64,000 bases of DNA from Sphingobacterium yanglingense (GTDB lineage Bacteria > Bacteroidota > Bacteroidia > Sphingobacteriales > Sphingobacteriaceae): NCBI RefSeq assembly GCF_004363245.1, contig NZ_SNYV01000001.1, positions 62,001-126,000 on the forward strand, read 5' to 3'. The notes beneath the pieces were generated by a model that was not told where the DNA came from, did no database searches, and saw only the letters and a list, made by a program, of their open reading frames with translations. Of this stretch, positions 1 through 64,000 are shown in pieces; position 1 is the first letter of the stretch; the number at the start of each line of letters is the position of its first letter. The position numbers and the translations under genes are program-made.

Positions 1-967
1 ACTAAACCAACGACTGACTGGTAACTACACTTATTATTACCGTTGGGAACATAATCAACGACGTGAAACTACAATTTCTGGATCGACGGGTTTTACTGCT
101 CGCCTAATCAATACAGCAGAAGAGTATATGACACGCGGACACGAGATTTCATTGGGAGGTATTCCTGTTAAGAAGGAAAAGTTCCAATGGGAGGTAAGTG
201 GTAATTTATCACAGAATTTAAGATATTACCATAAATTGGATCCAGACTATTCCGCCGACGCTTTGTATGTTAAGGTTGGAGAAAGAGCGGATCATTATGT
301 CACTAGAGATTGGGAGCGAACTCCGGATGGGCAGATCATACATAACGCTTCTGGTATGCCGATCAGTGCTACGCATGAATCCCGTCTGTTCGGTTACACT
401 GCTCCGAAATGGTTCTGGGGGCTTACCAATCAATTTCAATATAAAGATTTTGCACTGTCCCTTAGTTTCGATGGTCGTGTAAAGGGGCTGTCTTATTCCA
501 GTATGAATGCTCGATTATGGCAGACAGGAGCACATCCAGACTCTGACGTACCGGAGCGGTACGAAGAGGTAGTTAATGGCAATAAGACTTTTATAGGAGA
601 GGGGGTCAAGATCGTATCTGGATCGGTAGCTTATGATAAATATGGTCAGATTACTAATGATGATCGTGTTTTCGCACCTAACGACAAAGTAGTTTCTTAT
701 GAAAACTATTGGAAGAGAGCTTACTCTGGTACACAAAATATTTGGGATGAGACATTCGTCAAGTTAAGGGAGGTCTCCGTCAACTACTTTGTCCCGGCTA
801 CAATCGCAAATAAGTTTAAGGCAAAGAAGGCAAGTATTGGTGTTACGGGGCAAAATTTATTTTTATGGACGAAAGAGTATCGTTTCTCCGACCCAGATAC
901 AGGATCTGAGGATCTAAACTCTCCATCCATGCGTTATGTTGGATTTAATGTCAATTTGACTTTCTAA
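1..967 (+). CDS. SusC/RagA-type TonB-dependent outer-membrane receptor (C-terminal part only)
   Basis: The reading frame is open from base 2, so this is the 3' end of a gene that begins upstream of the window; the first internal Met at 128 is not the start. About 321 residues are visible. They resemble the last beta-strands of a SusC-type barrel: alternating aromatic and polar strands, the DETFVKLREVSVNY segment, and a C-terminal GFNVNLTF strand ending in Phe, as expected for BamA-assembled barrels. SusC proteins import ligands captured by a SusD lipoprotein, using TonB energy. The SusD-like gene follows after 15 nt, which fixes the assignment. The promoter and N-terminal plug domain lie outside the window, so substrate class and regulation cannot be read. 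The phospholipase gene downstream hints at phospholipid or phosphate-ester uptake, which is inference. Confidence 0.9.
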   Translation, partial: LNQRLTGNYTYYYRWEHNQRRETTISGSTGFTARLINTAEEYMTRGHEISLGGIPVKKEKFQWEVSGNLSQNLRYYHKLDPDYSADALYVKVGERADHYVTRDWERTPDGQIIHNASGMPISATHESRLFGYTAPKWFWGLTNQFQYKDFALSLSFDGRVKGLSYSSMNARLWQTGAHPDSDVPERYEEVVNGNKTFIGEGVKIVSGSVAYDKYGQITNDDRVFAPNDKVVSYENYWKRAYSGTQNIWDETFVKLREVSVNYFVPATIANKFKAKKASIGVTGQNLFLWTKEYRFSDPDTGSEDLNSPSMRYVGFNVNLTF

Positions 968-982
968 AAAACAATTAAACAG

Positions 983-2506
983 ATGAAAAAAATATTCAAT
1001 TATATACTGATCGGATTAGTGGGGTTAGGTACTTCTTGTTCGAAATTCGACGAGATAAACAGTAACCCAGAAGCAACAGAAAAAGTAACTTCTGCTATGC
1101 TTGCTACACGCATCATTCTTAATTTAGCAAATCAATCCACGCAGAAAGGATTTATGATGCCTTATCTATTGAACAAAAATATTGTATGGACAGAGTTTGT
1201 TGAGAGCTATCAATACAATGGATTCGGTGCTGGAGGATTAAGTTTCGCTTCAATTAACGATGCGCATTTTATGGTTCAGTTTGCGGGGACAGAAAAACTA
1301 GCCAAATCTTATGAAGGACTGATGTACTTTGCAAGAGCTTCTAAATTTTTCGAAGCGACTATGGATCTTGGAGATATTCCTTATAAGGATGCTTTAAAGG
1401 GCGAAACGGATAAAAATTATTTTCCTAAGTATGATAATCAAAAGGATGTTTTTTTAGGCATACTCAATGAACTTGAACTTGCGGACAAGGCTTTTGAAGC
1501 AGGAGAAACATTTACTGGAGATCCTTTGTATAATGGTTCAGTATCGAAATGGCGCAAATTGGTAAACAGTTATACGCTTAACGTATTAATTCAGCTGAGC
1601 AAAAAAGAGTCCGATCCAGATCTTAATATTAAATCCCGGTTTCAACAAATTCTAAGCAATAAGCCAATTTTTGTGTCGAATGCAGATAATTATCAATTGA
1701 TCCGTTCGGATAAAAGTGGTCAGACCTATCCTTTCTATAAAGTGGGGAATAACTTTACAATCTATCCTATCGTATCGAGTGAGATCATTGATCGTTTAAA
1801 AACACGAGGCGACCGTCGATTATTTTATTATGCCAATCCATCGGCCAAGCGAATAAAAGATGGTAAGTTAGCCTCAGATTTCGATTCGTATGTTGGAATA
1901 GATCCTTCATTAGAATATGATAAGGTAACTGCAATTAAAAATTCTACAGATTATTCGAAGCTCAACGACCGATATACTGAGATTGCTACTGGAGAACCCA
2001 CTCAACAACTTTCATATTCACAATTGTGTTTTGTTATTGCTGAAGCGGCTGCTAGAGGCTGGGTGACGGACCAGAGTGTAGATTGGTATAAAAAAGGAGT
2101 AGCCGCGTCTATGCAATTTATTGCCGACAATACGCCCAATACAGTGCAATTTCATCACGATATGCCTCTTACTACAAGTTATATCGATACACATGTAGTT
2201 GGGTTAGGAACCACATTTCCTGTCGGCAAGGAGGCACAGATCGAAGAAATCATTACACAAAAATATCTAGCCAGTTATTTACAATCTGAATTTGCTACGT
2301 ATTACGATTATCGCCGTACGGGATATCCTGCATGGAAGATCAATCCGGCATCTAGTTTAAACTCTGAGGCTCCGTCCAAAATTCCTGTGCGTTGGAAGTA
2401 TCCGAGTTCGGAGTTTAACTATAATACCGAAAATGTAGACGAGGCGGTCAAGCGTCAATTTGGAGGGGTTGACGATATCAATCAACTGATGTGGATTTTG
2501 AAATAA
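983..2506 (+). CDS. SusD/RagB-like outer-membrane lipoprotein
   Basis: This 507-residue protein has a lipoprotein signal ending in GTSC at residues 16-19, followed by SKFDEINSNPEATEK, which is typical of the SusD-like_2 branch. Internal features fit SusD: helical TPR-like parts such as SYEGLMYFARASKFFEATM (about 110-128) and the conserved C-terminal EAQIEEIITQKYLASYLQ with a following YDYRRTGYP segment. SusD proteins sit on the cell surface as a lid over the SusC barrel and bind the substrate. The gene follows SusC by 15 nt on the same strand, so they form one transcript, and a hairpin lies just after the stop. The ligand is unknown. Confidence in the family is high. Confidence 0.93.
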   Translation: MKKIFNYILIGLVGLGTSCSKFDEINSNPEATEKVTSAMLATRIILNLANQSTQKGFMMPYLLNKNIVWTEFVESYQYNGFGAGGLSFASINDAHFMVQFAGTEKLAKSYEGLMYFARASKFFEATMDLGDIPYKDALKGETDKNYFPKYDNQKDVFLGILNELELADKAFEAGETFTGDPLYNGSVSKWRKLVNSYTLNVLIQLSKKESDPDLNIKSRFQQILSNKPIFVSNADNYQLIRSDKSGQTYPFYKVGNNFTIYPIVSSEIIDRLKTRGDRRLFYYANPSAKRIKDGKLASDFDSYVGIDPSLEYDKVTAIKNSTDYSKLNDRYTEIATGEPTQQLSYSQLCFVIAEAAARGWVTDQSVDWYKKGVAASMQFIADNTPNTVQFHHDMPLTTSYIDTHVVGLGTTFPVGKEAQIEEIITQKYLASYLQSEFATYYDYRRTGYPAWKINPASSLNSEAPSKIPVRWKYPSSEFNYNTENVDEAVKRQFGGVDDINQLMWILK

Positions 2507-2526
2507 AATGTATTAAAACTATATTA

Positions 2527-2551
2527 GAAGGTGCTCGCCATGGGCACCTTC
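2527..2551 (+). terminator. Hairpin after the SusD gene (weak terminator or processing site)
   Basis: An 8-bp perfect stem (GAAGGTGC / GCACCTTC) with a 9-nt loop lies between the SusD gene and the phospholipase gene. It is followed by CATACTTTAAAC rather than a T tract, so it may only partly stop transcription or may act as an RNA-stability element. Confidence 0.5.
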
Positions 2552-2569
2552 ATACTTTAAACAATCTAA

Positions 2570-5035
2570 ATGGAAAGCAGAAGAGATTTTATAAAAAAGG
2601 CAGGAATGCTAGCGGGTTCTTTTGGATTATTCAATAGTCTTCCATCGTCTATTCAAGCAGCATTGCGTATCGATCCGGCACAGGGTAGTACGTATTTGGA
2701 TGCGGAGCATATCGTTATGGTCATGCAGGAAAATCGTTCTTTCGACCATAGTTTTGGCAGTCTCCGCGGTGTCCGGGGCTTCAATGATCCTAGAGCTTTG
2801 ACTTTGGCCAATGGAAATCCAGTATGGTTACAGTCTAATAATAATGGAGAAACTTATGCACCGTTTCGCCTTGATATCAAAAACTCCAATGCAGCTTGGA
2901 CACAGGACCTGCCTCATTCCTGGGAAAATCAGATAGGGGCATGGAACAATGGCCGGTTTGACAATTGGTTGGAGTCCAAACGTTCGGGCAATAAGCAATA
3001 TCGGGACCTTCCATTGACATTGGGATACTATACCCGTGAAGATATCCCATTCTATTACGCTTTTGCAGATGCATTTACGATATGCGATCAACACTTCTGT
3101 TCTTCTATTACAGGTACTACGACCAACAGACATTTTTTTTGGACAGGTAAATGTGTGCCTGAAAAGGGCGCAAAGCCGCTTGTTAGAAATTCTGATGTAT
3201 ACTTCAATAAGGAGGCGCATTGGCGTACATTCCCTGAGTTACTGGAGAAAAACAACATCAGTTGGAAGGTATATCAAAATGAAGTGAGCGTGCAGAATGA
3301 TTTGAGTGGTGCAGACGAAAGCTGGCTAGGCAATTTTACAGACAATAATCTCGAATGGTTTAGCCAATATCGGGTTCGCTTCAAAAAGAGCCATCTTGAC
3401 TTTTACCACCGACGTATACAAGAACTGCCATCCGAAATCCAAGCGATGAAAGATGAATTGGGTAATCGCAATGATCAAAAGTTAAAGCAGAAAATTGAAC
3501 AGAAGGAACAGCAGCTAGAAAGTTTTAAAAAGGAGTCTGAAAATTATAGCGCTGACAAATTTGATCGGTTGGATACGTTTACAAAGTCCCTGCACCAACG
3601 AGCCTTTCAGACCAATGAGGGAGACCCTGATTATCACCGTACGCAGACTGTAGAGGTGGATGGGCAAGAGATTATTGCACCCAAAGGTGATGTCCTCTAT
3701 CAGTTTAGAAAAGATGTACGTCAAGGGCAGCTGCCTACCGTATCCTGGTTGGTAGCACCACAGTGCTTTTCGGATCATCCTAGCGCTCCCATGTATGGAG
3801 CTTGGTATGTGTCCGAACTACTACAGATCCTGACCGAGAATCCGGAGGTCTGGAAGAAGACCATCTTTATCCTTAACTATGATGAGAATGACGGTTACTT
3901 TGACCATGTACCGCCATTTGTGGCGCCCAAACCGGGCGATTCGAGTACCGGTGCGACCAGTGCCGATCTAGATTATAGTACAGAGTATGTCAGCAGAGAG
4001 CAAGAGCTGGCTTACGGCATAGACCCGAGCTATGCTACCGAAGGGCCTGTGGGACTAGGATACCGGGTGCCTCTCATCATCGCTTCGCCTTGGTCACGTG
4101 GCGGTTGGGTCAATTCTGAGGTCTTTGATATCACATCGACCATCCAATTTGTAGAGCACTTTGTCCAACAAAAATTTAAGGTAAATCTTGTCGAGGACAA
4201 TATCAGTTCTTGGCGACGGGCGATCACCGGAGATCTAACATCCGCATTCAGACCTTTTCAAAAAGGGAAATTCACATTACCAGAGTTTTTGGATCGAAAT
4301 AAGCAGATACTGGCGATTAATAATGCCCGGGAAAAGCCTCTCCCAAACAATTTTCGCAAATTCGGGGAGCAAGACTGTACGCTCATAAAGCAAGGGAAAT
4401 CCCGACATTTACTTCCTGCCCAGGAGCAGGGGACGAAGCCGTCGAATGCGCTTAACTACGAACTATATGTTCAAGAGAATATCGAAAACGGACAGTTGGT
4501 GCTACGTATGGAAGCTTCTGCATCTTTGTTTAAGAAAAAGTCCTTAGGGGCAGCCTTCAATGTCTATGCACATGGCTACAAAAAGGATAAAGCCAATTGG
4601 GCCTTTGCTACATCCGCAGGACAGTCTGTTTCTTACGCTTGGTCTTTGGATGATTTTGAACAGCAGGCGTATCACTTAGTGCTACATGGACCAAACGGAT
4701 ATTATAGATCCTATCAAGGAGACCGCAAATCCGCTGGTGTCCTAGTCGAACAATCCTATAGAGCTGCCGATGAAGAAATTGTCTTGGCTATTCATAACAG
4801 AAATGAGCAGCCAATCACAGTACAGGTTACGGATCATTACAAAAATGCCGATTCTGCTCCTATACTGATTGCTCCATCCAAGAAGAAGGAGATAAAGATC
4901 AAGACAAAAGATACATACCGTTGGTACGATCTTGAAATCAAGAGCCTTGATCCGGGATTTCAGTTTAGCCGAAGATATGCGGGTAGAATAGAAAATGGTA
5001 AAGATAGTGTCACAGATCCTTTAATGGGAGCATGA
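2570..5035 (+). CDS. Tat-exported phosphocholine-type phospholipase C
   Basis: This 821-residue protein begins with a twin-arginine signal (SRRDFIKKAG at 3-12, then a hydrophobic stretch), implying folded export. The mature part opens with the metal and nucleophile region of the phospholipase C / acid phosphatase (alkaline-phosphatase-fold) family, HIVMVMQENRSFDHSFGSLR at about residues 47-66. Later come NYDENDGYFDHVPP and GLGYRVPLIIASPWSRGGWV, both characteristic of the family. The C-terminal third looks like the paired DUF756-type beta domains of phosphocholine-specific enzymes. An alpha-helical insert rich in Lys and Glu (about 275-330) is visible. The enzyme should release diacylglycerol (or ceramide) and a phospho-alcohol in the periplasm or at the surface. 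It lies 63 nt after the SusD gene, suggesting a nutrient-scavenging locus. Lipid specificity is inferred. Confidence 0.92.
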   Translation: MESRRDFIKKAGMLAGSFGLFNSLPSSIQAALRIDPAQGSTYLDAEHIVMVMQENRSFDHSFGSLRGVRGFNDPRALTLANGNPVWLQSNNNGETYAPFRLDIKNSNAAWTQDLPHSWENQIGAWNNGRFDNWLESKRSGNKQYRDLPLTLGYYTREDIPFYYAFADAFTICDQHFCSSITGTTTNRHFFWTGKCVPEKGAKPLVRNSDVYFNKEAHWRTFPELLEKNNISWKVYQNEVSVQNDLSGADESWLGNFTDNNLEWFSQYRVRFKKSHLDFYHRRIQELPSEIQAMKDELGNRNDQKLKQKIEQKEQQLESFKKESENYSADKFDRLDTFTKSLHQRAFQTNEGDPDYHRTQTVEVDGQEIIAPKGDVLYQFRKDVRQGQLPTVSWLVAPQCFSDHPSAPMYGAWYVSELLQILTENPEVWKKTIFILNYDENDGYFDHVPPFVAPKPGDSSTGATSADLDYSTEYVSREQELAYGIDPSYATEGPVGLGYRVPLIIASPWSRGGWVNSEVFDITSTIQFVEHFVQQKFKVNLVEDNISSWRRAITGDLTSAFRPFQKGKFTLPEFLDRNKQILAINNAREKPLPNNFRKFGEQDCTLIKQGKSRHLLPAQEQGTKPSNALNYELYVQENIENGQLVLRMEASASLFKKKSLGAAFNVYAHGYKKDKANWAFATSAGQSVSYAWSLDDFEQQAYHLVLHGPNGYYRSYQGDRKSAGVLVEQSYRAADEEIVLAIHNRNEQPITVQVTDHYKNADSAPILIAPSKKKEIKIKTKDTYRWYDLEIKSLDPGFQFSRRYAGRIENGKDSVTDPLMGA

Positions 5036-5067
5036 AAGTCTTTATAATTTTAAATATATTCAGTTTA

Positions 5068-5107
5068 GAAAAAGGGATTGTTTTACGAAGATAATCCCTT
5101 TTCTTTC
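5068..5107 (+). terminator. Rho-independent terminator of the SusCD-phospholipase operon
   Basis: A stem of AAAGGGATT against AATCCCTTT with a 13-nt loop is followed by TTCTTTC. It sits 33 nt past the phospholipase stop. Confidence 0.75.
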
Positions 5108-5138
5108 ATATTGGGCTGTATCATAATTGAAACTCTCA

Positions 5139-5261
5139 CGTCATTTCGAGCGAAACGTAGTGCAGTCGAGAAATCTAAAAACTTAAATTTAAAATCTTTA
5201 GATTTTCGTTCCGAGAGCCCTTCGGGGTTCTCCATTTCGCTGCGCTACAGTCGAAATGACG
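5139..5261. repeat. Palindromic intergenic element (CGTCATTTCGA family)
   Basis: The left end reads CGTCATTTCGAGCG and the right end is its inverted match, TCGAAATGACG. Inner parts include AGTCGAGAAATCT and an internal hairpin GAGAGCCCTTCGGGGTTCTC. The same family recurs at 7514-7630, 8287-8383, 8484-8588 and 24778-24866. Such long palindromes are common between genes in Bacteroidota; their mobility mechanism is not established here. Confidence 0.85.
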
Positions 5262-5316
5262 GTAAATTCTACTTTTGATATAGCCCCATGTGCTTCTTTA
5301 TAATCAAGGATTTTAT

Positions 5317-6411
5317 TTATTCAATAATAACTTGGATTCCAGCCAAATTTGCTTTATACTTTATTTTCTCGATAAGTCCATAGTATGACCAGTTACGCAA
5401 TAAGAATTCGTCTTCTTTGGCGACTTCTTCTTTTAGGCTTTGGTTGACGAGTAGTAATGTGCCAGCTTGGGCTTTGATACAGACATCAATCAGTCTTCTA
5501 CTGTAGAGGTGTAGTTTGTTGTCAACGTAGTTTTTCTCTTTTTGATTATAATGCTCGAGACTTTTTAGCTTTTTCTTGCGACCATGCCCACCTCTTGAGA
5601 ATGCCGCCGCTCGTTGGATACGGTGACGAGCCGATTGTATAGCGATACGACGGTACAGAAATTCTTCTTTATTACCGATTTGAAAGTTATCTTTCTCTAT
5701 CTGTACGGTTATGGGATGCTCAACAGCTAATGATGCCTCGGCAATGACATGATCTTTGAGTTCCTGTTGTTTCTTGGGCATCTCTAATGCCAGTAGCAGG
5801 AAGATTTTGCCTTTTACTATTTTTAATGCACTGGCGCATATTTTTATTTGTCCTACTAGTGCTCTTTGGAGGAGCACCCTTTTGTCTGAGCGATCTTTGC
5901 CGAGGTAAGTTCGGAAGGGGATTTTGAATAACGTGAATTTGAAATCACGATTGTTTTCATCCTTACTGAGTTTGATCTGAGTTCCTGAGAAAGGAATAGG
6001 CATATCCTTCTTATAGTTGCGTAGGGACTTGGTGCCTTTCCAATAGTCTAACCTTTCGGTGTTGAAGGTTTTTATCAATGTCATGTTGATGCAGGATAGG
6101 ATGTCGGAATGGATTTTTCCTTTAAAATAACGGGATAATATTTTATAGGTTGTATTCATCCGCGACGTATTTAGAATGCCTTCCTCATCCTTGTTGCGGT
6201 CGGCTAATTTGACTTTAACATCATCCTGTAGATAGATAAGGTCTTTCATCTGCTCTTGGATATATTGATGCGACATAACCATATTGGCTCCCCGAAATAC
6301 AACATCTTGCCATTCGAATAGGGTTTTATAATATTCAGATCGTTTTTCCTTATCGTCAGAGTCGATATGAAGCTGTATTTTTCTAGTGAGTACGATAGTA
6401 TCTTTTTCCAT
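5317..6411 (-). CDS. Nuclease-dead Cas12f/TnpB-like RNA-guided protein
   Basis: This 364-residue protein shows the C-terminal architecture of TnpB/Cas12f: a basic bridge (HRIQRAAAFSRGGHGRKKKL, about 263-282), then YNQKEKNYVDNKLHLYSRRL (about 288-306), a RuvC-II-like strand, and LLRNWSYYGLIEKIKYKANL-AGIQV (338-361), which matches the TnpB segment just before the zinc finger. The catalytic pattern is missing. The strand expected to carry the RuvC-I Asp (GIDLG in active enzymes) is not recognisable around 225-246. The RuvC-II Glu position reads LLLVNQSL, with Asn323. The protein ends before the CxxC zinc finger and RuvC-III Asp. It should therefore bind guide RNA and DNA without cutting. The gene starts 3 nt after the sigma-factor gene, so the two are co-transcribed. 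A CRISPR-like array lies upstream. Family placement rests on motif recognition; a structure comparison would settle Cas12f versus TnpB origin. Confidence 0.82.
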   Translation of the reverse strand: MEKDTIVLTRKIQLHIDSDDKEKRSEYYKTLFEWQDVVFRGANMVMSHQYIQEQMKDLIYLQDDVKVKLADRNKDEEGILNTSRMNTTYKILSRYFKGKIHSDILSCINMTLIKTFNTERLDYWKGTKSLRNYKKDMPIPFSGTQIKLSKDENNRDFKFTLFKIPFRTYLGKDRSDKRVLLQRALVGQIKICASALKIVKGKIFLLLALEMPKKQQELKDHVIAEASLAVEHPITVQIEKDNFQIGNKEEFLYRRIAIQSARHRIQRAAAFSRGGHGRKKKLKSLEHYNQKEKNYVDNKLHLYSRRLIDVCIKAQAGTLLLVNQSLKEEVAKEDEFLLRNWSYYGLIEKIKYKANLAGIQVIIE

Positions 6412-6414
6412 GAT

Positions 6415-7215
6415 TTATGCTGTCTTTTTAGTGGGTTTAACTTTAGTTCGTGCTTCGATAAATATTTTTTTGACGGCGGAAGAACTTAGTTGAAGTGACT
6501 CGGAAATTTCATCAAATGACATCTGGAGCTCATAGCGCATACGCAACACTTCGGCTTGTTCTTCCGAAAATTCTCCTTCCAGTTTCAATGCGATAGGAAT
6601 GTTTAGCATATTGAGCTTGTCTTGGCTTTGAAATATCTGACGTAGGGTTTCAATTGTTTTTTCGACTTGTATGCTGACTTCATAATCAGATATGCCTCCT
6701 AAATAGTAAGCGATTCGCTCATAGTTGAAGCTGTATTGTAAGCATAGCTTGATAAAGTTCTGTTGCTGTTCAGATAGATAGGGAAGGAGGTTGTTCAGTT
6801 TCTGAAGTTTTGCTTTTTTATCCTCCTCAAGTTGCTCTAGGTATACTGCATTTATTTCGTCCTCGGCTTCCATGTCATAGCCAAGCATAAATTCTTGATA
6901 GTCTTCAATACCATCTAACCGAAGTAAACTCCGTTGAAATCTATTTCTGGATTTAGTAAAGTAGACACCTATAGCAGCTCGGATTTGCTTTTTTAGAAAG
7001 TTGAATAGTGATTCGCTGTCTTCAATCTGTTCGCGGAAGAGCCACAACCGAAAGAAAGCTTCCTGTACGATACTTTCTGCTGTACAGCGATCATCGGTAG
7101 CACGTTCAGCCCGATAGCAGAAGGTGTCGAAGTACTTTTTGTAGAAGTAGTCTAGGCCTTTCTCTTTTCCTTCTTTTAGGAAAGAGAGGTGTAGCTGTGT
7201 GTTGTTTAGTTTCAT
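6415..7215 (-). CDS. ECF-type RNA polymerase sigma factor with two region-4-like domains
   Basis: Of its 266 residues, about 21-86 form sigma region 2 (YFYKKYFDTFCYRAERAT, then AESIVQEAFFRLW, the usual core-polymerase-binding helix). Two consecutive HTH segments follow. The first, about 144-194, reads LPYLSEQQQNFIKLCLQ with ERIAYYLGG and ends ETLRQIF. The second, about 213-260, reads GEFSEEQAEVLRMRYELQMS with FDEISESLQLSSSAVKKIF. Ordinary ECF sigma factors have about 180-200 residues and one region 4, so the extra domain is notable. The gene is first in a two-gene operon with the dead Cas12f-like gene, and no FecR-type anti-sigma gene is adjacent. I infer that the sigma factor is brought to DNA by the guide-RNA protein. 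The second C-terminal domain may be the protein-protein interface. Confidence 0.88.
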   Translation of the reverse strand: MKLNNTQLHLSFLKEGKEKGLDYFYKKYFDTFCYRAERATDDRCTAESIVQEAFFRLWLFREQIEDSESLFNFLKKQIRAAIGVYFTKSRNRFQRSLLRLDGIEDYQEFMLGYDMEAEDEINAVYLEQLEEDKKAKLQKLNNLLPYLSEQQQNFIKLCLQYSFNYERIAYYLGGISDYEVSIQVEKTIETLRQIFQSQDKLNMLNIPIALKLEGEFSEEQAEVLRMRYELQMSFDEISESLQLSSSAVKKIFIEARTKVKPTKKTA

Positions 7216-7397
7216 GATTTGGTTTTTTGCTTGTTGTCAAATAACTGCGGATAACCTCAGCGTTTTGCTAGTTTTATCTTTTGTTGCCAAGGCTATCGCA
7301 GTTGTGTTTTATTTGCTAGACGTATTGGTATGGGAGATAAAAGTTTCTGACGTCTGTTGTAAGTACTTTATTAATCTGTAATTTCTTATTTCGTTAC

Positions 7398-7440
7398 GTC
7401 ATATCGACCTTGTGGAGATATCTAAGAACGTTCGAGGGTT
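7398..7440. repeat. Truncated copy of the palindromic element
   Basis: The stretch ACGTCATATCGACCTTGTGG followed by AGATATCTAAG and, after a short gap, AGGGTT matches the left arm of the element at 8287-8383. The right arm is absent, so this copy looks deleted between here and the repeat at 7473. Confidence 0.65.
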
Positions 7441-7513
7441 GACTTTTGTTCAAGCTTAGTCTTAGGCTGTGTGCTGTGAATACCCTATAAATTGCATTTG
7501 CCTACTTCCCTTT

Positions 7514-7630
7514 GTCATACCGAGCGCAGTCGAGTGCCTGTTCCGAGTATCGGAATATCTATGGACTGTCTAGGGTTAAATGTTATTTCGCTAGATCTCT
7601 CTATTCCGCTGCGCTGCAATCGAGATGACG
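7514..7630. repeat. Palindromic element next to a half CRISPR-like repeat
   Basis: The left end reads GTCATACCGAGCGCAGTCGA and the right end TCGAGATGACG, in inverted relation. It contains the shared internal piece TAGGGTTAAATGTTATTTCG. It begins directly after a 5' half-repeat at 7473-7494, as do the copies at 8287 and 8484. Confidence 0.8.
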
Positions 7631-7809
7631 GGGACAGGACAAATAAATTGTCATTAAGATAATTAAAGCAAAAGGGTTACAGTAGAAGCCGTTTTTAATA
7701 CCCTACAAATTGTGACCATCTACAGGTTTTCTAATTAACCAAAAGAGCTTGCAAGGTTGTTTACACCACAAATGAAAAAATCGCCCTACGCTGTTAGAAA
7801 TTAAATTAT

Positions 7810-7870
7810 AAGGGTACTTAGTGAGTGGCGACATGCCCTCACCCTACGGCTGAACAAGCAGCCTCATGTA
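7810..7870 (+). ncRNA. tracrRNA-like RNA, copy 1
   Basis: The block starts AAGGGTACTTAGTGAGTGGC and ends CTACGGCTGAACAAGCAGCC. It can form a hairpin of GTGAG..GG against CC..CTCAC with loop CGACATG, then GGCTG/CAGCC with a 6-nt loop. The same block occurs at 8782-8838 with every stem base kept and only the first loop changed (CAGTATA). The 5' AGGGTA can pair with TACCCT in the array repeats, as an anti-repeat would. A non-coding guide scaffold is the simplest reading. Exact ends are unknown; the GIY-YIG start follows 30 nt later. Confidence 0.7.
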
Positions 7871-7899
7871 TGTTGGTTAATTTTTAGTATTTTAATCCA

Positions 7900-8199
7900 A
7901 TGGAAAGAGGAGGTGTTATCTATATGCTAACTAATATAAACCGAACTGTACTCTATATTGGAGTGACTTCTGATTTATACTCAAGGTTGGTTGAGCATCG
8001 TGAGAAGCATTATCTCAATTCGTTTACAAGTAAGTATAATTCCTGTCTCTGTGTTTATTATGAATCCTTTCCTGCTATTGAAGAAGCCATCGACAGAGAA
8101 AAACAGCTCAAGAAATGGAGTCGCGCAAAGAAAGAGATGCTTATAAACAAGCTTAATCCACAATGGAACGACCTCTGGGAGGTTGTTAAAGAGTGGTAA
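7900..8199 (+). CDS. Small GIY-YIG nuclease domain protein
   Basis: This 99-residue protein is one GIY-YIG domain: GGVIYMLTN (4-12), LYIGVTSDLYSRLVEHR (18-34) with the conserved Arg, and EEAIDREKQLKKWSRAKKEM with the metal-binding Glu of EREKQLKKW. It ends LNPQWNDL, typical of the short Bacteroidota members of the UvrC/YhbQ-like group. Such proteins are predicted DNA nucleases of unknown role. The gene lies between the two CRISPR-like clusters and among palindromic elements of one family. This suggests that it may act on those elements or may have arrived with them. That link is inference from position only. The start ATG at 7900 is the only one that keeps the whole domain. Confidence 0.88.
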   Translation: MERGGVIYMLTNINRTVLYIGVTSDLYSRLVEHREKHYLNSFTSKYNSCLCVYYESFPAIEEAIDREKQLKKWSRAKKEMLINKLNPQWNDLWEVVKEW

Positions 8200-8286
8200 T
8201 TAAGGTGTCTGTTTATTAAATGCTTAGTTTTTGGAAACGAGACTCGGTTGTGTATACCCCACAAATTGTAATTGCTTATTTCATTA

Positions 8287-8383
8287 CGTCATATCGACCT
8301 TGTGGAGATGTCTATTAACTGTATAGGGTTAACTATTATGTCTTAGACCCATTCGACTCCGTTTCACTCCGCTCAGGGTGACG
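8287..8383. repeat. Palindromic element inside a CRISPR-like repeat (copy 1)
   Basis: Left end CGTCATATCGACCTTGTGG; right end, read on the minus strand, CGTCACCCTGAGCGGAGTG. It separates the 5' half (8247-8269) from the 3' half (8392-8414) of one repeat. The words ACAAATTGT and ACAAACTGT on the two sides could be a target duplication. Confidence 0.8.
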
Positions 8384-8483
8384 ATATAGTATACAAACTG
8401 TGATCATCTACAGGAAACAGAGCTATTATTTTATTGTACAACGAGTTGTCAATACCCTACAAATAGCATTTGCTTACTTCATT

Positions 8484-8588
8484 CGTCATACCGACCTTGT
8501 TGAGGTATCTATAGACTTTTTAGGGTTAACTATGTCGTTGGATCTCTCCGCTACGGTCCCCTATGATTCGGGACGTAGCGAGATGACG
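8484..8588. repeat. Palindromic element inside a CRISPR-like repeat (copy 2)
   Basis: Left end CGTCATACCGACCTTGTTG and right end GCGAGATGACG are inverted matches at the tips. An inner hairpin pairs GCTACG with CGTAGC and TCCC with GGGA. It splits the repeat at 8445-8618 at the same point as the copy at 8287. Confidence 0.8.
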
Positions 8589-8781
8589 GCAAGAAGATAA
8601 AATGTGATCATCTACAGGATTAGCGGGCAATACAACATAAAACTTAACGTTGTGAATACCCTACAAACTGAGATTATCTACAGGAAGGAATCTATATCAC
8701 CTTGATTCATTTCCTTGGTTGTGAATACCCTCCAAGCCGTGATCGTCTATAGGGTACCCCTGTCCGCAATCATTAATAATT

Positions 8782-8848
8782 AAGGGTACTTAGTGAGTGG
8801 CAGTATACCCTCACTCTACGGCTGAACAAGCAGCCTCAAATATTTTTT
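8782..8848 (+). ncRNA. tracrRNA-like RNA, copy 2, with terminator
   Basis: This is the second copy of the block at 7810. It has AAGGGTACTTAGTGAGTGGC, a GTGAG/CTCAC hairpin, then GGCTGAACAAGCAGCC, and ends in TATTTTTT, which gives the last hairpin the form of an intrinsic terminator on the + strand. It starts 28 nt after the terminal repeat of the right array. AGGGTA at its 5' end complements TACCCT in the repeats. The unchanged stems against a changed loop support selection for RNA structure. Confidence 0.75.
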
Positions 8849-9179
8849 ACCCATACCAATATATCAAAGAGCAATACTGTTCCTGTTTCATGCTTAAAAA
8901 GCATAAATGACCTGAACTAAAAATAATGGAGGATTTTTAAGCAATAATTGGTTTTTGTATAAAATTGGGCGCTAATACAGTTGCTTTATTATTACCTCTT
9001 TCTATAATTTTCCTGTTTTATTAAACAGGAGATTTAACGATGTTCTTATACAATGTGTTTTTCATGTTTATATAAGCTTTGGTTATCTCTAAACAAATGT
9101 AGGGTTTTTATTTTTAAAAACAAATTTTACAAAAACTATATTTTATTTTGTTTGCGCAAATATTAGTTCTATTTGTTTT
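8849..9179. other. AT-rich intergenic stretch before the XRE gene
   Basis: No ORF or RNA gene is recognisable. There is a hairpin-like pair TTTCCTGTTTTATTAAACAGGA near 9010 and a 10-bp palindrome TTTGCGCAAA at 9151-9160, 20 nt before the XRE start. The latter is a plausible operator for the downstream regulator. Confidence 0.4.
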
Positions 9180-9653
9180 GTGATAGCAGTAAACAAAGAT
9201 ATATTAAAGGTATTAGGTGAAAAGATACGTATTCGTCGTGAAGAACTTTCCTATTCTCAAAACGATGTTGCTGATTTAACCGGGCTTACAACTATTACCG
9301 TACTCGCCTTAGAAAAAGGTCGTGGTACTACCCTTAATAACTTCTTGCTCATTTGTCGCGCTTTACAAATCCAGCCGCGGGATCTTTTTGAGAGCGACAT
9401 CGAACTCACCCCACTTTTTGCTTTGCCTCCCGAATCTCAAAAACGCGTAGAGAAGAATCAGAAGCTAGATCATCTGGTATACGACTCCGATTTTTTTGAA
9501 ACCCCGAGACGTGTCTCTGATGTGATAAAAGAACTGAATGCAGATAAGGCCGATAGTAACAAATACTCTGTCTACCTGACAGGTTACTGCAAAGAAGGAG
9601 GGTTGGACTATATCAAAGAAGGGAATTATAAAAAGTATTTGAAGAAGAAGTAA
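9180..9653 (+). CDS. XRE-family transcriptional regulator
   Basis: This 157-residue protein has an N-terminal HTH (about 10-68: LGEKIRIRREELSYSQNDVA, DLTGLTTITVLALEKGRGT, NNFLLICRALQIQPRDLF) of the XRE/Cro type. A polar C-terminal region of unknown fold ends GLDYIKEGNYKKYLKKK. The chosen start is GTG at 9180; no in-frame ATG precedes the HTH. In many genomes such regulators precede HipA-type or other partner genes. Here only a truncated ATPase gene follows 237 nt later, so the partner may have been lost. The palindrome at 9151-9160 may be its operator. Targets are unknown. Confidence 0.85.
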   Translation: MIAVNKDILKVLGEKIRIRREELSYSQNDVADLTGLTTITVLALEKGRGTTLNNFLLICRALQIQPRDLFESDIELTPLFALPPESQKRVEKNQKLDHLVYDSDFFETPRRVSDVIKELNADKADSNKYSVYLTGYCKEGGLDYIKEGNYKKYLKKK

Positions 9654-9825
9654 CCGCTACTCTAAAAAGTGAGTCACTCCAGATAGAACACTTTTGATAT
9701 AATAAAATCCTTTTAAATCTACCTACTCATATGGCCTATGAAATATGGATTGTATAAACCTAAATGATTGATTTTTAAAAGATATTCTGTTGTTTTTGCA
9801 TCTACCCGTACAAATATGTATTTTT

Positions 9826-9880
9826 GAAATAATATAAAATATTAAAGTGCTACTTTAAAATAATATGAAATATTAAGGTG
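9826..9880 (+). repeat. Imperfect direct repeat upstream of the ATPase fragment
   Basis: GAAATAATATAAAATATTAA plus AGTG at 9826-9849 recurs as AAAATAATATGAAATATTAA plus GGTG at 9857-9880, a 31-nt step. The rest of 9654-9890 shows no gene. The pair could be a regulator site or a local duplication. Confidence 0.6.
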
Positions 9881-9890
9881 TATTAATGCT

Positions 9891-10052
9891 ATGTTTAAGA
9901 GAAAACAAGTGTTTCAAGATGCTGGTGCTGAAAGTTTGTTCCTATGGGGTGCCCGACAGACGGGTAAAACAAGTCTGTTAAAGGAGCGGTACCCCAATGC
10001 ATTGTGGTTTGATTCCTCCGAGGATTATATATGGGATAATAGACTACTATAA
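9891..10052 (+). pseudogene. Truncated AAA-family ATPase (Walker A fragment)
   Basis: An ORF of only 53 codons runs from ATG at 9891 to TAA at 10050-10052. It encodes a clear Walker A segment, LFLWGARQTGKTSLLKERYP (residues 16-35), followed by NALWFD. This is the start of the Bacteroidota ATPase group with a DUF4143-type C-terminus, whose members run to about 370-400 residues. Everything after residue 53 is missing and the next gene is convergent, so this is a remnant. It may be the scar of a deletion or a recombination that removed neighbouring accessory genes. Confidence 0.7.
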
Positions 10053-10064
10053 TCACCAGTATAG

Positions 10065-10676
10065 TTAAATCAATTTTTGCTCAATAGCTATTCTTATCAG
10101 TACTGCTGTATTTTTAGCATCCAGTTTCAATAATAGATTTTTTCGATAACTTTTGATCGTTTCGGGGCTTAAGAAAATACGCTCTGCAATTTCTCCGTTA
10201 GTCAATCCTTCGGCTACGAGCCGGAGCATTTCTCGTTCACGGTCGCTGAGCCAGATGTGGTTTTCTTTAGGTCTATTCATCATCATGTCGATTTCGTGAC
10301 AGAGAAATGTCTCTCCATTCGCTACAGCTTGTATGCCTGCCAGCACCTCTTCGGTCATCGCATTTTTGATTAAATAACCGGATGCTCCGTTATCGAGCAT
10401 CTGTCGTACGATACTGTACTCGTTGTGTGTGGTCAGTGCGAGAATCTTGATATCAGGATTCAGCGTTTTTATTTCCTTGCATAGATCTACGCCACTCCTA
10501 TCCGGTAGGCCCACGTCCATTAATAGGACATCGGGTTTCCAAAAATTGACGGAATCCCTGCATTGCGCAGCACTATGGGCGATGCCCACAACTTGCGCTA
10601 TACCCGAGTCATCAATCAATCCCTGCAATCCTTCGGTAAGGATTTTGTGGTCATCTACAATGGCTACCTTAATCAT
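10065..10676 (-). CDS. NarL/FixJ-type response regulator
   Basis: This 203-residue protein has a receiver domain at 1-120 with VDDH acidic residues at 7-10, phospho-acceptor Asp54 in LLMDVGLPD, and a conserved Lys in YLIKNAM. A LuxR-type HTH follows at about 142-203 (LSDREREMLRLVAEGLTNGE and SPETIKSYRKNLLLKL). It overlaps or abuts the histidine kinase gene (stop of the kinase at 10678), so the two form one operon on the minus strand. The kinase presumably phosphorylates Asp54. Target genes are unknown; the lipoprotein cluster divergent at 12805 is a candidate by position only. Confidence 0.95.
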   Translation of the reverse strand: MIKVAIVDDHKILTEGLQGLIDDSGIAQVVGIAHSAAQCRDSVNFWKPDVLLMDVGLPDRSGVDLCKEIKTLNPDIKILALTTHNEYSIVRQMLDNGASGYLIKNAMTEEVLAGIQAVANGETFLCHEIDMMMNRPKENHIWLSDREREMLRLVAEGLTNGEIAERIFLSPETIKSYRKNLLLKLDAKNTAVLIRIAIEQKLI

Positions 10677-10677
10677 A

Positions 10678-12624
10678 TTATGAAAGTTTTGTGAGATCCA
10701 GTTCGATATGGATTTCTGTACCTTGAGCCGAAGAAAGAATTTCCATCTTTCCCTGAAATGCCTCTACACGACTTCGAATATTTTGAAGCCCCATTCCTTC
10801 GGTTGTACTATCCGGTTTGAAGCCTTTTCCGTTGTCCTGTACGGTAAAGGATACACGGTCGGCCTCCTGAACCAGCTGTACATTGATCTGGGTTGCTTCG
10901 GCATGTTTTAATACATTGTTGACCAACTCATGGATACAACGATAAATCATAATTTCCATTTTTTCCGGCAGACGCGCCTCATTTCCGAAGTAATGGAACC
11001 TAGCTAAGGGAATAGCTGCACAAAAGTCGGATAGCGATACCTTAAGCCCAAAGCGCAATAGGCTCTCGGGCATCATATGGTGTGCCACACGACGCAGCTC
11101 CTGTATAGAATCGTCGAGCATGCCCATTGCTTTTTGGAATCTCGATACATCCACTGATTCGAGTAGGGCATTTCCTTGTACTTGAGGCAGATTGAGCTTT
11201 ACGGCCGATAGCATACTGCCCAGACCGTCATGCAGATCACGGGCTAGACGTGTGCGCTCTGCTGTTTCGCCATCTAGGGTCGCTTGTACGGCTACCAATT
11301 GTTTTTCCTGCTCGAGCCGTTGCGTTTCTTTCTCCGCAAGCTTTCTCCTGCTTACAGCGAGTCGGTAGCGTATATACGCAAATGCGAGCGCTATCAGCAA
11401 AAGGAGTGCTCCCGCGATTCCTAGCCAGATATATAATTGATGTTGTTTTTCCAATGCTTCTATTTTCAGCTCTTTCTTTTGGGTCTCGTATCTAACCTGG
11501 AGTTCGGATAGTGATTTTTGATAAGATTCGGTCGTATGTCGATCGGCAAATTCCCTATACCTATCCATATACTTGTAACTGAGATCGGGATGGCCTAGAT
11601 AGGCATTGGCCAGCACTAGGTTTGAATATATATTCCTAATGATATTGATGTCGGTAGAATCCGTTGCCAATACTTCAATAGCCACCTCGGCAGACCGGGC
11701 GTAATGCCCCTGATAGAAGAGCGTATTGGACATAATCGTTAGCGCTTCAGCAGTATTGCGTGCAAAGCCCAGATCTTTGGCTCTGTCTACTGCCTGCCTT
11801 GCAAGGGGGACAGCGACATTGTATTCGTGATGATGATAATACACTTTTGCTAGTGTCTGGAGCGCTTTGTTCTCGAAAAGCCTATTGCCTGTTTGCCCAA
11901 AAAGCTTCATGGCTTTCTGGGCGTATTGTACGGATGTGTCCTTTGGGTCTCCCAATTCCAGACCAACATCACTTAGCGCGATATAAACACTCCCTAGCCC
12001 TTCATTGTCTTTGGTTTTGATAGCTAGTTGTTCTGCTTTTTTTAAGTAGGGCAGCGCCTGTCGATGATTGGCCATGATTTGGTAAATACCAGCTATATTG
12101 GAATAGATAAGGGTGAGTCCATTAATGTCCTGATGTGCTTCAAGAGTTTTTGCGGCATTTAGGTAGTTTTCAATTGCTTCATTGTACATACTCTGGACTC
12201 GATAGATATTAGCATAAGTATTATATATAGCCGCCAACATTCGGTAATCATTCAGATTTTCGGCAATCGGTTTAGCTTTTTCGAGATAGATCATCGCGGT
12301 ATCATTGACCCCGTCCATATAGTAGGATACCCCGATATTTTTAAGGAAGGTGCCTGTCATCTTTTTGTTCCCAGTCTTTTGGGCCAGTTCTAGGCCCAGT
12401 TTTCCGTAATGAATAGATCGTCCGGCATCAACACTGTTATAAAACCAGTTGAGGTCATCCAATATCTTGATTTGATCTCCAACCGTCAGCTTACCTGTTT
12501 GCAATACCTGTTCGAGTGAGTCAAGATTCTGGCAAAAAACCCCCGACGAAAATGACATAGCTAACAGACATAACCATAGGTGCCGTATTCGTTGTATTTT
12601 TTTAAATATAATTTTCATCATCAT
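10678..12624 (-). CDS. TPR-containing sensor histidine kinase (HisKA_3 type)
   Basis: The start is placed at the MMMKII cluster (12624, or 12618 for the third Met). From there a signal peptide ending SSGVFCQ is seen; the 27 codons upstream run through a palindrome and look non-coding. Domains in order: periplasmic TPR repeats, one transmembrane helix (YIWLGIAGALLLLIALAFAY), a coiled coil (KLAEKETQRLEQEKQL), the HisKA_3 box LARDLHDGLGS with the phospho-His at about residue 465, and an HATPase domain (N-box HELVNNVLKH, G-box DNGKGF, GMGLQNIRSR). TPR-kinases of this form pair with LuxR-type regulators, as here. The signal sensed is unknown. Confidence 0.92.
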   Translation of the reverse strand: MMMKIIFKKIQRIRHLWLCLLAMSFSSGVFCQNLDSLEQVLQTGKLTVGDQIKILDDLNWFYNSVDAGRSIHYGKLGLELAQKTGNKKMTGTFLKNIGVSYYMDGVNDTAMIYLEKAKPIAENLNDYRMLAAIYNTYANIYRVQSMYNEAIENYLNAAKTLEAHQDINGLTLIYSNIAGIYQIMANHRQALPYLKKAEQLAIKTKDNEGLGSVYIALSDVGLELGDPKDTSVQYAQKAMKLFGQTGNRLFENKALQTLAKVYYHHHEYNVAVPLARQAVDRAKDLGFARNTAEALTIMSNTLFYQGHYARSAEVAIEVLATDSTDINIIRNIYSNLVLANAYLGHPDLSYKYMDRYREFADRHTTESYQKSLSELQVRYETQKKELKIEALEKQHQLYIWLGIAGALLLLIALAFAYIRYRLAVSRRKLAEKETQRLEQEKQLVAVQATLDGETAERTRLARDLHDGLGSMLSAVKLNLPQVQGNALLESVDVSRFQKAMGMLDDSIQELRRVAHHMMPESLLRFGLKVSLSDFCAAIPLARFHYFGNEARLPEKMEIMIYRCIHELVNNVLKHAEATQINVQLVQEADRVSFTVQDNGKGFKPDSTTEGMGLQNIRSRVEAFQGKMEILSSAQGTEIHIELDLTKLS

Positions 12625-12683
12625 AATAGATTGCTTATCAGGTTTATCTAAGACAAAGATAGTCATAACCCCTGCTGAATAAA

Positions 12684-12700
12684 ACCCCCCTTTGGGGGGT
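12684..12700. promoter_or_regulatory. G/C-run palindrome upstream of the histidine kinase
   Basis: ACCCCCCTTTGGGGGGT is a perfect inverted repeat in otherwise AT-rich DNA. Read on the minus strand it is followed by TTTTATT, so it could be a terminator-like attenuator. It could also be an operator for the kinase operon or for the divergent lipoprotein operon. Confidence 0.5.
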
Positions 12701-12804
12701 ATCATAGATGACGGATAGCGGGTAATTTTGACCTATGCAAACGTTGGCCTGCAATACAGGCTAACTTATATAGGGCAAAAATTATAAACGAATACTATAA
12801 ACTT

Positions 12805-13563
12805 ATGGAAACAACAATTAAAAAAAAGGCAATAGGACTATGCTTGCTCATGATGATGCTACTAGCTTGTACAAAGTCTGCCGAGGATACAGACGAATTA
12901 GGTGAAGAAAAAGGCTATGCCACAGGCAAAGTGTTGGATGGAACAGGTAATCCTATTCCAGGAGCAAGAATAGTGCTGGACAACACGATACTATATGCCT
13001 CCTACATACACGGAACGACTGATAAGAACGGTATCTACAAAATTAAAGCACAACTGGGGGCGTGGCGGACATTTGCCTATGCGGATAAGACGTACAACGG
13101 ACAGAAATATACTATGGAGCTTTTTCCGGACAAGACTGATGCTTATAACGAAGAAGGTGCTGTCCGCAATTTTACCTGGAAACTGGAAGGCCGAATGCCT
13201 TGGGAAGCAGAAAACTACTACGGAGGATTCGTGATGTTGAGGTCGGGTGATGGTTTTTACGAAGATGAGAAAGACATCGAGCTGGTATTTACACCTGTCG
13301 GACCGCTCATCGACGGTTCTGCGGGACGTACATTGTCGATCCGTTATGGTGAGGACAAATGGCAGAACCGCTATGAATTACAGGACATCCCCATTGGACG
13401 GTATAAGGTGAAGGCAATATTGAAAAAGAACGGCACAGACCAACCATTGAAGGTCGAAGACTGGGATAAACAGGATGGTCTGAAGCCCGAGATCCAGCTG
13501 GATTTCCTGCCCGACCCACCGAACAGAGGTCATAATTCGGCATCTATAGCAATTGGGTATTAA
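12805..13563 (+). CDS. Lipoprotein with carboxypeptidase-regulatory-like domain
   Basis: This 252-residue protein starts with a lipoprotein signal ending LLAC (about residues 19-22). Residues 37-85 form a CarboxypepD_reg-like beta sandwich (ATGKVLDGTGNPIPGARIVL and GTTDKNGIYKIKAQLG), common in Bacteroidota surface proteins. The remaining part is beta-rich with no motif I recognise. It is the first of three envelope genes on + (30 and 32 nt apart) that are likely co-transcribed, and it lies divergent from the two-component operon. Function is unknown. Confidence 0.8.
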   Translation: METTIKKKAIGLCLLMMMLLACTKSAEDTDELGEEKGYATGKVLDGTGNPIPGARIVLDNTILYASYIHGTTDKNGIYKIKAQLGAWRTFAYADKTYNGQKYTMELFPDKTDAYNEEGAVRNFTWKLEGRMPWEAENYYGGFVMLRSGDGFYEDEKDIELVFTPVGPLIDGSAGRTLSIRYGEDKWQNRYELQDIPIGRYKVKAILKKNGTDQPLKVEDWDKQDGLKPEIQLDFLPDPPNRGHNSASIAIGY

Positions 13564-13593
13564 AAAAATAATATAAACTTAAATAGATAGAAA

Positions 13594-14394
13594 ATGAAAA
13601 CAATGATCAATAAAACAATATGGCTGCTTTTCATTGCAGTAGCCCTGGTTTCCTGTTCAAAAGACGATGACTGCGATCCGGAAGATGAGAACAGTCCGTG
13701 CTACGCAGGTGTCGGTTCTGGCGACAGGTTGCTCCTTACCGAAGAAAAGACAAATGGTAAAACTGAAATGAGATTTGAATACAATGCTAAGAATCAGGTA
13801 GTGGTGCGGCATATATATGGCATCGATGGGACCGTGGTCACAGAAAATTTTACCTACAATGGAAATAAAATGATCAAAATAGAACGGAAATCCGGCGGAC
13901 AATCTACTATGACTGAGGAATATACCTATGGGTCCGGAGATAAACCCACCTCTGGAGTGTTGAAAAATGGCAAGAATGAAACCATTGCAACCATGACGTA
14001 TAACTATTCCGGGAGGAATGTAACCGAAACTTCATTCGATACAGAGGGAAACCAGGTCAACATCTCTACCTATACATCTGATGAAAAAGGCAACCCTATT
14101 AAATGGGAAACTGTTGGTGCATATAATTCGTTTACCATGACTCATATACTAGGCGATTATGATGACAAACCGTACCGCTATACAAGTTATCCATGGGCAT
14201 GGAAATTAAGCTCCGTAAATAATGCCCGTTCATATTCCCTGACTACATCTGGAGTGGGTGGAGGCACCACAACAAATGACAACTGGGTATTCAGTTATAA
14301 TACCGCGGGCTACCCTGTCAAGGCTGAAGTCTATGACAAGAATACCAAGGTATTGAAAGAGACACGTGTATTTACCTACAAGAAAGCGAGCTAA
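13594..14394 (+). CDS. Lipoprotein with YD/RHS-like strand repeats
   Basis: This 266-residue protein has a signal ending LVSC (residues 18-21) and then an acidic stretch, SKDDDCDPEDENSPC. The body contains repeated strand pairs such as MRFEYNAKNQVVVRHIYG, ENFTYNGNKMIKIERKSG and EEYTYGSGDKPTSGVLKNG, like short YD-type beta repeats found in many Bacteroidota lipoproteins. It is the second gene of the three-gene envelope operon. No enzyme motif is visible. Confidence 0.78.
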   Translation: MKTMINKTIWLLFIAVALVSCSKDDDCDPEDENSPCYAGVGSGDRLLLTEEKTNGKTEMRFEYNAKNQVVVRHIYGIDGTVVTENFTYNGNKMIKIERKSGGQSTMTEEYTYGSGDKPTSGVLKNGKNETIATMTYNYSGRNVTETSFDTEGNQVNISTYTSDEKGNPIKWETVGAYNSFTMTHILGDYDDKPYRYTSYPWAWKLSSVNNARSYSLTTSGVGGGTTTNDNWVFSYNTAGYPVKAEVYDKNTKVLKETRVFTYKKAS

Positions 14395-14426
14395 AATTTA
14401 TTCAGCATTACTTAATATACAAAAAA

Positions 14427-14966
14427 ATGAAAAAACTATTCTTTATCCTTTTCGCGGCTTTTATGACAATAACCGTTCATGGACAACAATTTCAAAAAGG
14501 AACTACTGCAATCAATGCCGGTATCGGACTGGGTACGGCTTTGGGTGGTCTCGGCAAGGCCCGTCCTGCTATTGCAATAGCTGTCGACCATGGGATGTGG
14601 GCTGTCGGAGGCTCGGGCGTCGTCAGCCTAGGAGGCTATGTCGGCAATACGGGGTATAAATACAATGACCTGGGCTATACGGCTAAATGGAATTATACCA
14701 TTGTGGGACTGAGAGGTGCCTATCACTACAATGGCCTGAGCGAAGTCCCATCGTTGGATGTGTACGGAGGTGCGATGCTTGGTTATAATATTGCCAAATA
14801 TTCGTCAGATAGCGGAGATGACTCATTTGCCAATACCTATGGAAGCGGACTGGGTTTTTCGGGCTTTATTGGCGGAAGATGGTTTTTTACAGAAAGCATA
14901 GGAGCCTATGCTGAGCTAGGATACGGTGTTTCGATATTGAATGCAGGGGTTACCTTTAAATTTTAA
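14427..14966 (+). CDS. Small outer-membrane beta-barrel protein
   Basis: This 179-residue protein has a Sec signal (MKKLFFILFAAFMTITVHGQ, residues 1-20) and then alternating Gly-rich amphipathic strands that end AELGYGVSILNAGVTFKF, with a terminal Phe as in barrels. It resembles the eight-strand OmpW/OprF-N-type porin family. It is the last gene of the three-gene envelope operon and is followed by a terminator at 15026. Function is unknown. Confidence 0.82.
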   Translation: MKKLFFILFAAFMTITVHGQQFQKGTTAINAGIGLGTALGGLGKARPAIAIAVDHGMWAVGGSGVVSLGGYVGNTGYKYNDLGYTAKWNYTIVGLRGAYHYNGLSEVPSLDVYGGAMLGYNIAKYSSDSGDDSFANTYGSGLGFSGFIGGRWFFTESIGAYAELGYGVSILNAGVTFKF

Positions 14967-15025
14967 TCAGAATCCTACAGAACACTCCCTATTAATATGC
15001 ACTATTGTACTAACATGGGCGCAAG

Positions 15026-15056
15026 AAGGAAAACCTCTTTTTAGGAGGTTTTTCCT
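15026..15056 (+). terminator. Terminator of the three-gene envelope operon
   Basis: AAGGAAAACCTC pairs with GAGGTTTTTCCTT around a TTTTTA loop, 60 nt past the stop. The T-run lies inside the stem-loop and there is only a short T tail. Confidence 0.7.
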
Positions 15057-15167
15057 TATAAGCGACTTTGAGTTCGATTCTTTATGGATTATCTAATGGG
15101 ATGTGTATTTTCTATTTAGCTCCTTTATTCCTATCTTAGGTCTATATCAATTATGACTTAAGATACT

Positions 15168-16157
15168 ATGTCACATAGAGAACTCTCCCATTTATGGAAA
15201 GAGGCGGTGGTGTCTAGGCGTAGCCCACGAGATGTAGCGAAGACGATGCACCTTTCTATATTTTCACAAGGGATGCTATCCAACCCTGCTGAAGGAATAC
15301 ATTTGATTCAATCCCGGATGGATGATATCGTCATCTTGGAAGTCAAAGGTCAGTCAGCAGGCTTACATGCTGTTGATTTGCCATCTGTCGGCAATGAGGT
15401 GCTGTGGCTCTCTATACAGCTGCAGGGCAAGACGGTATTTCCGAATGGAGCGAATAACTACGCAGACTGTTTAATGTCGTTTACTGCACAATCAGAGCGC
15501 TATACGCTGACCTTAGCCGCCGAACGGCAATGGGCACTCTTTTTGGGGCTTACAGGGAATTCGAGATTGCAGCTTTTGGCCGAATTGCCCGCTCTGAGAC
15601 AGGCTTATGATGAGCAACAGCATAATACATTACGGTCTATATCTATTTCTTATCTCGAACGGCAGATTATTGAGGGGCTGTGTAAAAAAGCATTAGGGCC
15701 ATTCAACGCGCTGTACCAGACCGGTGTCGCTATAGGGCGACTTTTTAGTAATTATACGATTCAGCTGACGCAACCTAGGATTCTTTCCAAAGAAGAGACC
15801 CTGATACAAATTTATCATAGGGCGTTGGCTTATGTTCAGGAACACTATTTAATATATGATTTGACGAGTGAAAAGATTGCCGATGTACTTGGCTGCTCGG
15901 TACGGAATCTAACAAGAGCATTTGAGGGAAGGTCTTTAGGAGTGAAAGCAACCATAATTACGGTAAGACTATATAAAGCGAGAGAACTGTTAAAGAGCCA
16001 GTCCGATCTTTCTATCGCGGATATAGCTGCAAAGCTTCATTTTCCAGATGCTAAGCACTTTGCAGTACAGTATAAAAAGTGTTTTTGCCGAACCCCTAGG
16101 GAGGAGCGTAAGACGGGGACAGTATTGATAAAGGATAGGTTAAGAAAGGAGAGATAG
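15168..16157 (+). CDS. AraC-family transcriptional regulator
   Basis: This 329-residue protein has a C-terminal AraC-type double HTH (about 215-310): LTSEKIADVLGCSVRNLTRA, then LYKARELLKSQSDLSIADIA, then KLHFPDAKHFAVQYKKCFCR and TPREER. The N-terminal 200 residues are beta-rich and probably form a ligand or dimer domain; they show no clear cupin motif. It is a single gene on +, with the envelope operon upstream and the 21-bp repeat tract downstream. Its inducer and targets are unknown. Confidence 0.88.
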   Translation: MSHRELSHLWKEAVVSRRSPRDVAKTMHLSIFSQGMLSNPAEGIHLIQSRMDDIVILEVKGQSAGLHAVDLPSVGNEVLWLSIQLQGKTVFPNGANNYADCLMSFTAQSERYTLTLAAERQWALFLGLTGNSRLQLLAELPALRQAYDEQQHNTLRSISISYLERQIIEGLCKKALGPFNALYQTGVAIGRLFSNYTIQLTQPRILSKEETLIQIYHRALAYVQEHYLIYDLTSEKIADVLGCSVRNLTRAFEGRSLGVKATIITVRLYKARELLKSQSDLSIADIAAKLHFPDAKHFAVQYKKCFCRTPREERKTGTVLIKDRLRKER

Positions 16158-16170
16158 CGGAAAGTATAGA

Positions 16171-16540
16171 CACGCTAGGCCTTGGCGGTGCGGGCTTAGT
16201 GTATGAGGGTAGCGCGTTAATGTACGTAGGCTCCACGCTATCTTGCTGAAGCTGTATGCTATTGCAGGCTATCAAAGAGCTAACGAGTAGGGGAGACGAA
16301 TTTGTACGTCAAGGCTGTACGCTATCGAGGCAGGGAGATGCGCTAGTGATTTGCTTGGACGACTTAGGTTACGGATGGTATTCCCTAGCGTATGGACTCT
16401 GTAGGTATGCTTGTATAGCTTTCAAGATAGGGGGTGGAGGAGAGACGATAGCGCGAGCTGTTTCGAAGCTGATTTGTAGCCTCGACGCGTTAGCGATTGG
16501 ATGCTGCACGCTAGCGTGTCGAGACTACGATGTAGCTCGA
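16171..16540 (+). repeat. Degenerate 21-bp tandem repeat tract (about 18 units)
   Basis: A GCTA-like word recurs every 21 bases: exact GCTA at 16174, 16237, 16258, 16279, 16321, 16342 and 16510, with variants (CTTA, GTTA, CCTA, GATA) at 16216, 16363, 16384, 16447 and 16489. In one frame this reads as heptads GxxLxxx, for example GCTLSRQ-GDALVIC and LDALAIG-CCTLACR. A TGA at 16247 breaks that frame, so the 141-codon ORF at 16256-16681 is probably not a protein gene. The tract runs between the AraC gene and the Fn3 gene. Its role is unknown. Confidence 0.8.
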
Positions 16541-16771
16541 AGTATCTTGGGATTTGAAGTTTTTTTAACTATAAAATGTGTGTTTTTGATAGTAATATCA
16601 CGGTTTTTTGACGTTTTAATTAGTTTTATTGTCAACAAAAAGGTTTGTAAAACGGCAAAAAGTTTTTTAGGCACCCCTTGAATTTGGCCGAAAAACAAAC
16701 CTTTTCGGTCATTTTGTACCACATCTTTGTAATGAGTTTATTAATTATTATTTATTTAAAATTTAACAAAA
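16541..16771 (+). other. Intergenic region before the Fn3 gene
   Basis: AT-rich and non-coding. A hairpin pairs GGCCGAAAA with TTTTCGGTC at about 16686-16711. A CATCTTTG word near 16730 is one mismatch from the Bacteroidota -7 box TAnnTTTG and could be the promoter of the two genes that follow. Confidence 0.45.
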
Positions 16772-17380
16772 ATGATTAAACCAAATTTCAGAAGCAAAGA
16801 TGCAACCGAGTTGTTGAACTATGCTGAACACATCTTAAAAAAGATGACCGAAAATGCAACCATGTTTGCAGATCCCGAGCCGGCTTTGGCCACTCTAGAG
16901 ACAAGTCTGTCCGCTTATCGCGCGGCCTATGCAGAGGCAACACACAGGGATATGCGAGCTGTGGTCCTCAAAGGACAGAAAGGAAAGGATTTACATCAGG
17001 TGATTTACCGATTGTCCCACTATGTCGATGCGCAGGCACAGGGTGATCCGAATATCATTCTCGCAGCAGGATATCGACCATCAAAATCGACGCAGAACCG
17101 GATCGGGCGCACACCGAAGGCCACAGGTCTAGTGGTTAAAAACATGGAAGTGGGAAGCGGTATTCTACGGATAAAGGTCCATCACTGGAAGCATGCAAGA
17201 CTGTATCAGTATGAACACCGTAAGAAGGGGACGGAGGAATGGACAGGGATATTGAATAGTAGTTCGACGCTAGAACTCAGCGGGCTGGAGCGATTGCAGG
17301 AGTATGAGTTCCGAGTTTCTTATCTAGGTCGGGATACAGTGACCAATTTTAGTGATATCGTTACGGCATTGGTCGTTTAA
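16772..17380 (+). CDS. Fibronectin type III domain protein
   Basis: This 202-residue protein has two parts. Residues 1-95 are helical, without a signal peptide (KDATELLNYAEHILKKMTEN...). The C-terminal 85 residues form an Fn3-like sandwich: RIKVHHWKHARLYQYEHRKK, the Trp-containing EEWTGILNSS, and LSGLERLQEYEFRVSYLGRD with the family's Tyr-corner. A cytoplasmic or non-classically exported location is likely. It lies directly after the 21-bp repeat tract and is followed after 12 nt by a coiled-coil gene, presumably one operon. Function is unknown. Confidence 0.78.
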   Translation: MIKPNFRSKDATELLNYAEHILKKMTENATMFADPEPALATLETSLSAYRAAYAEATHRDMRAVVLKGQKGKDLHQVIYRLSHYVDAQAQGDPNIILAAGYRPSKSTQNRIGRTPKATGLVVKNMEVGSGILRIKVHHWKHARLYQYEHRKKGTEEWTGILNSSSTLELSGLERLQEYEFRVSYLGRDTVTNFSDIVTALVV

Positions 17381-17392
17381 AGTTTAAAACCA

Positions 17393-18130
17393 GTGGCAGG
17401 TACATTACAGAATAGTAGCGTGCCTGCCCTATTAATCAATAAGGAAATGATAAAGGAAATTATCACAGAACATGCACTTCGAAGGATCATTTTACTGGTG
17501 GATGAAGATAAGGTAGCTCCTGAGTTTGAAAAAAATGCAATAGAAGTATATTATGAAATGCATGACCGCGTGCTGCAGTGGGAGGAGCGGTTGCGTATTG
17601 CTAGGGAAAAAATACCGGGTCTTGGTTTTAAGCTTGAACGTGTCGAAGAGGTGTATGAGGATGCTCGACGAAAATTGGAGCATCTGTTGGTGATGGTACC
17701 AGAGAATCCGGAGCGCCCACGGATTAGGATGCAGCTTAGGACGTTTACGCAGGATCTGGATAGGTTATTGTGCGAGTATGTCCCTGAGCTGATCAACCAA
17801 GCAGGAGAGTTTTACGAATATGAGGACTATAGTCTTGAGGAAGATATCTGGATGACCGAAATTGCTTTTAAAGAGTTTCGTACTATTTTTGATGATTACG
17901 AGAACTGCGCTGTCGATATGGTGTCCTTTGATCGGGATCTGGATGATTTCAAAGGTGTACTGGGACACATCCGGAAGCGGGAAGGTAAGTACTATGATAT
18001 GATGTACGAATACATCGATACCTATACAGACCTAAATGAAAAAATAGACAGTCTATATGATCGGGTAGACGAATTTGATGATACGATACTGGAGTTTATA
18101 AAGCCGGTCACACCTAAAGGAGCAGAATAG
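17393..18130 (+). CDS. Acidic helical protein of unknown function
   Basis: This 245-residue protein is Glu/Asp-rich and almost wholly helical, with coiled-coil character (QWEERLRIAREKIPGLGFKL, RVEEVYEDARRKLEHLLVMV, and LNEKIDSLYDRVDEFDD near the end). No signal peptide or known motif is seen. The annotated start is GTG at 17393, 12 nt after the Fn3 gene stop; ATG at 17447 (MIKEIITEHALRR) is an alternative. Co-transcription with the Fn3 gene suggests that the two products act together. Confidence 0.65.
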   Translation: MAGTLQNSSVPALLINKEMIKEIITEHALRRIILLVDEDKVAPEFEKNAIEVYYEMHDRVLQWEERLRIAREKIPGLGFKLERVEEVYEDARRKLEHLLVMVPENPERPRIRMQLRTFTQDLDRLLCEYVPELINQAGEFYEYEDYSLEEDIWMTEIAFKEFRTIFDDYENCAVDMVSFDRDLDDFKGVLGHIRKREGKYYDMMYEYIDTYTDLNEKIDSLYDRVDEFDDTILEFIKPVTPKGAE

Positions 18131-18160
18131 CACGTTGATTTATTATGGTCTGCTATTAAG

Positions 18161-18207
18161 TTTAGAAATATAAGATGTATCCTGTATTTCTAAGCTTTTA
18201 TTTTTTT
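18161..18207 (+). terminator. Terminator after the Fn3 and coiled-coil operon
   Basis: TTAGAAATA pairs with TATTTCTAA around a 14-nt loop, and the stem is followed by GCTTTTATTTTTTT. It lies between convergent genes. Confidence 0.6.
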
Positions 18208-18225
18208 GATAGGGTCGTAGCTCAA

Positions 18226-19218
18226 TTAGCTAAGGTTTAGCTGAATGGGGACGGAGTAAGCGACACGAACAGGAATGCCTCGCCTGTAGCCAGGGGTAAA
18301 ATCTTTTGCTCTCTTTAGTACGTCGATTGCTCGCTGCCCTGTGCCGTATCCTAAGTCATTGATGATTTTGTAACTAGAGGTTTTTCCTGTTTTTTCAACA
18401 ACAAAGCTGATGAGGATTTGTCCGGATATGTTGGCTTTGATAGCTTCAGTCGGATATCTATAGTTGTTGCCTATAAACATTCTTAGTTGCTGAATGCCTC
18501 CCGGATATTCGGGTTCAACGTCTTTTTGGGTGTAGTTGTATTCTTGGCCGGTACTATCTGTGGTAATTCCCTTTGTTAATACCCCTTTTTCGTACCATTC
18601 TTCAAACTGATATTTCCCCTTTGTCATTTTACCTTTCCAGTGGCCTGCGCGTAGGCCATCAACATAGTTACCCTGTTCGAAATCCTGATCATCTGAAAAA
18701 AATGTTGCGGTACCATTTCCATTTTTGACCTGTACATTGTTAAGAGAGTCTGCATAATAAACTAAACGGCTGGCTAATTCATAGTCAGCTATTAAAGCTG
18801 GGCTGCTCTGATTTTTTACATAAAATCGAGTTTCCTTTAATACACCGTTGCGGTAATATCTTTTTGCGGTATCTGCTATTTTGTCGTTGCTATATTGATA
18901 GATGGACTGGAGCACTTCATTATCGTAAAAGCTCTTGACAGGTCCCTCAAAACGCAATCGTTTAGGGTCAGGAGTCTTAACCCAGGCATGGCGCTTCAGG
19001 TTGCCATTTGGGTAGTATTCGTTAAGCTCGTAAAGACCAGCATCATTTGCCTGTAGCTGCAATATGCTAGTATATGCTGCAGAGTCTTTGAGGGGAGTGA
19101 AACTGCCATCTTTTTTTATATAGGTGACAAGGGTTTCCTGAGCTTGCAACAGGTTTGTTAAGCTTATGAAAAATAGTACTATTAGAGATTTGTGGATATA
19201 GAGAAGTGTGTGTGTCAT
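18226..19218 (-). CDS. TonB-family energy transducer with MORN/YwqK-like repeats
   Basis: This 330-residue protein starts with a signal or anchor (LIVLFFISLTNLLQAQ). The middle (about 60-225) carries YwqK/MORN-like strand repeats such as YPNGNLKRHAW, YYRNGVLKETRFYV and GNYVDGLRAGHWKGKM. The C-terminal TonB domain (about 235-330) reads VEPEYPGGIQQLRMFIGNNY, GQILISFVVEKTG and GIPVRVAYSVPIQLNLS. Classical TonB couples the proton motive force to outer-membrane receptors through an N-terminal membrane helix and a proline-rich linker; neither is obvious here. This may therefore be a periplasmic TonB-domain protein rather than a true transducer. Single gene. Confidence 0.85.
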   Translation of the reverse strand: MTHTLLYIHKSLIVLFFISLTNLLQAQETLVTYIKKDGSFTPLKDSAAYTSILQLQANDAGLYELNEYYPNGNLKRHAWVKTPDPKRLRFEGPVKSFYDNEVLQSIYQYSNDKIADTAKRYYRNGVLKETRFYVKNQSSPALIADYELASRLVYYADSLNNVQVKNGNGTATFFSDDQDFEQGNYVDGLRAGHWKGKMTKGKYQFEEWYEKGVLTKGITTDSTGQEYNYTQKDVEPEYPGGIQQLRMFIGNNYRYPTEAIKANISGQILISFVVEKTGKTSSYKIINDLGYGTGQRAIDVLKRAKDFTPGYRRGIPVRVAYSVPIQLNLS

Positions 19219-19377
19219 TATTTCTGCTTGCTTAACGATTTTTATATACGCTATCTACAAACATAAGTAAAATAAAATTTATCCAACTTTGACTAAATAG
19301 CAGGATATGTGTGCTAATTGCGTTTCTCTGACACAGGTTGTATTTTAAATATGTACTTTTGTGCATATTTTTTAGTT

Positions 19378-19878
19378 ATGAGCGATAAGGCAAGAAAAAT
19401 TTTTCTAGGAATCTGTATCATTGTTCCATTTGTGGTCTATTGTGGTATTTATTATTCATCCATGATAAAAAATGCTCCTTACCGGTTTTCGGATTTCGAA
19501 TCCATTGAGATTACATATGGTACACCTGGAGAAATGTTGAACACATACAATTCTAAGACAAGGATTTATCACTACCTGACAAAGGACAATGAAGTATTGA
19601 CGGATACATTGAAAATGCGGGATAATGATTTGTTGTACTTACACCGCAAAGCGATGGAGTTGGGATTTTGGAATGTTGATGACAACATGACTACACCGCG
19701 AAAAGACTCTACTGAAGGAAAGCAGGTGCCACGCTATATCTTAAAATATACGTATAAAGAGAAATCTAAGGAAGTAACACTGGATGCCGATTATTCAGGC
19801 ACGCAAAAAATGAAAGACGCTGCCAAATCGACTATTGATGCGGTATTAACGATGATCGCTGAGGTCAAGGCGAGATAA
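19378..19878 (+). CDS. Membrane-anchored protein of unknown function
   Basis: The start is placed at MSDKARKIF (19378) rather than at the earlier Met at 19318. A TACTTTTG -7 box at 19354-19361 would start the transcript inside the longer form, leaving a leader of about 10 nt. The 166-residue product has one N-terminal transmembrane helix (IFLGICIIVPFVVYCGIYYS) and an extracytoplasmic part with no motif I recognise. A strong terminator follows at 19901. Function is unknown. Confidence 0.7.
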   Translation: MSDKARKIFLGICIIVPFVVYCGIYYSSMIKNAPYRFSDFESIEITYGTPGEMLNTYNSKTRIYHYLTKDNEVLTDTLKMRDNDLLYLHRKAMELGFWNVDDNMTTPRKDSTEGKQVPRYILKYTYKEKSKEVTLDADYSGTQKMKDAAKSTIDAVLTMIAEVKAR

Positions 19879-19900
19879 ATAAAAATATTTTTAAGTTATT

Positions 19901-19931
19901 AAAGGCAAGGTAGTTATATCTTGCCTTTTTT
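19901..19931 (+). terminator. Rho-independent terminator
   Basis: AAAGGCAAG pairs with CTTGCCTTT, followed by TTT, 22 nt after the stop of the gene at 19378. Confidence 0.85.
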
Positions 19932-20010
19932 AGTTAAGAATAGTTAAAGTATTTTTTATGAAAATTAATTTGAATATTATTGCTGTCAATAAACTTTAAA
20001 AATTAAAACT

Positions 20011-20640
20011 ATGAGAAGAACTCTACTAACTATTGCCGTGACAGCCGGCTTAACATCTATGCTTCAGGCCCAGGAATTTGGGTTAAACAAAGGCGATATA
20101 CTACTGGAAGGACAGATCAATATCCACAGTAGTAAAGATAAAAATGCTGATTTGAAAAATAGTCATTTCGGTTTTTCGCCTAAGGTAGGCTATTTTTTAA
20201 GTGATAAATTTGCGATTGGAGTTGATTTAGGAATTCTAAAAATCAATAAGGAAGAGCTGGGGGCAAATAATAATATATTTAAGAGTAAATACAATGAATA
20301 TAAGGTAGGAGCTTTTGGAAGATATTATTTCCTGAACATAGGCGAGCGCTTTAAAGCTTATTCGGAGTTGAATGCGGCCTATCTTAATGGAAAGATTACG
20401 ATGGCAGCTGGTTATGATGATGTCAAATCAAATCATTTTGCTGCGAAAGCAGGTATAGGTGCTAATTTCTTTTTAACAAAGAATGTAGCGCTTGGGTATT
20501 CTTTTGGAGATGTCATAGGATTTAATACGACCAAAATCGGTGAGGATGGTACCAAGTCTAGGAATAATTTTTACATGAATGTGAACTCATTTAATAACTT
20601 TTTTGAAACAGGACAATTTTCACTGACATTTAAACTATAA
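20011..20640 (+). CDS. Outer-membrane beta-barrel protein
   Basis: This 209-residue protein has a Sec signal ending LQAQ and then alternating strands (FGLNKGDILLEGQINIHSS, FGFSPKVGYFLSDKFAIGVD, KVGAFGRYYFLNIGERFKAY). It ends FSLTFKL, as barrels do. It is of the OmpW/porin-like outer membrane beta-barrel type that is abundant in Bacteroidota. Single gene with its own terminator. Function is unknown. Confidence 0.85.
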   Translation: MRRTLLTIAVTAGLTSMLQAQEFGLNKGDILLEGQINIHSSKDKNADLKNSHFGFSPKVGYFLSDKFAIGVDLGILKINKEELGANNNIFKSKYNEYKVGAFGRYYFLNIGERFKAYSELNAAYLNGKITMAAGYDDVKSNHFAAKAGIGANFFLTKNVALGYSFGDVIGFNTTKIGEDGTKSRNNFYMNVNSFNNFFETGQFSLTFKL

Positions 20641-20647
20641 AAAATAA

Positions 20648-20678
20648 AAGGCTCTTCAATTTCTGAAGAGCCTTTTTT
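20648..20678. terminator. Bidirectional terminator
   Basis: AAGGCTCTTCA pairs perfectly with TGAAGAGCCTT around ATTTC, with a T tail on + and an A-rich lead that serves the minus strand. It separates the convergent barrel and nucleoside-transporter genes. Confidence 0.9.
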
Positions 20679-20681
20679 ATG

Positions 20682-22058
20682 TTAGTGACCTGTATTCTCC
20701 AGGTCCTTTGGGTCGTGTTTATGTTTGAATAGGATGGAAAAAGCAATTACGATGACCAAGGTGTATATTGCAAAAGCCAACCATATATGGTGCCAGTCTT
20801 TTAGATAAATAGCAGAATCGAATGTGCCATTCGTGATTTGTACTCCTTTATCCGCTATAAAATCCAATAGTTTTGGATTATCCGCACTGGTCTCAAGACG
20901 TGCCGCAAGACCATCTAAGGTGTCAAAGGGCTTTGTGTAGTATTTATCAATCATCCAACCGGATACCTGAGAACCTAAGATCGCACCTATCCCGTTGGTC
21001 ATCATCATAAAGAGTCCCTGTGCCGAAGAACGTATTTTTGAATCGGTCGAGGTTTCAACAAACAGTGATCCAGATATGTTGAAAAAGTCGAAAGCCATTC
21101 CGTATACGATACAGGATAGGATGATCATCCATAGTCCAGAAGATGGATCGCCGTATGCGAAAAGACCAAAACGTAGCACCCAGGCAATCATCGCAAAGAG
21201 CATGACATTACGAATACCAAAGCGCTTTAGGAAAAAAGGAATTGCTAAGATGAATAAGGTCTCCGATATCTGTGATATGGACATGATTATGGTCGAGCGC
21301 TCTACTACCAAAGATTCTGCGTATTTGGGATAAAAGGCAAACTCACTTAGGAAGACGTCTCCATAGGCATTGGTCAGCTGCAGAGCTGCTCCCAAGAACA
21401 TGGAGAATATAAAGAAAAGAGCCATTTTATAGTTCCCGAACAATTTGAAGGCCTCTAATCCCAAGAGCTCTGATAGTTTAGCATTCTCTTTTGTAAGGTG
21501 CTGTGGTGGACATTTTGGGATCATAAAGATGGCATATATTCCTAGAAATATAGAACCTCCGGCAGCGATATAAAACTGATATTCGGTTGCTTTATTGCCC
21601 GTAAGATTGGTCAGCCACATGGCAGCGATAAAACCTACGGTTCCCCATACCCGGATCAAAGGAAAGGCTTTGATGAGGTCATAGTTTCCTTTGGTCAAGG
21701 AGCTGTAGGCAATTGAATTGGACAGTGCGAGGGTCGGCATGTAACAACACATGGCCAGCAACATTACGGTAAAGAAGCTATCTGGGTTTGTGGTCTGCGC
21801 GAGGTAAATCAGACAGATGGCGTAAAGTAAATGAAGACCAATATAGAGGCGCTCTGCATTGACCCATCTGTCAGCGATTATTCCCATCAATGTCGGCATG
21901 AATAGGGAGGCAATCCCCATGGTTGAAAAAATGGCGCCAAACTGCGTGCCGTCCCATTGTTTGGTGCCAAACCAATAATTGGCAATGGTAATCAACCATG
22001 CTCCCCACACGAAAAATTGCAGGAAGTTCATGACAGTCAGTCTTAATTTTATAGACAT
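20682..22058 (-). CDS. Nucleoside:H+ symporter (NupG-like, MFS)
   Basis: This 458-residue membrane protein has about 12 hydrophobic segments. The opening KLRLTVMNFLQFFVWGAWLI, followed by FSTMGIASLFMPTLMGIIAD with the MFS loop-2 RWVNAERL, is typical of NupG/XapB nucleoside permeases, which import nucleosides by proton symport across the inner membrane. Its start is 10 nt after the stop of the bifunctional-nuclease gene, so they are probably co-transcribed. Substrate is inferred from the family. Confidence 0.9.
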   Translation of the reverse strand: MSIKLRLTVMNFLQFFVWGAWLITIANYWFGTKQWDGTQFGAIFSTMGIASLFMPTLMGIIADRWVNAERLYIGLHLLYAICLIYLAQTTNPDSFFTVMLLAMCCYMPTLALSNSIAYSSLTKGNYDLIKAFPLIRVWGTVGFIAAMWLTNLTGNKATEYQFYIAAGGSIFLGIYAIFMIPKCPPQHLTKENAKLSELLGLEAFKLFGNYKMALFFIFSMFLGAALQLTNAYGDVFLSEFAFYPKYAESLVVERSTIIMSISQISETLFILAIPFFLKRFGIRNVMLFAMIAWVLRFGLFAYGDPSSGLWMIILSCIVYGMAFDFFNISGSLFVETSTDSKIRSSAQGLFMMMTNGIGAILGSQVSGWMIDKYYTKPFDTLDGLAARLETSADNPKLLDFIADKGVQITNGTFDSAIYLKDWHHIWLAFAIYTLVIVIAFSILFKHKHDPKDLENTGH

Positions 22059-22067
22059 ATAGGTGTG

Positions 22068-22697
22068 TTATGATTTTCTTCGTTCGATCTCATCGCGGAT
22101 ACGGGCTGCCGCCTCATATTGTTCGTTCGCGATAGCTTTTTGCAAGGTATTCTCCAACTGTTCATCGCTGAGAGAAGCATAGGGAGATACTGCTTTTGGA
22201 GGTTGTTCGTCCTTTTGTTCGGGAGCCGCATTTTCTGTTTCGGCAGTAGACGCTGCCGATATATTTTCTAAAAATGCAAAGTCATTGTTCTCGATTACAA
22301 TACCTGCGGAAGACATGATAAAGTCGTAGGTGTATATAGGGCAGCCGAAACGTACTGCTAGGGCTACGGCATCGGAAGTCCTGGCGTCGATTTCTACCGA
22401 TTTTCCGGCATTCTTGCAGACGATTTTTGCAAAAAAGATACCATCGACAAGATTGTAGATCAGTACTTCTTCAAGTTCAATATTAAAGACGTCCGCAAAA
22501 GACTTGAAAAGATCATGAGTGAGTGGCCTACTAGGCGTCATCTTCTCAATCTCCACAGCGATGGCCTGAGCTTCGAAGCCTCCGATAATGATGGGTAGGC
22601 GTCTGTTCCCATTAACTTCACCCAATACCAACGCATAAGCACCAGACTGGGTCTGACTATATGATAAGCCGACAATATCTAACTTTAATTTCTTCAT
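22068..22697 (-). CDS. Bifunctional nuclease family protein with UVR motif
   Basis: The start is taken at MKKLKLDIVGLSYSQ (22697); the 17 codons upstream look like leader. The 209-residue product has an N-terminal BFN domain (DUF151, about 1-135: AYALVLGEVNGNRRLPIIIG, RPLTHDLFKSFAD and EIDARTSDAVALAVRFGCPI), a linker rich in Ala, Glu and Pro, and a C-terminal UvrB/UvrC-type motif (LENTLQKAIANEQYEAAARI then RDEIERR). Some BFN proteins have been reported to degrade DNA and RNA in vitro, but the bacterial role is unsettled. It shares a transcript with the nucleoside transporter. Confidence 0.9.
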   Translation of the reverse strand: MKKLKLDIVGLSYSQTQSGAYALVLGEVNGNRRLPIIIGGFEAQAIAVEIEKMTPSRPLTHDLFKSFADVFNIELEEVLIYNLVDGIFFAKIVCKNAGKSVEIDARTSDAVALAVRFGCPIYTYDFIMSSAGIVIENNDFAFLENISAASTAETENAAPEQKDEQPPKAVSPYASLSDEQLENTLQKAIANEQYEAAARIRDEIERRKS

Positions 22698-22773
22698 CCT
22701 AATACACTCCGTGATATGGATTAGGCGATCCCTTTTCCAATGATACAAACTTAGATAAAATGCGGGAAATTAA

Positions 22774-22801
22774 CAATGGCACCCTAAGTGCGGTGCCATT
22801 G
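22774..22801 (-). terminator. Terminator of the etfBA operon
   Basis: CAATGGCACC pairs perfectly with GGTGCCATTG around an 8-nt loop, 13 nt beyond the etfA stop. On the minus strand it is followed by TTAATTTC. Confidence 0.75.
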
Positions 22802-22813
22802 CTTGGTTATTTT

Positions 22814-23788
22814 TTAGTTTCCTTTATGCTTTTTTAAAGCTTCAATGAGTTTGGGAACTACTACAAAGGCGTCACCCACGATACCATAGTCCGCTACTTT
22901 GAAGAAAGGAGCTTCAGGATCTTTGTTGATTACAACGATTGTCTTGGAAGAAGATACCCCAGCCAAATGTTGAATTGCCCCGGAAATACCAATGGCAATA
23001 TATAGGTTGGGGCTCACTACGATTCCTGTTTGACCCACGTGTTCGGAATGAGGTCTCCAGCCTGCATCAGACACGGGTTTTGAACAGGCTGTCGCCGCAC
23101 CAAGAACCTTTGCCAGTTCTTCGATCATACCCCAGTTCTCGGGACCTTTTAGGCCTCTACCTGCAGACACGACAATTTCCGCTTCAGGGAGTGATATCGT
23201 ATCGGTAGCGCGTACAATCTCCTGTACAGTAGTACTGAAATCAGTAGACGGAATATCTGGAGTGTAGGCTTCTACTGTGGCAGAACCGCCTGTTTCTTTG
23301 GATGGGAACGCATTTGGGTTGATCGTCAATACCTTTACAGCGGATTGAATGGATACCGTTGCGATTGCTTTGTTTGAAAAAGCGGAAGTCTGTACTTCAA
23401 ATGTATCGCCATTGATTTGAGGTAAGGCAGAGGCTCCAGAGACAATACCTGCACTAAGCTTGGTTGCCACGCGTGGAGCGAGTCCTTTACCGCTAAATGT
23501 ATTCGATAAGACAACCACTGATGCGTTTTCTTTTTGAGCGGCTGTCGCTAAAATGGAAGCATAAGCCTGGTTGACAAAAGAGCTCAGATTGTCGGTAGAG
23601 ACGTTGAGTACTCTAGCGGCTCCATAGCCTCCTAATTTCTGTAATTCATCCTCTTTTACAGTCCCTATAGAAATAGCGATAACCTCGGTCTGAAGTTGGT
23701 CGGCTACGGCTTTGCCATATGATATTGCTTCAAAAGCCGATTTTTTGAATTGGCCTTCTGTATTCTCTATATATACTAATACTGACAT
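22814..23788 (-). CDS. etfA: Electron transfer flavoprotein subunit alpha
   Basis: This 324-residue protein has an N-terminal ETF nucleotide-fold domain and a C-terminal FAD-binding domain, seen in VSAGRGLKGPENWGMIEEL, SDAGWRPHSEHVGQTGIVVS and LYIAIGISGAIQHLAGVSSS, with the conserved Arg and Ser/His that contact FAD. With EtfB it passes electrons from acyl-CoA dehydrogenases to the quinone pool. It follows etfB by 35 nt in one minus-strand operon; no ETF dehydrogenase gene is adjacent. Length is normal. Confidence 0.96.
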   Translation of the reverse strand: MSVLVYIENTEGQFKKSAFEAISYGKAVADQLQTEVIAISIGTVKEDELQKLGGYGAARVLNVSTDNLSSFVNQAYASILATAAQKENASVVVLSNTFSGKGLAPRVATKLSAGIVSGASALPQINGDTFEVQTSAFSNKAIATVSIQSAVKVLTINPNAFPSKETGGSATVEAYTPDIPSTDFSTTVQEIVRATDTISLPEAEIVVSAGRGLKGPENWGMIEELAKVLGAATACSKPVSDAGWRPHSEHVGQTGIVVSPNLYIAIGISGAIQHLAGVSSSKTIVVINKDPEAPFFKVADYGIVGDAFVVVPKLIEALKKHKGN

Positions 23789-23823
23789 AAAAATTCTTGT
23801 TTATAGTTTGAACATAACCTTTG

Positions 23824-24561
23824 TTAGATTACTTTCGCTTCATTATGTAATAGGCTGACCAACTCGTCTACCTGATCCTCATTGACTAATGTCACACTAC
23901 CTCGTGCCGGAGGTGTGGCATAAGACTTGACTTTGGTGAGTGGTTCAACAGCCGTAGCTGCTATAACTTCTAATGGCTTGCTACGTGCCCCCATGATACC
24001 ACGCATATTCGGGATTTTTGGTTCTGCAACTCCTTCGGCAGTACCGATTACTATAGGAAGGGAAGCGGTAAGGACTTCTTTGCCACCTTCAATCTCGCGT
24101 TCGACACTAGCTTGACCATTGGCAACCTGTATGCCTTTGGCAATGGATACAGACGGTATATGTAATAACTCGCCTACCATTGCAGCAATCTGTGCGCTAT
24201 TGTAGTCTATGGATTCACGACCAGTTAGGATTAAATCAAAATTATTATTCTTGGCATACGCTGCAATTTGGTTTGCCACAAACCAGGCGTCAGATGCCGC
24301 TGCGTCGACACGGACGGCATTGTCTGCACCTATTGCAAGGGCTTTACGGATGGTAGGTTCAGTACTTGCATCGCCCACGGTAATCGTTGTAACCGAACCG
24401 CTAGCTGCAGCAGCGAGGTCAACAGCTTTGGAAAGGGCAATCTCGTCATAAGGATTGATGATGTACTGAACGCCAGTCGTGTTGAATGTGGTGTTCTCGT
24501 TGGTAAATGTTATTTTCGATGTAGTGTCCGGGACATTACTTATACATACTAATATCTTCAT
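23824..24561 (-). CDS. etfB: Electron transfer flavoprotein subunit beta
   Basis: This 245-residue protein is the EtfB/FixA partner: MKILVCISNVPDTTSKI at the start, YIINPYDEIALSKAVDLAAA, the AMP-binding GRESIDYNSAQIAAMVGELL, and a C-terminal NMRGIMGARSKPLEV signature. First gene of the etfBA operon. The 414-nt region upstream holds a palindromic element and an inverted repeat (AGTGAC...GTCACT at 24640-24667). Confidence 0.96.
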   Translation of the reverse strand: MKILVCISNVPDTTSKITFTNENTTFNTTGVQYIINPYDEIALSKAVDLAAAASGSVTTITVGDASTEPTIRKALAIGADNAVRVDAAASDAWFVANQIAAYAKNNNFDLILTGRESIDYNSAQIAAMVGELLHIPSVSIAKGIQVANGQASVEREIEGGKEVLTASLPIVIGTAEGVAEPKIPNMRGIMGARSKPLEVIAATAVEPLTKVKSYATPPARGSVTLVNEDQVDELVSLLHNEAKVI

Positions 24562-24975
24562 ATACTAATCTTTTGGTTTTACATAAATAAATTTATTCGC
24601 ATGCTATATTAAAAAATGCATGGGATAAGAACGGATTTGAGTGACGCTTTGCTTTGTGTCAGTCACTCTACAGTAAATCTACTGATTAACACTTAAGTTT
24701 ACTTATCAAATATAGTCAATTTTATGTAAAATCCTATGCGGGCATAATATTAAGATATGCATTGAGAATAGGCTTCTCGTCATTTCGACCCTGTGGAGAA
24801 ATCTATAGACAAAAAGGGTTAAATTTATAGCTATCCATAGATTTCTCCACTACGGTCGAAATGACGTGTTGTGGTAAATAGGATTTCCGTTATATTTTAC
24901 GATGTTAAAAAAGTTGTATTTTGTTTTGTAGAGTGCTTTAGTTTTCTTTGCAGGGATTATTAAATTTGAACAACA
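24562..24975. other. Intergenic region between divergent etfB and TPR genes
   Basis: No ORF is convincing. It contains the inverted repeat AGTGAC/GTCACT at 24640-24667, a minus-strand CAAATATA (a -7 box TATATTTG) at 24707-24714 that may serve etfB, and the palindromic element at 24778-24866. Confidence 0.5.
24778..24866. repeat. Palindromic element, best-preserved copy
   Basis: The arms CGTCATTTCGACC-CTGTGGAGAAATCTAT and its inverse are nearly perfect over about 30 bp, around AGACAAAAAGGGTTAAA. The shared AGGGTTAA core and CGTCAT tips link it to the copies inside the CRISPR-like locus. It gives the clearest view of the element's ends. Confidence 0.9.
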
Positions 24976-25308
24976 ATGGATAGGATTGAGCAGCTTAAAG
25001 ATTTTATAAAGGAAACACCACAGGATCCTTTCTTGCACTATGCGCTCACGATGGAATACGTGAAACTTGGTGATATTCAAAAGAGTAGAGAGGGATTTGA
25101 GAATATGGTTTCGACATATCCTGATTATGTAGGGACATATTATCATTATGCGAAGTTTCTGGAGAAACAAAATGAGAAAGAGTCTGCCGAAAAAATATAT
25201 GAAGCGGGTATATTAGTTGCAAGTCGAATGCGGAATAGACATGCGATGGGCGAACTGCAGTCGGCGTTGAATCTTCTTCGTGGAATCGATGAAGATGACG
25301 ATTATTAA
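24976..25308 (+). CDS. Small TPR protein
   Basis: This 110-residue cytoplasmic protein contains about two tetratricopeptide units (DPFLHYALTMEYVKLGDIQK, SREGFENMVSTYPDYVGTYY, HYAKFLEKQNEKESAEKIYE). It has an acidic tail (GIDEDDDY). TPRs mediate protein contacts; the partner is unknown. A single gene facing away from etfB. Confidence 0.85.
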   Translation: MDRIEQLKDFIKETPQDPFLHYALTMEYVKLGDIQKSREGFENMVSTYPDYVGTYYHYAKFLEKQNEKESAEKIYEAGILVASRMRNRHAMGELQSALNLLRGIDEDDDY

Positions 25309-25493
25309 TCCCCGTTTTCTATACCCGATATTTTCTGTTGGAAAAGATATTCCCATTTAAATTTTAGATTAAAAGTGACTTGTTTGGTCTGTGGGACGGA
25401 TTGATGTCCCAACCAATGGTTGTAGTCTATCTTATTTGACCCAAAAGTATTTTTTTGGTACTGTTTTTGAAAGCTTTGGACAAAGGAGTACAA

Positions 25494-25910
25494 ATGCGGT
25501 TTTTTAACTATATATCAATAGCTTTAATAGTAACTGCTCTTTTTGTTGGTTGTATAAACAATAAAAAGAGGACTACAGCAAAAGACAAGCTGGAGAACAT
25601 AGAGCTATTGGCCGCAAATATTGTCGGGGTATATGGAGGGAACCTCCCTTGTGTAGACTGTGATGCGATAAGTACGATGTTGGAGCTGCATCGGGACCAT
25701 TCCTATACGTTGGTGTATACCTATGATGGTAAATCGAATGATCAATTTGTGAAAGAAGGGAAGTGGGAAATAGATAAAAATAGATTGATTTTGGATGGTG
25801 TCGATTATAAGTATAAAATCGAAAGTGAGTTGCTGGTGCAGTTGGATCTCTCTGGTAATGAGATAACCGGAGAACTAGCGGAAAGTTACCAATTAGCAAA
25901 GAAGAAATAA
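25494..25910 (+). CDS. NlpE-like lipoprotein (copper-resistance N-domain)
   Basis: The start is set at MRFFNYISIALIV (25494), which gives a lipoprotein signal ending FVGC; a Met 39 nt upstream adds residues that spoil the signal. The 138-residue product has the NlpE_N motif GVYGGNLPCVDCDAISTMLE, with CxxC, and the strand pairs of this beta domain. NlpE proteins are outer-membrane lipoproteins linked to envelope stress and copper. The exact role here is inferred. A terminator shared with the convergent cysteine desulfurase follows 1 nt after the stop. Confidence 0.85.
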   Translation: MRFFNYISIALIVTALFVGCINNKKRTTAKDKLENIELLAANIVGVYGGNLPCVDCDAISTMLELHRDHSYTLVYTYDGKSNDQFVKEGKWEIDKNRLILDGVDYKYKIESELLVQLDLSGNEITGELAESYQLAKKK

Positions 25911-25911
25911 T

Positions 25912-25943
25912 AAAAAAGGAATCTATTTTAGATTCCTTTTTTT
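25912..25943. terminator. Bidirectional terminator
   Basis: AAAAAAGGAATCTA pairs with TAGATTCCTTTTTT around TTT. It lies between the convergent NlpE-like and cysteine desulfurase genes. Confidence 0.9.
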
Positions 25944-25944
25944 A

Positions 25945-27078
25945 TTATCCATGTTCACAGATTTCTTTCAATTTACCGACGACATAGTCTATTTCTGCCT
26001 TGGTATTCCATTTGCTAAAAGAAAAACGTACAGAAGGACGTTCGCTATCGGCTTTAATTCCCGTAAGGACATGCGAACCTATATCTGATCCGGAGCTACA
26101 AGCACTACCGCCTGATGCTGATATGCCCATGATATCGAGGTTAAATAATAGGACATCTGCCATCTCTGTGCACGGTAGCGATACATTCAATACGGTATAT
26201 AGGGATTGTTTAGGATCTATACAACCATTGAATCGAATGTCGGGAATAGCTTTCGTTAATTCGTCTATCATGTAGCTCTTTAGCTCCTGTATATAGGCAT
26301 GGTGCTCTTCCATATTGCTGTAGGCAATTTCCAGTGCCTTAGCAATACCCGCAATACCATATATGTTTTCGGTGCCACCACGCATATTTCGTTCTTGGGC
26401 TCCCCCGTAGATTAATGGTTTTATTTTATTCTTACCATTGATATATAAGAAACCAACTCCTTTAGGACCGTGAAATTTGTGGCCAGCTCCAGTGATGAAG
26501 TCAATTTTTAGTTCTGACAAATTGTGGGGATAATGTCCCATCGTCTGTACGGTGTCTGAATGTAACAGCGCATCATAGCGTTGGCAAATCTCGGACACTT
26601 TATGTAAATCAGTAAGATTACCAATCTCATTGTTGGCCTGCATGATCGAAACGAAGCTACGGGGATTTTTTTCTAATAATTCCTCGAGGTGCTGTAGATC
26701 AATGTGTCCTTCGCTATCTACACGTAGAAAATCCAGGTGTATTTTACCTGTTTTCTCTAGCTCTTCTAGCGTATGGAGCACCGCATGATGTTCTATAGGA
26801 GACGTGATGGCGTGCGTGATTCCAAAATCTTCTATGGATCGGACAATGGCCATATTGTCTGCTTCAGTTCCTCCTGATGTGAAGAAAATCTCCGACGGAG
26901 AAGCATGTAGTAAATTTGCAATAGTTTTGCGGGCCTTTTCTACAATAGTCTTTACCTGACGACCGTGCGTGTGTATAGAAGAAGGGTTCCCAAAGTCATT
27001 TTGCATGGTAGCTACCATTACCTCAATGACTGCTGGGTCAATGGCTGTAGTAGCTGCGTTGTCTAGATATACTTGCAT
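25945..27078 (-). CDS. Cysteine desulfurase (NifS/IscS class V aminotransferase)
   Basis: This 377-residue PLP enzyme begins VYLDNAATTAIDPAVIEVM. It has FFTSGGTEADNMAIV, the PLP-binding Lys in ITGAGHKFHGPKGVGFLYI, and the mobile-loop catalytic Cys in SGGSACSSGSDIGSHVL. It takes sulfur from cysteine for Fe-S clusters or tRNA thiolation. No IscU or SufE gene is adjacent, so which pathway it feeds cannot be told. Single gene. Confidence 0.95.
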   Translation of the reverse strand: MQVYLDNAATTAIDPAVIEVMVATMQNDFGNPSSIHTHGRQVKTIVEKARKTIANLLHASPSEIFFTSGGTEADNMAIVRSIEDFGITHAITSPIEHHAVLHTLEELEKTGKIHLDFLRVDSEGHIDLQHLEELLEKNPRSFVSIMQANNEIGNLTDLHKVSEICQRYDALLHSDTVQTMGHYPHNLSELKIDFITGAGHKFHGPKGVGFLYINGKNKIKPLIYGGAQERNMRGGTENIYGIAGIAKALEIAYSNMEEHHAYIQELKSYMIDELTKAIPDIRFNGCIDPKQSLYTVLNVSLPCTEMADVLLFNLDIMGISASGGSACSSGSDIGSHVLTGIKADSERPSVRFSFSKWNTKAEIDYVVGKLKEICEHG

Positions 27079-27153
27079 AGTTACAAAATTAACTATTGTG
27101 AGTGTATTTATTTATATTTTTTTCTGAAAGAGTATGTTCGTGACGTACTGTAA

Positions 27154-28776
27154 TCAGGAAAGCTTCTTGCGCGTAGACGCTGGAATTGCTATTAATACGA
27201 CACTAACTAGACAGCCCAATAATCCTAAATAAGCAATCAGATCACCGTATTTTGTATAGATGGTCAGCTCTTCGTTCAGATTGATTTCTTGTGTGAGTGC
27301 CGCAGGAACCCACCATTGGGTATGCTGTACAATGTCTCCACGTTGATTGATGAATCCCGATATCCCGGTATTGGCGGAGCGTGCGACCCAACGTCTATTT
27401 TCAATAGCTCTTAGCTTGGCATAGGCGAGATGCTGGTCTTTGCCCGAAGTGTTTTTCCACCAACCATCATTGGTGACGATGGCGATAAATTGTGCTCCTT
27501 TTTTAGTGTATTCGGCTACATATTCGCCCCAGATGGATTCGTAACAAATCACAGGAGCAGCGCCTATACCACTTTGGCTGTAAAATACAGAGGGTTCTTT
27601 ATCAAAGCCGTAGCCCCCTGTGGTACCGCCAAAATGTTCGAAAAGTGGCTTCATAAACGAAAGAGCCTGACCAAAAGGCATTTGCTCTACACCGGGTACT
27701 AATTTGGACTTATGGTAAAATTGGACTTTGCTAGAGCCATCGATCAATACTGCGGCATTGAAGCTATCCAGATATTTGTTGCCAAAGGGACGTGCAGTTA
27801 ATGTTTTCTGATCCGGGTAGATGAGGTAGCTCTCAATACCCGACAGAATATTACCATTATGGTATTTCTCTAAAAAGGAGACGCTTTTTTCGTAAGCAGG
27901 GTACTCCCTGAAATCTTCTTCATTGATACCGTTGCGGTCCGAAATAGCGGTCTCGGGCCATAGGAAGAACTCCGTATTGGGTTTGGCGACACTTGCCGAA
28001 AGTTCAAACAATTTATCTAATTGCTGTTCAGGTGTGATGGAACCAAATTTCTGATACGGGTCTATATTAGGCTGTACAACGACGACTTCCGAAGGATTGA
28101 TGTGTTCTTCGTAGGTAAAGTATTGGAACAATGAAATCCCTATTGGTAATAATACGATAGCTAGGACACCGATAATTAGCTTCTTTTGAGAAAATGCAGC
28201 GACCTTTTCTTTGTATTGCCAATAATATAGGAATGCAAAAATATTCGTTAACCAAATCCATAGCGTACCGCCATAGACACCGGTAATACTGTACCACTGT
28301 ACCAATTGATGTACATTGGAGAGACCATTCCCTAGATTCATCCATGGAAAAGCCAGGCCCCAACTTTGATGCAGGTACTCGTAGCCCATCCATAAGGATA
28401 CAAGCCCTACAAAACTCACGGCGATATGTCGGCGCTTGCGCAACTGATAGTATAATCTAAAGACTAAGGCCATCAATAGGGGGGCAAGTGCAAAGGGAAT
28501 CAATGCAATGCCTAAAGATACCACCGCAGGAAGAAAGGCATTCATCGCATTAAATACCCAATAAATCGATGCGGTATTCCAGACAAGGCCTGTCAAAAAA
28601 CTGACTTGAAATATTTTCGTTCCTTTTTTGTGGTAGTTGCCACGAATGATATTCTCGACTGCAACCAATAGGGGAACGAATGCTACCAATAGCAGGAGTC
28701 CGGTATAAGGGACTGGTGGCCATGCAAGCCAAAGCATAAAGGCACTGAGTAGTGCCAGTAAATAGTTTTGTTTCAC
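27154..28776 (-). CDS. lnt: Apolipoprotein N-acyltransferase
   Basis: This 540-residue inner-membrane enzyme has about six N-terminal transmembrane segments and then a nitrilase-fold domain with the Glu-Lys-Cys triad: FFLWPETAISD (Glu), HKSKLVPGVEQMPFG (Lys) and PVICYESIWGEYV (Cys). It adds the third acyl chain to lipoproteins, which are plentiful in this window. It lies 8 nt before the PH-SHOCT gene's stop on the same strand and is probably co-transcribed with it. Confidence 0.95.
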   Translation of the reverse strand: MKQNYLLALLSAFMLWLAWPPVPYTGLLLLVAFVPLLVAVENIIRGNYHKKGTKIFQVSFLTGLVWNTASIYWVFNAMNAFLPAVVSLGIALIPFALAPLLMALVFRLYYQLRKRRHIAVSFVGLVSLWMGYEYLHQSWGLAFPWMNLGNGLSNVHQLVQWYSITGVYGGTLWIWLTNIFAFLYYWQYKEKVAAFSQKKLIIGVLAIVLLPIGISLFQYFTYEEHINPSEVVVVQPNIDPYQKFGSITPEQQLDKLFELSASVAKPNTEFFLWPETAISDRNGINEEDFREYPAYEKSVSFLEKYHNGNILSGIESYLIYPDQKTLTARPFGNKYLDSFNAAVLIDGSSKVQFYHKSKLVPGVEQMPFGQALSFMKPLFEHFGGTTGGYGFDKEPSVFYSQSGIGAAPVICYESIWGEYVAEYTKKGAQFIAIVTNDGWWKNTSGKDQHLAYAKLRAIENRRWVARSANTGISGFINQRGDIVQHTQWWVPAALTQEINLNEELTIYTKYGDLIAYLGLLGCLVSVVLIAIPASTRKKLS

Positions 28777-28784
28777 GTGCTATA

Positions 28785-29507
28785 CTATAACTGAGAGAGA
28801 ATTTCCGCTTTCTTACTTTCGTACTCCGCTTGGGAGATCAATTGTTTGTCAAAGAGTCCTTTCAGTTTCTTCAGTTTTAATGTTAACTCATCCTCTTCTA
28901 CCTCGACTTTTGCTGGCGACGGTTCTGTTCTCTCGAATACAGGAGTAGGTTCTGCTTTTGTTTCTTCAGGGACAACTACTGGGCGCTCGACGATCGGCTG
29001 TGCTACAGGTGCCGGTGTTTCAAAAACAGGTGTGATAGGCGCAGGGATTTCTCGCTTAGGCTCCTCGTATAGGTCGCGGATAGGAACTATAGGTTTGACT
29101 GCAGGCTCCTCATTTTCAATTTTGACATTTTCTAATGCTTCCTTGATCAACTGGTACAGTTTGCGTGCCTGTGTTTTTGGGATGTAATCTATGCTCAGGT
29201 TCTCTCCTGTAAATGGAATAACAGTGACCTTGGATCCAAATATCTCTTCTTTGAAAGCGATATCTTTGATGTCTTTCCACGAGAAAATTTCGAAGTTTGT
29301 AGCTAAGCCCAATTTCGTAAATTCACATAGGAAAATCCGTTTGTTGCTGATGGCTATACTATCGGGTAATAAGGTTACAGCAGGTTTTTTTTGTAAAGCG
29401 ATGTAACTAAGGGCCTCCCCATGGGTCAGCATATCGACAATCTTGCTGTGTATTTTCTCTACAACTTTAAGGTCTTGCCCGTCTTGTATATACTTATCTA
29501 AACTCAT
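28785..29507 (-). CDS. Bacterial PH-like domain plus SHOCT motif protein
   Basis: This 240-residue protein has an N-terminal PH-like domain (about 28-125: AISNKRIFLCEF, WKDIKDIAFKEE), a long Pro/Glu/Val-rich linker (about 130-205), and a C-terminal SHOCT helix pair (LKKLKGLFDKQLISQAEYES then KKAEILSQL). SHOCT motifs are thought to serve oligomer formation. The function is unknown. It is followed directly by lnt. Confidence 0.85.
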   Translation of the reverse strand: MSLDKYIQDGQDLKVVEKIHSKIVDMLTHGEALSYIALQKKPAVTLLPDSIAISNKRIFLCEFTKLGLATNFEIFSWKDIKDIAFKEEIFGSKVTVIPFTGENLSIDYIPKTQARKLYQLIKEALENVKIENEEPAVKPIVPIRDLYEEPKREIPAPITPVFETPAPVAQPIVERPVVVPEETKAEPTPVFERTEPSPAKVEVEEDELTLKLKKLKGLFDKQLISQAEYESKKAEILSQL

Positions 29508-29618
29508 TTTTTTATCGAATGATCGTGATCAATATGTAAACTAATCTATTAGTAAACTTAACTAAAATGCGTTGTATTCACTAATGTGTAATAAAACTTT
29601 TATCCTGCCGAACGTGCG

Positions 29619-30290
29619 CTATTCTAATCCGGCTACGCAAAACACAAATTCTCCCTTGATCGGGTTATTTTCGAAGTAGGTTTTTAGCTCAGCTAATGTG
29701 CCGCGTTGTGTCTCCTCGTATAGCTTGCTGAGTTCACGGGATATCGATGCTTGTCTTTCTTCTCCAAAGTAAGTCATAAACTCTTCGATGGTTTTGAGTA
29801 AGCGATGTGGTGATTCATAAAAAATCATTGTTCTTTTTTCTTCAGCAAGTTGTTTCATGCGTGTCTGTCTACCCTTTTTGACAGGAAGAAAGCCTTCAAA
29901 GCAGAACTTGTCATTAGGAAGCCCTGAATTGACCAGTGCGGGTACAAAGGCCGTTGCTCCTGGTAGGCATTGTACTGTGATGCCTTCTTTGATGGCTTCA
30001 CGGACCAGTAAAAAACCAGGGTCAGAGATAGCCGGAGTTCCTGCATCTGAAATCAATGCGATCTGTTGTCCTTCTTTTAAAAAACGAATAATCTCGGCAA
30101 CAGCTTTGTGCTCATTGTGTTGATGGTGCGCAAAGACTTTCTTTTCTATGCCAAAGTGCTTTAGTAGGGGGGCACTTGTGCGTGTGTCTTCAGCAAGAAT
30201 AAGGTCGGACTCCTTTAGAATACGTATCGCTCTAAAGGTCATATCCTCTAAGTTGCCGATGGGGGTAGGGACTAAGTATAGCATAGTCAA
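29619..30290 (-). CDS. rsmI: 16S rRNA 2'-O-ribose C1402 methyltransferase
   Basis: This 223-residue protein is a tetrapyrrole-methylase-fold enzyme: MLYLVPTPIGNLEDMTFRAI, LAEDTRTSAPLLKHFGI, ALISDAGTPAISDPGFLLVR and CLPGATAFVPALVNSGLPND. It methylates C1402 of 16S rRNA together with RsmH, whose gene lies 5.5 kb away in the division cluster. Starts at 30290 (MTMLYLV) or 30284 (MLYLV) are both possible. It is divergent from serS across 84 nt. Confidence 0.95.
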   Translation of the reverse strand: MTMLYLVPTPIGNLEDMTFRAIRILKESDLILAEDTRTSAPLLKHFGIEKKVFAHHQHNEHKAVAEIIRFLKEGQQIALISDAGTPAISDPGFLLVREAIKEGITVQCLPGATAFVPALVNSGLPNDKFCFEGFLPVKKGRQTRMKQLAEEKRTMIFYESPHRLLKTIEEFMTYFGEERQASISRELSKLYEETQRGTLAELKTYFENNPIKGEFVFCVAGLE

Positions 30291-30374
30291 AGGTAAAGAT
30301 TTTAAGGAAAAGGCTCAAAAAGTAATTTTTTGACGGAGAGACTTCTTATCTTTGCCTCATAAAACTCAAAATAT

Positions 30375-31646
30375 ATGTTGCAGTTAAATTATATCCGCGA
30401 AAACAGGGATACGGTCATCGAAAGATTGGCTGTGAAAAACTTTAAAGATGTAGCTTTGGTTGATGAGATCATTAGCTTGGATGAACAACGCCGTCAGATT
30501 CAAAGTGAATCCGATGCGATCGCTGCAGAAGCAAATTCATCCGCTAAGCAAATTGGTGATTTGATGCGTCAGGGAAAGAAAGAAGAAGCTGAATCGGTTA
30601 AAGCAAAATCCTCGGGATATAAAGAACAGATCAAAGAGTTTACAGAACGCTTGTCTCAAGTGGAGCAGGAGCTTAACAGCAAGATCGTACAGCTGCCTAA
30701 TCTTCCGCACAGTTCGGTGCCGGTGGGGATAACTCCTGAAGAGAATGAGGTGGTGCTGACGCATGGTGATATTCCTGATTTGGGTGAGACCAAGCTGCCA
30801 CACTGGGAGTTGTTGACCAAGTATGATATCGTCGATTTAGAGCTCGGTGTAAAAGTGACAGGAGCAGGATTTCCTGTGTATAAAGGTAAGGGAGCGCGTT
30901 TGCAACGTGCGTTGATCAATTACTTTTTGGATCAGGCAGGTGCGGCGGGATATACGGAGGTAGAAGTGCCAGTTTTAGTAAATGAGGCATCTGCTTTCGC
31001 AACAGGACAATTGCCGGATAAAGAGGGACAGATGTATCACGTGACAAACGATGATTTTTATTTGATTCCTACAGCAGAGGTGCCGGTAACGAATCTGTAC
31101 CGCGATGTAATCGTAAAGGAAGAGCAGTTCCCGATCAGACACTGTGCTTATACACCTTGTTTCCGTAGAGAAGCGGGTTCTTACGGAGCGCATGTGCGTG
31201 GCTTGAACCGTTTGCACCAATTTGATAAAGTTGAAGCTGTTCAGATTGTGCATCCAGATAAATCGTATGAGGTCATCGAGGAAATGAGTAATTATATCCA
31301 AGGGTTATTGCAGAAGTTGGAATTGCCTTACCGCGTGCTTCGTCTTTGCGGTGGAGATATGAGCTTTACAGCAGCGCTTACCTATGATATGGAGGTTTAT
31401 AGTGCAGCGCAGGAGCGTTGGTTGGAGGTGTCTTCGGTTTCTAACTTTGAAACCTATCAGTCCAATCGATTGAAAGTGCGTTTTAAAAATGAAGACGGCA
31501 AAATGCAACTGGCGCATACGTTGAATGGTTCAGCATTGGCGCTGCCGCGTATCGTAGCCTCTATTTTAGAAAATAATCAAACCGATAAGGGGATTAAAAT
31601 TCCTGCAGTGTTAGTACCTTACACCGGATTTGAATACATAGATTAA
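30375..31646 (+). CDS. serS: Serine--tRNA ligase
   Basis: This 423-residue class II synthetase has the N-terminal helical tRNA-binding arm (about 1-105, coiled coil) and the catalytic core: FYLIPTAEVPVTNLYRD, the motif 2 region ACFRREAGSYG-like CFRREAGSYGAHVRGLNRLH, and motif 3 HTLNGSALALPRIVASILEN. It charges tRNA-Ser. Upstream, TATCTTTG at 30347-30354 fits a -7 box, with TTG 14 nt before it, shorter than the usual 19-21. Its stop codon lies in a 54-bp palindrome. Confidence 0.97.
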   Translation: MLQLNYIRENRDTVIERLAVKNFKDVALVDEIISLDEQRRQIQSESDAIAAEANSSAKQIGDLMRQGKKEEAESVKAKSSGYKEQIKEFTERLSQVEQELNSKIVQLPNLPHSSVPVGITPEENEVVLTHGDIPDLGETKLPHWELLTKYDIVDLELGVKVTGAGFPVYKGKGARLQRALINYFLDQAGAAGYTEVEVPVLVNEASAFATGQLPDKEGQMYHVTNDDFYLIPTAEVPVTNLYRDVIVKEEQFPIRHCAYTPCFRREAGSYGAHVRGLNRLHQFDKVEAVQIVHPDKSYEVIEEMSNYIQGLLQKLELPYRVLRLCGGDMSFTAALTYDMEVYSAAQERWLEVSSVSNFETYQSNRLKVRFKNEDGKMQLAHTLNGSALALPRIVASILENNQTDKGIKIPAVLVPYTGFEYID

Positions 31647-31698
31647 AAGCATTCATAAAAAAAGCGAGCCTAGGCTCGCTTTTTTTATGAATGCTTTT
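31645..31698. terminator. 54-bp perfect palindrome between convergent genes (bidirectional terminator)
   Basis: Bases 31645-31698 are a perfect inverted repeat centred at 31671/31672, running from AAAAGCATTCAT through AGCGAGCC and back. A-runs and T-runs beside the GC core make it an intrinsic terminator on both strands. It includes the last two bases of the serS stop and the stop plus last codons of the LutB-like gene. Confidence 0.95.
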
Positions 31699-33070
31699 CT
31701 TTATCTTTCCATTGCTGTGCAAATGATTTCTTAGGAAAATCCGGTAACGCACGTTTGTCGCCCCAAGCTTTCTTGAAGAAATTGCGCATGAAGAAGTTTT
31801 TGAATTTCCCTCCAAAAAAATCAAGCAGGCGACGCTTTTGAATCATATAGGCAAAGCCTTTCCACATACGTTTTTCGTTTGCAGTAGTAAGATTTTCTTG
31901 GACGGCATCTCTTCTGTTGTGCAAGAGCATATTGTGTATGTCGATGCCTACAGGGCATACTTCGGTACACTTGCCACATAGACTGGAGGCATAAGAAAGG
32001 TGTTTGAATTCTTTCATGCCATTCAGGTGTGGTGATATTAATGAGCCAATAGGACCTTGGTAGGTCGTTTCGTAGCTATGTCCTCCTATATTTTGATATA
32101 CAGGACAGACATTCAGGCAGGAGCCACAGCGTATGCAGTATAGTCCTTGACGTTGTTCTTTCTTTTCTAAAAGGTCAGTACGACCATTGTCCAGAAGGAT
32201 TACATACATCTCATCGGGGCCATCTGTGTCGGTATCCATTCTTGGACCGCTCAGGATGCTGTTGTATACGGTGAGATTTTGGCCTGTTCCATGTGAAGCA
32301 AGTAAAGGCCAGAATAAATCGAGATCCGAAATGCTGGGGATTACCTTCTCTATGCCGACAACGGCAATATGTATCTTCGGAAATGTGGTGGTGAGACGGG
32401 CATTGCCTTCATTCTCCGTAATAGCAATGCTACCTGTATCAGAGATAAGGAAATTGGCTCCGGTAATTCCGATATCTGCGCTCGTATAGTGTGACCGTAG
32501 TAGCTCGCGTGCCTTCATGGTCAATTGCTCGGCAGTTGCGTCTAGCGGGGTGTCAAATTTTTCGTGAAATAACTTTGCGATGTCCTCCAAGCTTAGGTGC
32601 ATGGCGGGAGTCACAAAATGATACGGTTTTTGATCGAGCAATTGGATGATATACTCACCCAAATCGCTTTCTATAGTCTCTACGCCTCTCTCTTGGAGAA
32701 AGTGGTTGAGTTCAATCTCCTCGGTAGCCATGGATTTGGATTTGATTACGGATTTAGCGTTGTGCTTCTCCATTATTTTCCAAATTTCCTGACGCGCTTC
32801 CTCGGCATCGTTGGCCCAGATGACCTTGCCCCCGTTGTGCGTAAAATTGGCTTCGAAATCCAAGAGGTACTTATCAAGGTTTTCCATTACGCGCCATTTT
32901 ATCAGATTTGCTTTAGTTCTGGAATTATTTAAATCCATAAACTTACTTTTTCCTTTCTCAAAAGCCACCTCGTATTTGTCAATGTTGTTATTGATAATTT
33001 CGCGGTGACGGAGGTCAAAGGATTTTGTCGTGCTGTCTTTTAAAAATTTCTCTGCAACGTTTTGAGCCAT
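31685..33070 (-). CDS. lutB: LutB-like iron-sulfur protein (lactate utilisation type)
   Basis: This 461-residue protein has a LutB/YkgF N-terminal LUD domain (about 60-300: IWKIMEKHNAKSVIKSKSMA, GITGANFLISDTGSIAITEN). Two [4Fe-4S] motifs follow: CIRCGSCLNVCPVYQ and CGKCTEVCPVGID. In LutABC systems LutB carries electrons in L-lactate oxidation to pyruvate. LutA and LutC partners are not beside it in this window. It is a single gene on the minus strand, so the physiological substrate is inferred. Its last codons are part of the shared palindrome. Confidence 0.9.
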   Translation of the reverse strand: MAQNVAEKFLKDSTTKSFDLRHREIINNNIDKYEVAFEKGKSKFMDLNNSRTKANLIKWRVMENLDKYLLDFEANFTHNGGKVIWANDAEEARQEIWKIMEKHNAKSVIKSKSMATEEIELNHFLQERGVETIESDLGEYIIQLLDQKPYHFVTPAMHLSLEDIAKLFHEKFDTPLDATAEQLTMKARELLRSHYTSADIGITGANFLISDTGSIAITENEGNARLTTTFPKIHIAVVGIEKVIPSISDLDLFWPLLASHGTGQNLTVYNSILSGPRMDTDTDGPDEMYVILLDNGRTDLLEKKEQRQGLYCIRCGSCLNVCPVYQNIGGHSYETTYQGPIGSLISPHLNGMKEFKHLSYASSLCGKCTEVCPVGIDIHNMLLHNRRDAVQENLTTANEKRMWKGFAYMIQKRRLLDFFGGKFKNFFMRNFFKKAWGDKRALPDFPKKSFAQQWKDKEKHS

Positions 33071-33154
33071 GTGGTAAAACTACTCTTTTTTTTCTGAAAG
33101 TGTATATTTTAATTGACACGATAATGCGCTTTCGTGCCCGTTTTGATGGGTATT

Positions 33155-33193
33155 AATAAAAACTCCCGCTGTATTGCAGCGGGAGTTTTTATT
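33155..33193. terminator. Terminator of aspS
   Basis: AATAAAAACTCCCGCTG pairs perfectly with CAGCGGGAGTTTTTATT around TATTG. It overlaps the last bases of aspS and serves the minus strand. Confidence 0.9.
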
Positions 33194-34946
33194 ATGCTTT
33201 AATATTTAAGGCAAGACTCAATTCTTCGAGCTGGGCCTGGTCTATCTGGGCTGGAGCATCAATCATGACATCTCGACCCGAGTTGTTTTTAGGGAAAGCA
33301 ATAAAGTCGCGGATGGTTTCCTGTCCACCCAATATAGCTGTAAGACGATCCAATCCAAAAGCTAAACCACCGTGTGGAGGAGCTCCGTATTGAAATGCAT
33401 TCATCAAGAAGCCAAATTGTTCTTGTGCTTGTTCGGCTGTAAAACCAAGGTGTTTGAACATCAAGGCTTGCGTTTCTTTGTCGTGGATACGGATAGACCC
33501 ACCGCCGATTTCGTTACCATTCAATACTAAGTCGTAAGCATTAGCTCTGACTTTACCCGGGTCGGTATCGAGCAGGTGCATGTCCTCTTTTTTAGGAGAG
33601 GTGAATGGGTGGTGCATCGCGTGAAAGCGACTGCTGTCTTCGTCCCATTCCAATAACGGGAAGTCGACTACCCATAGTGGGGCAAATTCATCAGGCTTAC
33701 GTAGTCCCATACGGTTACCCAGTTCCATACGCAATGCGCTCAGTTGAGCACGTGTTTTATTTGCAGGTCCGGACAATACCAAAATAAGATCTCCGGCTTT
33801 TGCACCGGTAGCTTCGGCCCATTTTTTCAAGTCCTCTTGGTCATAAAATTTATCTACTGAAGATTTGAACGAGCCATCAGTTTCGCATTTGACATAAACC
33901 ATGCCCAACGCACCTACCTGAGGACGTTTTACCCAGTCGATTAGACCGTCGATTTCTTTACGTGTGTAGGTGGCAGCTCCAGGTGCAGCGATACCGACAA
34001 CAAGTTCTGCGTTATTAAATACCGCAAACTCTTTGTGCTGTGCTACAGCGTTCAATTCGCCAAACTCCATTCCGAAACGGATGTCCGGTTTGTCGTTGCC
34101 GTATTTGCGCATCGCCTCGTCAAAAGTCATACGTGGGAAAGCGTCGATATCAATATTGTGAATTGATTTTAATAAATGTCTAGTCAGTCCTTCAAATACA
34201 TTCAGGATATCTTCTTGTTCAATGAAAGACATTTCGCAGTCAATCTGCGTGAATTCCGGTTGGCGGTCTGCACGAAGGTCTTCATCCCTAAAGCATTTTA
34301 CAATCTGGAAATATTTGTCCATACCACCGACCATCAATAGTTGTTTGAAGGTTTGTGGAGATTGTGGTAGTGCATAGAATTGTCCAGGGTTCATGCGTGA
34401 AGGAACCACGAAGTCGCGAGCACCTTCAGGTGTAGACTTAATAAGGTATGGAGTTTCGATCTCGCAGAAGTCAAGGTTGGATAAGTAATTTCTGACCGAT
34501 TGGGTTACCTTGTGTCTAAATAATAAACTATTCTTGACCGGATTGCGACGAATATCAAGATAACGGTATTTCATACGGATATCTTCACCACCGTCTGTTT
34601 CATCTTCAATAGTGAAAGGGGGAAGCTGTGCCTCATTTAAAATTGTCAGTTCAGTGACTAGTACTTCAATTTCTCCTGTTGCGAGATTCGCGTTTTTGGA
34701 TTCACGCTCGATAACCGTTCCTTTTACTTGAATAACATATTCGCGGCTTAACGACTTTGCCAACTTCATTACTTCAGTAGAGGTGCGTACTTCATCAAAA
34801 ATAAGCTGTGTGATTCCGTATCTGTCCCGAAGGTCTACCCAGATCATAAAACCTTTATCCCGGCTCTTTTGAACCCAACCCGAAAGCGTAATTTCTTTGT
34901 TGACATCGGCTACACGTAGCTCGCCACAATTATGACTTCTATACAT
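33192..34946 (-). CDS. aspS: Aspartate--tRNA ligase
   Basis: The start is set at [11 protein letters not shown] (34946); the longer frame adds 20 residues not found in the family. The 584-residue enzyme has an OB-fold anticodon domain ([24 protein letters not shown]), then class II motifs: [20 protein letters not shown], motif 2 [19 protein letters not shown], the bacterial GAD insert, and motif 3 [15 protein letters not shown]. It charges tRNA-Asp. Single gene with its own terminator. Confidence 0.97.
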
Positions 34947-35284
34947 TATATAAGGTAAAAACTTAAAAACTAAAATTATGCCAAGGGTAGCATCTCGCAT
35001 TGCCAATGGCTAATGTGCAAAATTATTGGATTTGAAGGAGAATAACGAATGATGGACAATTAATAATTTCAAGTTTTAGGACCTACCACTTTGCCCCACA
35101 GTTTTAAAAAAAGTGTGTTTTTTTTAAGGTTTCTGCGTATTGGTGTTACTTGTTGTGTTGCTGGTGCTTATGAAATATGGATTTTTAGATTTTATTGATA
35201 ATCAGTAATTAGGTGCTTTTTTTGTGGCTCAGCGTACTTTTTTTAGGTGCTTTGTAGATTAAATTCTATGTGGAAAACTTTTTT

Positions 35285-35314
35285 GTGGGGGATTGTGGGG
35301 GATTGTGGGGGAAA
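35285..35314 (+). promoter_or_regulatory. Three MraZ-type operator boxes
   Basis: GTGGGGGATT occurs twice, then GTGGGGGAAA, at an exact 10-bp step, 46 nt before mraZ. MraZ regulators are known to bind spaced TGGG/GTGG repeats ahead of their own gene. The boxes cover the -33 TTG of the promoter at 35303-35333, which fits autorepression. Confidence 0.8.
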
Positions 35315-35333
35315 GTGTATACTTTTACATTTG
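35303..35333 (+). promoter_or_regulatory. Promoter of the mraZ-dcw operon
   Basis: TTG at 35303-35305, 20 nt, then TACATTTG at 35326-35333, an exact match to the Bacteroidota sigma-ABfr pattern TTG-N19-21-TAnnTTTG. Transcription would start near 35340, about 20 nt before the mraZ ATG. Confidence 0.8.
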
Positions 35334-35359
35334 AAATATAATTTAGCATAATTAGCTCA

Positions 35360-35830
35360 ATGATTCAGCTCATCGGAGAATTCGAATGTAAGTTGGACGC
35401 CAAAGGTAGATTGGTGGTTCCCGCTGCGCTCAAACGGCAATTGCCGGATGTGGAGCAGGAGGGGCTTATTGTGAATAGAGGTTTCGATAAGAATCTTGTT
35501 ATTTATACGCGAGAGGAATGGGATAAACAAGCTGCTAAAATTTCAAAGTTGAATACGTTTAATGCGAAGAACAGGGAGTTTGTCCGTCAGTTTATGCGAG
35601 GGGCGACTATTTTGTCTTTGGATTCGGCTGGGCGTGTGTTGTTGCCAAAAGTGCTTTTGGATTACGCGAATATTGAGGGAGATGTGGTGTTGGCTTGTCA
35701 GTTTGACAAAGTGGAGGTTTGGCCGAAAGCGGTTTACGATGAGAAAATGGATTTGGGAGATGGGGAGGATTTCTCTGCGTTGGCGGAGGAAGTAATGGGA
35801 AGTTTAGATTTTGGAGGTTTAGATGGCTAG
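35360..35830 (+). CDS. mraZ: Division/cell-wall cluster transcriptional regulator MraZ
   Basis: This 156-residue protein has two SpoVT/AbrB-like repeats: GEFECKLDAKGRLVVPAALK (about 5-24) and ATILSLDSAGRVLLPKVLLD (about 83-102). MraZ forms ring oligomers that bind repeated boxes upstream and control the dcw cluster; three such boxes lie at 35285-35314. It is the first gene, overlapping rsmH by 8 nt. Confidence 0.97.
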   Translation: MIQLIGEFECKLDAKGRLVVPAALKRQLPDVEQEGLIVNRGFDKNLVIYTREEWDKQAAKISKLNTFNAKNREFVRQFMRGATILSLDSAGRVLLPKVLLDYANIEGDVVLACQFDKVEVWPKAVYDEKMDLGDGEDFSALAEEVMGSLDFGGLDG

Positions 35831-36737
35831 CGAAGAGGTGTATCATGTTCCGGTTATGCTCCACGAGTGTATGGAAGGGTTGGCTATTAAGCCGGATGGA
35901 GTGTATGTGGATGTGACTTTTGGAGGAGGCGGGCATTCTAAGGAGATTCTGAAGCATCTAGGTCCAAATGGTCGTTTGATTGCTTTTGATCAGGATCCGG
36001 ATGCATTGCGTAATAAAATTGATGACGAACGTTTTGTGTTGGTTCATCAAAATTTTAGGTTTTTGAAAAATTCGCTCCGTTTAGAGGGGATTCGGCAGGT
36101 GGACGGTATATTGGCGGATTTGGGTGTTTCGTCGCATCAATTTGATGATGCCGAACGTGGCTTTTCAATTCGTTTTGATGCTGATCTGGATATGCGGATG
36201 GATCAGGTGTCGGATCTGGATGCGCGCAAGGTGCTGAATACCTATCCAGAGGAAGAGCTGCACCGGATTTTTGGAATGTATGGGGAGGTGCAGAATGCAA
36301 AGTCTCTGGCAAAAACGATTGTGACGGCGCGCTTGACAAAGTCTATTGAGACTGTTGCTGAGCTTAAAGAGGTTATAAAGAAGATGGTTCCTCGTGGAAA
36401 GGAACATAAATATCATGCGCAGGTTTTTCAGGCTTTGCGTATCGAGGTGAATAAAGAGCTGGAGGCATTGCAGGAGTTTTTGTTGCATACCATTTCAGTG
36501 CTGAAGCCTGAGGGTAGATTGGTTGTAATGTCTTATCATTCATTGGAAGATAGGCTGGTCAAGAATTTTATGCTGAAAGGTAAGTTTAAGGGTGAGGTGG
36601 AGAAAGATTTTTTTGGAAATGAAATTAAGCCGTTTAAGATTGTGACGCGTAAGGCGATTACAGCATCTGAAACGGAACTTGCTGAAAATAATAGATCGAG
36701 AAGCGCGAAGTTGAGGGTTGCTGAGAAGCTTACCTAG
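35823..36737 (+). CDS. rsmH: 16S rRNA N4-methyltransferase of C1402
   Basis: This 304-residue protein (MraW family) begins HVPVMLHECMEGLAIKPDG, has the SAM-binding loop DVTFGGGGHSKEIL, and has the family strings GILADLGVSSHQFD, RIEVNKELEALQEFL and RLVVMSYHSLEDRLVKNFM. It N4-methylates C1402 of 16S rRNA. The start ATG lies inside the end of mraZ, so the two are translationally coupled. Confidence 0.97.
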   Translation: MASEEVYHVPVMLHECMEGLAIKPDGVYVDVTFGGGGHSKEILKHLGPNGRLIAFDQDPDALRNKIDDERFVLVHQNFRFLKNSLRLEGIRQVDGILADLGVSSHQFDDAERGFSIRFDADLDMRMDQVSDLDARKVLNTYPEEELHRIFGMYGEVQNAKSLAKTIVTARLTKSIETVAELKEVIKKMVPRGKEHKYHAQVFQALRIEVNKELEALQEFLLHTISVLKPEGRLVVMSYHSLEDRLVKNFMLKGKFKGEVEKDFFGNEIKPFKIVTRKAITASETELAENNRSRSAKLRVAEKLT

Positions 36738-36790
36738 GTGAGAGGTAATAATGGTGTTTGACAGAAGTCGGACGTATTAAATAAACAGGG

Positions 36791-37201
36791 ATGTCTAGAA
36801 AAAACACGATACGTAATAAGGAGTTGAGTGAAGATGTTCAAGAAGAAATGTCTGATGCGGTAGAGGAAAAAGTAGAGGAGACACAGGATTTTATCCGGAC
36901 AATTTTCTCTCCTGGTAGAATTTCTACCTACTTGGTTACAAAGAATCTGCCCTTTGTTGCTTTCTTGGTTCTGTTGACATTAATATATATATCAAATCGG
37001 CATCTGGCCGAGCGCACGGTGCGACAGATTGATCGGTTGGGTAAGGAAGTGAAGGAGTTGAGTTGGGATTATAAGTCCCTGTCTGCCGAGTTGATGAAAC
37101 TGACGACGCAGACGGAGATTGCAAAGAGGGCGGATACCTTAGGCTTGAAAGAGCGTACGGAACCACCTATAAAACTTGAGGTTTTAAAAGAAGAAAGATA
37201 G
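36791..37201 (+). CDS. ftsL: FtsL-like division protein
   Basis: This 136-residue bitopic membrane protein has an acidic cytoplasmic part (about 1-50), one transmembrane helix (LPFVAFLVLLTLIYISN, about 55-71) and a periplasmic coiled coil (RTVRQIDRLGKEVKELSWDY). Size, topology and position between rsmH and ftsI identify it as FtsL of the FtsQLB complex, although FtsL sequences are poorly conserved. Confidence 0.85.
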   Translation: MSRKNTIRNKELSEDVQEEMSDAVEEKVEETQDFIRTIFSPGRISTYLVTKNLPFVAFLVLLTLIYISNRHLAERTVRQIDRLGKEVKELSWDYKSLSAELMKLTTQTEIAKRADTLGLKERTEPPIKLEVLKEER

Positions 37202-37218
37202 AATAACGCTTAGGTAGC

Positions 37219-39336
37219 ATGAATATTAGAAAGTCCATATTGGTAAGAGTGTACCTGGCTTTCGGGCTTATGGTCTTTGGGGCCTTGGCTGTGTTTGCCA
37301 AGATGCTTCACTTGCAATATGTGGATGGAAAGGAATGGAAGGCGATTGCGGACAGTTTGACTATTCAAGAGCGTGTTGTAGAGGCGGCAAGGGGAAATAT
37401 TTTTTCTAACGACGGTAGTCTTTTGGCTACTTCAGTACCTGAGTATGAAATCCGGTTTGATGCGATGGCTATTCCGGTCGAGCATAACGATGTGTTTAAT
37501 TTGAAGGTGGACTCTCTGGCTATAAAGCTGGCAGGGTTCTTTAAAGATAAGTCATCGCGGCAATATTTGAATATGCTGAAAGAAGCGCGTAGTAAGAAAC
37601 AGCGCTACGTCTTGATCAAGCGAGGGGTTTCGCATCAGGATTTGAAGGTTTTAAAGACTTTTCCGTTGATGCGAACCTTTAGGGAAGGTAAGTCTCGGTT
37701 TTCGAGTAGTATGGTTTCGGTAAGGCAAAATAAACGCATCTTACCATTTACTAATTTGGCTGCGCGGACTATCGGTTATAAAAATGATGAATATCGCGTA
37801 GGACTGGAAGGTGCTTATGGTGATTATATTGAAGGAAAGAGTGGAGCGCAAATGATGCAACGTATTGCAGGAGGGGTGTGGGTTCCTTTGAATCGTGAAG
37901 TAGAGGTCGCTCCTGTGGATGGTTCAGATATCATTGCGACTATTGATGTCAATATGCAGGATATGGCGCAACGCGCTCTGGGCAAACAGATGAAAACGTC
38001 GAATGCTGATGAGGGCTGTGTTATCCTAATGGAGGTGGCTACAGGAGAGGTGCGGGCGATTGCTAATTTCACAAAGGATACGGATGGCGAGTACCGAGAA
38101 AAGTTTAATTATGCAATAGCACAATCTGCAGATCCGGGATCGACATTTAAATTGGCTTCTTACTTGGTGGCCTTGGATGACGGTTTGATTGATACAAACA
38201 CTATGGTCGATGTGGGGAATGGTACCTATAAAGTGCCTTCGCATACGATTCGTGACTCGCATGCTCCAAAGAAATCGATGATGACGGCCAAAGAAGGTTT
38301 CGAGGCATCGTCCAATGTGGCAATAACGAAGTTGATCAACCTGAAGTACGGAGATAATCCCTCCAAGTTTACTTCAAAACTGCATAGTTGGGGATTGAAT
38401 GAGCCTTTGCACCTGCAGATTCCAGGAGAAGGAAAGCCAGTGGTAAAGACGCCGAAAAATAGAAGTTGGAGTAAGTTGTCCTTGATACAGATGGCTTATG
38501 GATATGAGTTGTTGCTTACGCCATTGCAGACGTTGGTGTTGTATAATGGTGTTGCTAATGATGGTAAGATGGTAGCGCCTTTGTTTGTGAAAGAGATAAG
38601 ACATTTGGGGAATACAGTGGAGAAGTTTGAAGCACGTGTTATAAATAAGCAGATGGCTTCTAAAAGTGCGATAACAAAAATGCAGCGTATGTTGGAAGGG
38701 GTGATGACGGAGGGGACGGGTAAGAAACTGACGAGTCCACTGTATACTTCGGCCGGAAAAACGGGAACGGCACAAATGGCAGATAATGCACGAGGCTATG
38801 GACAGAGAAGGTATCAGTCTTCTTTCGCAGGGTATTTCCCAGCTGAAAATCCGAAGTACTCAATGATTGTGGTGATTCGTAATCCACGTAATGGCTACTA
38901 TGGAGGTTCGGTCGCAGGGCCTGTATTTAAAGAGTTGGCTGATATGGTATACGCAAATGATTTATCGTTGCATGGTTCATTTGCGAAACGTAATGTGAAT
39001 GTTGCAGGTGTAAAGACGCCGCTTACATTAGCAGGTTCAAAGGAAGCTTCGACAAAAGTGTACGAAGCTTTGGGCTTTACGTCTTATAACTGGAATTCAA
39101 TAGCACAAGGTGCAGCGACCGATACTTCCAAAAAAGGGGTTCCTTTTATTGAAGTATCGGTGCGTGAAGGGGTAGTGCCAAATGTAGTTGGCATGGGACT
39201 GATTGATGCACTATATACGATGGAGAATGCGGGCTTCAAAAGCCAGGTCGGTGGAAAAGGGAAAGTGATTTCCCAATCGCTGGTGCCGGGTGAAAAATTG
39301 AAAATAGGGACTAATGTTGCACTTCAATTGAATTAG
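37219..39336 (+). CDS. ftsI: Septal peptidoglycan transpeptidase with PASTA domain
   Basis: This 705-residue class B penicillin-binding protein has an N-terminal transmembrane helix and a dimerisation domain. The transpeptidase active site comprises STFK at 308-311 (nucleophile Ser308), SSN at 364-366 and KTGTA at 514-518. A C-terminal PASTA domain (VREGVVPNVVGMGLIDALYT, VISQSLVPGEKLKIG) follows, as usual in Bacteroidota. It cross-links septal peptidoglycan with FtsW. It follows ftsL by 17 nt and precedes murE by 2 nt. Confidence 0.96.
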   Translation: MNIRKSILVRVYLAFGLMVFGALAVFAKMLHLQYVDGKEWKAIADSLTIQERVVEAARGNIFSNDGSLLATSVPEYEIRFDAMAIPVEHNDVFNLKVDSLAIKLAGFFKDKSSRQYLNMLKEARSKKQRYVLIKRGVSHQDLKVLKTFPLMRTFREGKSRFSSSMVSVRQNKRILPFTNLAARTIGYKNDEYRVGLEGAYGDYIEGKSGAQMMQRIAGGVWVPLNREVEVAPVDGSDIIATIDVNMQDMAQRALGKQMKTSNADEGCVILMEVATGEVRAIANFTKDTDGEYREKFNYAIAQSADPGSTFKLASYLVALDDGLIDTNTMVDVGNGTYKVPSHTIRDSHAPKKSMMTAKEGFEASSNVAITKLINLKYGDNPSKFTSKLHSWGLNEPLHLQIPGEGKPVVKTPKNRSWSKLSLIQMAYGYELLLTPLQTLVLYNGVANDGKMVAPLFVKEIRHLGNTVEKFEARVINKQMASKSAITKMQRMLEGVMTEGTGKKLTSPLYTSAGKTGTAQMADNARGYGQRRYQSSFAGYFPAENPKYSMIVVIRNPRNGYYGGSVAGPVFKELADMVYANDLSLHGSFAKRNVNVAGVKTPLTLAGSKEASTKVYEALGFTSYNWNSIAQGAATDTSKKGVPFIEVSVREGVVPNVVGMGLIDALYTMENAGFKSQVGGKGKVISQSLVPGEKLKIGTNVALQLN

Positions 39337-39338
39337 AT

Positions 39339-40793
39339 ATGATATTAAAAGAATTATTGCATGCGGTGCCTGTTATACAGGTTGAAGGTTCGCTCGAAGT
39401 GGAGATTGCTTCGGTGTGCTTTGATTCTCGAGAAGTGAAAGATGGGGCGCTCTTTGTAGCGGTTCGTGGTGTGCATACAGATGGACATCTCTTCGTAGAT
39501 AAAGTGGGAGCTGCAGGGGCTGCTGCTATTGTCGTCGAAGAGTTGCCTGCCGAAATGTTGGAGGGGGTAACCTACCTATTAGTCAATGATAGTGCTTATG
39601 TACTGGGGCTGGTTGCTGGGAATTTTTATGGCAACCCATCCAAGGATTTGAAGTTGGTAGGAGTGACGGGTACAAATGGGAAAACTACGGTAGCTACCTT
39701 GTTATTTAATTTATTTGATCATTTGGGGTACCAGGTGGGGCTATTGTCTACTGTTGAAAATAGAATCGGTGACCGTATTATTCCGGCTACACATACGACA
39801 CCGGATCCAGTGGCGCTGAATCAGTTGCTACGGGAAATGGTGGAAGAGGGCTGTGATTACTGCTTTATGGAAGTGAGCTCGCATGCTGTGGTACAACAAC
39901 GTATAGCAGGTCTGCGGTTTGCTGGTGGGATATTTACAAATATCACGCATGATCACCTGGATTTCCATAAAACGTTTAGCAACTATATAAAAGCGAAGAA
40001 GTGCTTTTTCGACGAGTTGGATCGCTATGCTTTTGCATTGACCAATATCGATGATAAAAATGGAGCAGTGATGTTGCAAAATACTTTTGGACACCGCAAG
40101 ACTTATGGCCTACAGAGTATGGCAGACTTTAAGGCCAAGGTAATAGAAAGTCATTTTGATGGTATGCTGCTGCAAATTGATGGGCAAGAGGTCTGGGTCA
40201 AATTGGTGGGCGGATTTAATGCTTATAATATTTTGGCGGTATATGGTGCTGCGATTCTGTTGGAGCAAGAGACTTTAAAAGTGCTGACTGCGTTGAGCGA
40301 GATTACAGGTGCTGAAGGACGATTTGAGACGGTGCGTTCGGCTAAGGGGATTGTTGGTGTGGTCGATTATGCCCATACACCAGATGCAGTGGAGAATGTG
40401 TTGGAGACAATTCAGCAACTGCGCACCGGAACACAGCAGATTATTACGGTATTGGGTTGTGGTGGGGACCGTGATCGGACAAAACGCCCTGAAATGGCTA
40501 AAGTAGCTTTGAAGTATAGTGATAAGGTTATCATTACTTCGGATAATCCGCGTACGGAGGATCCGCTTGCTATTATCAAGGAAATGGAAGCGGGTATACC
40601 TGCTGATAAAAAGAAAAATACATTTAGTATCTCGGACCGGAGAGAGGCTATCCGCGCAGCCTGCCACTTGGCATCGCCAGGGGATATCGTGCTGATTGCC
40701 GGAAAGGGACACGAGAAATATCAAGAGATCAATGGTGTGCGTCATCATTTTGATGATCGTGAAGAATTGGAAAATACATTTAACGAACAATAA
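39339..40793 (+). CDS. murE: UDP-MurNAc-tripeptide synthetase, meso-diaminopimelate type
   Basis: This 484-residue Mur ligase has the ATP loop GVTGTNGKTTVATLL (about 108-122), the central HTTPDP substrate loop, and the specificity motif DNPR at 402-405, which in the family marks meso-diaminopimelate (rather than lysine) addition. It adds residue 3 of the stem peptide. The carbamylated Lys region (FHKTFSNYIKAKK) is present. Dense packing with ftsI and mraY. Confidence 0.96.
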   Translation: MILKELLHAVPVIQVEGSLEVEIASVCFDSREVKDGALFVAVRGVHTDGHLFVDKVGAAGAAAIVVEELPAEMLEGVTYLLVNDSAYVLGLVAGNFYGNPSKDLKLVGVTGTNGKTTVATLLFNLFDHLGYQVGLLSTVENRIGDRIIPATHTTPDPVALNQLLREMVEEGCDYCFMEVSSHAVVQQRIAGLRFAGGIFTNITHDHLDFHKTFSNYIKAKKCFFDELDRYAFALTNIDDKNGAVMLQNTFGHRKTYGLQSMADFKAKVIESHFDGMLLQIDGQEVWVKLVGGFNAYNILAVYGAAILLEQETLKVLTALSEITGAEGRFETVRSAKGIVGVVDYAHTPDAVENVLETIQQLRTGTQQIITVLGCGGDRDRTKRPEMAKVALKYSDKVIITSDNPRTEDPLAIIKEMEAGIPADKKKNTFSISDRREAIRAACHLASPGDIVLIAGKGHEKYQEINGVRHHFDDREELENTFNEQ

Positions 40794-40802
40794 TAAGAGC
40801 CG

Positions 40803-42047
40803 ATGTTGTATTACTTATTTAATTGGTTACAAGAGCACTTGCATATTCCTGGGGCGGGGTTGTTTCAGTACATCTCGTTTAGGACGGCAATGGCGGTTAT
40901 TGTCTCTTTGATTATTACCACCGTCTTTGGTAGCCGTTTAATCCGGTTACTGCACAAAAAGCAAGTTGGCGAGACTATTCGTGACCTAGGGCTAGAAGGG
41001 GAGAAAAAGAAACAAGGTACACCAACTATGGGAGGATTGATTATCATAGCAGGTATTCTTATCCCGACATTGTTGTTTGCTAAGCTGGATAATATCTATG
41101 TTATCATTATGATCATTACGACCCTTTGGATGGGTGCTATTGGTTTTTTGGATGATTATATCAAGGTATTCCGGAAGAACAAAGAAGGATTGGCTGGTCG
41201 ATTCAAGGTTATTGGTCAAGTGGGCTTAGGTACACTGATAGCTATAACAATGTACTTTCATCCGGATATCGTCGTGCGGGAGCAGGTGACAAACCCGAGT
41301 TCATCACGACCTGTTGAGGTGATTATTAATCCACAGACTGGCGAAAAGACATATGCGGAAAATGTGAAGTCAACAAAGACGAACATTCCATTTTATAAAA
41401 ATAATGAGTTTGACTATTCCAAGGTATTGGATGTTGTTGGTTTAGAAGGTAAGTGGCCTACTTTTTTCCTATTCCTATTTGTTGTCGTATTTATCGTGAC
41501 AGCAGTATCGAATGGAGCGAATATAACGGATGGTATAGATGGATTGGCAACGGGGACGTCGGCGATTATAGGGATTACCCTCGCAATACTAGCGTATGTG
41601 TCGGGTAATATTATCTTCTCGGATTATCTGAATATCATGTACATCCCGAATTCGGGTGAGCTGGTGATTTTCGCTGGAGCATTTATCGGTGCATGTACGG
41701 GTTTTTTGTGGTACAATGCTTACCCTGCACAGGTATTTATGGGAGATACGGGATCGTTGATGATTGGAGGTAATATCGCGGCATTTGCTATCCTGATCCG
41801 CAAGGAACTGTTGATTCCGGTGTTGTGTGGTGTGTTCCTGATTGAGTTGGTCTCGGTTATTACACAGGTATCCTACTTTAAGTATACAAAGAAGAAGTTT
41901 GGTGAAGGGCGACGGATTTTCTTAATGTCTCCGCTGCATCATCATTACCAAAAGAAAGGATATCACGAAGCCAAGATTGTAACCCGATTTGTAATTGTGG
42001 GTGTTATCCTGGCGATTTTAACCATAGTAACGTTGAAAGTTAGATAA
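40803..42047 (+). CDS. mraY: Phospho-MurNAc-pentapeptide transferase
   Basis: This 414-residue, ten-helix membrane enzyme has the family motifs [38 protein letters not shown] and [11 protein letters not shown], and the late [11 protein letters not shown] signature. It makes lipid I. It includes a periplasmic insert (about 155-205) between early helices, larger than in E. coli but usual in Bacteroidota. Confidence 0.97.
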
Positions 42048-42048
42048 G

Positions 42049-43422
42049 ATGGCAAATATTGCAGATACATATTATCCACAGCAAGGTCGCTTAGTAATTC
42101 TGGGAGCAGGAGAGAGCGGTGTTGGAGCTGCTATCCTTGGTAAGGATAAGGGGTTTGATGTATTCGTGTCCGACCTTGGGGTGATAGCTGCATCTTATCA
42201 GAAGCAGTTGCAAGATGAAGGAATCGCTTTTGAGAGCGGTCAGCACACTGAGGCAGCTATTTTGAATGCAGATGTGGTTGTCAAGAGCCCAGGTATTCCG
42301 GAAAAAGCGCCCTTAATAAAAAAGCTGAGAGAAGCTGGTATTCCACTTATCTCGGAAATCGAATTTGCGGCACAGTATACCGATGCACGGTTAATCTGTA
42401 TTACAGGGTCAAACGGGAAGTCGACTACGACGATGTTGACTCACTATATGTTGGAGAAGGCAGGCCTTAATGTGGGCTTGGCGGGCAATATCGGAAAAAG
42501 TTTCGCTCTACAGGTGGCGCGTGCAGATTTTGATGTTTACGTCTTGGAGATATCGAGTTTTATGCTGGACGATATGTATCATTTTAGAGCCGATGTGGCT
42601 GTATTGTTGAATATCACTCCAGACCATTTGGATCGCTACGATTACAAGATGGAAAACTATGTGAACTCGAAGTTCAGGGTGATTCAAAATCAAACGGCTA
42701 ACGATTTCTTTATCTACTGTAGCGATGATGAAGAGACCGTCAAAGCGCTGCCGAGATTTGATATAAAAGCAATGATGCTACCTATGACACAGGAAGATGT
42801 GGTGTCGAAAGGTGCATATTTAAACGAGAAGAAAGATTTAATAATTAACATACCTAATAGAGAGATATTTGCGATGAATATTGAAGAGTTATCATTACAG
42901 GGAAGACACAACGTGTACAATAATATGGCGTCAGGTTTGGTCGCTAAAGTACAAGAGTTGCGCAATCAGACGATGAAGGAGAGTATGGGCTCTTATGTCA
43001 ATATACCGCACCGATTGGAGCATGTGGCATTTATAGGAGGTGTCAATTATATCAATGATTCCAAAGCTACCAACGTGAATTCGGTATGGTACGCGTTGGA
43101 GAGTTTTTCGCCAGATATCGTTCTTCTGTTAGGAGGGGTGGATAAAGGAAATGATTATGATATGTTGCGCGATTTAGTGAAGCAAAAAGTTAAAGCGATT
43201 ATCTGTATAGGTAAGGATACCTCACGCATCCATGATGCATTTGAAGATGAGGTAGACGTAATTGTAAACAGTGCTTCAATGGATGATGCTGTACAGATCG
43301 CATCGCATCTTGCTAAAAAGGGAGATACGGTATTGTTATCACCTGCTTGCGCAAGTTTTGATTGGTTTAAAAATTACGAAGAACGAGGAGATAAATTTAA
43401 AGATGCTGTAATGGCGTTGTAG
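42049..43422 (+). CDS. murD: UDP-MurNAc-L-alanine:D-glutamate ligase
   Basis: This 457-residue Mur ligase has an N-terminal Rossmann domain (GRLVILGAGESGVGAAILGK), the ATP loop CITGSNGKSTTTMLTHYML, LNITPDHLDRYD, and the C-terminal INDSKATNVNSVWYALESF. It adds D-Glu to UDP-MurNAc-L-Ala. It starts 1 nt after mraY. A 101-nt gap with short direct repeats separates it from ftsW. Confidence 0.97.
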   Translation: MANIADTYYPQQGRLVILGAGESGVGAAILGKDKGFDVFVSDLGVIAASYQKQLQDEGIAFESGQHTEAAILNADVVVKSPGIPEKAPLIKKLREAGIPLISEIEFAAQYTDARLICITGSNGKSTTTMLTHYMLEKAGLNVGLAGNIGKSFALQVARADFDVYVLEISSFMLDDMYHFRADVAVLLNITPDHLDRYDYKMENYVNSKFRVIQNQTANDFFIYCSDDEETVKALPRFDIKAMMLPMTQEDVVSKGAYLNEKKDLIINIPNREIFAMNIEELSLQGRHNVYNNMASGLVAKVQELRNQTMKESMGSYVNIPHRLEHVAFIGGVNYINDSKATNVNSVWYALESFSPDIVLLLGGVDKGNDYDMLRDLVKQKVKAIICIGKDTSRIHDAFEDEVDVIVNSASMDDAVQIASHLAKKGDTVLLSPACASFDWFKNYEERGDKFKDAVMAL

Positions 43423-43523
43423 GTTGGGTAGTTAACAAGTGAACAAGTTACCAAGGTTTTGAATTGTCAAGACAACTTGATAACAGGATCATCTGATAAC
43501 TCGATAACAGAGGAAAAAAGATA
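43423..43523 (+). repeat. Short degenerate repeats in the murD-ftsW gap
   Basis: GTTAACAAG, TGAACAAG and TTACCAAG stand in tandem at 43433-43457, with CTTGATAAC / CTCGATAAC further on. A related AAGGTTATA-type array lies on the other side of ftsW. The gap is otherwise empty. Confidence 0.6.
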
Positions 43524-44717
43524 ATGGAACAGATATTTGCAAAGCTAAAAGGAGACAAGTGGATCTGGATTATCGTGATAATTCTATCAGGGTGGTCTTT
43601 GCTTGCTGTTTATAGTTCTGTAGGTACGTTGGCTTATAAAGAAGGAAAAGGGACGGAGCTGTATCTGTTTAAACATTTTTCTATTGTAGCAGTGGGTTTG
43701 CTTTTGATGTATTTGTCCCATAAGTTGGATTACAAATGGTACGCGGGTATTTCGAAGATACTGATGGTTATTACAATCCCTTTACTGTTATATACGTTGA
43801 TTTTCGGTAGTTCAGTGAATGAGGCATCGCGATGGGTTACGATTCCGGTTATCAATCAGACATTTCAGACTTCGGATTTGGCCAAACTGGCTTTGATTAC
43901 TTTTTTGGCCCGTATGTTATCCCGTAAGCAAGAGGAGATTAAGGATGTCAAGAAATCTTTTGTCCCTATTATGGGGGCGGTGTGTGTGGTGTTTGTTTTG
44001 ATTGCCTGGGCCAACTTGTCTACAGCAGTAATGCTTTTCGGAACCAGCGTTCTTTTGTTGTTGATTGGTCGTATTTCGTTTAAGCAGATTGCTTTGGTTA
44101 CGGCCGGTGTAGCAGTATTGGGGATAATAGTAATTTCAATAGGTCCACGTCGGGCTACTTATTTCAGCCGTATTGAAGGATTCTTTAAGACGGAGGAAGT
44201 ACACGAAACGAATGTTCCTTTTCAAGAGGATAAAAACTATCAGGCGAATAATGCGAAAATCGCTATTGCGACAGGTGGAGTATTTGGTAAAGGTCCAGGA
44301 AATAGCGTGCAACGTAACGTATTACCGCACCCTTATTCGGATTTCATATTCGCGATTATAATTGAAGAATATGGTACGATGGGTGGTGTGATTCTGTTGT
44401 TCTTGTATTTGGCTTTGATGTACCGTTGCATTCGTATCGTAACGATGAGTCCACGTGCATTCGGGGCATTTTTGGCCGCAGGTTTAGGGTTTAGCCTAAC
44501 AATACAGGCTCTTGCAAATATGGCGGTGGCTGTAGGGTTGGGGCCGGTGACAGGAGTTCCGCTTCCACTAGTAAGTATGGGGGGGACATCCATTTTGTTT
44601 ACGTCAGTGGCACTAGGGATTATTCTGTCTGTGAGTAGGAATATTGAAGAATTAAAAGGTAAGGAAGAATTGGATGAGGTGATAAAACCTAAAAGGGTTG
44701 TCGTCGGGTCAATTTGA
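43524..44717 (+). CDS. ftsW: Septal peptidoglycan glycosyltransferase FtsW (SEDS)
   Basis: This 397-residue, ten-helix SEDS protein contains SEASRWVTIP-like NEASRWVTIPVINQTFQTSD, LAKLALITFLARMLS, the VLPHPYSDFIFAIIIEEYG segment with the essential extracellular region, and MGGTSILFTSVALGIILSVS. It polymerises lipid II at the septum with FtsI. It is set off on both sides by repeat-bearing gaps. Confidence 0.96.
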   Translation: MEQIFAKLKGDKWIWIIVIILSGWSLLAVYSSVGTLAYKEGKGTELYLFKHFSIVAVGLLLMYLSHKLDYKWYAGISKILMVITIPLLLYTLIFGSSVNEASRWVTIPVINQTFQTSDLAKLALITFLARMLSRKQEEIKDVKKSFVPIMGAVCVVFVLIAWANLSTAVMLFGTSVLLLLIGRISFKQIALVTAGVAVLGIIVISIGPRRATYFSRIEGFFKTEEVHETNVPFQEDKNYQANNAKIAIATGGVFGKGPGNSVQRNVLPHPYSDFIFAIIIEEYGTMGGVILLFLYLALMYRCIRIVTMSPRAFGAFLAAGLGFSLTIQALANMAVAVGLGPVTGVPLPLVSMGGTSILFTSVALGIILSVSRNIEELKGKEELDEVIKPKRVVVGSI

Positions 44718-44832
44718 TTATTAAGTTAATAAGGTTACAAGGTTATATAGTTATAAGGTTATAAAGTTAAGAAGGGGAGAGTTACGGGATTAAAATCTCC
44801 TATCTCAATACTCATTACTAAATACGAATAAA
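44718..44832 (+). repeat. Short degenerate repeats in the ftsW-murG gap
   Basis: AAGGTTACAAGGTTATATAG and TTATAAGGTTATAAAGTTAA (44729-44768) form an AT-rich tandem array with a step of about 9-10 nt. No gene is seen. It resembles the repeats before ftsW. Confidence 0.6.
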
Positions 44833-45933
44833 ATGGCGCATAAAGTAATTATCAGTGGTGGCGGTACAGGAGGGCATATCTTTCCTGCGATAGCAATTGC
44901 TAATGCTTTGCGTCGTATTGAGCCCGATGTTGAAATCCTATTTGTTGGAGCTGAAGGAAAGATGGAGATGGAGAAAGTGCCAGCCGCAGGTTATACGATC
45001 ATAGGTCTGAATATCCAAGGGTTCAACCGTTCGTCTTTGCTGAAAAATCTGTCTTTGCCCTTTAAGATGCTGGATAGTTTGTTGAAGGCGAGAAAAATTA
45101 TTAAGGATTTTAAAGCGGACGTTGCCGTAGGTGTCGGTGGTTATGCTTCCGGCCCGTTGTTGATGATGGCAAATATGATGGGGGTACCTACGTTGATCCA
45201 GGAACAGAATTCGTTTGCTGGAAAAACAAACAAGAGCCTAGGCAAGAAAGCTAAGAAAGTCTGTGTTGCCTATGAGGGTATGGAGCAGTTCTTTGCAAAA
45301 GAAAAGGTGTTATTGACCGGAAATCCTATTCGTCGTGCGTCGGTAGATATTGAAGGTAAAAAGGGGGAGGCTTTGGTCGATTTCGGTTTAGAAGCGGGCA
45401 AGAAAACTATTTTGGTGACGGGGGGAAGCCTAGGAGCGGGGACGCTCAATGACTGCGTGAAGAATAATATTGATAAGTTGAATGCTGCAGGTGTACAGGT
45501 TATCTGGCAATGCGGGGGATACTATGTGGATAAGTTGACAGCCGAGCTTGGTGGGAAACTTCCCAATAGCATTAAAATGTCTGCTTTCTTACAGAGGATG
45601 GACTATGCATATGCGGCGGCTGATCTGATAGTGGCCCGTGCGGGAGCAGGTACAATCTCTGAACTATGTGTGGTGGGCAAGCCTGTGATTCTGGTGCCGT
45701 CGCCTAATGTGGCCGAGGACCATCAGACAAAAAATGCGATGGCACTGGTAAATAGAGACGCTGCAGTGATGGTGAAGGATGTGGAAGCGAGAGATGTGCT
45801 GGTGGATAAAATATTGGAATTATTGAATGATGCGCCTGCGGCGGAGACGTTGGGGCAGAATATAGAAAAAATGGCCTTGTTGGATGCCGATGAGGTGATT
45901 GCAAGAGAGGTGTTGAAATTAATCAAGAAATAG
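44833..45933 (+). CDS. murG: UDP-GlcNAc transferase MurG
   Basis: This 366-residue GT-B enzyme begins with VIISGGGTGGHIFPAIAIAN, the Gly-rich lipid I loop. It has VGVGGYASGPLLMMANMMGV, LIQEQNSFAGKTNK, and the UDP-GlcNAc site ADLIVARAGAGTISELCVVG with LVPSPNVAEDHQTKNAMALV. It converts lipid I to lipid II on the inner face of the membrane. It is 5 nt from murC. Confidence 0.97.
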   Translation: MAHKVIISGGGTGGHIFPAIAIANALRRIEPDVEILFVGAEGKMEMEKVPAAGYTIIGLNIQGFNRSSLLKNLSLPFKMLDSLLKARKIIKDFKADVAVGVGGYASGPLLMMANMMGVPTLIQEQNSFAGKTNKSLGKKAKKVCVAYEGMEQFFAKEKVLLTGNPIRRASVDIEGKKGEALVDFGLEAGKKTILVTGGSLGAGTLNDCVKNNIDKLNAAGVQVIWQCGGYYVDKLTAELGGKLPNSIKMSAFLQRMDYAYAAADLIVARAGAGTISELCVVGKPVILVPSPNVAEDHQTKNAMALVNRDAAVMVKDVEARDVLVDKILELLNDAPAAETLGQNIEKMALLDADEVIAREVLKLIKK

Positions 45934-45938
45934 GGGAT

Positions 45939-47291
45939 ATGAACATTGATCAGATAAAGAAAGTTTATTTAATCGGTATCGGTGGTATCGGGATGAGCGG
46001 TCTGGCACGTTATTTTCATAAACTCGGCTGTGAGGTGAGTGGATATGATAGAACGGAGACTGAGCTAACCAAGGCTTTGGCTAAGGAAGGTATTCCTGTG
46101 GTGTATGAAGATGACGTCACTACAATCGATGCATCCTTTTCAGCACCATCGGAACAAGCATTGGTGATCTATACGCCGGCGGTTCCTAAGGAGTTGAAGA
46201 TAAAGAACTATTTTCTGGATAAAGGCTTTGAGCTTTTTAAACGCTCACAGGTCTTGGGGATTATCAGTGCTAACCGCTTTACTATCGGAGTAGCTGGTAC
46301 GCATGGTAAGACAACGACCTCAACCATGATTGCCCATATTTTGAAAGATTCGGGTTATGATTGTTCTGCATTCTTAGGAGGCATAAGTTCAAACTATGAT
46401 ACGAATGTGCTTTTTGGAGCAAATAATGTAGTGGTGGTCGAAGCAGATGAATACGATCGTTCGTTTTTGACGCTACATCCGGATATCGCTATCGTGACCT
46501 CTGCAGATGCGGATCACTTGGATATCTATGGGGATGAATCGCATTTGATTGAATCATTTGAGATGTACCTGGATCGGGTGGTAGACGGTGGAAAACGGAT
46601 TGTAAAAAAGGGCTTGCCTTTTAAAGGAGACATTAGCTATTCGCAGCATACTGAAGCGGATGCTTATGCTAAAAATATACATGTTAAAGACGGTCAGTTT
46701 TATTTTGACTATGTGAGTGATGAAGTCACAATAGCGAACATTCTTTTGGGTATAGCGGGGCTTCATAATGTGGAAAATGCTGTAGCTGCGATTACGGTAG
46801 CGCGGCTGTTGAAGATTGAGGACCAAAAAATCGTAGCGGCACTGGCTAATTTTAAAGGAGCAAAGCGACGGTTTGAATTTATCGTTAGGAATGAAAAGCA
46901 TATTTACATTGATGACTATGCGCATCATCCCGAGGAGTTAAGGGCTTTTTTGAGCTCTATGCGTAAACTGTATCCTGAGAAAAAATTGACGGTTGTATTC
47001 CAGCCACATTTATTCACCCGTACGCGCGATTTTATAGATGGATTTGCAGAGGTATTGGGTATGGCCGATGAGTTGTTACTTATGGAAATATATCCTGCAC
47101 GGGAATTACCTATTGAAGGAGTGACTTCATCGTGGTTGTTGGAAAAGGTCGACTTGTCGAACAAGCGCGTGGTGAGCCCGCAGGAAGTTTTGGAGATCGC
47201 TAGGGATGAACAGCCTGAATTATTGGTAACTGTAGGGGCAGGAGATATCGACCGACTGGTGAAACCACTGAAGGAATTATTGGAGAGATAG
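45939..47291 (+). CDS. murC: UDP-MurNAc:L-alanine ligase
   Basis: This 450-residue Mur ligase has VYLIGIGGIGMSGLARYFHK at the start, the ATP loop GVAGTHGKTTTSTMIAHIL, VVVEADEYDRSFL, and the C-terminal IDDYAHHPEELRAFLSSMRK with VFQPHLFTRTRDF. It starts the stem peptide by adding L-Ala. It is followed 1 nt later by ftsQ. MurF, MurB and Ddl are not in this cluster. Confidence 0.97.
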   Translation: MNIDQIKKVYLIGIGGIGMSGLARYFHKLGCEVSGYDRTETELTKALAKEGIPVVYEDDVTTIDASFSAPSEQALVIYTPAVPKELKIKNYFLDKGFELFKRSQVLGIISANRFTIGVAGTHGKTTTSTMIAHILKDSGYDCSAFLGGISSNYDTNVLFGANNVVVVEADEYDRSFLTLHPDIAIVTSADADHLDIYGDESHLIESFEMYLDRVVDGGKRIVKKGLPFKGDISYSQHTEADAYAKNIHVKDGQFYFDYVSDEVTIANILLGIAGLHNVENAVAAITVARLLKIEDQKIVAALANFKGAKRRFEFIVRNEKHIYIDDYAHHPEELRAFLSSMRKLYPEKKLTVVFQPHLFTRTRDFIDGFAEVLGMADELLLMEIYPARELPIEGVTSSWLLEKVDLSNKRVVSPQEVLEIARDEQPELLVTVGAGDIDRLVKPLKELLER

Positions 47292-47292
47292 T

Positions 47293-48111
47293 ATGAGAAA
47301 TATCAGATGGAGCATGGTTTTTTACGTTTTCTTAGGTCTAGTGATCTTTGTAGGCTTAGCTATGCTTATGAGTCTGGTATCGAAGAAGGATAGCCAACAA
47401 CTATGTAAAGAGTTGAAAGTAGTTGTGGAGGGTAAGGAAACATTTATCGACCAGCAGGATATTTCGAAGATGATCGACCAGAAATTCGGGTCGGTTGTCG
47501 GAAAAGATTTGGCAGGTATAAAAGTACAACAGATCGAAGAAGCCATCGAAATGTTGCCTTATGTATCCAATGCGGAGGTGCATTTGGATATGGACGGGAC
47601 CATGCAGGTTACAGTGCAGCAACGCGAAGTCGTATTGCGCGTGATCAACAAAGCCGGACGTGAGTACTATGTGGATCGCTTGGGCAAGAAAGTCCCGGTG
47701 ACATTGAAATATGTGCCACACGTGATGGTCGCAAATGGTAATATCAGTGAAGGATATAAGCAGCCACTAGAGATGGTTGAGTCCAAGTTAGTACAGGATT
47801 TGGTGCGTATTGCAGGACATGTACGGGGCGATAATCTTTGGGAGAACCAAATTGTACAGATTTTTGTCAATGAACAGCGGGATATCGAATTGATTCCACG
47901 CGTAGGGCGAGAAGTCTTGGTGATCGGCTCAGCAGATTCTCTAGATTATAAGTTGAGAAGGCTAGAGGTGTATTACAAGAATATTCTGCCTAAGGTAGGC
48001 AGTGAGGCCTATGAAAAAGTGAACGTCAAGTATGGCGGTCAGATCATCTGTGAACGCAGGGGGAACTGGTTTATCGACAGTTTGCAGATGAAAATAAATA
48101 TGAAAAATTAA
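47293..48111 (+). CDS. ftsQ: Division protein FtsQ
   Basis: This 272-residue bitopic protein has one N-terminal transmembrane helix (MVFYVFLGLVIFVGLAMLMS), then a POTRA-like segment (VVVEGKETFIDQQDISKMI) and an FtsQ beta domain (AEVHLDMDGTMQVTVQQREV, VLRVINKAGREYYVDRLGKK). It links FtsL and FtsB in the divisome. Position between murC and ftsA supports the call. Confidence 0.93.
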   Translation: MRNIRWSMVFYVFLGLVIFVGLAMLMSLVSKKDSQQLCKELKVVVEGKETFIDQQDISKMIDQKFGSVVGKDLAGIKVQQIEEAIEMLPYVSNAEVHLDMDGTMQVTVQQREVVLRVINKAGREYYVDRLGKKVPVTLKYVPHVMVANGNISEGYKQPLEMVESKLVQDLVRIAGHVRGDNLWENQIVQIFVNEQRDIELIPRVGREVLVIGSADSLDYKLRRLEVYYKNILPKVGSEAYEKVNVKYGGQIICERRGNWFIDSLQMKINMKN

Positions 48112-48134
48112 CAATACAGCATAAAATACAGCAT

Positions 48135-49499
48135 ATGAAACCAAGAATTACAGACATTGAAAGAGAGAATCCAATCATCGTAGGATTGGATATCGGTACA
48201 ACAAAGATTTGTGTTACTGTAGGGAGACGCAGTGGTTCGAATAAAATTGAGTTGTTGGGCGTTGGTAAAGCCGAATCTGCAGGAGTAAACCGTGGCGTGG
48301 TCGCTAATATTCAAAAGACTGTGTTCAGTATCAGGGAAGCAGTTTCCTCGGCTGAAGGACAGTCCAATGTGGATATTAAGGTCGTGAATATCGGTATTGC
48401 AGGTCAGCACATCAAAAGCATCCAACATCGCGGTATTTTGACCAAAAGCGATGATGATGAAATAGGTAGAATCGATGTAGAACGATTGATTTCGGATATG
48501 TATAAATTGGTTCTTCCTCCGGGAGAAGAGATTATCCATGTCTTGCCTCAGGAGTTTACAATCGATAATGAACCAGGTATCAAAGAACCTATCGGAATGG
48601 CAGGGCGTCGTATGGAAGCAAACTTCCATATCATCTCTGGACGGGTTACGGATATTAAAAACATCAAGAAGTGTGTTGATAATGCTGATCTTGAAGTTTC
48701 ATCCCTGGTGTTGGAGCCTTTAGCATCTTCCGAAGCTGTATTGGATGATGAAGAAAAAATGGCTGGTGTTGTTCTTGTTGATATTGGTGGAGGTACTACC
48801 GACGTGGCTATTTTCCACGAGGGTATCATCCGTCATACTGCTGTAATTCCATTAGGAGGTAATATTGTAACTGAAGATATTCGTCAAGGTTGTGCTGTAC
48901 TTAGAAACCAGGCGGAGCAGTTAAAAGTGAGATACGGATCATCATTGGCGGATGAGAATAAAGAGAATGAGGTAATCTGTGTTCCGGGAATCCGTGGACG
49001 TGACTCGAAAGAGATATCGGTCAAAAATTTGGCTTATATCATTCAGGCGCGTATGGAGGAAATCATTGAACACGTATACTACGAAATTAAATCTTCTGGA
49101 TATGAGGATAAGCTGATCGCAGGTATTGTTATTACAGGTGGGGGAGCACAGTTGAAGCATTTGGTGCAGTTGGTTGAGTATATCACGGGAATAGATTGCC
49201 GTATCGGTTATCCAAATGAGTACCTGGCAAAAACGGATATGTTGAACAAGCAGACATTTGAGGAAATGAAGAGCCCAATGTACGCTACAAGTATTGGTCT
49301 TTTGATTAAAGGTATACAGATCTTGGAGGATGAGGAAGCTGCAAATCACGAAATGGCGAGCAGAAAGACCGAAAAGGTGCAGGTAAAAGAGATTGCAGAG
49401 AAGCAAAGCAAAAAGGAGAGCTGGTTTACGAAAATTATTTCAGAGTTCATTCGCGACAATCAAGAGATTGATGATGACACCTTTATAGGTAAGAAATAA
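48135..49499 (+). CDS. ftsA: Division protein FtsA
   Basis: This 454-residue actin-like ATPase has PIIVGLDIGTTKICVTVG (phosphate 1), the 1C domain, VVLVDIGGGTTDVAIFHEG (phosphate 2) and the adenosine loop GIVITGGGAQLKHLVQLVEY. The C-terminal tail ends in a Lys-rich amphipathic stretch (SKKESWFTKIISEFI), the likely membrane anchor. It tethers FtsZ to the membrane. It lies 130 nt before ftsZ. Confidence 0.96.
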   Translation: MKPRITDIERENPIIVGLDIGTTKICVTVGRRSGSNKIELLGVGKAESAGVNRGVVANIQKTVFSIREAVSSAEGQSNVDIKVVNIGIAGQHIKSIQHRGILTKSDDDEIGRIDVERLISDMYKLVLPPGEEIIHVLPQEFTIDNEPGIKEPIGMAGRRMEANFHIISGRVTDIKNIKKCVDNADLEVSSLVLEPLASSEAVLDDEEKMAGVVLVDIGGGTTDVAIFHEGIIRHTAVIPLGGNIVTEDIRQGCAVLRNQAEQLKVRYGSSLADENKENEVICVPGIRGRDSKEISVKNLAYIIQARMEEIIEHVYYEIKSSGYEDKLIAGIVITGGGAQLKHLVQLVEYITGIDCRIGYPNEYLAKTDMLNKQTFEEMKSPMYATSIGLLIKGIQILEDEEAANHEMASRKTEKVQVKEIAEKQSKKESWFTKIISEFIRDNQEIDDDTFIGKK

Positions 49500-49518
49500 T
49501 TTTCAACACAACGTAGTT

Positions 49519-49578
49519 TTTTCCACATTTTAACAATTGTGGAAAACTGTTGTTAATAATTTGGTATTATTACATTCG
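49519..49578 (+). promoter_or_regulatory. Two opposed DnaA-box-like sites and a possible ftsZ promoter
   Basis: TTTTCCACA at 49519-49527 faces TGTGGAAAA at 49538-49546, a perfect inverted pair with a 10-nt spacer. Each arm fits a relaxed DnaA box (TTWTNCACA). TTG at 49550-49552 and TACATTCG at 49571-49578 (one mismatch from TAnnTTTG, 18-nt spacing) could form a promoter for ftsZ. Confidence 0.55.
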
Positions 49579-49629
49579 AATTGTTGAGTTTCGTTTTGAT
49601 CGCTTGGCAGTTCATAAAAATAGGATATT

Positions 49630-51342
49630 ATGTCGATACAATTTGAAATGTTAAAGGAGCAATCATCTATAATCAAGGTTATAGGTGTAGGTGGTGGCGG
49701 TGGTAATGCCGTCAATCACATGTACAAGCAAGGGATTAGTGGTGTAGATTTTATTGTGTGCAACACAGATGCGCAAGCGCTGGAGTTGAGCCCAATTCCT
49801 AACAAAGTACAATTGGGAGCTAGTCTTACAGAGGGAATGGGAGCTGGTGCAGATCCTGACGTGGGTGAGAACTCTGCTATCGAAAGTATCGACGATATCA
49901 AGAGAATGTTAGGCCCCAACACAAAGATGTTGTTTATTACTGCTGGAATGGGTGGTGGTACCGGTACCGGTGCTAGTCCTGTCTTGGCTAAAGCAGCAAA
50001 GGAGATGGGAATCCTTACAGTCGCGATTATTACTACTCCTTTTACATTCGAAGGTAAGAAACGTCGTTCGCAAGCGGAAGAAGGCTTAAGTGAACTTCGT
50101 AAATATGTGGATTCGTATCTTGTAATTTCTAATGATCGTCTACGCGAAATCTTTGGAAATTTGACGATGACTGCAGCATTTGCGAAGGCGGATGATATAT
50201 TAACTACTGCTGCAAAAGGTATTGCCGAAATCATCACTATTCCAGGTTATGTCAACGTCGATTTTAAAGACGTTCGTACCGTTATGAATGATAGTGGTGT
50301 GGCTATTATGGGTAACCATGTGGCTTCTGGAGAAGATAGAGCGATCAAAGCTGTAACAGGAGCATTAGCTTCTCCGTTACTTAAAGATAATGAGATAGAA
50401 GGTGCACGTTATATTCTTTTAAATATTACTTCTGGAAAGACGGAAGTAACTATGGACGAGGTAGCTATCGTTACAGATTTCATTCAGGAAAAGGCAGGTT
50501 TGACTGCTGACTTGATTTGGGGTAACTGTATTGACGAAGCATTGGAAGATAGTCTGTCGGTAACTATTATCGCTACAGGATTCCAAACTTCGGAAGAGCG
50601 TATCAAAGAGAAAGAGCAAGAGAAAGTAGCATTGCCGCTTACTCCAGAGCCGACACCTTCTTTTGTTAAACCTGTAGGACAGAATCAATTTACTGAGCGT
50701 CCATCGGAAGCGAGAGTAGATAGCTATATAAAGCCTGTAGTGCCTACAGTTGCTAATAGCATGGAGCAGCCTGTTGTTAGTAAGCCACAAGCAGACTTGT
50801 TCTCAGCTCCATCTAAATCTGCTGGATTTACGAATGCTTCGGTTCAGGCTGAGCCGCAGATAGTCCGTCATACATTGGATGTACAGGATGATTTTGTGGA
50901 AGAAAAAGAAGAAAACCATGGTTTCGAGTTGAAGACTTCGCCTTCTGTGTTTGAATTTAAGTTGCCAACTGTATTTGACGCCTATGAAGAGAAGGTTGAT
51001 GAAGAGGTGGCTAGCCAAGTGAATAACATTGTAACTTCCTCTATACCTACGACACATGTAGGTGGTTCTACTGTAAAAGTGGAAGAAGAAGTTAACTTCG
51101 AAGATCAGTTGTTAAAGACAAAAGAACGCATCTTAAGACTTAAGGAATTAAGTATGAAGTTGAAGTCTTCGAATGGATTGGCCGAGTTGGAAAACGAGCC
51201 TGCTTACAAAAGAAAACAAAAGACATTGGACGATGTGCCTCATTCGGCTGATTCTCAGGTGTCACGATTCACCTTATCTTTTGATGAAGGTGTGACGGAG
51301 ATTCGTTCTAATAATTCGTTTTTACACGATAATGTAGATTAA
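49630..51342 (+). CDS. ftsZ: Division GTPase FtsZ with long C-terminal tail
   Basis: This 570-residue tubulin homologue has VIGVGGGGGNAVNHMY, the GTP loop GGGTGTG at 108-114, the T7 loop (NVDFKDVRTVM) and a normal globular core to about residue 325. The tail, about 240 residues, is long, as in other Bacteroidota. It is acidic and low in complexity in the middle and has a coiled patch (LLKTKERILRLKELSMKLKS). The usual short FtsA-binding peptide is not obvious at the very end. It builds the Z-ring. It is the last gene of the cluster; a strong hairpin follows. Confidence 0.97.
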   Translation: MSIQFEMLKEQSSIIKVIGVGGGGGNAVNHMYKQGISGVDFIVCNTDAQALELSPIPNKVQLGASLTEGMGAGADPDVGENSAIESIDDIKRMLGPNTKMLFITAGMGGGTGTGASPVLAKAAKEMGILTVAIITTPFTFEGKKRRSQAEEGLSELRKYVDSYLVISNDRLREIFGNLTMTAAFAKADDILTTAAKGIAEIITIPGYVNVDFKDVRTVMNDSGVAIMGNHVASGEDRAIKAVTGALASPLLKDNEIEGARYILLNITSGKTEVTMDEVAIVTDFIQEKAGLTADLIWGNCIDEALEDSLSVTIIATGFQTSEERIKEKEQEKVALPLTPEPTPSFVKPVGQNQFTERPSEARVDSYIKPVVPTVANSMEQPVVSKPQADLFSAPSKSAGFTNASVQAEPQIVRHTLDVQDDFVEEKEENHGFELKTSPSVFEFKLPTVFDAYEEKVDEEVASQVNNIVTSSIPTTHVGGSTVKVEEEVNFEDQLLKTKERILRLKELSMKLKSSNGLAELENEPAYKRKQKTLDDVPHSADSQVSRFTLSFDEGVTEIRSNNSFLHDNVD

Positions 51343-51370
51343 TCAGAGCGCTTTTTTTATTGCTGTATAG

Positions 51371-51402
51371 AAAGGTCGGCTGTCTAAGACAGCCGACCTT
51401 TT
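51371..51402 (+). terminator. Terminator of the dcw cluster
   Basis: AAAGGTCGGCTGTC pairs perfectly with GACAGCCGACCTTT around TAA, followed by TGC. It lies 29 nt after the ftsZ stop. Confidence 0.85.
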
Positions 51403-51484
51403 GCTTTGCGTATTTTGTTTTGTGTTATAAAGATGCTATTTTAGGAATAAATCTAAAATCTATAAATTTATAAATCAGTAAATT

Positions 51485-51670
51485 ATGGCAAGTATTAACA
51501 AATTTGAAGAGTTGAAAGCTTTAGTACACGGGTTGGAATCTGAAGCGGAAAAGTTTTATACCAAGGGCAATGGAGCTGCTGGGACGCGACTCCGTAAGGG
51601 GCTTCAGGAGCTAAAGACACTATCACAAGATCTGCGATTGGGTATACAGGATCTAAAAAATAAGAAATAA
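51485..51670 (+). CDS. Histone H1-like (Hc1) protein
   Basis: This 61-residue protein has many Lys and Ala/Leu residues (KFEELKALVHGLESEAEKFY, TRLRKGLQELKTLSQDLRLG). It is the short Bacteroidota H1-like form, of which the chlamydial Hc1 N-terminus is a relative. It probably binds and compacts DNA. A hairpin lies just after the stop. Confidence 0.88.
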   Translation: MASINKFEELKALVHGLESEAEKFYTKGNGAAGTRLRKGLQELKTLSQDLRLGIQDLKNKK

Positions 51671-51684
51671 GCGAGGCTTAATGA

Positions 51685-51720
51685 CATCGTGGAGGGAAGG
51701 ATGTCTTTCCCTTCACGATG
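51685..51720 (+). terminator. Hairpin after the histone-like gene
   Basis: CATCGTGGAGGGAA pairs with TTCCCTTCACGATG (one G-U pair). No long T tract follows. Confidence 0.6.
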
Positions 51721-51726
51721 CATAAA

Positions 51727-52368
51727 TTAGTCCTTAGCGTGGAGTTTAAATAACTCGATAAGGTCTGGTATATTGTTGACCGCTAATTTTTCAAAAATCC
51801 TACTTTTGTAGGTGCTTACAGTCGATGAGCTTAATGCCAAGAGGTTAGATACTTCGAGTATGCCATGACCTTCTATAAGGTGTTTTGCGACATCCATCTC
51901 CCTGTTGGATAGTTTATTCAACGGATTGACCCGATCCATTGAAGATTTTGTGCTTGTCAGTTTTTGTACGTACAGATCCTTTACTTCATTGGACATATAC
52001 TTACCTCGGTCTTTAATGCTTTGAATAGCATTGGCCAGCTCTTCCATAGCGGTATTTTTGTTGAGATAACCTGCGGCCCCTGCTTCAATATAACGTAAGG
52101 CATAGATGTTCTCGTCGTAAGAAGAGAAAACTAGGATTTTTAGATCCTGCTGAAAGTTGAGTATTTCGCCGATTACTTTTATATTATTACCTCCGGGCAT
52201 ATTAATGTCTAAAAGCAATAAATCGAATTTTTCAAATTTAAGATGATCATAGACCTCTTTTATCGTGACTGCATTAGTTATAGAAACATCTTTGAATTTT
52301 TCGTTAATCACTACGGCAGCCCCTAATCTGACTATGCTGTGGTCATCTGCGATGAGTATCTTTTTCAT
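51727..52368 (-). CDS. LuxR-type response regulator
   Basis: The start is set at MKKILIADDHSIVR (52368). The 213-residue product has a receiver domain with ADDH at 7-10 and phospho-acceptor Asp54 (LLLLDINMPGG), and a LuxR HTH at about 150-205 (LSNREMDVAKHLIEGHGILE, SSSTVSTYKSRIFEKL). No histidine kinase is adjacent, so it is an orphan in this window. It is convergent with the histone-like gene. Confidence 0.94.
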   Translation of the reverse strand: MKKILIADDHSIVRLGAAVVINEKFKDVSITNAVTIKEVYDHLKFEKFDLLLLDINMPGGNNIKVIGEILNFQQDLKILVFSSYDENIYALRYIEAGAAGYLNKNTAMEELANAIQSIKDRGKYMSNEVKDLYVQKLTSTKSSMDRVNPLNKLSNREMDVAKHLIEGHGILEVSNLLALSSSTVSTYKSRIFEKLAVNNIPDLIELFKLHAKD

Positions 52369-52570
52369 AAAAAGGGATGTGCGTTTTATATTTAACAACT
52401 ATTTAGTGTGAGCTTGAATAGGTGATTGCTACTTGCAAACATACGAAATAATCATTTATATATTTAGATTGTTCACATTAATTAATAATAAAAAACTTGC
52501 ACATATTGTCGTATTTTTGATTATTATCATTATAATTGTATGTATATAGAAAAACAAAAATTAAATAATT

Positions 52571-52978
52571 ATGGGGTTTTTAAAAGAGTTTAAAGAATTT
52601 GCAATGCGCGGTAGCGTGTTAGATCTAGCTGTCGGTGTTGTGATCGGTGGTGCATTTGGTAAAATCGTTACTTCTTTGGTGGACGATGTTATTATGCCTC
52701 CGATCGGCTTTATCACAGGAGGGGTGGATTTCAGTAATTTAAAGTATGTGATTACGGAAGCTGATGCGACTACTGGTGTAGCAGAGGTTGCTATCAAATA
52801 TGGTAACTTCGCGAATGTGATTATACAGTTTTTGATTATTGCATTCTGTATTTTTCTAGTGATTAAAGGAATTAATTCTTTTAATAAGAAAGAAGAGGCT
52901 GCTCCAGCTGCTCCGCCAGCGCCATCTAAAGAAGAGGTTCTACTTTCTGAAATCAGAGACATTTTGAAAAATAAATAG
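52571..52978 (+). CDS. mscL: Large-conductance mechanosensitive channel
   Basis: This 135-residue protein has the MscL N-helix ([20 protein letters not shown]), the pore helix [20 protein letters not shown] with [11 protein letters not shown], a second helix ([20 protein letters not shown]), and a C-terminal cytoplasmic bundle ([17 protein letters not shown]). It opens under membrane tension. A TATTTTTG at 52512-52519 may be its -7 box. Confidence 0.97.
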
Positions 52979-53027
52979 GCTAACCAGATAAAGAGTTCTG
53001 TTACACTAAACTTTTTGATTTTAGTCC

Positions 53028-53058
53028 TTGTTAGTTTAGAAATAATACAGTACTTTTG
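53028..53058 (+). promoter_or_regulatory. Promoter of the rpmH operon
   Basis: TTG at 53028-53030, a 20-nt spacer, then TACTTTTG at 53051-53058, an exact fit to TTG-N19-21-TAnnTTTG. The rpmH ATG is 57 nt further on. Confidence 0.8.
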
Positions 53059-53114
53059 CATTCCTATTAAGGATAATTACAGGTTAGAATATTAAAAAAA
53101 TATAATAAAGCGTC

Positions 53115-53273
53115 ATGAAAAGAACATTTCAGCCTTCGCAAAGAAAAAGAAGAAACAAACACGGTTTTAGAGAGCGTATGAGCACAGCTAATGGTAGAAG
53201 AGTATTAGCGTCTCGTAGAGCTAAAGGAAGAAAACGTCTTAGTGTTTCTGACGAGTATCGCCACAAAGGCTAA
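53115..53273 (+). CDS. rpmH: 50S ribosomal protein L34
   Basis: A 52-codon ORF from ATG at 53115 encodes [19 protein letters not shown], then [20 protein letters not shown], and ends YRHKG. This is unmistakably L34, a small basic protein of the large subunit. It heads the rpmH-rnpA-yidD group, with rnpA 57 nt downstream. Confidence 0.97.
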
Positions 53274-53330
53274 TACTTTTTTTAGCGCCGGTGACTTTAA
53301 CTGTGCCGTTCCGGCCTTTTCTGTCATCGT

Positions 53331-53720
53331 ATGAAAAAAACATTTAAAAAGGAAGAACGACTATGTAATAAGAGCTTACTAAATAAGCTCTTCCATAGTG
53401 GTTCTTCTTTTGTTGTATACCCTTTTCGGATGGTATATACGGAGGTAGCGCTAGAGAAAGTGCAATCTCCAGTCAGTGTCGTTATCTCTGTATCAAAACG
53501 CAGATTCAAGGCGGCACCTGATCGTAATCGTATTAAGCGTTTGATTCGGGAAGCCTACCGACAGCAAAAATCTATCGCACTTTACCCTTTCATGGAGTCT
53601 AAATCTTCGGGCCTGTTGCTCGCGATACAGTACGTAGGAAAGGAAGAAGTGCCCTTTGCTACGGTTTGGACAAAAATGGAAAAAGCACTAGCACAGTTGA
53701 TCAATGAAAATAATCAATAG
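53331..53720 (+). CDS. rnpA: Ribonuclease P protein component
   Basis: This 129-residue protein contains [40 protein letters not shown] and the RNR box [16 protein letters not shown]. It helps RNase P RNA process tRNA 5' ends. Standard place after rpmH. Its last 17 nt overlap yidD. Confidence 0.95.
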
Positions 53721-53955
53721 TATCGGTTTGTTTGCGGTGAAGATTTTGCAAGGAATCTTTTTGTTGATTATACGATTTTATCAGCTTTTTATCTCTCCAT
53801 TACTAGGTGCAAACTGTAGGTATACCCCGACTTGTTCGCAATACGGTAAAGAGGCTATCCTTAAATATGGTCCTTTTAAAGGCGGTTGGTTAGCAATCAA
53901 GCGTATCGCCAGTTGTAATCCTTGGGGAGGACATGGTCATGATCCTGTACCCTAA
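53704..53955 (+). CDS. yidD: Membrane protein insertion efficiency factor YidD
   Basis: This 83-residue protein has the diagnostic [40 protein letters not shown] and [16 protein letters not shown], with its conserved Cys residues. YidD assists the YidC insertase. It overlaps rnpA by 17 nt, so translation is coupled. Confidence 0.97.
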
Positions 53956-53985
53956 ATTTAACCTGTTTTCAGAAAGTATTATTCT

Positions 53986-54678
53986 ATGCGTAACTATATA
54001 TTGCAAATCGACACAGCAACAGAGGTTTGCTCGGTCTCTATCGGTACGGAGGGGAAGCTCTTGGCCGAGCTTACAGCAGAGGAGAAGAATATGCATGCTT
54101 CGGGGCTTACTGTTTGTATTGATAGATTGTTGAAAAGTGTATCATTGGATTATGCTGATCTGTCTGCTGTGGCGGTGAGTATGGGGCCTGGTTCTTATAC
54201 AGGGCTTAGAATTGGGGTGTCTACGGCAAAAGGATTGTGTTATGCATTGGATATACCATTGCTTGGTGTGAATACCTTAGAAAGCATGTACGAAGGGTAT
54301 ATTGCAAAGCGGGCGGGAGAAGACAATCTTGTTTATATTCCGATGTTGGATGCGAGGCGGATGGAAGTGTATATGGCGGCATTTGATGAGCAGAAGAATT
54401 GTTTGCAAAAAACGGAGGCCGTTATAGTCGATGTAAATACGTTTGATGTTTTTGCTCCTAAAAATGTCGTGCTTTTCGGGTCAGGTGCAAATAAGTTACA
54501 AGAGCTGTTCGAAGGTAATGTGCAGGTGCAAATAGATAGAGAATACCAACATTCGTCATCCTATTTAAGTACGATTGCGTTTCGTAAATTTCAGAGTAAG
54601 GAGGGTGAAGACCTGATTTATTTTGAGCCGTTCTATCTTAAAGAGTTTGTGGCGACGGTGTCTAAGAAGCTTATTTAA
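53986..54678 (+). CDS. tsaB: tRNA t6A biosynthesis protein TsaB
   Basis: This 230-residue ASKHA-fold protein begins YILQIDTATEVCSVSIGTEG. It has MHASGLTVCIDRLLK, the conserved VAVSMGPGSYTGLRIGVSTA, and YIPMLDARRMEVYMAAFD. It partners with TsaD and TsaE in making t6A at position 37 of ANN-decoding tRNAs. It follows yidD by 30 nt. Confidence 0.94.
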   Translation: MRNYILQIDTATEVCSVSIGTEGKLLAELTAEEKNMHASGLTVCIDRLLKSVSLDYADLSAVAVSMGPGSYTGLRIGVSTAKGLCYALDIPLLGVNTLESMYEGYIAKRAGEDNLVYIPMLDARRMEVYMAAFDEQKNCLQKTEAVIVDVNTFDVFAPKNVVLFGSGANKLQELFEGNVQVQIDREYQHSSSYLSTIAFRKFQSKEGEDLIYFEPFYLKEFVATVSKKLI

Positions 54679-54680
54679 AC

Positions 54681-55586
54681 CTATAACCATCTTTTTCGTT
54701 TGAACCAGTAATAGATCAGTACGGAGAGTAGGGCCATGATGATCAATATACCTGCGTAGCCGTATTCCCACTCCAGCTCGGGCATGTTCTCGAAATTCAT
54801 TCCATAGACTCCGACAATAAATGTCAATGGCATGAAGAATACGGATATAATGGTCAACGTCCGCATGATTTCGTTAGTGTGGTTGGACTCGATATTGAAG
54901 TAGATGTTCAATAACTGGGAGGTGTTTTCGGAGATGTTGCGAAAGAGTGTACTGGTTCTTGAAAACAAATCCCTTAAGTCCTGTGTGTAGATATTTTTAT
55001 ACTCCGGCATATGGAAATAATCAACAATATCTTTGTAAAGAGTGAGTACACTGCGGATGACATCAATCTGCCTTTTGATATAGTATAGTTTCTTTAAAAA
55101 CGGCTTTCTTCGATGGTGCAGAAAAACAATCTCTTCGTATTCATCAAGCTGCATGGCCATTTTTCCTAGGACTAGGTCTTCAAATGTTTTGAGCGTATCC
55201 GATACCAAAGCATTGACTAGTGTTTTGCTGGATTGTAGTCTTCTGTGGGAGCGCTCGATTGTTTTAAGACGTTCGAGGAAATCGATTTGATTCCGGTGCA
55301 CGGTGATTACGACACTTTCATTGTAAAATAGGGATATCCGATCGGTGACTTCGACTAAGGAGTCTGATTCTTCATCAAATTTATTCGGAATTGATCGTAG
55401 TATAAGGAAATGGTAGTTTTCGAATTCTTCTATTTTTGGAAGATGTCCAGTTTCCAAACAATCTTTTATAGAAGCATCATTGAGTTTGTATTTTTCCTTC
55501 AGTTCCGCGAAATCTTCTATTTTTGGATTGGATATGTCGATCCATTCAAAACTGCTTTCAGGGTGCTGGAGGATATATGTTACCAT
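54681..55586 (-). CDS. corA: CorA-type magnesium transporter
   Basis: This 301-residue protein has a soluble funnel domain, a long helix and two C-terminal transmembrane helices. The selectivity motif GMN lies at 262-264 in VGVYGMNFENMPE, and the tail is basic (FKRKRWL). CorA channels carry Mg2+ (also Co2+/Ni2+). It is a single gene on the minus strand, its stop 2 nt from the tsaB stop. Confidence 0.94.
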   Translation of the reverse strand: MVTYILQHPESSFEWIDISNPKIEDFAELKEKYKLNDASIKDCLETGHLPKIEEFENYHFLILRSIPNKFDEESDSLVEVTDRISLFYNESVVITVHRNQIDFLERLKTIERSHRRLQSSKTLVNALVSDTLKTFEDLVLGKMAMQLDEYEEIVFLHHRRKPFLKKLYYIKRQIDVIRSVLTLYKDIVDYFHMPEYKNIYTQDLRDLFSRTSTLFRNISENTSQLLNIYFNIESNHTNEIMRTLTIISVFFMPLTFIVGVYGMNFENMPELEWEYGYAGILIIMALLSVLIYYWFKRKRWL

Positions 55587-55681
55587 AAGAGGTTGCTTTA
55601 ATTTGCCATTAAAGTAGTCATATTGGTTTATATTATCAAGGATGAATAAGTTACCATTAACTTAAAACCTTCAATTTATTA

Positions 55682-55728
55682 AAAATAAAAGAGGGATTCA
55701 AACCAAGTTTGAATCCCTCTTTTATTTT
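55682..55728. terminator. Bidirectional terminator
   Basis: AAAATAAAAGAGGGATTC plus AAAC pairs perfectly with its inverse around CAA. On the minus strand it ends the Skp-like gene. Confidence 0.9.
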
Positions 55729-55743
55729 ATAGCTGATTTTTGA

Positions 55744-56361
55744 TTATTTCTTTTCAGCTGGTTTCTTTGCGCTGTATTCTTTGTTCAACGCTTCAACCAC
55801 TTCTTTAGTGATATCTAATTTAGAATCTGCGTAGATTACTGCAGGATTTGTTTTAGAATACGTCAATACGAACTGATATCCTTTTTCTTCAGCATGCTTT
55901 TTCAGGTACTCTGTAATCGCGTTATAGACCGCATTGAATTCTGTAGCTTCGTCTTGTGCTAGGGATTGAGAAGCGTTCTGATCTAATCTTCCTAACTCAT
56001 CTTGTTTACGCGCTAATTTTTCTTCTGTAGCTTGGCGCTCAGAGGCACTCATTGTAGCTGCTTTTTGCTGATATTCTGCAACTTCTCTTTGGAATGCTTG
56101 TCCTTTAGATTGTAAGTCCGTTTGGGCTTTCTTTACTTTAGCTTCAAGTTTAGATTTGATGTCCTTGAAGTATACATATTTTTCAGAAAGTGTATCTGAG
56201 TTTACATAGACAATTTTCTCTTGAATTTTTGCTGGAGAGGTAGCTGTGCTATCATTTTTAGAAGCTGGCGTATTGGACGCATTTTGATTACAAGATGTAA
56301 TCGATGCTGCTAGTATTAATCCTAAAGTAACTTTTGATAAGTTTGCTAAAATTCTATTCAT
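55744..56361 (-). CDS. Skp/OmpH-like periplasmic chaperone lipoprotein
   Basis: This 205-residue protein has a lipoprotein signal ending ITSC (about residues 20-23), a Ser/Thr-rich linker, and then the Skp form: a first strand (EKIVYVNSDTLSEKYVYFKD), a long coiled-coil hairpin (KLEAKVKKAQTDLQSKGQAF, REVAEYQQKAATMSASERQA) and the closing YVLTYSK-like YQFVLTYSKTNPAVIYADSK followed by LDITKEVVEALN. Skp proteins chaperone unfolded outer-membrane proteins. The lipid anchor is unlike E. coli Skp. Confidence 0.9.
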   Translation of the reverse strand: MNRILANLSKVTLGLILAASITSCNQNASNTPASKNDSTATSPAKIQEKIVYVNSDTLSEKYVYFKDIKSKLEAKVKKAQTDLQSKGQAFQREVAEYQQKAATMSASERQATEEKLARKQDELGRLDQNASQSLAQDEATEFNAVYNAITEYLKKHAEEKGYQFVLTYSKTNPAVIYADSKLDITKEVVEALNKEYSAKKPAEKK

Positions 56362-56570
56362 TATTTTGTCTATTTTGATCTTTTTTTATGCTTCTGTTTA
56401 AACGTTCAATCGGACTTTCTTCTTAAGATGAGGGGCTTGTGGGCCAATGTCTTTTATGTCCTTTTCTCGTTGAAAAAACAAACCTACTATAAAAAAATTA
56501 CAAATCCATCTTTTTCGCTTTTTTGTCCGCAAAAAAAGAATTTTTAAGGCCATTTTACCGCTGTGAGCAC

Positions 56571-56601
56571 TTGCTTAAGTGCCTAATTTTTATTAACTTT
56601 G
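56571..56601 (+). promoter_or_regulatory. Promoter of gyrB
   Basis: TTG at 56571-56573, a 20-nt spacer, then TAACTTTG at 56594-56601, an exact fit to the Bacteroidota pattern. The gyrB ATG is 33 nt further on. Confidence 0.8.
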
Positions 56602-56609
56602 AGAGTTAA

Positions 56610-58592
<1,983 letters not shown>

Positions 58593-58615
58593 CGGAATCT
58601 TGTCATTATATGGAG

Positions 58616-58645
58616 AGCCAGATAGTTTACTATCTGGCTTTTTTT
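58616..58645 (+). terminator. Terminator of gyrB
   Basis: AGCCAGATAG pairs perfectly with CTATCTGGCT around TTTA, followed by TTTTTTT, 23 nt after the stop. Confidence 0.92.
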
Positions 58646-58752
58646 GTGTCAATCGGCTAGCCGGAACTCTCTGTTTAAAAGAGTTGAATTGTATATCATT
58701 TTTTTATTGTGGAATTGTTTTTGTAAATTGGTGACAACCAATTATTTACACT

Positions 58753-59556
58753 ATGAAGTCAAGTGTGATATTATTTTTGATGTTTCTTTGCATAAACGTG
58801 TGTTCGCAAGAATTTTATGGAGCCCCTATGCAGGGCATGGCGAATACAGGATTGGCGGTGCCTTCGGTCTATGGTCTAACTGCCAATGCAGCGGTAATCG
58901 GCCAATTACGACGGCCTCGTATTGGAGTAGGGTATCAACCCCATTTTTTAACAAATGATATCCGGGCGCAGGCACTATTAGCTGCTTTGCCTTTAGGACG
59001 GATCAACGCCTTAGGTCTTGCTGTTAATAACTATGGATTGAAAGCAACTTCCTCTCTATTGACGCTGAGGGCAATTTATGTGCGGACATTTGGTAATGTT
59101 TTCTCTACGTCGGTATCAACGAACTATCATCAATATCATGTTAAAGGCTATGGGGGAGATAATACGCTTTCTTTGGATTTAGGGGCGCATCTTAATGTCA
59201 GTAACTCACTGTCTCTCGGTTTGTTGCTCCGCAATGTTACTGCTTCCCGATTTGACGATACGATAGATCAATACGTTACGCGGGAGGTTGGAGCAGGATT
59301 GTTGTTCAACATATCTAAAGAAGTCTTGTTTACGGCTGATGTTTATTATAATGCGTTTCGTGAAATAGATCCTCGATTTGGAATTGCTTATCATATCGAT
59401 GACCTAATTATTTTAAGAGGTGGGGCAACGTTGGTGCCTATGCAGTATTTTACGGGAATCGGAATGACCTTGGGAAAATTGTTATGTGATATTTCTTCGT
59501 CTTTCCATACGCGGTTGGGAGCTTCTCCTCAGTTATCCTTGGCTTATGGTTTTTAG
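58753..59556 (+). CDS. Outer-membrane barrel protein upstream of the HhH protein
   Basis: This 267-residue protein has a signal (SSVILFLMFLCINVCSQ) and then a PorV/PorQ-like opening (YGAPMQGMANTGLAVPSVYG) and regular beta strands up to a C-terminal LSLAYGF. The barrel shape is clear; the function is not. Its last 11 nt overlap the start of the next gene, which is also a barrel, so they are coupled and probably act together. Confidence 0.78.
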   Translation: MKSSVILFLMFLCINVCSQEFYGAPMQGMANTGLAVPSVYGLTANAAVIGQLRRPRIGVGYQPHFLTNDIRAQALLAALPLGRINALGLAVNNYGLKATSSLLTLRAIYVRTFGNVFSTSVSTNYHQYHVKGYGGDNTLSLDLGAHLNVSNSLSLGLLLRNVTASRFDDTIDQYVTREVGAGLLFNISKEVLFTADVYYNAFREIDPRFGIAYHIDDLIILRGGATLVPMQYFTGIGMTLGKLLCDISSSFHTRLGASPQLSLAYGF

Positions 59557-61591
59557 ACTTGTATTTTTTGTGGTGACGTTGGGTTTGTTGCCTGATCGCA
59601 CTCTGGCACAAGAGGAGGAGGTTGCGGAACTTCTTTTGGAACAGCTTCATGAAGAATTGGGAGAAGATGTAGATATCAGTGAGATTTCGGAGAAATTAAA
59701 TTATTATTTAAAGAAGCCTTTAAATCTCAATACTGCAAGTGAAGCCGAACTTAGTTCACTTTTTTTCCTATCACCTCAGCAGATCGATAACTTGATTTTT
59801 CATCGGACCAAATCTGGTGAATTTATTAATATACTGGAGCTTCAGGCTATCAAAGGATTTAATACCGAAACGATTCAACGTATACTTCCATTCGTTTATA
59901 TTGCTACGCCAACTTCTTTTAAGGCGTTGAACTTTAGAACGATTATGGACAAAGATGAGCACATGGTGATGATGCGTTATGGCCGTAATCTAGAACGAGC
60001 AAAGGGATATGAGATACAGGATGAGGATAAAAATAGGTATTTGGGAGATGCGAATCGCTATGCGCTTCGATACCGTTGGAATTATGACAATCAGATTCGA
60101 ATAGCTATTAACATGGAAAAGGATGCAGGTGAACCTTTTTTGAAGGAAAAGCAACGTTACGGATTTGATTTTTATTCGGGACATATTGAGGTGAGGGCAT
60201 TAAGTAAGCATGTTAAAAAGCTCGTCATAGGTGACTATGCACTCCAGTTTGGGCAAGGGCTTATTTCGTGGAATGGCTTGAGTTTTGGCAAGGGGGCTTG
60301 GATAGGCAGTGTGGCTCGGCAAGGGCTGGGGCTCGTGCCGTATTCTTCGATGAATGAAAGCAATTTTCAACGAGGGATAGCCGCCGCTGTCGAACGAGGG
60401 GCGTTTACATGGATTCCCTTCGTTGCTTACAATCGGCTCTCAGGAAAAGTCGAAGAACTGGATGGGAATCGCCTTATCACTAGGATAAGCCATTCTGGAC
60501 TGCATCGTACCCCCACAGAGCAGATCTATAGAAGAGCAATTGGACAAGTCGCATATGGTAGTCATGTGATGTATAGGTATGGGAGGTTGAAGGTTGGTCT
60601 TACCTATATGGGATCGACATACGATGGACTAAAAATAAGAGGCGAGGATCTACGTCAAAGGTTTGATTTTCAGGGGACGAGTCTGCACCTAATAGGGGCT
60701 AACTACAATTACACTTTTCGGAACTATTATTTTTTTGGTGAGACAGCTTATAGTTTTGGGGGAGGTTGGGCTACCAATAATGGGGTCATAGCCAGTCTAC
60801 ATTCCAAGCTATCCTTATTTGCTAATTATAGGAATTATCAACGAGATTATTATAGTATCTATGGACAGTCTTTAGGTGAGGGAAGCCAAGTCGCTAATGA
60901 AAAAGGGGTATATACAGGAGTGGTTTATCACCCTAGTAGAAAGGTGGAGTGGGGCAATTATGTCGATGTTTTTCAATTTCCTTGGTTACGCTACCGTGTT
61001 GACGCACCGAGTGCAGGCGTAGATTTATTGAGTCAATTTACCTACACCTGGTACAAAGTCGGAAAGTTGACATTTCGTTATCGGCATCGTCTCCGGCAAG
61101 AAAATGTCAATCTAGAGGGGCGGCATACCAATATGTTGGCAGATGTGGATAGAAACCAATTTCGTGTTGATTTTCAATACAAGTTGAGCGATAGTTGGCG
61201 CATACGCTCAAGAGCTGAAGCGATGCTTTTTGCTAAAGAGATTGCAGCTAAAAGTAAGGGATTCCTGTTTTATCAGGATGCTTTTTGGCAGCTAAGACAG
61301 CCTAGACTACAATTTAATTATAGAATGGCCTATTTCGATACAGAGGGCTATGATTCCAGAATTTATGCTTATGAAAATAATGTGCTTTACGCATCCGGTT
61401 TTCCAATGTACTATGATAAAGGTCTTCGTAGTTACCTTAATATACGATATAAGATTCTCAAAAATCTAGATTTTTGGGCACGGTATGCAATAACCTATTA
61501 CTTTGATCGTGGTGATATCGGATCGGGCTTAGATTTAATTGCGGGGAAGAGAAAAACGGATGTAAACGTACAGGTTCGATGGCAATGGTAA
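59546..61591 (+). CDS. Helix-hairpin-helix domain plus outer-membrane barrel protein
   Basis: The start is set at MVFRLVFFVVTLGLLPDRTL (59546), which gives a signal ending LAQ; the earlier Met at 59486 lies inside the previous gene. Residues of about 60-130 hold two ComEA-like HhH units (LNTASEAELSSLFFLSPQQI, DNLIFHRTKSGEFINILELQ, AIKGFNTETIQRILPFVYIA). The rest (about 150-680) is a large barrel with aromatic-ended strands (FRYRHRLRQENVNL, DVNVQVRWQW at the end). A DNA-binding-like HhH on a barrel, beside comEC, suggests a DNA-uptake role; this is inference. It overlaps comEC by 13 nt. Confidence 0.82.
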   Translation: MVFRLVFFVVTLGLLPDRTLAQEEEVAELLLEQLHEELGEDVDISEISEKLNYYLKKPLNLNTASEAELSSLFFLSPQQIDNLIFHRTKSGEFINILELQAIKGFNTETIQRILPFVYIATPTSFKALNFRTIMDKDEHMVMMRYGRNLERAKGYEIQDEDKNRYLGDANRYALRYRWNYDNQIRIAINMEKDAGEPFLKEKQRYGFDFYSGHIEVRALSKHVKKLVIGDYALQFGQGLISWNGLSFGKGAWIGSVARQGLGLVPYSSMNESNFQRGIAAAVERGAFTWIPFVAYNRLSGKVEELDGNRLITRISHSGLHRTPTEQIYRRAIGQVAYGSHVMYRYGRLKVGLTYMGSTYDGLKIRGEDLRQRFDFQGTSLHLIGANYNYTFRNYYFFGETAYSFGGGWATNNGVIASLHSKLSLFANYRNYQRDYYSIYGQSLGEGSQVANEKGVYTGVVYHPSRKVEWGNYVDVFQFPWLRYRVDAPSAGVDLLSQFTYTWYKVGKLTFRYRHRLRQENVNLEGRHTNMLADVDRNQFRVDFQYKLSDSWRIRSRAEAMLFAKEIAAKSKGFLFYQDAFWQLRQPRLQFNYRMAYFDTEGYDSRIYAYENNVLYASGFPMYYDKGLRSYLNIRYKILKNLDFWARYAITYYFDRGDIGSGLDLIAGKRKTDVNVQVRWQW

Positions 61592-63672
61592 AAGATAATA
61601 TCCTTGGCTTAGAGTTGGGCAAGGTACCTATGCTTAGGCCGTTCTTGTTCTTTGCTATAGGTGTATGCATTGCGTATTATAGCAGTCTTGATTTCTTCCC
61701 TTTTTGGACCTTTTTATTAATTTTTTTATTCGTTTTGCAGCTCCTGGCTTTTCAGAGGCGGAGATTGGATGGGGGGAGAGTGCTGTTTGCAGTTGCTTTT
61801 TATGCTATGTGGATGGTACTCGGCATCACATTGACCGTACGGACTATGCCCTCCTATCAACCTTATCATTTTTCAAATATCAAGGGAGATGGTTTTTTAA
61901 TTGTGATCGATGATGAGCCTCAGACCAAAGGAAAAACACTCCGGTTTCCTGTTGTAGTGAAAGCCGTGATGCGCGACGAGGGTAAGATTCATACCGTAGG
62001 TAAGATGATGGTGACTATAGGATTGGATTCCGTATCGAGATTGCATGTTAAATATGGCGATCTTTTACACGTTCCGAACCGTTCTCAAGAGATACCACCT
62101 CCTACTAATCCCAAAATGTTTAACTATAAAGGCTATTTGAAAAGCAAAGATATTTGGTTTCAGTGCTTTGTTCCAGAAAAGCTGGTGAAAAAGGTAGATA
62201 CTGGGAAGGGGAACCCGATCTTAGCAAAAGCGTTGTTGTTGCGGGAACGGATGATGGCTAAGTTTTCACGATATGTAGACGATCCCTATGCTTTTCAATT
62301 GGCTGTGGCGTTAATTTTTGGGTATCGCTCTGAGATGGATGAACGCATGGTAAATGCCTTCACGAATACGGGGACTGTACACATATTGAGTGTTTCGGGA
62401 TTACATGTAGCGCTAGTTTTCGGACTATTAATGCTGTTGTTGAAATGGGTGGATTATTTTCCTAATGGATCTCATTTGCGTAGTATTATCATTATAGGGA
62501 TGGTATGGGGATATGTTGTTCTTACAGGAATGAGCCCTCCGATACTTCGGGCAGGGATTATGATTACATTTTTTATTCTGTCTTTAGCTGTAAATAGACA
62601 ACAGGTAACACTGAATACGTTATTTGCATCAGCTCTGTTTATAGTGCTGTTTATGCCTAAAAGCTTGTTTGATGTCGGATTCCAACTATCTTATCTGGCC
62701 GTTTTAGGAATAGTATTATTGCATCCTCTGCTAAAAAAGCTGTATCTACCCAAGAATAGATGGGGACGGTTGCTCGTGGAGTATACTTATATCTCCATTG
62801 TAGCCCAGTTGTTTACATTACCTGTCGTGTTATATTATTTTGGGCAGTTTCCTACTTATTTTATTCCAGCAAATTTATTTATAGCTCTTCCCAGTACAGG
62901 TATCATGTATCTTGGTGTAGTTCTGGCTTTATGTCCATTCGCTAGTATCAACGCTTATGTAGGCATGCTTTTACAGGAATTATTACATTTTTCTGTCTAT
63001 GGTTTGCAGTATTTAGAGAGATTGCCGAAGGCTGTTCTGAAAGGGATTGTTTGGAGTGATATACAGGTCATCTTGGTTTTGTTAATGTTGTTATTGATGG
63101 TTTGGTCGTGGAATTTTAAGAGTAAAAGAGCACTTTTTATTGGGATGGTAGTATTTGTGCTTTTTTCGGTAACGAGCAGTGTCGCCTATATAAGGCGACT
63201 GGAATACAGTGGATATCGCATTTATAATGTTCGTTCAGATTTGGCTATAGCACAGATCAAAAAGGGAAAAGTGATGTTGTATTGTACTTTTGATTCCTTG
63301 ACGCATCGTGATAGTCGCTTTGCGATCCTTCCGGATCTAGAGCGTTTTTCTCCACAAGAGGAGATTGAATATAGGAAATTACCATCCATGGGACGGCAAA
63401 ATTATACGTTGTCAATAGGTGGGAAAAAAATACTGATTTTAGAGACGCTGCTTCCTGATACTTTGACAGGAGTTGATATAGTCATTTGGCGAAAAAACAG
63501 CAAGAATACAATTGAGGATATCAGACATAGGTTTCGAGCTTCTCCATTGATTCTGATCGATGGGAGTAATTCTGATAACGCTATTAGAATTCTTCAGGCG
63601 GATAAAACTATTCTTGAGGAGCAGATGTATATACTCAAAAATAATTTTGCTTATGTTTGGGATGAAGAATAA
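61579..63672 (+). CDS. comEC: ComEC/Rec2-type competence channel protein
   Basis: This 697-residue membrane protein has N-terminal hydrophobic helices, a DUF4131-like OB domain (about 95-200), and the Competence domain (about 225-510: FQLAVALIFGYRSEMDERMV, NAFTNTGTVHILSVSGLHVA, GMSPPILRAGIMITFFILSL, FDVGFQLSYLAVLGIVLLHP). ComEC carries single-stranded DNA across the inner membrane. The C-terminal 150 residues do not show the HxHxDH motif of the usual metallo-beta-lactamase domain. It overlaps the HhH-barrel gene by 13 nt and precedes recQ by 3 nt. Confidence 0.93.
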   Translation: MAMVKDNILGLELGKVPMLRPFLFFAIGVCIAYYSSLDFFPFWTFLLIFLFVLQLLAFQRRRLDGGRVLFAVAFYAMWMVLGITLTVRTMPSYQPYHFSNIKGDGFLIVIDDEPQTKGKTLRFPVVVKAVMRDEGKIHTVGKMMVTIGLDSVSRLHVKYGDLLHVPNRSQEIPPPTNPKMFNYKGYLKSKDIWFQCFVPEKLVKKVDTGKGNPILAKALLLRERMMAKFSRYVDDPYAFQLAVALIFGYRSEMDERMVNAFTNTGTVHILSVSGLHVALVFGLLMLLLKWVDYFPNGSHLRSIIIIGMVWGYVVLTGMSPPILRAGIMITFFILSLAVNRQQVTLNTLFASALFIVLFMPKSLFDVGFQLSYLAVLGIVLLHPLLKKLYLPKNRWGRLLVEYTYISIVAQLFTLPVVLYYFGQFPTYFIPANLFIALPSTGIMYLGVVLALCPFASINAYVGMLLQELLHFSVYGLQYLERLPKAVLKGIVWSDIQVILVLLMLLLMVWSWNFKSKRALFIGMVVFVLFSVTSSVAYIRRLEYSGYRIYNVRSDLAIAQIKKGKVMLYCTFDSLTHRDSRFAILPDLERFSPQEEIEYRKLPSMGRQNYTLSIGGKKILILETLLPDTLTGVDIVIWRKNSKNTIEDIRHRFRASPLILIDGSNSDNAIRILQADKTILEEQMYILKNNFAYVWDEE

Positions 63673-63675
63673 AAT

Positions 63676-64000
63676 ATGGTTGAAAATAGTCTTTCTATAT
63701 TAAAGCAGTATTGGGGATATGATAGCTTCCGGCCTTTACAGGAAGATATTGTCGATTCTGTCCTTAAAGGTCGGGATACCCTTGCTCTAATGCCCACAGG
63801 AGGGGGGAAGTCAATTTGTTTTCAGGTGCCAGGACTGTTGCAGGAAGGTATCTGTGTCGTGATCAGTCCGTTGATTGCATTGATGAAGGACCAGGTAGAG
63901 CAGCTCCGTAGTCGTGGAATAGAAGCGATAGCTATTTATTCTGGGATGGGATATCGTGAAGTGGATATTGCACTGGACAATTGTATTTTTGGAAAGACGA
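63676..64000 (+). CDS. recQ: ATP-dependent DNA helicase RecQ (N-terminal part only)
   Basis: The gene runs off the window; 108 residues are visible. They show the RecQ motif 0 (YWGYDSFRPLQEDIVDSVLK), Walker A (DTLALMPTGGGKSICFQVP) and motif Ia (CVVISPLIALMKDQVEQLRS). The start ATG at 63676 is 3 nt after comEC. RecQ unwinds recombination and fork structures. Type (RecQ1 or RecQ2) cannot be told from this part. Confidence 0.95.
   Translation, partial: MVENSLSILKQYWGYDSFRPLQEDIVDSVLKGRDTLALMPTGGGKSICFQVPGLLQEGICVVISPLIALMKDQVEQLRSRGIEAIAIYSGMGYREVDIALDNCIFGKT

Follow-up and report, generated by a model that had tools for sequence, protein, structure and literature searches.

The locus lies in a 64,000-nt stretch of Sphingobacterium yanglingense DNA (the window). 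Two intact open reading frames on the minus strand, separated by 3 nt in the ORF list, encode an ECF-type sigma factor of 266 amino acids (6415-7215) and a Cas12f-like protein of 364 amino acids (5317-6411, dcas12f), the closely spaced sigma-factor and Cas12f/TnpB-like genes of the original prediction. The 364-aa protein matched the PDB entry 9n9c, "Nuclease-deactivated Cas12f", over its full length (1-363 of 364, 412.7 bits, E = 1.4e-122) and was assigned to Cas12f by PADLOC (E = 1.3e-59). Its AlphaFold2 model (pLDDT 79.4) was searched with Foldseek, and the best PDB matches were 9n9m (E = 4.5e-39) and 9n9c (E = 7.1e-36), both dCas12f-gRNA complexes; the structural match to Cas12f/TnpB that had been asked for beforehand was obtained. 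In the RuvC alignment, the D and E of active Cas12f, which we take to be the catalytic residues, were replaced by S227 and V322, and the chain stopped ahead of RuvC-III. The protein is accordingly predicted to be a nuclease-dead Cas12f, in keeping with the earlier claim that a nuclease-competent effector is absent. The sigma factor matched the RpoE chain of a solved dCas12f complex (9n9q_C, 129.7 bits, E = 1.4e-36) and contained the domains Sigma70_r4 (Pfam, E = 6.3e-9) and TIGR02937 (E = 1.3e-19). Because of the 9n9c and 9n9q matches, the locus belongs to the already known dCas12f-sigma systems, and its novelty lies in the guides. Neither cas1 nor cas2 was found with Pfam and/or PADLOC among the 19 window ORFs scanned, out of 56 ORFs of at least 80 aa, and the predicted absence of both genes holds within these 19.

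The guide cluster shares the minus strand with the sigma-dcas12f operon and consists of an array of repeat units with spacers of about 30 nt and two tracr-like RNAs of 75 nt each, which are 84% identical. In transcript order, copy 2 (8772-8846) precedes the array on its 5' side; copy 1 is located at 7800-7874. Two clean repeats remained, R1 (8718-8753) and R2 (8649-8684), each followed by a guide, G1 (8685-8717) and G2 (8619-8648), respectively. Repeats R3 (8445-8618), R4 (8247-8414) and R7 were interrupted by REP-like palindromes, which left their 3' halves in place (8445-8465 for R3 and 8247-8267 for R4). Guides G3 (8415-8444) and G4 (8217-8246) follow R3 and R4, the guide-like G5 (7727-7755) follows a degenerate repeat, R6 (7691-7726, with an altered 3' end) forms a unit with the guide-like G6 (7661-7690; together 7661-7726), and the 3' half of R7 forms another with the guide-like G7 (7443-7472; together 7443-7493). 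The cluster is flanked by the two arms of an inverted motif, at 7323-7346 and 8838-8861. Rfam gave no match within the window.

Assignment of the array and the tracr-like RNAs to the minus strand was based on the covariation and G.U pairs of the tracr stem, the pairing of tracr copy 2 with the repeat, and a promoter-like match. The second stem of the tracr covaried among 63 distinct copies and contained many G.U pairs, which would be A.C on the opposite strand. In a minus-strand fold with a z-score of -2.47, copy 2 paired with R1, the repeat that follows it, through the 3' half of R1; the plus strand of the same stretch also folded better than shuffles (z = -1.83), and the longer stretch containing copy 1 folded no better than shuffles (z = -0.49). 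The strict pattern TTTG-N17-23-TANNTTTG, presumably the promoter consensus, had a single match in 6300-9300, on the minus strand at 9124-9094, with 0.04 expected per strand from simple shuffles; this promoter-like sequence, TTTG-N19-TACATTTG, reads into the guide cluster. A plus-strand reading of the array was rejected, since on the minus strand the repeats carry CAAC at the end that adjoins the spacer, the tracr stem needs the G.U pairs of this strand, and the targets then point at susC. The CRISPR-like array and duplicated tracr-like RNAs of the original prediction were present and recurred in relatives, while their strand had to be corrected to minus.

The gene pair and the array were also found in relatives. 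In 26 of 28 loci the sigma gene immediately preceded dcas12f, and dcas12f was 95-96% identical in four relatives. CRISPR-like arrays with a 36-nt repeat and a spacer of about 30 nt were present in 18 of the 27 related loci examined (at least four repeats of four consensus forms), arrays of relatives had a regular 65-66-nt period, and 67 tracr copies were counted in the window and 25 of the 27 related loci. With the minus-strand orientation, the window and the 18 loci yielded 248 guide-like rows; the 238 spacer rows from the earlier plus-strand orientation include some array ends or REP pieces. One spacer common to the loci L005, L009 and L014 matched, with up to 3 mismatches, a structured element in other genomes and not in those three. 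At the same threshold the element occurred in 11 of 93 genomes of the genus, three of these matches being the arrays themselves, and a reversed control pattern occurred in 5 of 93. Rfam gave no match at this element in locus L073. Its reading as a plus-strand RNA was dropped in favour of a leader on the minus strand that precedes susC.

Guide G3, read from 8444 to 8415, matched contig C6 of the same genome (G000; L189, 6233 to 6204, minus strand) at 27 of 30 positions, with the first 22 nt perfect (E = 5.2e-5 in the whole-genome search). The run extended over 23 nt with one mismatch; 70 shuffled guides reached at most 16. The target is preceded by a G at -1 and lies upstream of an operon that encodes SusC and SusD, 173 nt from its first ATG and oriented toward it. 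Four window guides were searched genome-wide and seven against 90 susC-like regions, and no target was found for the other six (G1, G2 and G5 in both searches; G4, G6 and G7 in the 90 susC-like regions).

Eight more own-genome targets were found in S. pedocola (G013) and S. detergens (G011), with E values from 7.8e-8 to 0.084. In total, the genome-wide searches covered about 46 guides, 4 from the window, 16 from L026, 22 from L015 and the 4 full ones from L006, and yielded targets for 9 of them; one L026 target search scored 40 of 46 candidates. Seven of the nine targets, that of G3 and six in the two relatives, lie upstream of susC operons and point at them, for which a rough model assuming 110 susC-like genes per genome gave a chance of about 1e-13. 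The remaining two were L015b, which points at an ORF without a Pfam match, and L015c, a perfect target antisense within a Gp49-type toxin-like ORF. The distance from target to ATG ranged from 19 nt (L026b) to 769 nt. A G at -1 preceded four of the five targets in S. yanglingense and S. pedocola and none of the four in S. detergens. Mismatches within the first six bases occurred in L026b, L026c, L026d and L015d, and the matches of L015d (E = 0.038) and L026d (E = 0.084) were weak. The target L026a spans a TATCTTTG box, which resembles the -7 element of Bacteroidota; the other targets inspected by eye had nothing like it. Several candidate matches were rejected: two 20-mers with 3 mismatches in contig C4 of the window genome as lying within a coding region, the S. 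alkalisoli matches and the other matches of window or relative guides with E above 0.1 as chance-like, and the L026 matches outside spacers at C1:623268 (E = 3.1e-4), C2:1260296 (0.001) and C1:521717 (0.013) as palindromic or REP-like.

Since G3 matches DNA immediately ahead of an operon for nutrient uptake, the guides probably determine which outer-membrane transporters the cell turns on. We consider it likely, with a probability of roughly 0.8, that the CRISPR-like array is a set of guide RNAs that sends RNA polymerase, via dCas12f and the sigma factor, to chosen susC/susD operons of the cell's own genome. The earlier proposal that the guide RNA chooses the promoter gained support at the sequence level, since targets in the cell's own genome ahead of susC operons agree with it, and activation of the targeted operons is inferred from homology and geometry. 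The crRNA-tracrRNA pair would load dCas12f, which would open the target without cutting it; RNA polymerase would be recruited by the sigma factor held on dCas12f, transcription would start downstream of the target, and that transporter would be made. Turnover of guides from one species to another would change which transporters are on.

Target-bound dCas12f might instead block transcription of the susC operons as a natural CRISPRi, the sigma factor having another role. The position of L026a over the TATCTTTG box, the several targets far ahead of the ATG (by as much as 769 nt) and the antisense L015c inside an ORF are the observations in its favour, but the linkage of sigma and dcas12f in 26 of 28 loci, the similarity of the sigma factor to the 9n9q chain and the lack of a similar box in the other targets inspected make such repression improbable. 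CRISPR immunity or its relic, with spacers taken from mobile DNA that dCas12f silences or marks and own-genome matches as by-products, would account for the array form, the diversity of the spacers, the perfect target in the toxin-like ORF and the spacer of L005, L009 and L014 that matches other genomes. This is very unlikely, however, as the nuclease residues are lost, seven of nine own targets lie at susC operons, and neither cas1 nor cas2 was found in the ORFs scanned (19 of 56 in the window); three arrays searched against 50,697 phage records gave only chance-like matches (best E 0.1 to 0.4).

The window copy could also be a once working multi-guide system in decay, left with few or no working guides by REP insertions and degenerate repeats. 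Three repeats are split, others are degenerate, and a target was detected for one of seven guides, yet both proteins are intact, dcas12f is 95-96% identical to that of four relatives, the 3' repeat halves and the 22-nt G3 seed are preserved, and the clean repeats R1 and R2 persist, so that decay appears unlikely. Descent from an IS200/IS605 TnpB beside an unrelated sigma gene, with repeats that are merely REP palindromes, has almost no weight: the NCBIfam guided_TnpB match (E = 1e-15) was below the cut-off, and the REP-like palindromes of this cluster are set against a full-length dCas12f match, the conserved sigma pairing, the regular arrays of relatives and the covarying tracr.

The reading of the array as guide RNAs for susC/susD operons may be extended, tentatively and at somewhat less than even odds, to the genus. 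Sphingobacterium would use its CRISPR-like arrays as a rewritable switchboard for outer-membrane transporters instead of for immunity: spacers would address individual susC/susD operons, self-targeting guides would come and go with no Cas1-Cas2 in view, and the dead Cas12f, paired with a sigma factor of its own, would turn the addressed operons on. If this is right, exaptation has made a CRISPR array into a transcription programme with many addresses, the guides are a predicted wiring of which susC/susD operon is on across the genus, and natural multi-guide RNA-guided transcription becomes directly testable. It also raises, in testable form, the question of how an array without a visible adaptation module gains new spacers against its own genome.

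Among known systems, Type V-F CRISPR-Cas12f (Un1Cas12f1, 7c7l; AsCas12f, 7wju; CnCas12f1, 8hr5) shares with the locus a homologous effector, a tracr-crRNA pair and a repeat-spacer array, and the CAAC repeat end and the tracr motif of the window presumably resemble those of Un1Cas12f1. In contrast to Type V-F, the RuvC residues are lost here, a sigma factor is linked, the spacers match own promoters, and cas1 and cas2 were not among the ORFs scanned (19 of 56 in the window). The nuclease-dead TnpB regulators (TldR) are likewise dead RNA-guided nucleases exapted for gene control. They are repressors with one guide, whereas a sigma partner and many guides are present here. The locus is of the same kind as the dCas12f-sigma (RpoE) complex (9n9c, 9n9m, 9n9o and 9n9q), reportedly an RNA-guided transcription complex described by Hoffmann, Sternberg and colleagues in 2025. 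The nuclease-dead Cas12f of that complex equals the present one in length and is homologous to it from end to end, and its linked sigma factor is homologous as well. Targets of the known system lie upstream of susC/susD operons and follow a 5'-G; here, seven of nine targets lie upstream of susC operons, and the G precedes four of five targets in S. yanglingense and S. pedocola and none of four in S. detergens. The described dCas12f-sigma systems reportedly use single guide RNAs, whereas the present locus is set apart by CRISPR-like arrays, several tracr copies and many spacers.

The Cas12f-like ORF (dcas12f; 5317-6411, minus strand, 364 aa) matched PDB 9n9c, "Nuclease-deactivated Cas12f", over its whole length with 412.7 bits, and the ECF-type sigma ORF (6415-7215, minus strand, 266 aa) matched the RpoE chain of PDB 9n9q with 129.7 bits. 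The 3-nt gap claimed between the two genes in the original prediction was borne out by the ORF coordinates. A structural match of the 5317-6411 product to Cas12f, set earlier as a check, was supported by an AlphaFold2 model built on a 30-sequence alignment (pLDDT 79.4, pTM 0.56), for which the best Foldseek matches were 9n9m (TM 0.61) and 9n9c (TM 0.59); the rmsd above 8 in these matches indicated that the domain placement of the model differs from that of both structures. Profile alignment placed S227 at the first RuvC aspartate and V322 at the RuvC-II glutamate of active Cas12f, which we take to be its catalytic residues, and the dCas12f chain stopped short of the third RuvC segment. The window (G000:C10:62001-126000, from a genome of 5,485,389 bases) contained, on one side of the operon, a 279-aa ORF with no match in a Pfam scan, a SusD gene and a phospholipase C-type gene. 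On the other side, to the right of the two ORFs, repeat-spacer units and two tracr-like copies occupied 7443-8846.

The array and its tracr copies are on the minus strand, because the tracr stem covaried among 63 distinct copies with G.U pairs that become mismatches on the other strand, AGUACCCUU of tracr2 paired with GAGGGUAUU of the first repeat in the predicted fold (-39.9 kcal/mol, z -2.47), and a strict, promoter-like TTTG-N19-TANNTTTG match lay upstream at 9124-9094, directed into the guide cluster. The plus-strand reading, for which the same tracr2-repeat stretch folded with a z of -1.83, was ruled out on these grounds. The predicted transcript order was tracr2, R1-G1, R2-G2, R3-G3, R4-G4, tracr1, more degenerate units, sigma and dcas12f, where R denotes repeats and G the guides behind them; the stretch behind tracr1 folded no better than shuffles (z -0.49). 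REP-like palindromes at 7510-7632, 8283-8385 and 8483-8590 interrupted three repeats (R7, R4 and R3, respectively) at roughly one and the same position, leaving the 3' repeat halves whole. Within the guide cluster, a GIY-YIG ORF (7900-8199, plus strand) was present in only the four nearest of the 28 related loci. An HTH_3 regulator gene (9180-9653), for which 17 of 28 loci had relatives, sits at the far end and perhaps regulates the cluster. An inverted motif, TATTGGTAT... / ...ATACCAATA, with arms at 7323-7346 and 8838-8861, bracketed the cluster of guides both in the window and in many relatives; its arms changed in step (GGG/CCC in the window's clade, TGA/TCA in others), and it might serve as a pair of operators or form a long-range RNA stem.

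When the gene pair plus array was searched for in relatives, as the original prediction had proposed, both recurred, as did the tracr copies. The sigma gene directly preceded dcas12f in 26 of 28 loci, the exceptions being L023, with a partial dcas12f and no sigma match, and L029, with a 39-residue match. Searching with four repeat forms gave at least four repeats at 18 of 27 related loci; besides the window, 25 of 27 loci carried tracr copies, at 1-6 per locus. Repeats were mostly spaced 65-66 nt apart and in S. alkalisoli were in places identical (36/36). Five loci (L016, L017, L019, L020, L022) had two or three tracr copies but either a single repeat of the four forms or none, and are perhaps single-guide units. 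Spacers varied widely from species to species, some being common to relatives. By dcas12f, the nearest named relatives (95-96% identical) were Sphingobacterium nematocida, S. paucimobilis, S. sp. xlx-96 and S. faecale.

Native array stretches were searched against their own genomes. S. pedocola had four targets (30/30, 27/30, 27/29 and 26/30; E 9.2e-8 to 0.084) and S. detergens four (three 30/30 and one 25/30; E 7.8e-8 to 0.038), while a 320-nt S. alkalisoli stretch with four full spacers gave no target. Window guide G3 (8444-8415), searched genome-wide, had an own-genome match of 27/30 (E 5.2e-5) that was perfect over its first 22 nt. Against 90 susC-like regions (302,837 bases, picked from a longer list), G3 gave a 23-nt run with one mismatch, the best of 70 shuffled guides reaching 16. 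No target was found for the other six window guides, of which G1, G2 and G5 were searched genome-wide and all against the 90 regions.

Seven of the nine targets lay upstream of a susC operon and, in guide orientation, pointed at it. The G3 target was 173 nt from the first ATG of an operon encoding, in this order, a CTPC-motif ORF (no Pfam match), SusC and SusD. The S. detergens targets L015a and L015d lay 401 and 95 nt upstream of susC operons, and those of S. pedocola 769 (L026a), 493 (L026c) and 62 nt (L026d) upstream, L026b being 19 nt upstream of a thioredoxin-like ORF followed by SusC. The chance of such placement was about 1e-13, a rough figure that assumes 110 susC-like genes per genome, uncounted in the relatives, and 800-nt windows. 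Several sites had on their far side a gene that appeared HTH-like by eye; of two examined with Pfam, L189:7005-7556 was HTH_3 and L193:6103-6705 had no family. The parts, their conservation and the targets are shown here; RNA-guided activation of susC operons by dCas12f-sigma is the most likely mechanism, judging by target geometry and by homology to the solved complex. The tracr-crRNA would load dCas12f, the guide would locate its site upstream of the susC operon, and the linked sigma would recruit RNA polymerase for transcription of the operon. Against this mechanism, target distance varied from 19 to 769 nt, four targets had mismatches near the guide 5' end, most guides were without a target, and two targets were not at susC: L015b lay 177 nt from, and pointed at, an ORF of 424 aa that had no Pfam match, and L015c (L191:6213-6242, 30/30) fell within a Gp49-type (toxin-like) ORF in antisense orientation, an HTH-like ORF standing behind that one.

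S. yanglingense also carried, at L084:1333-1534 (G000:C1:802,466-802,667) and L189:6660-6900 (G000:C6), a structured and conserved element about 200 nt long, taken here on the strand that heads towards susC; copies occurred in L074, L075, L077, L079, L080, L082, L088 and L101. An alignment of 10 sequences showed changes on both sides in 22 of the 47 predicted pairs; an Rfam scan of the element in L073 gave no match. The element may be a leader RNA for susC operons, and parts of it were resembled by two kinds of spacer from other species. Defence-type genes (SduA, SLATT_5, PRTase-CE and NADAR) at L073:10333-15158 in the S. yanglingense genome lay on the opposite side of a susC operon and its element.

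The array form with many self-targeting guides was not found in print, in a literature search that missed key dCas12f-sigma papers, and within that limit the system was called a new variant. The base preceding the target was G for G3, L026a, L026b and L026c, A for L026d, L015a and L015d, and T for L015b and L015c. Of the sequence-level features tested for the known dCas12f-sigma kind, all were present here except the adjacent motif, which was mixed, with G before four of nine targets.
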